Below, piece after piece: positions 1-64,000 of a stretch of DNA of 64,000 bases. A program made the translations under genes and the position numbers. The DNA is from Henricia sp. BOLD:AAB3569. Its lineage: Eukaryota > Echinodermata > Asteroidea > Spinulosida > Echinasteridae. The stretch spans positions 1,698,271-1,762,270 of the forward strand of contig JBBELK010000517.1 of NCBI GenBank assembly GCA_037783545.1, written 5' to 3'. The notes beneath the pieces were generated by a model, which saw nothing but the letters and a program-made list of their open reading frames with translations, was not told the DNA's origin and did no database searches. Positions within the stretch are counted from its first letter, which is position 1. Each line of letters begins with the position of its first letter.

Positions 1-33310
<33,310 letters not shown>

Positions 33311-34000
33311 GAGGTTGTTTCTCAATGATTTCCCCCGTCATCAAAGAAACCAAAGATATATTGGCTTGCCAAGAGGTACTGTTCGGCTGCTGCTTTATTT
33401 AAAGGCCTGTAGATGATCTGTTTTTGAGCGATTCTGCGAGTAAAACCATTATAAATCAAAAGAAAGACATCAACAAACTCATCCGAAGAAATTTCAGCTT
33501 TGTCAAATGTACCACGTTTAAAAAAACCATGAAAATCCATATGCGTTTTCCTGGTCTTGGCGGGGTGTTTCAAATATTCGTTCTCAGTTGATCGGGTACT
33601 ATATGTGGCTTGCGTCATGCACTCTGTGTCGCACATACTGCGTGTGCGCGCGATCCATAAAAATGCATCGCGTTGGAACACGCACCCAGAGTACAAAGCG
33701 CCCATGCATTTTGGACCGCGTAGATGCGAACCAAAAATAAGTAAATCGTTTGCAAACGATCTAAATAATTTCATCTTTACGGATTATTTTCTGGTAAAAT
33801 TATATCATTTTGAGCGAAAACCTTTCATTGGATAGTTGCTATTAATTCAATCTTTACTTTCAGAACTTTTCCCCTGTAAACTCGTCGATTACTTTTTGGG
33901 GTCATTGCAAATGATCCACTGGGCCTTTAATGGGTTTAATTAACTTTGATTCGCAGCCAGTAGGCTGAATTGCATGCAGGTTACAAGTATCTTCCACCTA
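33311..34000. other. DHX38 3' flank with a possible family I repeat
   Basis: The 3' UTR should lie here; I see no convincing AATAAA. A block from about 33398 (TTTAAAGGCCTGTAGATGAT) to 33929 (ATGATCCACTGGGCCTTTAA) has inverted TTAAAGGCC ends like family I. A 150-codon minus-strand ORF at 33322-33774 has no recognisable domain. Confidence 0.45.
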
Positions 34001-34258
34001 CACATGAGATACATATGTGGGTGGCGTCATTGGCAGCCGACGGCCAGAGACACCGGAGAATTCCTTACTCTTCACAAAAGAGTGCTCTGGGATATTTTAA
34101 GTGTATTATACAACAAACTGGACGAACGGCTATACGTCCCTTCCAAAGGATGGAGCTAGTGTGTTTAAGCGCCTTGCTCAAGGGTATCGAACCCACAACC
34201 CCAAGTTTTCACCCGAGTGTTGTGAGTCAGTGACCCAAACCACTCGGCCACAGTACCC
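34000..34258 (-). mobile_element. tRNA-derived SINE, reverse orientation
   Basis: GTGGCGTCATTGGCAGCC, ACACCGGAGAATTCC, AAGGGTATCGAACCCACAAC (B-box complement) and CCACTCGGCCACAGTACC (A-box complement). It is the same family as 20081-20440 read on the other strand. Confidence 0.8.
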
Positions 34259-34475
34259 CCACGAAGGATCATCCCATCAATATGTTTCAGAACATGAGAC
34301 CCAAAACTTTATTTGAAAATGGTAGGCTTTTTTAGAGTCGAGCAAAGAATCCTGAAAGTTTTTTTAAGTGCAATTTTTTGTAAAGAAGATTATTTGGCAA
34401 ATAATGTACTGTGTCCCTAAAACATTTTTGAGAAAAAATTAAGATAAACTAAAAGTCATTTCACTTCACCACAAC

Positions 34476-34836
34476 CATACTCAACAAAAAAAAAGGAAAC
34501 GCACACAATTGCTGAGTTTGGGCAGTCTGTTCTTGACACGGGTTAACTCGTTCTTGCGCCCGAACGACAAGAACACAACCTGAGAACACTGCACTCATAT
34601 CACCACGCACCAATCGAGAACAAGCTACCCGTGTGAAGAACAGTCCCTCGACCTCAACCCTATTGTCTGAAATGTTGAGATATTCGTAAAATTTACATAG
34701 CACAATCCCAGACAATTGGTACAGATGAAATTTACAATGCTTCACATAAATGGTGTGAAGTTTCGATGATCAGTGGTGGCTAATTTGCAAAATATTGGCA
34801 GTTGCAAAAATGCGTTTCTTTTTTTGTGGAGTGTAC
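34476..34836. repeat. Tc1/mariner-like MITE remnant
   Basis: Left end CTCAACAAAAAAAAAGGAAA and right end TGCGTTTCTTTTTTTGTGGA are imperfect inverted complements next to TA dinucleotides. Confidence 0.6.
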
Positions 34837-36605
34837 CTGTGATGGTTTCCCCATTACCACCGTGTTTTAGTTATACCAACAAATATTTATACTGAACACA
34901 TTTTCTTTTTACAACAGTATCCTCAATTTAATATTCGTTTTCTCTACATCTCTTGTACATGTACAACTAATCATTATAAACTATTTTTTCTATACAGGTT
35001 TCTAAAACAAAAACGAATGGCTTAGAAAGTGGGGTTGCATTAACCCATGACCGCTTTCCCAAATCTCAAGATCTAAACAGTGTCTTTTAGAGGAACTTAA
35101 GGCCTTTTCCCAGAACACATTAACCCCAAGACTAACCGGAAAGTTAAAAAAAGAAAAATAAATCCTGAAATTAAGTGGGTTATCAAGTTTCATTCTGATG
35201 ATAAATTGGGGGATTGCAAATTATCCGGGTTAACTACCCAAAAATGTTGTCCTGGATAACCTTTAGCACTGGTTCAAATGTGGGTTTAACACACTCTAAG
35301 GGACAGTACATCTTGGTACATTTGAGGAAGAATAAAATATATTTTTTAGTGATTGTTGGTGGTCGCATCGCCAAACACAAGTTTTCTTGCAATTGAAAAC
35401 ATATCACTGTGATTTTACACAACAGTTTACACTATTGTTCATCTGTTTGACAATAATTTAACAAAAGCAATATGCGTTGTGCTGGTTTCACCACAGAAAT
35501 AAGACAGCCGAACAAAAATCATATGGTCCTTTTCGGGATTCGAACCCGAGACATCTGGCAAGCCTAATGCTCGCTCTACCTGCCGAGTATGAGGCACAGT
35601 GCAAATAATTTTCCATCCATCTTGAGATGGCAGGCCTGCTGTTCGATCCCCCTTGGCCTCTGTGAAATAGTTTGCACCATCCCTCTCATGTCAATATTTA
35701 TATACTGTACATATTCAGCCATTTCACCTATCCATGTCCTTTTTTTAGACACAAAGTAACACGAAATGTAACTAACCAATGATTCATTTGTCTTTTGGAG
35801 ATATCTTTTTCAACATGCAATCTGTCGGTGTGCACGATAAGCCGTATGGTTGTGCCATTCGATTTCCTGACCTCCGGAAAATTATCGTTCAAAATTTATG
35901 TCGAACTCAAGAAGAAAAATCCGTAGCATTTGCACCCCAATTTCAAAAAGTATATATATTTTTTTGTTTGGCCTAAACAACATTAGTTTTGCCGTGATAA
36001 ACACGAAGTCGCGAGCTTCTAATGTCCGGACATTTTTTTTTCATGCGGAATGAGGAACAGCCAAAAAGTAGATCAGCTCTGGTTGGCATGTGACCCTGGG
36101 AAGATATCTCCGTGGTTAGTTACATTTTGTGGTGTAACACACACCCATCATTTATTAATGACAGTGCAGTACTTCATGTAATGGTGAAATCTTGATAAAT
36201 AAAATATTTGCACTTTTTCCCTCGAGGTTTGGTTTGACAAGATCTCTGTATTGCATTGGAACTCTTAACATTATTTTTGTACATGTAACAAATGTACTAT
36301 ACAAAAAGGGTGAATTTAGGTTGCTGTAAACCTGCTTTTTACAAGCTCTAAAACCACTTGTACTATTTTAAAAATACAATTGTTAAAATATTTGATTGGC
36401 AGCTTTAGCTTTATAAGGCCAATATTTAATTGCCATCATAAGTATGTGACAATAAATTGTGTACAGTTAATATTACTGTTGTTGATTTTCTCAATTTGTG
36501 CAAAAGTCTAAAATTGGAAGTTGGCAGCAAAAAATATTGCAGTGATAGTATCTATTAGTGGCAAGATGCACGTCAATAATGCAATATCTGATTTGAGGCC
36601 GAAAT
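34837..36605. other. Intergenic, no gene seen
   Basis: AT-rich sequence. The only structure I recognise is a reverse tRNA-like segment at 35530-35600 (B-box complement GGGATTCGAACCC with a perfect 5 bp T stem and a CTCG/CGAG D stem). Its anticodon and acceptor stems do not form, so it is probably a SINE head. Confidence 0.6.
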
Positions 36606-36611
36606 TATGGC

Positions 36612-37165
36612 ATAAGCCTCATCTACACTGGCAAACACTACCATACATATGTGACCGGCTCCAGCAAAACCCAACACTTGTGATGAAAATTCAAAATTTA
36701 AGTTTTGGTATCAGCTTAGTGTTTTAAAACATGTTTAAGGAAATTCTGATAATTTTTGTTGAAGTATGACAGATCAGAAAAAGTGAAATGGAGCTACTGG
36801 TCTTTAAAGTTTGACAAACTAGTTGATTATTTAATTTTTTGTCAATAATATGAAGAATTTTGAGACAGTTCAAACAACAAAACTTGAATGTATCCCGATG
36901 TAGATTCTGCCAAAATTTCAAGTTGGTCCCAGAGGCCATTTTTTAAGGTTGTGGGCCCATATCATGTAATGCAAAATGCCGGGTTTTGCCAGAGTCGGTC
37001 ACATATATGTTTTTCTGTGTCTTTACTCAGAACTGTCCACACCTGCAAACCTTTATGAAACACATGACCAAACTTGTTTTCTGTGAAATGTTTGCCATTG
37101 TAGACGGGGCTTTAATATGACTGTGTGGTAATGTTTGTGTTTGCCAGTGTAGATAAGGCTTTAGG
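36612..37165. mobile_element. Nested pair of MITEs
   Basis: The outer ends ATAAGCCTCATCTACACTGG and CCAGTGTAGATAAGGCTTT are inverted. Inside them, ATATGTGACCGGCTCCAGC (about 36649) and GAGTCGGTCACATATATG (about 36991) form the ends of an inner element. Further copies of the outer-end motif near 37110 suggest repeated insertion. Confidence 0.75.
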
Positions 37166-38066
37166 TTTCTTTTGTTAAAACATGTCTGGCCAGAACAAGA
37201 ACGATACGTACATGGCTGCAAGATCCAGCAGACTCGATTTGAAATGAACCTGAACAAGTTTACTGCTGTGATTACTTGACCAAGAAGAGACTCGTTCCAA
37301 CACTATAGCTTTGGTGAAAATTAAGAAAAAAAATCCAGGCAGTGATAAAATACGTTGGTGACACCACAAACTGATACGCATTGGTACTTAACCATGCCTG
37401 GTTAAGTGACTCCTATCGTAAATTATGTAGTGTTTCGAGTTAAACTGGGCTCAAAATCTTAAAATGACACACCGGATTACTTCAATACTCTACTCTAAAC
37501 ACATGTCAGTATTAAACCAAGCAGTTGCCCAACTGACAGAACTGAAAAATGCACTGGCATGGAACCGCTTGCTGTGTCACAGCCCAATAATTTCATTCAG
37601 AGATTAATGTTCAAGAATCAAGCACACAATGGTGAAGGCCAGATTCGAACTCAGCACCTGTGTGATCCTATTGTTGTGCATGAATGAGGTTGTATGGGGT
37701 GTTCTCTGTGAAAAATTATAAGTTTCTTTTTGAGCCCAGTTTATATCCCACAAGTATATGGAGTAAGTTGTTCTTGTCAAATAAATCCACCGAATGCTCG
37801 AGTTTCTATTCGTGGAAACCGAAATCCTTGCACAATCAGTGTACGAAGTGTGCGTGCACACACGGGTGTCAGTTCGTGAAAATCTGTATCCCCCACAATG
37901 TGGTTTTCGGAAACTAACAAAACTACATATCAGTTCGTGGAGTCACTGACAAATAATACTATACTGAACAAGCCTCACATAGGTTTCTATTAAACAAAAA
38001 TATTATATAATATAGAGTATTTGTAAAATGTTAACTTAATTTCAGCAACAATATACAACTCTACTA
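37166..38066. other. Intergenic, no gene seen
   Basis: A weak tRNA-like B-box complement (CCAGATTCGAACTCAGCACC, about 37638) is the only recognisable signal. Confidence 0.55.
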
Positions 38067-38140
38067 TGGCAAAATAAACTAGAGCTTCGCGTTTGTGTTT
38101 TTTTACAAACGCAAGGTGATCGGGTGACATAAACATTGAA
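38067..38140. repeat. Hairpin-ended dispersed repeat (copy 1)
   Basis: AAACTAGAGCTTCGCGTTTG, then a hairpin of GCGTTTGTG / ACAAACGC, then AAGGTGATCGGGTGACAT. The same arrangement occurs at 42644-42700. Confidence 0.65.
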
Positions 38141-38582
38141 ATGATGATGACGACACAGTTTTGAGATTGTTTGAAAACTTGAGTTGTTTGATGTTGAAAA
38201 AGTATTGGAATTCTTAAGACATGACTCTGACTATTCAACGCTAAAATTGTACTACTAGGTTTTCAGGCCAACATTTATTCCTTGCCCCAAACACCCAAAC
38301 TATATATCAAATGAAAGGTCTTGATGACAGAAATACAATGCTCTTTAAATGAAGAAAATCGGACAAGTACTTTTTGAGATATCCTGTTATATGTATTAAA
38401 ATATCTATCATTCGATGAAGCCCGACCATTCATCACTGCGTATACCCCACAATGGCCCCAAAACGACATAATTTGAATGATTTTAGTAACATAAATCAGT
38501 ATAACCTCTGCTATAATTAAAGTATTCTCATAAAACTTTCTGCATAAGGGTAATGTGGTATGGTCTTTCAGAAAAAGTATAA

Positions 38583-38672
38583 ATTATTTTAATAAAATGA
38601 ATGGTTGCCATGGAAACAAGCATTTTATTTTAATAAAATTAATGGTTGCCATGGAAACAAGCACATTTTCTC
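38583..38672. repeat. Tandem duplication, about 46 bp unit, two copies
   Basis: ATGGTTGCCATGGAAACAAG preceded by TTTTAATAAAAT(G/T)A occurs twice in tandem. A 27 bp unit with GTAGAGACAACAGGATAGTT is likewise duplicated at about 38919-38971. Confidence 0.85.
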
Positions 38673-38972
38673 CAAAGAAAACAATATAATTTGACGTCTC
38701 CACAAACTTCAGATGAAATAACAGTTACTGGCAATGATATAGCTGAACAAGTGATAAATAAAGGCCAGTAACATTATTTGAGGTATTGTATTACTCATCT
38801 TCAAGGTCAAAAGTCAATTTAAAGAAGTGGAGGATGCGGATGCTAGTGTGATACTCCGAGGTGGAGGGTTTTCCTGGTTTTCTTCTGGCTCGGCCATAGT
38901 CTTTAATCTTGATACTGGAAGTAGAGACAACAGGATAGTTTATTAAGTAGAGACAACAGGATAGTTTATTAT

Positions 38973-40945
38973 ACCATGCCCTCACTTAAGATTTAGTTAA
39001 CTTTCTCCTTTTTTTTTTTTAATGACCTGACTGAAACAATTAGGGCGGCTATGAGTATGACTTTTAAAAACTTGTAAGTTGTAGGCCTATTCTCTTTAAT
39101 ACTTAAAGTTTGGTTTGTATTTATTGTTTTAATTGTATTTACAGCTGATATAGTGAACAAAATAAAACATATCAATTCGACAACCAAAAAACTTAGATCT
39201 GCCCCTCCAGGAATGCGAAAAAAACATACCTCTAGTAATAATGGTATCGCCCAAAAAAGGCATTGTGCATCCTATGTACGAACTACGATTATACCATTTT
39301 TTTTAAATATGGGGAGGGTTATACCTTCCTTTCAAAATTGAACGGACAGGAGGCCTAAAAAAATCGGCTAATTGTAATTCTGACGTCCCTAGAAATATAT
39401 CCTGCATATATGTGAGATGTGTATTTTGTTATAAAATTACCAAAACAGCATGATTTTAAGACTTAGTGGTTGACACAACCAGATTCCAACGACCGGGGTC
39501 ACGCCGTGCTTTCACGGGCGAGTGCCCCATTCAATAGGCCAACACACGCACGCACATGTAGGCGTTCGTTTCTATCAAAAGAGCTTTTGAAAGGGTATAG
39601 AAAATACGCTCTCCGTAAAAAAATAAACACATTTAACATTCCAAACTCGCACAAATAATTGTTAAGACATGTAAAATTCATTCAGTGAAACCTCCTACCT
39701 TTCAAAATGAAGATTTCACCTCAAGAAATTGAGTTTACTTTTCCCTTTTTCGTAACTTCGGTTGTAGACCACCTACCGATAACGAGGACGCAATGACGAG
39801 TACAGTATCCCTTCAGCTATTCAGGGAAACCATTTTCATGTACGTCACAAGTATTCGGATCCGCGGAAAGCACCCGAAGTGCATGCGCGCCCAGCCGAGC
39901 GGCAATTTTTATGGGCCGAATACTCGCGATCGCAACGCTTCGGGAAAAGCTGGTCGGGGCGAGAGTAGTTCATTCATAAAAGCCTGGGCTGTCGGTCATA
40001 CCTCCGACGGCTGTTTTATGTACGTTAGTGAATGACTGAAACTCTAAGCTTTCTAATGAACTGTTGCTCGTTAGATTTGGACAGGTAAAAGTGGATGATT
40101 TTTTGAGATGAAAAATAGTAAGATTTTGGTGCGGGCTGTGCGCTGTGTGTGCAGAGGGCTTCAGTCTCGTACAATTGAACTGAAAAACTGATGACGTCAT
40201 CATTGTCAATCTCATCATAACGTTACTATTGTGTGCACAGATTGTTAAAGTATCTACTGAAGAACAAGTTTTGACATGTAGGCCTAGGCCTATATGTGGT
40301 GAAAACATATTTACAATATCTATTACAGTTCTGAAGATTTTGTAATTTGAGATCATATTACTGTAGTATATCGCCGTGTGGGGAGTTGGGGTTCAATTGC
40401 ATCTAGAATAAACTGACGCTCCAGTCAACTTGAGTTGCGGTCCACCATGTTTATTTTATTTCCAACACAGCAACGATTTCCAGCATGTCATGCACATTCA
40501 CAGTTTTCGGGGAGAAGACATATTTACTCTGGTCCGCCGACTAAGGCTAGCCGTACATAATTACACCCAAGATACAACAGCTAAGTCACCAAAAGTAAAT
40601 GTCCTTGTGCTATCTAGTGTTTATTCAACTTTCCTGGCGATGATGCCACGGAAACTAGCAGTTTTACATCTTCAAAAGTCCAATTTTCTCGGTTGTAAAT
40701 CAAGCCCTGCTTATTATGTCTCGTCTGTCTGACTTATTCACTACTCGCGCACGTACGTGTATATCATTGGCCGTGTAGCCCAGACATCCACCTTTAAAAG
40801 ATACATAAATGACCTCTGACCCGAGACAGGCGCCTAGATACAAGTTCTATATTATTAGAAGTCGAGCACTATATATGGGCGCAAATCGTCAGATTAGTGG
40901 AGGCTTGGCATAGCGCCCTCAAACGACTGAGTTAGCTTAATTATC
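38973..40945. other. Intergenic, no gene seen
   Basis: The sequence contains one TGACGTCA site near 40193 and short GC-rich stretches around 39490 and 39900. No ORF in it shows a recognisable domain. Confidence 0.55.
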
Positions 40946-42643
40946 AAGGGACCCAACAAATAATTTCTCCACATTACGTAACCACTGTGCACGTGATGAC
41001 GTCATCAGTGGTATATATGTAGTCATAAAGTCCACATGTGAGGGAACATTTCGTTCCGTAGAACTATGGTCAAATTCCCTACCACTTTGGCTCTATTTGC
41101 ATTCAAAGTGCTAAAAAAGTGTACATTTTCGAACCTCTTCCGGTTTGGACCGGAGGTTTGGGTCACACAGGGGTCATGCCATTGTATGATTTGTTCAGTT
41201 CATTGCGACCTATCATGCTGTGAAAGAATTGTTCAAGTATCTATTACGATTCTTGAGATATGAATTTTTGAAATAATAACCATTTCATTTTTGTAATTTG
41301 ACACCTGTGACGATATCATGACGTCACAATGTTGTGCACAAATTGTTCAACAATTTGATAAACGTCAAGTTCTTAAATGTGGCGAAATAATCATGCAAAT
41401 ATCTGCTGTAGTTCTCAAGATACAGCATTTTTAAACAATTCAGCTCCAAATTTGCGTATTTTGACACCACATTACGTAACTACCGTCCATGTGATGACGT
41501 CACCAATGGTATAGTCAAAAAGTCCACATGTGTGGAAACATTTCGTTCCGTAGAAATATGGTCAAATTCACTACCACTTTGAATCTATTTGCATTCAAAA
41601 CGCTTTAAAAAATGCACATTTTCAAACAACTTCCGGTTTGGACCGGAAGTAGGCGTCACACAGGGGTCATGGCATCGTATGATTTGTTCAGTTCATTTAG
41701 ACTTATCATGTTGTGAAAGAATTGTTCAAGTATCTATTACGGTTCTTGAGATATGAATTTTGGAAATAATAACCTTTGAATTTTTGTAATTTGATACCTG
41801 ATGACGTCATGATTACGTCACACTTGATGCCATCATGATACTATACATTCTGGTGAAAGTCTGCCGTAGGGCCTATGTCTGTATCTAATTTACTAACGAT
41901 TCAGCTTGGTTTGATGGGCATTGTTGCTAGTAAGTGTAAAAACTGAGATTCTCAGTTTCGTTGAACTTTGACCTCCATTTGACCCAAGAAGGAAGGGTCA
42001 TATGAAAATGCCCACACAAAGAAAATTGTAGCACAGAATGTCATCTATAAACCTGCCAAATACGAAGATCCTGGGTCACGTGGTTTTCAAGACGGAAGCA
42101 TTTTAAAATATGCATATTTTGGTTTTTTTGGGGGTGTAATTTGATACTTGATGACGTCACGATGACGTCACGCTTGATGCCATTATAATATTATACACGC
42201 TGGTGAAAGTCTGCCATAGGACCTATGCCTGTACTTAGTTTGTTAAAGATTCAGCTTGGTTTGATGGGCATTGTTGCTCAATAAGTGCAAAAATTGAGAT
42301 TTTCGTTTTCGTTGAACTTTGACCTCAAATTGACCCCAGAAGGAAGGGTCAGATGAAAATGCCCACACGAAGAAAATTGTTGGCCATGATCTGATATATA
42401 AGCCTGCCAAATACGAAGATCATGAGTCACGTGGTTTTCCAGACGGAAGCATTTTAAAACATGCATATTTTGGTCATTTTTTTGTTGTAATTTGATACCC
42501 GATGACGTCACGGTGACGTCACACTTGTATGCACACCTTCACATTGGGGTTGATGTTCCTACCAAGTTTCAAGTTGATAGCTTGAACCGTTTCGAAGAAA
42601 AGCTCTGGAAACGTTTGAGTGGAAAAAGAAGAAAAAAAAAAAA

Positions 42644-42700
42644 CTAGAGGTATGACGTTTGTTGTTACAAACGCCAGGTGATCGGGCTAAATGAACATTT
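42644..42700. repeat. Hairpin-ended dispersed repeat (copy 2)
   Basis: AAACTAGAGGTATGACGTTTG, hairpin GACGTTTGT / ACAAACGC, then CAGGTGATCGGGCTAAAT, matching 38067-38140. Confidence 0.65.
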
Positions 42701-42775
42701 TGTGATGAATTTCAGACGTTGTTATCACCCGTGGAATGGCAAAAATGGAAGTATACACTAATCCGGTAACTAATA

Positions 42776-43115
42776 TCTCCTCCCTGGATATCCGCCATAG
42801 CTGGGGGCGTCCAGTGCATGGGCTGTGCGTTTTGTGTTGCTGTTAGAACGAAAAGCGCTCACCATTACATGCACGAACGAGCATTGATTTACATACATAT
42901 ATATATAGCTCAATGCGAACGAGCCTCTTTCGCGTATACGCGACGCGCCCGCCTTTGCGTACACGCGACGCGCCCGTCTTTGCGCGCACACAACCCTACA
43001 AAGACGCGCAACTTGTTCGAAGTAAACAAATGCAGCTTCAGCAACAGCAAAAACATACAGTTCATTCAGTGGAAGCAAAAACCCAGGTATGGCGGATATA
43101 CAGGGAAGAAGACCT
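42776..43115. repeat. MITE with GGATATCCGCCATAGCTGGG ends
   Basis: CCTGGATATCCGCCATAGCT on the left is inverted as CAGGTATGGCGGATATACAG on the right. The interior carries a 27 bp tandem unit (ACGCGACGCGCCCG) near 42935-42990. Confidence 0.75.
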
Positions 43116-44047
43116 GCGGCAAATTGTATCTGAAGAATTGTACTAGGTATGTGACAAATTCTTATGATAGGTCTGAGAGAACTGAAGAAATTGTAGACAG
43201 ACATGATCTCTGTGTGATCTGAACTTCCGGTAGAAAGTGGAAGCTATTCAAAAATAGTTTTTGTATTTATTTGAAAGCAAATGGAGCTAATATGGTTGGT
43301 AATTTGACCATCGTATGTACAACAATTTGTTGAAGTTTTTAGTTTCGGCGAAAGAATAGTGCACATAATTTTTGTGGTTGTCGAGATATGACTTTTGCAG
43401 CGATTCAACTCCAAAATGTTGTGTAATTTGAACTCATTGCGTAATCAACGTGCAAGTGATGACGTCATCATGTGTGATAAAATGTCGTTAGATAGAACCA
43501 TTGTCAATTTCTCAGGGTGGTGGATGTTCTTATCAAATTTGTAAAAAAAGACAAATGAGACTTGTGTTTGTTGTGATAACGAACACATGGGTGTTTTTGT
43601 CTGACGTCATCATGGTGGTCTCAGATTAAGACATTAATGATCAGATGTGGCGCGGGAATGAAGAATGTAGGCCAAATGGTTGATTTTTTTTACCAAATTG
43701 TCAGAATTGAATATATTAAGGCCTGCTTCAAACGTTGAAGGGGGCCTTAATATCATGTACCTTTAATCTGACATGTGAATTTTTAAATAAATAAGCTGCA
43801 ATACCTACGTAATGTCATACCATATTACGTAACCACCGTGCATGTGATGACGTCATCATCATTGGTATAGTCATAAAGTGCACGTGTACGTGTGGGAATA
43901 TTTTGTTTCGTTGAACCATGGTCAAAGTTTCTACCACTTCGGGTCTATTCGACACCATATATTACAGGATGTCAAGTTGCATGGTGATTGAGAACATCTT
44001 TTTAAACTCGGGGCCTGAAAAAGGCCCACATAAGGTTGAACAAGGCT

Positions 44048-44172
44048 GAAAGATACAGGCTCGTCCGCAGTGCGCGCGCGGCAAATTTGTGTAACTGCCT
44101 TTGCTATGGAGCTGCGTATTTCGTGGCACGAATTTGGCGGCGCTCGCATTGCTGACGAGCCTTGCCTTTAAT
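44048..44172. repeat. MITE, TTTAAAGGCACAGGCTCGTC family, copy 2 (decayed)
   Basis: ACAGGCTCGTCCGCAGTGCG on the left and GCATTGCTGACGAGCCTTGC on the right. Confidence 0.75.
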
Positions 44173-44174
44173 CA

Positions 44175-44790
44175 AACTATTATAATCAAACTATTATAAA
44201 TGTTGTTTTTGTATGATTTGATTGCGTCTAGAAAAACAAACCTTTGTATTTTGATGTGGATAAGAAAATAAGATTTGAAAAGTTGGACCATCATTGGCGT
44301 TCCGTCGCGGCTCAGTTTGTGTTCGAATGTTTAGCGACATTAAAATCTACCGTAGATTTGTCATAGCGCCCTCATTAAGAAAAGGATTTTGGTTGCGCAT
44401 GCGTGTGAAGAGAACTGACTGGTTGCAAGGCGACACGTGAACAGGAATGTTCGTCTTCGTAGACTACTCGGTACGTACGTGTATAAGGTGGTCGTGTGCG
44501 GTTTGGGTATCGGGAACCAGTTTAACGTGATTGCGTGCGTGGTAAGTTGGTTTTGTAAAAACGTTGTAAATATTGGCACATTTTAGGGCAGTTAATGGCT
44601 AAATTTGGAAAGAAATCATTCAGATTGGATTATTAAGGTGCGAAAGATAGGCCTATTCGGTGTAATTGGAAGGAGATGTGGAAAATGAACATACATTTCA
44701 ATTTTTTGTGTGTAATGACTAATGTGGACGGCAAGTCGCTATTTCAGTAGGCTAGTACTACACTGTACTAGGGCTCTAGGCCTAATTGAA
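44175..44790. other. Intergenic, no gene seen
   Basis: A tandem CAAACTATTATAAT doublet occurs near 44175. Nothing else is recognisable. Confidence 0.5.
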
Positions 44791-44794
44791 TTTG

Positions 44795-44950
44795 ACATGA
44801 CATGTCGCGGCGGGTGCGTCCTGCCCGCGTGAAAACAAAACAAAACAAAACAAGCTGAACGTACATCGTGCACGTTACTGGCAACAAACATGGCGGAAAG
44901 CACTGCATTGTGACGTTGCATGACATCACATATTCGCAAGCCCTATAGGC
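44795..44950. repeat. Second copy of the 12895-13208 repeat (partial)
   Basis: GCGTGAAAACAAAACAAAAC, CAAGCTGAACGTACATCG, ACATGGCGGAAAGCACTGCA and CGCAAGCCCTATAGG match the intron 9 copy in the same order. Confidence 0.78.
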
Positions 44951-45179
44951 CTATCATGAAAAGCTAAAAATACAAGAGGGCGCTGTTTCGTAAAGCTTAA
45001 AATTGGGCTAAGTGAAATATTTTACGTATACATTGAACAAAGATGTGAAGAAAATTACGTTCTGCGATAAACAGATAATGTAATGTTTAGAACTACTGCC
45101 CACTAGCCCTACAAAAAGGGCTGTAAATAGCTCGCTTTTCAAATCTGACTTATTACTGTCGCTATTACAGCCGTACTAC

Positions 45180-45970
45180 GAGGCTGTATGGAAATGCCAA
45201 GTGTCAAACTGCTGAAATCTGGGAAAGTTTCACAACAAATATTGTCCGAAGCACATCAGACCAGACCACTTTCACATACCGGTACATCATTGCAGTCTTG
45301 AGAGTCTAGTGTTTTATAAAATAACGGTAAAGCTTATCGAATTGTCAATTTGGCTATCTACGGTGTCTTGAAACATTGATTGGACAAAATTCGGACAATG
45401 TTCTGACCTGCATGCCCTGTGTGCCACCATTTTAGCTAATATAGGCCTACTGGACGATGGTCATGATGGTGGCGCTTCTCGATCATGAGAAGTGAAGGAG
45501 CGCGGCTGTGCAATATGCATAATTCATATTGATGTTGCATGTGTTTATCCAACCTGGCAAGTACATCATGTGCGCAGTGCAGTTATGGCCAATTTTGTGA
45601 TGTACTTGCCAGCTGGGATAAACACATGCGACATTAATATGAATTATGCATATTGCACAGCTAGCCGGGCTCCTTGACGTCTCATGATCGAGTTAGAAGT
45701 GCCATTATCGTCCAGCATATCAGCTAAAATGGCGGCGCACAGGGCATGCAGGTCAGAATGTTGTCTGAATTTTGTCGAATATTTCAAGATGCCGTAGATG
45801 GCCAAATTGATGATTCCGTAAGCTTTACTGTTATTTTCTGAAATAGTAGACTCTCAGAATTGCAATGATGTATGTGAAAGTGGTCTGGTCTGATGTGCTT
45901 CAGACGATATTTGTAGTGAAACTTTCTCGGATTTCGGCAGTTAGACACTTAGCATTTCTGTACAGCCTCA
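45180..45970. repeat. Large palindrome, about 390 bp arms, 29 bp spacer
   Basis: The left arm (45180-45568) is mirrored by the right arm (45598-45970). Matching pairs from outside in are GAGGCTGTATGGAAATGCC / GCATTTCTGTACAGCCTC, GACCAGACCACTTTCACATA / TATGTGAAAGTGGTCTGGTC, CAGGTCAGAA-type, ATATGCATAATTCATATTGA and its complement, and CTGGCAAGTACATCA / TGATGTACTTGCCAG. No coding sequence is evident. Confidence 0.9.
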
Positions 45971-46089
45971 AAACTGCCCAGTTGCTTTTTTGACTTAGTT
46001 TTGTCAGAAATTTTAGCTTTTTTGTAGAAAAATCATATTATCCTTCAAAAATTGCATTCACTTGGCATGGTTAGTGCACAAGATAACCA

Positions 46090-46235
46090 TTTAAAGGCAC
46101 ATCCTCATCAGCAATGCGCGCAGGCTAATTTCGTGCCACGAAATACGCAGCTCCATAGCATAGCAAAGGCATGAAGCTGCATATTCCGCTGCATGAATTT
46201 GGCGCGCGCACATTGCTGACAAGCCTGTGCCTTTA
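46090..46235. repeat. MITE, TTTAAAGGCACAGGCTCGTC family, copy 3
   Basis: TTTAAAGGCACATCCTCATC on the left, GACAAGCCTGTGCCTTTAA on the right, with GCAATGCGCGC inward. Confidence 0.8.
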
Positions 46236-46627
46236 ACATGTGTGTACAGTGCTGTGGACTAATTAGGATAACCTGCTATGCTTGGACAATTATATCTCTA
46301 AAAGTAATGGGTCTACAGAGATACACTTTATATGTACCGGTATATCATTTTAAAGGTCTTGGAATGGCTTTCATTGTATAAAATTACATCAAAATTGTAT
46401 CTTGTACCACAAAAAAGTTGTGAATTTATAACCTTTGACCTTGATTTGCACAAATGCGTATTTGTCAAAATGTGTAATTTTTTTTTATTTGTTAGCTTAA
46501 AATGTAAGGAACTTTTTCAGAAAGATTTGAGATGGGTAATCTTAGTTTTTGAGTTACGATAATTTAAATAATAAATAACATGTAAATGCCATGTACAGCA
46601 TGTATACAGAACATGTTAAGTTGGTTC

Positions 46628-46913
46628 AATAGACCTTTATTACGGTGTGTCCATCTTTGTCTTGTTCCCCACTGCATAGTATGCATGTGTACATGTCTGC
46701 GCAATAGTGCGTGCAGTCTTCCGTTATTGTTTTGAGAGAATCATTGTCCGCACTGCATTTTCTTGATCGCACCTTGCGCATGTCATTGTGATGCACACAA
46801 TGAACATTTTCAACATGGGGTCAAACTATTTTATTTTGGCAAGCCTCACTTTCGTTACGATCATTTTAATATGGAAAAAGGGAAGTTGGCCGTGCCGTGA
46901 TAAAGGTCTATAA
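46628..46913. repeat. MITE with ATAGACCTTTATTACGG ends
   Basis: ATAGACCTTTATTACGG and CCGTGATAAAGGTCTAT are inverted complements with one mismatch. Confidence 0.75.
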
Positions 46914-47035
46914 GTTGATTTGCACCCATGGGGTAGAGGAAACTGTATAATCCTATTCATATCCGAGTGCAAAATTGTTTGGATTTTGGTACATAAAGAG
47001 TGTGAGTGAGATTGTTTCAGATTAAGGACCGTGTG

Positions 47036-47175
47036 TGTACTAAGTGTGTACAAACTTGGCCCCAGACTGACTCGGCCTCCATTGCCCCGTGTACAAACTC
47101 GGACCCAGACTGACTCAGCCCCTCTTTCCTTGTGTACAAACTCAGACCCAGATTGACTCGGCCCTAATTGCTTTA
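47036..47175. repeat. Three tandem units of about 46-51 bp
   Basis: GTGTACAAACT(T/C)GG.CCCAGACTGACTC repeats at about 47045, 47090 and 47133. Confidence 0.85.
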
Positions 47176-47209
47176 GGAGCCAGTGGCTTTTTATTTTATT
47201 TTTCTCCGT

Positions 47210-47588
47210 TCAGCGAAACCTTTATTATGAAATATGTTGGCAGATTAGCGTACAAATTGGAAAATACAGTATGCACATATATAGTGTTTGTTGCACAATA
47301 TTTTGAAACAAGAAGATAAACCAATTCCAAATGAGAATAGCAATTTGCACTTCGTAGTGGTTTATATGGCTGAACATAAAACTAAGTCCAAGACCACTGG
47401 ATTTTTCCGAATTAGAAATCCGGTTCGGATAAATTGTCACATCGATTTTTGTTTAAGTGTCAATAATTGCCAATTTTGATGATTTCTTTTTAAGATTAAT
47501 TTAGTTTATTTTGGAAAGACTTTCATAATAATGTGTGGGTCTATTTTGAACCCAAAATAGCCTAACGAAGCCCGTGTGTTCCTTTAAG
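47210..47588 (+). repeat. MITE family H, partial copy 3
   Basis: TTGGCAGATTAGCGTACAAA and the end CCCAAAATAGCCTAACGAAG, GTGTGTTCCTTTAAGG match the right part of 21108-21942 and, inverted, 32016-32360. Confidence 0.7.
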
Positions 47589-48266
47589 GCTATGAGTGGA
47601 CAATTTATGTAAAAGTGTCATTTGGACGTGCTTTCGTTTGTCACAGTTGAGTACTGGAGATATGATAAACAATTAAAGATTCCAGCTGGGTGATAAAATA
47701 GAGTGATTAGTATGTACTTTAAGAAGAAATACAATGTAGGCATTCACCAATTTAGACAAAAGATGTAAAGAAGCTAATCTACAGATAGAGGAAATCAGAC
47801 CTTTTTAAAAACATGTTCACTTACCGGTATCAAGAAATCTTCATTTGTTAAAGGTTATACATTTCTCTGTTTGTTTGTGGCACGAGATACAATGTTGGTA
47901 TTATTAAATGAATACTATTTCTAGAAGTTTAAAATGATATAAAATTTATATCTGTTGGTACTTCAATTGTGGAATTATGGATGTCCAAATATAGCAGGTC
48001 ATGCTAATTAGTTAAGTTTGTTCTATGGTAAGTGAACAAATAATTGACCAAATGACAATTTTCGTTCTAGGGGTTTGTCAAAGAGTTCAATCACCACACC
48101 AAATTTCATTTCAATCTGTGACATTCAGGCCTGGCAGTGTGTCAAAATAACATGGAATGAATCTTGTGTATGATATAACAGCTGAAATGCATTTGTTTGT
48201 AGAAATTTGAAATGGCACTTTTGGCTTAAAATTTGCATTTGTATTTGATTGTATTTTAGAAATCTG
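47589..48266 (+). other. Presumed 5' non-coding region of the Helentron
   Basis: AT-rich sequence with no gene. The in-frame stop before the large ORF is at 48246-48248. TTGATTGTATTTTAG at 48245-48259 resembles a 3' splice site, so the ORF may be joined to an upstream leader exon. The element's 5' terminus could not be placed. Confidence 0.4.
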
Positions 48267-51200
48267 ATGCCAAATATGATTGCGACTGTTGCTGTTGAAG
48301 GAGGGAGAGTTGAAGGTGGAGGTCAGCGTGACAATGGAACTACATTCTGTACTTGTGTGAAGAAGGCTACTAATCAGGAACATGGAGAAACTTGTGTACA
48401 GTCTATACTTGGAGATAACACTGAACATGGGGAAACCCTTGAACAGTCTATACTTGGAGATAACACTGAACATGGGGAAACCTGTGAACAGTCTATACTT
48501 GGAGATAACACTGAACATGGGGAAACCTGTGAACAGTCTATACTTGGAGATAACACTGAACATGGGGAAACCTGTGAACAGTCTATACTTGGAGATAACA
48601 CTGAACATGGGGAAACCTGTGAACAGTCTATACTTGGAGATAACACTGAACATGGGGAAACCTGTGAACAGTCTGTACTTGGAGATAACACTGAACATGG
48701 GGAAACCTGTGAACAGTCTATACTTGGAGATAACACTGAACATGGGGAAACCTGTGAACAGTCTATACTTGGAGATAACACTGAACATGGGGAAACCCTT
48801 GAACAGTCTATACTTGGAGATAACACTGAACATGGGGAAACCTGTGAACAGTCTATACTTGGAGATAACACTGAACATGGGGAAACCTGTGAACAGTCTA
48901 TACTTGGAGATAACACTGAACATGGGGAAACCTGTGAACAGTCTATACTTGGAGATAACACTGAACATGGGGAAACCTGTGAACAGTCTATACTTGGAGA
49001 TAACACTGAACATGGGGAAACCTGTGAACAGTCTATACTTGGAGATAACACTGAACATGGGGAAACCCGTGAACAGTCTATACTTGGAGATAACACTGAA
49101 CATGGGGAAACCCTTGAACAGTCTATACTTGGAGATAACACTGAACATGGGGAAACCCGTGAACAGTCTATACTTGGAGATAACACTGAACATGGGGAAA
49201 CCTGTGAACAGTCTATACTTGGAGATAACACTGAACATGGGGAAACCTGTGAACAGTCTATACTTGGAGATAACACTGAACATGGGGAAACCTGTGAACA
49301 GTCTATACTTGGAGATAACACTGAACATGTTGAAACCTGTGAACAGTCTGTACTTGGAGATAACATTGAACATGGGGAAACCTGTGAACAGTCTATACTT
49401 GGAGATAACACTGAACATGGGGAAACCTGTGAACAGTCTGTACTTGGAGATAACAGTGAACATGGGGAAACCTGTGAACAGTCTGTACTTGGAGATAACA
49501 CTGAACATGGGGAAACCTGTGAACAGTCTGTACTTGGAGATAACACTGAACATGGGGAAACTTGTGAACAGTCCATACTTGGAGATAACAGTGAACAAAG
49601 GATAAAGGCTAAACACATGGATATAACTGAGATTAGTAATCTTGGAGAAAAACCAGAAAAGATAATTGCAGAAGATAGGAAAGGCAAGTGTACAGACGAT
49701 ATGCAAAACATTAAGATAGATTTGAGGAATAACATAAGCAGAAGCAAAGTTGAAATAAATCACAGAGTGATGCAGCTTAATGACATTGAAGTAAGACTAC
49801 AGTGTTTGGAGTGTGAATTGAAAGATAGACAGAAAAACTTGTATGAAAGAGACAGAAGGCTACAGTGTAAGCAAAGGAAACGAAAGTCATACAACAGGAG
49901 GAAAGAACGTAAACTTAAGAGCAGGTACATGGACATGTGTTTTGAAAGTAAAGAAGCAGGTTCAACACAGTATGAGAAGCAACGGAAACAAATTTACTCT
50001 GGTACTAAAAGAAGTTTGAGTAAAGTACTTAAGCATGTGGACTTAAACAATGGGAAGAAAAGGAGTAAGAAAAACTGTGGACAAATAAGTTGGGGAAAAA
50101 AGAAAGAGATAGAAATAAATGCTAAAGAAAAAAAATTGCTTGAAAAAGAGAAAAACCTGGACATACTGAAAAGTAAATTGAATGACTTTGAAGTTGATTT
50201 GATGATACGAGAACAGAAAGGGACTGTAAGTAAAGAACATTGCAGAAACAAGGCATCACCATACAAGTACGTGGGTTGTCAAGGAAAAAGCAAGAGAAAT
50301 GGGAAGTCTGTGGGTTGTCAAGGAAAACTCAAGAGAAATGAGAAAGTTGGTGTAGTGAGAAGAGACAAAAAGTGCAAAATATCAAAACCTGGAAAGGACA
50401 AAACAGTTGTGACATACAACAGAAAGAGAAACGGTCGTATTATACAGGAACAAGTGAGCAAGGAAGATAAAAAGATTCATGAAAAAGCACAGAAATACAT
50501 CTGTCACCGCACTAAAAGAATTTTGAGTAAACTTGTAAAGAAACTAAAGGGAGGTAAGAAACAAACATTAAAGGGTGTCAGTGTCCCCAAGAAATGTGGA
50601 GGTGGAAAGCCCAAGATGAAGTGTAAACAAAATGAATCTAAATTGGAGGACACCAACATTGAACAGTTTGATAATGTGTGTTGGCTTTGTGAGAATACTG
50701 ACGGACATGAAACGGGTAGAAGGCAAATAAGATGTAACAAGTGTCTTGTGGTATTTCATTTATCATGCACAAAGTTCATGAAGATGGAGCCATATTTGAT
50801 TGATAAGAGAGTGTCGTGGGTTTGTTGTAACTGCGGACAATCTAACTACAGTGACAGTTTGTTTTATGACATTGGTATTCCTACAGATAAAAATCTATAT
50901 GAATGGACAAGACAGGATACAGTACAAGAATGTTCCAGTGCAGTTGAAGAACAACTGAAAGTCTTTGACAAGGTGAGAGAGGTTTTCAAGAAATCGCAGA
51001 AGCATGAACGTTGTACAGAATGTAGCAATGCATTGTACCACCAGAAACAAACTGGTGGTTATTTTTTGAGGAAAAGAAAATCGACTACGGTAGTTGATGC
51101 AGCTAAATCAAACAGAATATCTAAAAAGACAAAAAGAGCAAGCAAACTTGAAACAAAGAGTAATGATTCAAATGCTAGTGAGAGCATTAGTAAACAACAA

Positions 51201-54200
51201 AGACAAACAGTGAAGAGAAAAGAGAGTACTGATATGGAAGCTGATAAACAACTGTCCGAAAAGGTAAAGAAAAGGTCAGCAGTTACTAAAAAGAGGAAGG
51301 TGGAAGTAGAAGAGAAGAACATACATGTAGACATTGATACTGATCAGCAAGCAGAAAAAAATGAGGCAAATTCAAGTAATACATGTGGAATGCAACATCG
51401 ATCATGCCAAAGCACTGATAAAATGGACTCAAAAATGCATACTAGCAAAGATATGTACATGAGTACACCATGCTCAGCTGTGGAATACGTTATTATACAG
51501 GGAAATTATCACCAGGGTCATGCAAAGTTTGGTTTGAATAGCGGAAAGCAATGTGTTGCTAATAGTTTGTGTTCAATGATGTACAGTCAAGTAAAGGATT
51601 TGAAAAGGTGGACATGCCATGATATGGATTTGGTACTGAATACTGGTGATGAGTTGTATGGCCATTTGTCACAAAGTTCTACTATGCATAATGATTTTTT
51701 GTTAATCAATGAATTGCCAAATGAACTGTGTGTGTTCAATCATCATTTTAGTATGATTTATCATGAGTCCGTCTGTGGTACTTTTGGAATGAACTTAAGT
51801 TTATTGGAATTTAATATGATAACATTGAATGATGCACTTGAGCAAACACTACAACAATACAATGCCTGCTTTATATGTTTCAAAGGAAATACATTTGCTG
51901 CTATTGCTCAAAGTGGTATGTATTATATATTTGATTCCCATTCCAGAGATCATAACGGTTGCCAAGTAAGTGAAGGCAGGAGCTTGATAAAAAGTGCAGC
52001 AACCTTGCAAGATGTATACAGGTATTGTACTGATTTGGGTAGATCAATGAATGTAACTGACAATGATCAGTTTGAAATTACAGGTGTTATGATGGGAAAA
52101 ATAAATGAGAAAAGAGAAGGTGAAGTGAATGTACATGACAATAAGGAAAACCAAAGAAGCAAACAAGATAGAGATGTTAAAAATCAAAAAGTTAAGGATT
52201 TTACAGATAATAATGTGTCAATAAATACTGGGGATGTTGAATGTGTAAATGAAGGTAGTGATATTGAAATGATGGAAGTACCTGAAATGACTAGTTTTAA
52301 GTTTGTTCCATTAAGACATGAACATAAGTTTGCATTAAGTAAAAAAGTTGGAATTGCTCACATTACTTCAAAAGTCGATGAAATACCTCGGCAGTGTAAC
52401 CATATGGGTCAGCCAGCTTGTACAAAGAACATCAGAGGTGATGGAAATTGTTTTTTCAGAGCTGTTTCTTATGCTATATCTGGATCTGAACGGAATCATA
52501 TGAGACTACGATTGGCTGCTGTAAATCACCTTTTGAAGTATGAGGACCAATACAAGTCTTTCTTGCCTGAAGGATTCAGTAATGTTGAAGAGTATGTTTT
52601 AAAGAGGAAAGTTATGTGTTCTGGTGTCTGGGCAACAGAGATTGAAATTATGTCATTGGCACATTTTTTGGGAACAGACATATATACATACAGCAATAGA
52701 TGGTTGATATTTTCAGGAAAAGTGAGTGAAGTGGGTACTGTAACATCTGATGCAGGAATTTACCTGATGCATACGGAGCAGATACATTATGATGTGGTGT
52801 TATCAGTTAATGAGTTAATTAGTAATAACTGCAATGCTTTGATTGAACCAATCCTGGACAATGGTGGGTGCTCCAAAGAAAATAATTCCCATAAAGCAGG
52901 GCAAGAGAGTGTGAGTGATATTGGTGCATGTAACAGTTACAATGTGAAGTCGGATGTACGAAGTGTAATTAGAGACATTGCAGTTGGAAAAGGGGTAATT
53001 AAAAAGAGAAAGTGTCGTCACAATTTGCGTTCAAAGAGAAATATTGACAGAGAAAGAAAAAAACAGAAAAATCAACATGAAGCAAATGTGTCAAATTTGT
53101 CGGGATGCGTTGATGAGGATGATGTGAAGAGCACTGCAAAGAAATTATATGATAAACTTAATTATCATGGAAATCCTGTTTTAAAAAAACAGAAAAGTGA
53201 CAGTGTCATGATTAAATATCATACAAATGTTGATTACAAAACTAAACAAATTATGACACAGAAAGATAAATATCATAAAGATGCAAATTACAAGAGCAAA
53301 AAAATTCAGACCTTAAAAGATAAATATCATGGAGATGCAAATTACAAGATTAAAAAAATCCAAACTGTAAAAGCTAAATATCATGGAGATGCAAAATACA
53401 AAAGACAGGTAATTGAAACACAAAAAGGAAAGTATCATGGAAATGTAAATTACAAAAGACAGGTAATTGAAACACAAAAAGGAAAGTATCATGGAGATGT
53501 AAATTACAAAAGACATGTAATTGAAACACAAAAAGGAAAGTATCATGGAGATGTAAATTACAAAAGACACGTAATTGAAAGACAAAAAGGAAAGTATCAT
53601 GGAGATGTAAATTACAAAAGACACGTAATTGAAAGACAAAAAGGAAAGTATCATGGAGATGTAAATTACAAAAGACACGTAATTGAAAGACAAAAAGGAA
53701 AGTATCATGGAGATGTAAATTACAAAAGAAAGGTAATTCAGGCACAGAAGGGAAAGTATCATGGGAATACATATTACAGAAAGAAGTTAATCCAGGCAAT
53801 AACATTGATAAATAAAAATAAATACAATACAGATGACAACTACAGAAAGGATAAAGTTAAAATGTCAAAAGAAAGACAATTGAAAGTAAAGGCTATGAAA
53901 ACTCACGTACAAAATGTAATTGAGAATTTTAAGAAGAAAACAGAAAGTGGTCCAGACTGTATTTGTGCTGTGTGTCAGAGATTGCTCTTTCAAAGTCAGG
54001 TAAAAAAATGTAGTAAAGATAAATACAAATACTTTCAATATATTTGTGATCAGTATTTACATGAATGTAACGAAGATTGTAATATGCCATGTGCTTTGGC
54101 TACATCAAACAGAGGAACATTGTGGATTTGCTATACATGTCATAGAAAACTAATTGCTAACAGAGTACCAGCAGAAGCATGTATGAATACTCTAAGTTTG

Positions 54201-57200
54201 ATAGACATTCCAGAAGAGTTGCAGAGACTGAATAGTTTAGAACAACATTTAATTGCAAGGAATATCGCATTCATGAAAATTGTAAATCGTCCAAAGGGTG
54301 GTCAAAAAGGAATTTATGGACCTTGTGTTTGTGTACCATCAAATACCATGGAGACAGTACAAAGACTACCTAGATGTGCAAATGAGAATGACATGATACG
54401 GATCAAACTGAAACGAAAACTGTCATACAAAGGTTACCATGAGTATCAATATGTGAATAGATGGCATGTAGAACAAGCTTTGTTTTATTTAAAAACTAAT
54501 AATAAATGGTATCATGATATTGAAATAGAAGAAGATTGGGCAAATCATGTACCAGAATGTTTGAATGATGAAGAGGAAGAGGTTGAAAATAACATTGAAG
54601 TAAACAATGAAGAAGATACAAGCATTAAAACTGAGGATGAAAGTGATGTTGAGGATGATGATGAGGACCGATTGCGTGGGGTACAACTTGACACTTGTCT
54701 GCAACCAGTAAATATAGGGCAAGAAGTTCTTGATCAGTATTTTGATGAAATATTCTGTGTTGCTCCGTGTGAAGGTAATAATCCTGTAAGATTATTAATG
54801 GAAGAAGGGAATGAGGCAAAGTGTTTTCCAATATTATTTCCAACTGGAACACCAATATTTAAGGACAAACGGAATGTCAGGATAACACTCAGTAGATATT
54901 TACATAATCGATTGATGAATGCTGATCACAGATTTGCTCAAAATACAGACTACATATTTTATGCTCAATATTTGTCAGAAATACAACAAGTCATGTCTAG
55001 TGTCTCTATTGCTTTGCGCAAAGGAACTGCTAAAACTCGGGAAGGGAAGAGTATAACATCAGCAATGCTTAACAATAAAGAAAAACTCAGAGATATGCTG
55101 AAATCTGACAAAGGATATAAGTTTTTGAAGCCTATAAGAGGCACACCACCATACTGGCAATGTGCTCATAGAGATGTGTTAGCAATGATTACACAACTTG
55201 GACTTCCCACATGGTTCTGTTCATTCTCCTCTGCTGATATGAGATGGTCTGAAGTAATTGGTACAATAATGAAACAACAGGGAGACATTAGAAATTTTGA
55301 TGAATTGGACTGGAATGACAAATGTATGTTACTGAGGAGCAATCCTGTTACAGCAGCTCGAATGTTTGATAAGAGATTTCATGTGTTTTTGAAGGAAGTG
55401 ATAATGTCAGAAGCTCAACCAATTGGCAAAGTGAAAGATTATTTTTATCGAGTTGAATTCCAACAAAGAGGGTCACCACACACGCATTGTTTATTTTGGA
55501 TTGAAGATGCTCCTAAACTGGACACCGATTCTGATGAAGACGTCATTGCCTTTATAGACAGATATATCTCCTGTAATTTACCTTCTAAAGATGAGGATGA
55601 AGAATTACATGAAATTATCAATAATGTACAGGTACATAGTAAAAAACATTCAAAAAGTTGTAAAAAGAAGGGTACTGAATGTAGGTTTAACTTTCCGAGA
55701 CCACCATCTGAGAGAACCTTTATAATCAGACGTGTTGAACCAACTACTGCCGAGACAAATGATTTTAGTGCTGATGATAGTGACATTGATAGCATGAGTC
55801 AGATATCAGATTTGGATGAACTTTATAATGATGTTATTAGTAAAGCTCAAGCAGAGGAATTATTAAAGAGTATTTGGAATGAGGTACAAAATCAAGAGAA
55901 ACAGTATACGTCTACTGAAGAACTGTTCACTGCTGCCGGGATCACTCAAAAAGAATTTGAAAAGGCTAATGAGCTATTGACTAAAAAACTTAGCATTGTG
56001 TTGAAGCGTAATCCCCAAGATGTCTGGGTAAATCAATACAATTCTCACTTGATACGAGCATGGAATGCAAATTTAGATATTCAGTACATAACGGACATTT
56101 TTGGATGCGTGGCATATGTTGCATCGTACATGTCAAAAGCAGAACGTGAGATGGGAATGCTGTTGAGTAATGTTTCTAGTGAAGCACAGAAAGGAAATCT
56201 TGATGCAAAGCAAAGCATGAAGGAAGTTGGCTATGCATATTTGCAGAATCGTGAAGTGTCGGCTCAAGAGGCAGTGTATCGTGTGTGTAACTTAAGGTTA
56301 AAGGAATGCTCAAGAAAAGTAGAATTTATACCCGTTGGAGAAAATCCAGTAAGAATGAGCTTACCTCTAAAGTTAATTCAAAATAAGTCAGAAGCTGATG
56401 ATGAAGACATCTGGCTCCACAGTAAGATTGATAGATATAAAGCAAGGCCACAGTCGCATGATTTTGATGAAATGTGTCTGGCTTCATTTTGTTCAAATTA
56501 CAGAATTTTATATAGTACAGAAGCACTAAAAGCTCAAAAAGGAAAAGTTAATTCCAATATTCATGAATTACAGAATGGTTTAGGATATATACGAAAACGT
56601 ACTCGGACTCGATATGCAGTGATTAAATATCCCAGATTTTCCATTTCAAAGATTTCAGAGAAATACTATCAAAGCATCTTGCAGCTTTTCTTGCCTTATC
56701 GTATTGATGCACAATTAAAACCTTTGCACTTTGAAACGTTTGAAGAATTCTATAACATTGCAAGTGTCAAACTTCATGAGTGTGATGATCGTACACAACG
56801 TGTAAGCTTAATTGTGGATACTAATCGTCAAAAATTTGAAGCTAACATAGAATCTATGGAAGATGTTGAACAGTACTTGCACAAGTTTGGACCACAGGAG
56901 GATGCATGGGCTTTAATTTCACCAGAGGTTGAATCAGAGAGAATTGAATGTGAAAATGAAAGAGGTCCAGTAAATGAAGCCAGTGAGGATGAGTATGATA
57001 TTCCTGACCTAAAATGTAATGATAAAGAGAAGGCAGGACAAGGTATTGAATACCGTTCACGCAGAATAACTGTGAATGAAGCTTCGTGTTTAATGCGAAT
57101 GTTAAATGCCAAACAAAAAGAAGTTTTCTACAAGATCAGAAAGTGGTGTTTAGATAAAGTGAATGGTAAAAAGCCAGAACCTTTCCACGTATTTGTAACA

Positions 57201-59171
57201 GGAGGAGCAGGCACAGGCAAGAGTCATTTGATTAAGTGTATTTACAGTGAAGCTGTGCGAATACTTGGACGATCAACCCATAATCCAGATGATGTCACAG
57301 TGTTACTAACTGCTCCCACTGGTGTTGCTGCACACAATATTAATGGTTTAACCCTGCATAGTGCTTTGTCAATTGGAATCAACATATCACTGCCTTATCA
57401 ACCACTTGGTGATGAGAAAATGAGTACCTTGCGTAATGAATTAGGTCAGTTACAAATTCTAATCGTAGATGAAATTTCAATGGTTGATCAAAAGATGCTG
57501 TGTTACATACATGGGCGACTTCGACAAATCAAACAAACAAGATTTCAAGATCCTTTTGGTAAAGTGAGTGTGATTGCAGTTGGCGATTTTTATCAATTGC
57601 CTCCTGTAAAAGGAAAATCGTTACATCATAACACTGTTGAATCAGGATTGTGGCATGATAATTTCCAAAAAGTAGAACTGACGGAAATCATGAGACAAAA
57701 AGATCAGAAATTTACATTAGTTCTAAATGAATTGCGGGTGAAAGTGAAGAAAGATAATTTAAATGATGAGACTATTGCAATTTTGCAAAGTCGTGAAACT
57801 GGGGAAGACTGTTTTGATGCTATTCATATTTATCCAACAAATAAACAGGTTGACAACCACAATGTCCAAGTTTTACATAAGACATGTGAAAACTGCATTT
57901 GTATAGAAGCAAAAGATTTTGAGAAAGATGGCAGTGGACGATTGAAGCTAAAAGAAAAACCCCTAAAATCAAATCGTGGCAGTCTTTGCAGATCATTGTG
58001 GCTTGCTATTGGTGCAAGAGTTATGTTGACAAAAAATATTGATGTGTCAGATGGATTAGTAAATGGTGCATTTGGCACTGTTACTCATATTGAAATGTTG
58101 CCTGATCAATTGGACGCTGAATATATCAAAGTAAGATTTGATAATGAAAATGTAGGCTCAAAACTTAAGAGACAGGTAGTGCCACTAAATGATACTGATT
58201 CTGTTTTAATTAAGATGGAAGAAGAATCAATTGGAAAGAAATGCACAAGGAGACAATTTCCCCTGAAACTTGCATGGGCATGTACAGTACATAAAGTACA
58301 AGGTATGACAGTGAATAAAGCAGTAGTGTGTCTGAATCGTACATTTGCAGCAGGTCAAGCATATGTTGGTTTAAGTCGTGTGACATCATTAAATGGACTT
58401 GTCATTGAGGGGTTTGATCCTAAATATGTGTATTGTGATAGATCAGTTACTGAAGCTTTGGATATCATGCCTGCATTTGTTACCAGTAATTTGCAGCAAA
58501 ATATAACAGATACAACTAATACATGTACTGTAGTAACCCTTCATAATGTACAAGGCTTAAGAGCACACTTTTTAGACATGGAATCCCAATGCGAAATAAT
58601 GCAGTCTGATTTCATTTGCCTAACAGAGACATGGGTTGAATCTGAACAAGTAAGTCAGTTCCACATGGAAAATTTCAAGTGCTATCATCAAGTAAGAGGC
58701 ATGTCATATAATGGGTCGATGAAACATTTGCAGGAACAGAGTCATGGTGGTGTTGCGGTGTATGGCAAGAAAAGCAGATCTTTTAGTAGATTGAATATAC
58801 CAGTACAGAATGTTGAGTATATTGCATTTCATGTAATTTCTAACACATCAATTGTAATTGTTGTTATTTATCGACCATCATCATATGGCATTCAGGATTT
58901 TGTTAACAGTTTGATCAAGTTGGTTAGTGAAATAAATAAGATCAGCAACAGATGCATTGTCATGGGTGATTTCAATGACAATATTCTTGATAGGGAATCG
59001 TCAATTGAAAAAGCAATGAAAGAGCAAGGATATACGCAGTGTGTAAAAGAGGCAACTACAGAGAATGGAACACTAATAGATCACATTTATGTACGGGGTT
59101 TGACTGATGTTGAAACATCTGTAATACCTACATATTATAGTTACCATGAAAGTGTTAAAATTTGTTTCTAA
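48267..59171 (+). CDS. Helentron (HLE2 Helitron) Rep-helicase polyprotein with PHD, C76-like and OTU protease domains and EEP endonuclease
   Basis: One open frame of 3634 codons from the first ATG after the upstream stop. Domains by residue: 38-442, twenty-seven 15-residue repeats; about 495-675, basic coiled region; 805-856, PHD finger (C805, C808, C823, C826, H831, C834, C853, C856); 1074-1255, herpes-tegument-like C76-type cysteine protease (C1096, D1223, H1225); 1387-1510, OTU protease (D1392, C1395, H1507); 1650-1847, eleven 18-residue repeats; about 1898-2090, DUF6570-like Cys-rich domain; 2187-2640, Helitron Rep with HTH metal motif (H2405, H2407) and tyrosines Y2617 and Y2621; 2946-3400, PIF1 helicase (GGAGTGKS 2979-2986, DE 3068-3069, arginine finger R3371); 3420-3634, EEP endonuclease (N3427, E3454, D3568, N3570, D3605, H3606, H3627). 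The C-terminal EEP marks the Helentron branch. Rep nicks and joins single strands and the helicase unwinds; protease roles are unknown. Known Helentrons combine Rep, PIF1, EEP and sometimes OTU; the other assignments are by motif only. Confidence 0.93.
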   Translation: MPNMIATVAVEGGRVEGGGQRDNGTTFCTCVKKATNQEHGETCVQSILGDNTEHGETLEQSILGDNTEHGETCEQSILGDNTEHGETCEQSILGDNTEHGETCEQSILGDNTEHGETCEQSILGDNTEHGETCEQSVLGDNTEHGETCEQSILGDNTEHGETCEQSILGDNTEHGETLEQSILGDNTEHGETCEQSILGDNTEHGETCEQSILGDNTEHGETCEQSILGDNTEHGETCEQSILGDNTEHGETCEQSILGDNTEHGETREQSILGDNTEHGETLEQSILGDNTEHGETREQSILGDNTEHGETCEQSILGDNTEHGETCEQSILGDNTEHGETCEQSILGDNTEHVETCEQSVLGDNIEHGETCEQSILGDNTEHGETCEQSVLGDNSEHGETCEQSVLGDNTEHGETCEQSVLGDNTEHGETCEQSILGDNSEQRIKAKHMDITEISNLGEKPEKIIAEDRKGKCTDDMQNIKIDLRNNISRSKVEINHRVMQLNDIEVRLQCLECELKDRQKNLYERDRRLQCKQRKRKSYNRRKERKLKSRYMDMCFESKEAGSTQYEKQRKQIYSGTKRSLSKVLKHVDLNNGKKRSKKNCGQISWGKKKEIEINAKEKKLLEKEKNLDILKSKLNDFEVDLMIREQKGTVSKEHCRNKASPYKYVGCQGKSKRNGKSVGCQGKLKRNEKVGVVRRDKKCKISKPGKDKTVVTYNRKRNGRIIQEQVSKEDKKIHEKAQKYICHRTKRILSKLVKKLKGGKKQTLKGVSVPKKCGGGKPKMKCKQNESKLEDTNIEQFDNVCWLCENTDGHETGRRQIRCNKCLVVFHLSCTKFMKMEPYLIDKRVSWVCCNCGQSNYSDSLFYDIGIPTDKNLYEWTRQDTVQECSSAVEEQLKVFDKVREVFKKSQKHERCTECSNALYHQKQTGGYFLRKRKSTTVVDAAKSNRISKKTKRASKLETKSNDSNASESISKQQRQTVKRKESTDMEADKQLSEKVKKRSAVTKKRKVEVEEKNIHVDIDTDQQAEKNEANSSNTCGMQHRSCQSTDKMDSKMHTSKDMYMSTPCSAVEYVIIQGNYHQGHAKFGLNSGKQCVANSLCSMMYSQVKDLKRWTCHDMDLVLNTGDELYGHLSQSSTMHNDFLLINELPNELCVFNHHFSMIYHESVCGTFGMNLSLLEFNMITLNDALEQTLQQYNACFICFKGNTFAAIAQSGMYYIFDSHSRDHNGCQVSEGRSLIKSAATLQDVYRYCTDLGRSMNVTDNDQFEITGVMMGKINEKREGEVNVHDNKENQRSKQDRDVKNQKVKDFTDNNVSINTGDVECVNEGSDIEMMEVPEMTSFKFVPLRHEHKFALSKKVGIAHITSKVDEIPRQCNHMGQPACTKNIRGDGNCFFRAVSYAISGSERNHMRLRLAAVNHLLKYEDQYKSFLPEGFSNVEEYVLKRKVMCSGVWATEIEIMSLAHFLGTDIYTYSNRWLIFSGKVSEVGTVTSDAGIYLMHTEQIHYDVVLSVNELISNNCNALIEPILDNGGCSKENNSHKAGQESVSDIGACNSYNVKSDVRSVIRDIAVGKGVIKKRKCRHNLRSKRNIDRERKKQKNQHEANVSNLSGCVDEDDVKSTAKKLYDKLNYHGNPVLKKQKSDSVMIKYHTNVDYKTKQIMTQKDKYHKDANYKSKKIQTLKDKYHGDANYKIKKIQTVKAKYHGDAKYKRQVIETQKGKYHGNVNYKRQVIETQKGKYHGDVNYKRHVIETQKGKYHGDVNYKRHVIERQKGKYHGDVNYKRHVIERQKGKYHGDVNYKRHVIERQKGKYHGDVNYKRKVIQAQKGKYHGNTYYRKKLIQAITLINKNKYNTDDNYRKDKVKMSKERQLKVKAMKTHVQNVIENFKKKTESGPDCICAVCQRLLFQSQVKKCSKDKYKYFQYICDQYLHECNEDCNMPCALATSNRGTLWICYTCHRKLIANRVPAEACMNTLSLIDIPEELQRLNSLEQHLIARNIAFMKIVNRPKGGQKGIYGPCVCVPSNTMETVQRLPRCANENDMIRIKLKRKLSYKGYHEYQYVNRWHVEQALFYLKTNNKWYHDIEIEEDWANHVPECLNDEEEEVENNIEVNNEEDTSIKTEDESDVEDDDEDRLRGVQLDTCLQPVNIGQEVLDQYFDEIFCVAPCEGNNPVRLLMEEGNEAKCFPILFPTGTPIFKDKRNVRITLSRYLHNRLMNADHRFAQNTDYIFYAQYLSEIQQVMSSVSIALRKGTAKTREGKSITSAMLNNKEKLRDMLKSDKGYKFLKPIRGTPPYWQCAHRDVLAMITQLGLPTWFCSFSSADMRWSEVIGTIMKQQGDIRNFDELDWNDKCMLLRSNPVTAARMFDKRFHVFLKEVIMSEAQPIGKVKDYFYRVEFQQRGSPHTHCLFWIEDAPKLDTDSDEDVIAFIDRYISCNLPSKDEDEELHEIINNVQVHSKKHSKSCKKKGTECRFNFPRPPSERTFIIRRVEPTTAETNDFSADDSDIDSMSQISDLDELYNDVISKAQAEELLKSIWNEVQNQEKQYTSTEELFTAAGITQKEFEKANELLTKKLSIVLKRNPQDVWVNQYNSHLIRAWNANLDIQYITDIFGCVAYVASYMSKAEREMGMLLSNVSSEAQKGNLDAKQSMKEVGYAYLQNREVSAQEAVYRVCNLRLKECSRKVEFIPVGENPVRMSLPLKLIQNKSEADDEDIWLHSKIDRYKARPQSHDFDEMCLASFCSNYRILYSTEALKAQKGKVNSNIHELQNGLGYIRKRTRTRYAVIKYPRFSISKISEKYYQSILQLFLPYRIDAQLKPLHFETFEEFYNIASVKLHECDDRTQRVSLIVDTNRQKFEANIESMEDVEQYLHKFGPQEDAWALISPEVESERIECENERGPVNEASEDEYDIPDLKCNDKEKAGQGIEYRSRRITVNEASCLMRMLNAKQKEVFYKIRKWCLDKVNGKKPEPFHVFVTGGAGTGKSHLIKCIYSEAVRILGRSTHNPDDVTVLLTAPTGVAAHNINGLTLHSALSIGINISLPYQPLGDEKMSTLRNELGQLQILIVDEISMVDQKMLCYIHGRLRQIKQTRFQDPFGKVSVIAVGDFYQLPPVKGKSLHHNTVESGLWHDNFQKVELTEIMRQKDQKFTLVLNELRVKVKKDNLNDETIAILQSRETGEDCFDAIHIYPTNKQVDNHNVQVLHKTCENCICIEAKDFEKDGSGRLKLKEKPLKSNRGSLCRSLWLAIGARVMLTKNIDVSDGLVNGAFGTVTHIEMLPDQLDAEYIKVRFDNENVGSKLKRQVVPLNDTDSVLIKMEEESIGKKCTRRQFPLKLAWACTVHKVQGMTVNKAVVCLNRTFAAGQAYVGLSRVTSLNGLVIEGFDPKYVYCDRSVTEALDIMPAFVTSNLQQNITDTTNTCTVVTLHNVQGLRAHFLDMESQCEIMQSDFICLTETWVESEQVSQFHMENFKCYHQVRGMSYNGSMKHLQEQSHGGVAVYGKKSRSFSRLNIPVQNVEYIAFHVISNTSIVIVVIYRPSSYGIQDFVNSLIKLVSEINKISNRCIVMGDFNDNILDRESSIEKAMKEQGYTQCVKEATTENGTLIDHIYVRGLTDVETSVIPTYYSYHESVKICF
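48378..49592 (+). repeat. Minisatellite: 27 copies of a 45 bp unit inside the Helentron ORF
   Basis: Exactly 27 units (1215 bp) encode the consensus EHGETCEQSILGDNT. Variants are confined mainly to residue 6 (C, L or R), residue 10 (I or V) and the last residue (T, S or I). Because 45 is divisible by 3 and the unit lacks stops in several frames, frame +2 (48382-49605, MGKPVNSLYLEITLN per unit) and two minus-strand frames are also open across the array. Near identity of units implies recent amplification or gene conversion. Confidence 0.97.
50679..50834 (+). other. PHD-finger domain within the Helentron protein
   Basis: C..C at 805/808, C..C at 823/826, H831, C834, then W851 and C853 (or C854) and C856 give the C4HC3 zinc pattern, with the conserved Trp two residues before the last Cys pair. 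PHD fingers commonly read histone H3 tails; binding here is inferred. Confidence 0.8.
51486..52036 (+). other. C76/herpes-tegument-like cysteine protease domain within the Helentron protein
   Basis: GKQCVANSLCSMMYS carries the putative nucleophile C1096. DMDLVLNTGDELYGHL, NELPNEL and YYIFDSHSRDHNG (D1223, H1225) follow in the order and spacing of the deubiquitinase fold first described in herpesvirus large tegument proteins and found in other mobile elements. Assignment rests on motif order, not on an alignment. Confidence 0.7.
52425..52800 (+). other. OTU cysteine protease domain within the Helentron protein
   Basis: IRGDGNCFFRAVSYAISGS (D1392, C1395) and EQIHYDVVLS (H1507) are the classic OTU catalytic motifs, separated by a normal distance of about 112 residues. 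The triad looks intact, implying deubiquitinase activity. Confidence 0.93.
53214..53807 (+). repeat. Eleven copies of a 54 bp unit coding an 18-residue basic repeat
   Basis: The consensus is KYHGDVNYKRHVIERQKG. The central copies (53430-53730) are nearly identical at DNA level, while the outer copies diverge (KYHTNVDYKTKQIMTQKD first, KYHGNTYYRKKLIQAITL last). Two minus-strand frames are also open here. Similar KY..N..YR..V repeats occur next to Helitron-type proteins in other animals; a DNA-binding role is plausible but unproven. Confidence 0.95.
54822..56185 (+). other. Helitron Rep (HUH, two-tyrosine) domain within the Helentron protein
   Basis: FPILFPTG opens the Helitron_like_N region, followed by PTWFCSFSSADMRW. 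The metal-binding motif is QQRGSPHTHCLFWI (H2405, H2407) and the catalytic tyrosine motif is CVAYVASYMSKAE, with Y2617 and Y2621 four residues apart as in active Helitrons. Confidence 0.93.
57102..58470 (+). other. PIF1-family superfamily 1B helicase domain within the Helentron protein
   Basis: LNAKQKEVF (Q motif region), FVTGGAGTGKSHLI (Walker A), LIVDEISMVDQKM (Walker B), GDFYQLPPVKG (motif III), TVHKVQGMT (motif V) and AYVGLSRV (motif VI) occur in order. Confidence 0.96.
58520..59171 (+). other. Endonuclease/exonuclease/phosphatase (EEP) domain ending the Helentron protein
   Basis: LHNVQGL (N3427), LTETW (E3454), VIYRPSS, MGDFND (D3568, N3570), LIDHIYV (D3605, H3606) and YSYHE (H3627) are the motifs of AP-like endonucleases of non-LTR type. 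The last catalytic His lies only seven residues before the stop, so the domain is just complete. Confidence 0.92.
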
Positions 59172-59904
59172 TCATCTACACGTTTTTACATAGCTGTCGG
59201 ATTAAGTAAATGTATATGTCTGGTACAGGTCTTGAAATGTCAGGATTTCGTACACACTTTGACAACACCACTTAGGGTAATTTTTTTATTGCAATGCAAG
59301 ATGCAGCAACAAATATCAAAGTGCCAGCAATATGTGTTCACGATAATAATATCAAGTCTTTGAAATATTTGAAAAACATTAAATAACAGAGATAGCCAAG
59401 AAGAGATATTAGTGAAAAAGACACTCGAGATGAGAAATGCATGAGTTTCAAAACAAAATCTTTTGTTAAACACATTATTGATCTTGAAGCTTTAATTGAT
59501 CTTGAGCCTTAACAAATTAATGACATCACACCAGCAACAACATGTTTAGAAGTTACTCATCAAAGCGGTTAAAATAATGAAGAGATTAATACTATTTAGA
59601 ATGTGCAACGGGTCCACAGTGTGTATCAGAAATAACTGACATTTATATTTTATATTTACTTGATTTTACCGTGTACATGTATGATTTTGTTTTTATTTAT
59701 TAGCTCCAAAAAGCAGTCAAGATAACCATGTTCCTGCTTCTACTGAGGAAGATAGTATCTTTAATGGTTAACCAGCAAAAGACCAGAACTATCACAGAAA
59801 TCCGCGCTTCTTCAGCCCATCAACATGGACATCAAAAACAAAGATCTCAAAATGGATTGAACTGGGAATTGTCTATAGTAGCTGTCATAACTGCATCAAT
59901 CAAG
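59172..59904 (+). other. Helentron 3' non-coding stretch
   Basis: No convincing gene. A short open stretch after TTTATTAG at 59694-59701 (reading PKSSQDNHVPASTEEDSIFNG, then a stop at about 59768) looks faintly coding and could be a small 3' exon, but no matching donor is evident in the main ORF. Confidence 0.4.
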
Positions 59905-61810
59905 TGAGCTCATGCCATTTCATCTCCAGCTTGTATTGACTGGAGATTGTCTTTAGTACCTGCCATGGACTACATTATTCACTCCAGCTTGTATTGGCTG
60001 GGGATTGTCTTAATTTCCTGCAATGGACAAAGCCAATCATCTGAGCTCTTGCCATTTCATCTCCAGCTTATATTGGCTGGGGATTGTCTTCACTACCTGC
60101 CATGGACTACACCATTCAACCGAGCTCACGCCATTTCATCTCCAGCTTGTATTGGCTGGGGATTGTCTTCAGTACCTGCCTTGGCCTACACCATTCAATC
60201 GAGCTCACGCCATTTCATCTCCAGCTTGTATTGGCTGGGGATTGTCTTCAGTACCTGCCATGGCCTACACCATTCAACCGAGCTCATGCCATTTCATCTT
60301 CAGCTTATATTGGCTGGGGATTGTCTTCACTACCTGCCATGGACTACACCATTCAACTGAGCTCACGCCATTTCATCTCCAGCTTGTATTGGCTGGGGAT
60401 TGTCTTCAGTACCTGCCATGGCCTACACCATTCAACCGAGCTTACGCCATTTCATCTCCAGCTTGTATTGGCTGGGGATTGTCTTCAGTACCTGCCATGG
60501 CCTACACCATTCAACCGAGCTCATGCCATTTCATCTTCAGCTTATATTGGCTGGGGATTGTCTTCACTACCTGCCATGGACTACACCATTCAACTGAGCT
60601 CACGCCATTTCATCTCCAGCTTGTATTGGCTGGGGATTGTCTTCAGTACCTGCCATGGCCTACACCATTCAACCGAGCTTACGCCATTTCATCTCCAGCT
60701 TGTATTGGCTGGGGATTGTCTTCAGTACCTGCCATGGCCTACACCATTCAACCGAGCTCATGCCATTTCATCTTCAGCTTATATTGGCTGGGGATTGTCT
60801 TCACTACCTGCCATGGACTACACCATTCAACTGAGCTCACGCCATTTCATCTCCAGCTTGTATTGGCTGGGGATTGTCTTCAGTACCTGCCATGGCCTAC
60901 ACCATTCAACCGAGCTCACGCCATTTCATCTCCAGCTTGTATTGGCTGGGGATTGTGTTCAATAACTGCCATGGACTACACCATTCAACCGAGCTCACGC
61001 CATTTCATCTTCAGCTTGTATTGGCTGGGGATTGTCTTCAGTACCTGCCATGGACTATGCCATTCATCTGAGCTCATGTCATTTTATCTCCAGCTTGTAT
61101 TGGCTGGGGATTGTCTTCAGTACCTGCCATGGACTATGCCATTCATCTGAGCTCATGTCATTTTATCTCCAGCTTGTATTGGCTGGGGATTGTCTTCAGT
61201 ACCTGCCATGGACTATGCTTTTCATCCGAGCTCATGTCATTTTATCTCCAGCTAGTATTGGCTGGGGATAGTCTTCAGTACCTGCCATGGACTATGCTTT
61301 TCATCTGAGCTCATGTCATTTCATCTCCAGCTAGTATTGGCTGGGGATAGTCTTCAGTACCTGCCATGGACTATGCCATTCATCCGAGCTCATGTCATTT
61401 CATCTCCAGCTTGTATTGGCTGGGGATTGTCTTCAGTACCTGCCATGGACTATGCCATTCATCTGAGCTGATGCCATTTCATCTCCAGCTTGTATTGGCT
61501 GGGGATGGTCTTCAGTACGTGCCATGGACTATGTCATTCATCTGAGCTCATGTCATTTTATCTCCAGCTTGTATTGACTGGGGATTGTCTTCAGTACCTG
61601 CCATGGACTATGCTTTTCATCTGACCTCATGTCATTTCATCTCCAGCTTGTATTAGCTCGAGATTTTCTTCATCAATACCTGCCATGGACTATATGCCAT
61701 TCATCTGAGTTCATGCCATTTTATCTCCAGCTTGTATTGGCTGGGGATTGTCTTCAGTACATGCCATGGACTACAATATGCCATTCACTACGTTTTGACT
61801 GGTATTTATC
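59905..61810. repeat. 79 bp tandem repeat, about 24 copies, with a 237 bp higher-order period
   Basis: The unit contains CACGCCATTTCATCTCCAGC, TTGTATTGGCTGGGGATTG, TCTTCAGTACCTGCCATGG and CCTACACCATTCAACCGAGC. Between about 60110 and 60970 three-unit blocks repeat every 237 bp: the TCTTCAGCTTATATTGGC variant recurs at about 60298, 60535 and 60772. The last copies (after about 61630) degrade and change length. Open frames across it, up to 375 codons, follow from the repeat. It lies 0.7 kb after the Helentron stop and is probably part of that element. Confidence 0.95.
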
Positions 61811-62980
61811 TTGAAGACCTATCATAGACTTGTATTGGCTGACAATTATGTTGAGGATTATTCATGGACGACAGTGTATGCAAGGGCACCTCATTTATGA
61901 ACATTCTGAAATGTTATTTATTAGTGCTTTTAATGATGTAAGTGATATACAAACATAGTACTCCACATGTGCATGCTATGGCATAATGATCTGTTGCATC
62001 AAACTCAAATTACTGTGCCAGACAGCTGGAATGTATAGGTTCAAATCTTGGCCACAGCCAATGGTGGCTGTTGAGCAAGTCTTTTTATTATTGCTTAAAT
62101 AAACAAAGATGTAACTTGATTGTCTTGAAAACAATTCGTTACCACTCCCAGTCCCATTCATATCGTAAAGAGACTGGTATAAATCCGCTTTTGTTTCGGT
62201 GTGTGTGAGAGAGGCGCATGTCTTTGGTTTAATGGGCAATATACGTAACAAATTGCAATCAAGTAACAAAACAACCTTTTTATACTTTCCATGTTAAAAT
62301 ATAAACAGTATGTAAAATAGTAACTGTTTTATTCACTCCAAAGGCTTCACTCCATTTATGCCCAGATCTGTACTGACAGTCAATGAAAACGCATCACTTT
62401 TAATATTTGAAAATAGTTTAATGGAACGTGTCAAGAAAAAAAAACACAAAAACACAAACATTGAAGCGTAAAATTCACTGGTTTCAATACTCAGACTATT
62501 GTGCGTAGACTTAATGAATACAGTGGAATGCATTATACTTCACAAATTGCCAAGATACCGGTGATGCTTTTGTATTGACTGTCAGTATATTTATTCATAA
62601 TACCTGTAACGTAATTAAACAGTTCACACTTTTTAATAAGACAAAAGTTCTTGTCATTTATATCAAGTCAAAGCAAAGTCAAGTGCATTGGTGTGTTTTA
62701 TAAGGCTATGTCACAGGTGGGACAAAAAAGCACCCAAAACTCATGCGAGAAATTAAGAAAAGCTCTTTGCAATTAATTTCCGTTTCTTTTTGATTTTTTA
62801 TTACTTGTAAATGTATTACTAGAATTCGTAAGACTAACAGCACTTTGAACCTCAAAATATCAATGCTTTTCTAAAGAGCTCGTTGTGTGCAAAGTAATTA
62901 TGTTATAACACGTACATTGTACTACTAGATTTTTCTCTCATCCCAAGTTTGGTTATTTCCTTTCACTTGTGATTAGGCAC
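61811..62980. other. No gene seen; one decayed SINE head
   Basis: CAAACTCAAATTACTGTGCC and TATAGGTTCAAATCTTGGCC (about 61998-62055) resemble the head and B-box of the SINE at 62985. The remainder is AT-rich and unassigned. Confidence 0.5.
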
Positions 62981-62984
62981 CATA

Positions 62985-63367
62985 TTGAGATGTGGTGGCC
63001 AAGCAGTCTAGTGTGTCAAACTCAAGTTCCTGTGCCAGTACTAGAATGTGGGTTCGATTCCGGGCCGTGACGGGTTGTGGCACTTGTGCTCTTTAGCAAG
63101 GCACTTAATCACACTTGTTCCGTCCTTCGGAAGGAATGTCAAGCCGTTGGTCCAGTGTGTTTCGGTAACGCACTTTAAAGATCCCAGAACATTCTTTGTC
63201 AAGAACAAGCGGAGGGATTTCCCGGTGTTTCTGGCTGTTTCTAATTCAACTTGGAAGTTGATAGTTATTCGAATATCTACATGTATGTAATTGATCCCAT
63301 TCCTGTGATTGGCGGTACTTCCGCTGTTGGATGTGGTGAATAAATAAATAAATAAATAAATAAATAA
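62985..63367 (+). mobile_element. tRNA-derived SINE with (AAAT)n tail
   Basis: A-box-like GGTGGCCAAGCAGTCTAG, B-box GTGGGTTCGATTCCGGGCC, body CTTCGGAAGGAATGTCAAGC and AACGCACTTTAAAGATCCC, ending in a (TAAA)n tract at 63341-63367. Same family as 20081-20440. Confidence 0.82.
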
Positions 63368-63674
63368 AAAAATACAAAATACTGGACGTTGTGTTGACAT
63401 ACTACTCGACTATTGATTATCATTGCAATTAATCTCATCTGTGAATATTAAATAAGCATACATGTTTTTGTTTAATAAGATTGAGTTAAAGGACCTGTGA
63501 CATGCTAAACAACTTTGTGCCTAAGCTTTGCTTCATAATGACGGATTACTTGTTCAGCAAGACATACTATTGTTCGTTTGGATGTAAAATCAATAAAAGG
63601 TGGCCTTTTTCAACTTTGAAGATTTCATTGCAATAAATCACAGACAGAGGGCGCTGTTTTGAGTGTATCACATA

Positions 63675-63932
63675 AGGGTCATTCTATGAATTTGGGGTCC
63701 AACGTGTGACATTTTTCTGTCCCCGTTACACCTGACATACTGCTATTTGCATACAAGTATCATTAAAAATGCCTTCAAACCATATTTTTATGAATTGTAT
63801 TTTATGTAATCACTCTTTCAAATAGAAGGCATTTAAAGAATATGTCCTGAATTTACAAAAGACAACATTTTACAAGGTGTCAGATGTAACGGGGACAGAA
63901 AAAGTGGACCCCAAATTTATGGAATGACCCAT
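63675..63932. repeat. 258 bp MITE with GGGTCATTCTATGAATTTGG ends
   Basis: GGGTCATTCTATGAATTTGG then GGTCCA on the left; TGGACCCCAAATTTATGGAA then TGACCC on the right. CTGTCCCCGTTACA / TGTAACGGGGACAG lie inward. The ends are imperfect long inverted repeats. Confidence 0.87.
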
Positions 63933-64000
63933 AAGGAAGACAGAAGGGAAAAGTTAAGAAAAAACATAAGACTTCAAGTTGGACTTGTGGCAAATTGCTG

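Follow-up and report, generated by a model that had tools for sequence, protein, structure and literature searches.

The locus considered here raises the question of what is encoded by a single very long open reading frame in which a Rep, a helicase and an endonuclease are joined to domains otherwise associated with ubiquitin and with histones, and whether this frame belongs to a mobile element or to its host. It lies in a stretch of 64,000 nucleotides of the genome of Henricia sp. BOLD:AAB3569 (hereinafter, the window). Helentrons form a large class of transposons in animals, and little is understood of their extra domains. The reading favoured here, to which a probability of about 0.88 is assigned, is that the frame encodes the transposase of a large autonomous Helentron with recent activity, equipped with VTD and OTU domains that would remove ubiquitin and with a putative histone-docking PHD finger carried as a replaceable N-terminal cassette.

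The frame is unbroken from the ATG at 48267 to the stop codon ending at 59171 and encodes 3,634 amino acids, in agreement with the intact frame reported in the preliminary description; an earlier start (TTG at 48249) is mechanically possible. Its layout in the window is the following:

48267-59171, + strand: transposase ORF, 3,634 codons (reading of the frame)
48378-49597, + strand: 45-bp array, 27 copies (45 bp x 27.1), encoding 15-residue repeats
50679-50834, + strand: PHD finger, residues 805-856, C4HC3 ligands (excised-segment and profile matches)
51510-51956, + strand: VTD (Herpes_teg_N, C76-like) domain, residues 1082-1230 (Pfam and triad)
52434-52697, + strand: OTU domain, residues 1390-1477 by Pfam; H1507, the third triad residue, lies outside the match
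within 53213-53784, + strand: 54-bp array encoding basic 18-residue repeats
54159-54539, + strand: DUF6570, residues 1965-2091 (Pfam)
54903-56132, + strand: HUH Rep, residues 2213-2622 (Pfam match 2213-2409; H2405, H2407, Y2617, Y2621)
57099-58448, + strand: PIF1 helicase, residues 2945-3394 (Pfam, and phmmer against the PDB)
58545-59168, + strand: EEP endonuclease, residues 3427-3634 (Pfam match 3427-3619; motifs)

All six domains previously attributed to this ORF (PHD, C76-like, OTU, Rep, PIF1 and EEP) were recovered, together with DUF6570, which had not been listed. When the whole protein was compared with Pfam, matches over the cut-off were obtained for Helitron_like_N (E-value 2.9e-32), PIF1 (1.2e-29), DUF6570 (3.8e-20), OTU (PF02338, 2.2e-10), Herpes_teg_N (5.7e-9), EEP (PF03372, 8e-9) and the PIF1 2B domain, and the excised VTD part matched Herpes_teg_N (PF04843) at 3.5e-11. 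A Bactofilin match at residues 1692-1772 falls in the 54-bp array and is probably spurious. The phmmer comparison of the protein with the PDB retrieved PIF1 helicases (2.1e-43), the helicase part of Helraiser, and OTU proteins. The HUH Rep and the PIF1 helicase are thus joined in one protein, which also carries the EEP/AP-type endonuclease at its C-terminus; both features are among those by which Helentrons are recognised.

The catalytic residues formerly assigned to Rep, helicase, EEP and OTU are in place; the motifs HTH (2405-2407), YVASYMSK (2617), GGAGTGKS (2979), VDEISM (3067), QAYVGLSR (3364) and GDFND (3567) were found in the expected positions. The VTD triad consists of C1096 and D1223-x-H1225, and that of OTU of D1392, C1395 and H1507. 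In an alignment of 39 hand-selected rows of relatives, the catalytic motifs are conserved in nearly all the rows covering the respective region: the helicase arginine R3371 and the EEP residues N3427, E3454, D3568, N3570 and D3605 occur in 39/39 of these selected rows, and the last EEP histidine in 38/39. The last EEP motif reads SYH and not SDH; since tyrosine is the commonest residue at that site in the relatives (among the 39 selected rows, 22 have Y and 9 have D), SYH can be regarded as a feature of the family and not as a defect.

The PHD finger required a separate analysis. It is absent from the whole-protein Pfam scan at E-values up to 1, and the excised segment matches PF00628 at 0.001 (19.5 bits, the curated cut-off being 24) and PDB chains at 0.0077 and weaker. 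A profile built on three sequences, i.e., the window protein and two Antedon proteins, matches PDB chains at 7.4e-6; high-ranking ones among them (MTF2, KAT6A, WSTF, DPF3 and Pygopus) are PHD proteins. PF00628 in turn matches 3/3 members of this alignment, the best at 1.9e-5 and the window member under the cut-off. In the three aligned sequences, all eight zinc ligands and the tryptophan preceding the last cysteine pair are invariant, and the similarity between the window and Antedon segments extends into a common flanking extension. The single-sequence structure prediction of the domain did not give a confident fold (pLDDT 35.3). When residues 790-900 served as the query of a homology search, not one of 17 candidates received a score at E-values up to 10. 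Hence, the C76-like domain and the PHD finger, for which an HMM search had been proposed, are both supported, the latter only after excision and profile construction. The domain would be a zinc finger of the histone-reader type, with putative binding to the H3 tail.

The distribution of the domain among the relatives was then considered. A motif regular expression found it in 2/139 relatives, both of them Antedon proteins (P0039 and P0041), and the profile, itself derived from the window protein and these same two rows, adds P0034 and P0035, for a total of 4/139 retrieved relatives; additional partial PHD-like segments are present in P0034 and P0035. Gene models cut at the N-terminus may be partly responsible for its absence from the other relatives. 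Judged from its sequence, the PHD finger is genuine, uncommon and not confined to the element of the window.

The search with residues 1900-3634 retrieved 387 proteins, the best 120 of which are led by sequences of Strongylocentrotus, Diadema, Lytechinus, Myxine, Antedon and Haliotis; over these residues, the Strongylocentrotus protein P0006 shares 55% identity with the window protein. The tree, which comprises 34 rows, groups the window protein with 10 rows including sea urchin and crinoid sequences (support 100/100), among which P0006, P0034, P0035 and the two Antedon proteins; in the midpoint-rooted tree it is the sister of the other ten rows of this clade. All five PHD-containing rows (the window protein, P0034, P0035, P0039 and P0041) fall inside this 11-row, echinoderm-dominated clade, and their position requires at least three gains or losses of the domain. 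Read by itself, the tree points to an echinoderm as the probable host, with the reserve that transposons move between species.

A search with residues 800-1530 retrieved 28 proteins, 28/28 of which carry both OTU and Herpes_teg_N, the seed region being biased toward both domains. The comparison of the VTD part with phage records (tblastn) gave no match at 0.01. The association of the two domains is already known: in Erven et al. (2022, PMC9741609), VTD domains are reported in Helentron-type Helitrons, 121 of which also possess OTU. In the zebrafish element DrT2 and others described there, the Helentron transposase likewise contains a single VTD and a single OTU domain, and the VTD triad is Cys / Asp-x-His. 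According to the same study, zebrafish Helitron VTDs react with ubiquitin and cleave it, and the domain is suggested to shield transposition proteins from the proteasome; these VTDs have been assayed, whereas that of the window is known from its sequence. The long N-terminal array of 15-residue repeats distinguishes the window protein from the Helentrons presented in that study. A tandem period of 10-40 residues was detected in 102/140 proteins (that of the window counted), the best period being 18 residues in 81/102. The architecture had been called unusually elaborate: this does not hold for the combination of VTD and OTU, which is published (PMC9741609), nor for the 18-residue repeats, which are common, and it does hold for the PHD finger (4/139). 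A literature search, incomplete in its coverage, disclosed no report of a PHD finger in Helitrons or Helentrons at the level of the titles and abstract openings listed; the terms "PHD", "plant homeodomain" and "zinc finger" are absent from the main text of PMC9741609, and the word PHD from that of PMC4067079.

A single intact frame might also represent a domesticated host gene and not a transposon, and the purifying selection acting on the sequence (see below) would agree with this idea. It is nevertheless highly improbable, given the dozens of dispersed near-identical copies with common termini and differing flanks. With a 3-kb query on the Rep region (genome of 740.7 Mb in 2,104 contigs, 40 of 110 candidates scored), at least 39 full-length matches, that of the window included, and one partial match were found at 96-100% identity; two further copies score equal to that of the window. 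Among the best loci that were fetched, 20/20 (the window's own included; 17 distinct) are open over the last 1,956-1,957 codons up to the stop. Pairwise dN/dS values among the copies are mostly 0.2-0.6, near-identical pairs aside. The numerous near-identical open copies and these ratios suggest recent activity under purifying selection, as the preliminary description had proposed from the intactness of the frame, and the ORF is neither an assembly artefact nor a lone old copy. Identical copies were found on separate contigs (C741 and C1763; C303 and C1542), and identical or near-identical contigs may be haplotype or assembly duplicates, in which case the copy number is overcounted. The idea that C1542 and the window are one locus was discarded, since the left flank of C1542 is different. 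On a genome-wide scale, the element family is abundant: the CTAGAG-type start pattern is matched 2,284 times and the exact terminal hairpin 1,344 times, with one and zero matches, respectively, for the reversed-pattern controls.

The comparison of the copies over the segment from PHD to VTD revealed two types of N-terminus. Of the 85 candidates for this query, 40 were scored, and 41 rows resulted. Thirty of them, that of the window among them, cover the full length at 96-100%, two are partial, eight are restricted to the VTD part, and one is a small fragment. In the 8 VTD-only rows, the VTD part is 93-94% identical, and each of them lies about 3 kb from a 96% Rep match. The other copies of the window's lineage were compared in this segment as DNA, and the only other frame read there is that of one of the eight, on contig C921, which is also the one copy of the sister lineage read in sequence. 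It contains an open stretch of 706 residues leading from a basic region through a PHD finger into the VTD. The amino-acid identity with the window is 97.3% in the VTD part, 34.8% in the PHD part and 35.3% in the linker. At a fixed offset, the matches per 30 bases step from 7-15 upstream to 24-30 downstream of a border at about 51498, upstream of which blastn finds no similarity between C921 and the window. The PHD finger of C921 is recognised at 1.2e-15 (single-protein search, with a profile that includes the PHD of the window); the spacing of its second ligand pair is C-x-C, and the zinc-finger pattern is retained.

Two explanations can be considered for this border. It is probable that the N-terminal cassette has been exchanged between co-resident lineages and that the PHD finger has been retained by selection. 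Alternatively, no exchange occurred and the PHD region evolved very fast, for example under conflict with chromatin factors of the host, with Rep and VTD staying nearly fixed; the persistence of the PHD pattern at 34.8% identity is what would be expected for a domain selected for its function and not for its exact sequence. This second possibility is unlikely, in that a gradual change would not produce the abrupt step observed at about 51498, where no gradient is seen.

The bounds of the element, which the preliminary description does not give, were read from the copies, and the element turned out to be about twice as long as its ORF. The features of the window outside the ORF are the following:

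38079-42643, + strand: non-autonomous relative (HINE), joined head-to-tail with the Helentron through an A-run
42644-64000, + strand: Helentron copy, truncated by the contig end at 64000; its start is common to C54 and C1542, which have other left flanks
42656-42673, + strand: terminal stem CGTTTGT / ACAAACG, set in from the CTAG end by about 12 nt (direct reading)
42676-42687, + strand: subterminal inverted repeat AGGTGATCGGGC (12-mer)
45180-45969, no strand assigned: internal long inverted repeat preceding the ORF, about 80% alike throughout
59978-61775, + strand: 79-bp minisatellite inside the element
63677-63929, no strand assigned: 253-bp inverted-repeat (MITE-like) insertion with a CATAAG duplication, absent from the C162 copy

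The element starts at 42644 with CTAGAGGTATG..., followed by the stem and by the 12-mer. Many of the genome matches break at the insertion at 63677-63929, and the ORFs listed in the minisatellite are probably due to chance. The window ends with its contig (C517) at 64000, and other copies stay similar past that point; beyond the position equivalent to 64000, the fetched copies run into a region resembling 41253-42643 of the window. At the three array ends that were read fully (C607, C54 and C1542), hairpins of the form AGGTGATCGGGC-TGTTG-GCCCGATCACCT were found, whose arms are the subterminal repeat and its complement. The copy on C607 has a length of about 24.4 kb, taken from its start through the last of the three terminal hairpins stacked there. 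The HINE shares the CTAGAG terminus with the Helentron, and the same subterminal repeat with a single mismatch, and its last 1.4 kb or so resembles the distal end of the Helentron copies (94.8% to C607). In the downstream part of the copies (loci L029-L042), insertions and deletions vary from copy to copy. Past the equivalent of 64000, locus L032 contains a tRNA-like stretch, GGATTCGAACCCGGG, perhaps a SINE. The sole Rfam match in the window is to a tRNA (25238-25310, minus strand, 50 bits).

The subterminal inverted repeats and the palindrome near the end agree with those of Helentrons (about 11-15 bp). At 3/3 arrays with both ends read, the element is flanked by AA on either side in A/T-rich DNA; these flanks correspond to TT on the opposite strand and, therefore, to the T-T insertion of Helentrons, and AA on both sides is indistinguishable from a 2-bp duplication. 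A clean empty site was not found: once joined, the two C607 flanks proved similar to a dispersed repeat from its AT-rich tail onwards and not in the left flank, 40/40 scored rows beginning at positions 91-99 of 220. On the opposite strand the order runs from TT through the palindromic subterminal repeat, the body, the subterminal repeat, the stem and CTAG to TT, which fits the description of Helentrons and HINEs in PMC4067079 with the ORF reversed, the choice of orientation being inferred. With the family presented there, the element has in common the subterminal inverted repeats, the terminal palindrome, the T-T type insertion and the non-autonomous partners containing internal repeats; it differs, under that inferred orientation, in the reversal of its ORF relative to the usual one and in the Helitron-like CTAG end. 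A reversed ORF is reported in that paper for one Drosophila family, Helentron-Da-40. The identification of the ORF as a Helentron is thus supported by its domains, its copies and its terminal structures.

The organization of the arrays raises a further question. The junctions between units lie in A-runs and are devoid of hairpins, and the hairpins are stacked at the end of the array (C607, C54 and others). This might suggest nested self-insertion, in which a resident element receives a new one in the A-run immediately internal to its terminal hairpin, leaving the hairpins stacked. Multiple stacked termini are also known in the fungal FoHeli elements of Fusarium, for which self-insertion together with ORF reversal is proposed in PMC5148889; those elements are of the Helitron2 type, and their sequences differ from that of the window. 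The prediction of equal numbers of starts and hairpins had been fixed before the arrays were fetched, and it held in 2/7 of them (C607, 3/3; C54, 4/4). In the other 5/7 the numbers are unequal (C1542, 2/3; C1, 8/3; C9, 6/5; C7, 3/2; C6, 3/2, or 3/1 with the main hairpin type only); the ORF regions inside C607, C54 and C1542 were read in part only. With exact matches on contigs C1-C10, 27/45 stacks are equal, 24 of these being 1/1, and 18/45 are unequal; these counts omit starts with no exact hairpin nearby. It was also predicted that the last start and the first hairpin should agree in repeat type, which proved wrong at both (2/2) places tested. As equal counts held in 2/7 arrays only and the repeat type failed, self-insertion is kept as a rival only, with a chance falling somewhat short of even. 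The stacks at L056 and L059 also include hairpins of other sequence (GGCTGTTCCG... and GGCTTTTTCG...), at variance with the subterminal repeats of the starts closest to them; these off-type hairpins are perhaps other subfamilies or internal terminators.

The arrays might otherwise derive from rolling-circle read-through past the terminator, which is suggested for Helitron clusters in PMC4067079, or from unequal crossing-over between similar units. Several starts on C1 are exactly 1,347 bp apart, resembling the tandem duplication of one unit, and starts outnumber hairpins in 4/7 arrays. Simple read-through, however, is expected to leave a hairpin at every internal junction, whereas none was seen at the junctions, the hairpins being stacked at one end. 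An origin by read-through or by unequal crossing-over is conceivable but less than probable. It is also possible that self-insertion was followed by gain and loss of units through unequal recombination.

Returning to the Helentron reading, a mechanism can be outlined from what is known of related families. The Rep tyrosines would cut and join one strand at the element ends, PIF1 would unwind the cut strand, and EEP would nick the A/T-rich target; VTD and OTU might strip ubiquitin, either protecting the transposase or opposing host silencing, and the PHD finger might dock the complex onto histone H3 tails. The N-terminal module would most simply be swapped by recombination or by template switching between copies. 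A wider proposal, to be taken as doubtful, is that in echinoderm Helentrons the PHD cassette is swapped between lineages and aims the transposase at histone marks, retargeting it while the core is kept, with arrays growing through the elements' own A-runs. The PHD finger and its apparent swap between co-resident lineages look new; most of the remaining design is known.

With many intact copies in a young family, and with two putative deubiquitinases and a preserved PHD finger combined in a single protein, the roles of accessory domains become testable; the stacked hairpins allow self-insertion and read-through to be tested against each other, on sequence grounds, as sources of Helitron arrays. 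The module border provides a natural comparison between two N-termini mounted on nearly the same engine; if the cassette swap is true, the element would change its chromatin target while its catalytic core remains unchanged.
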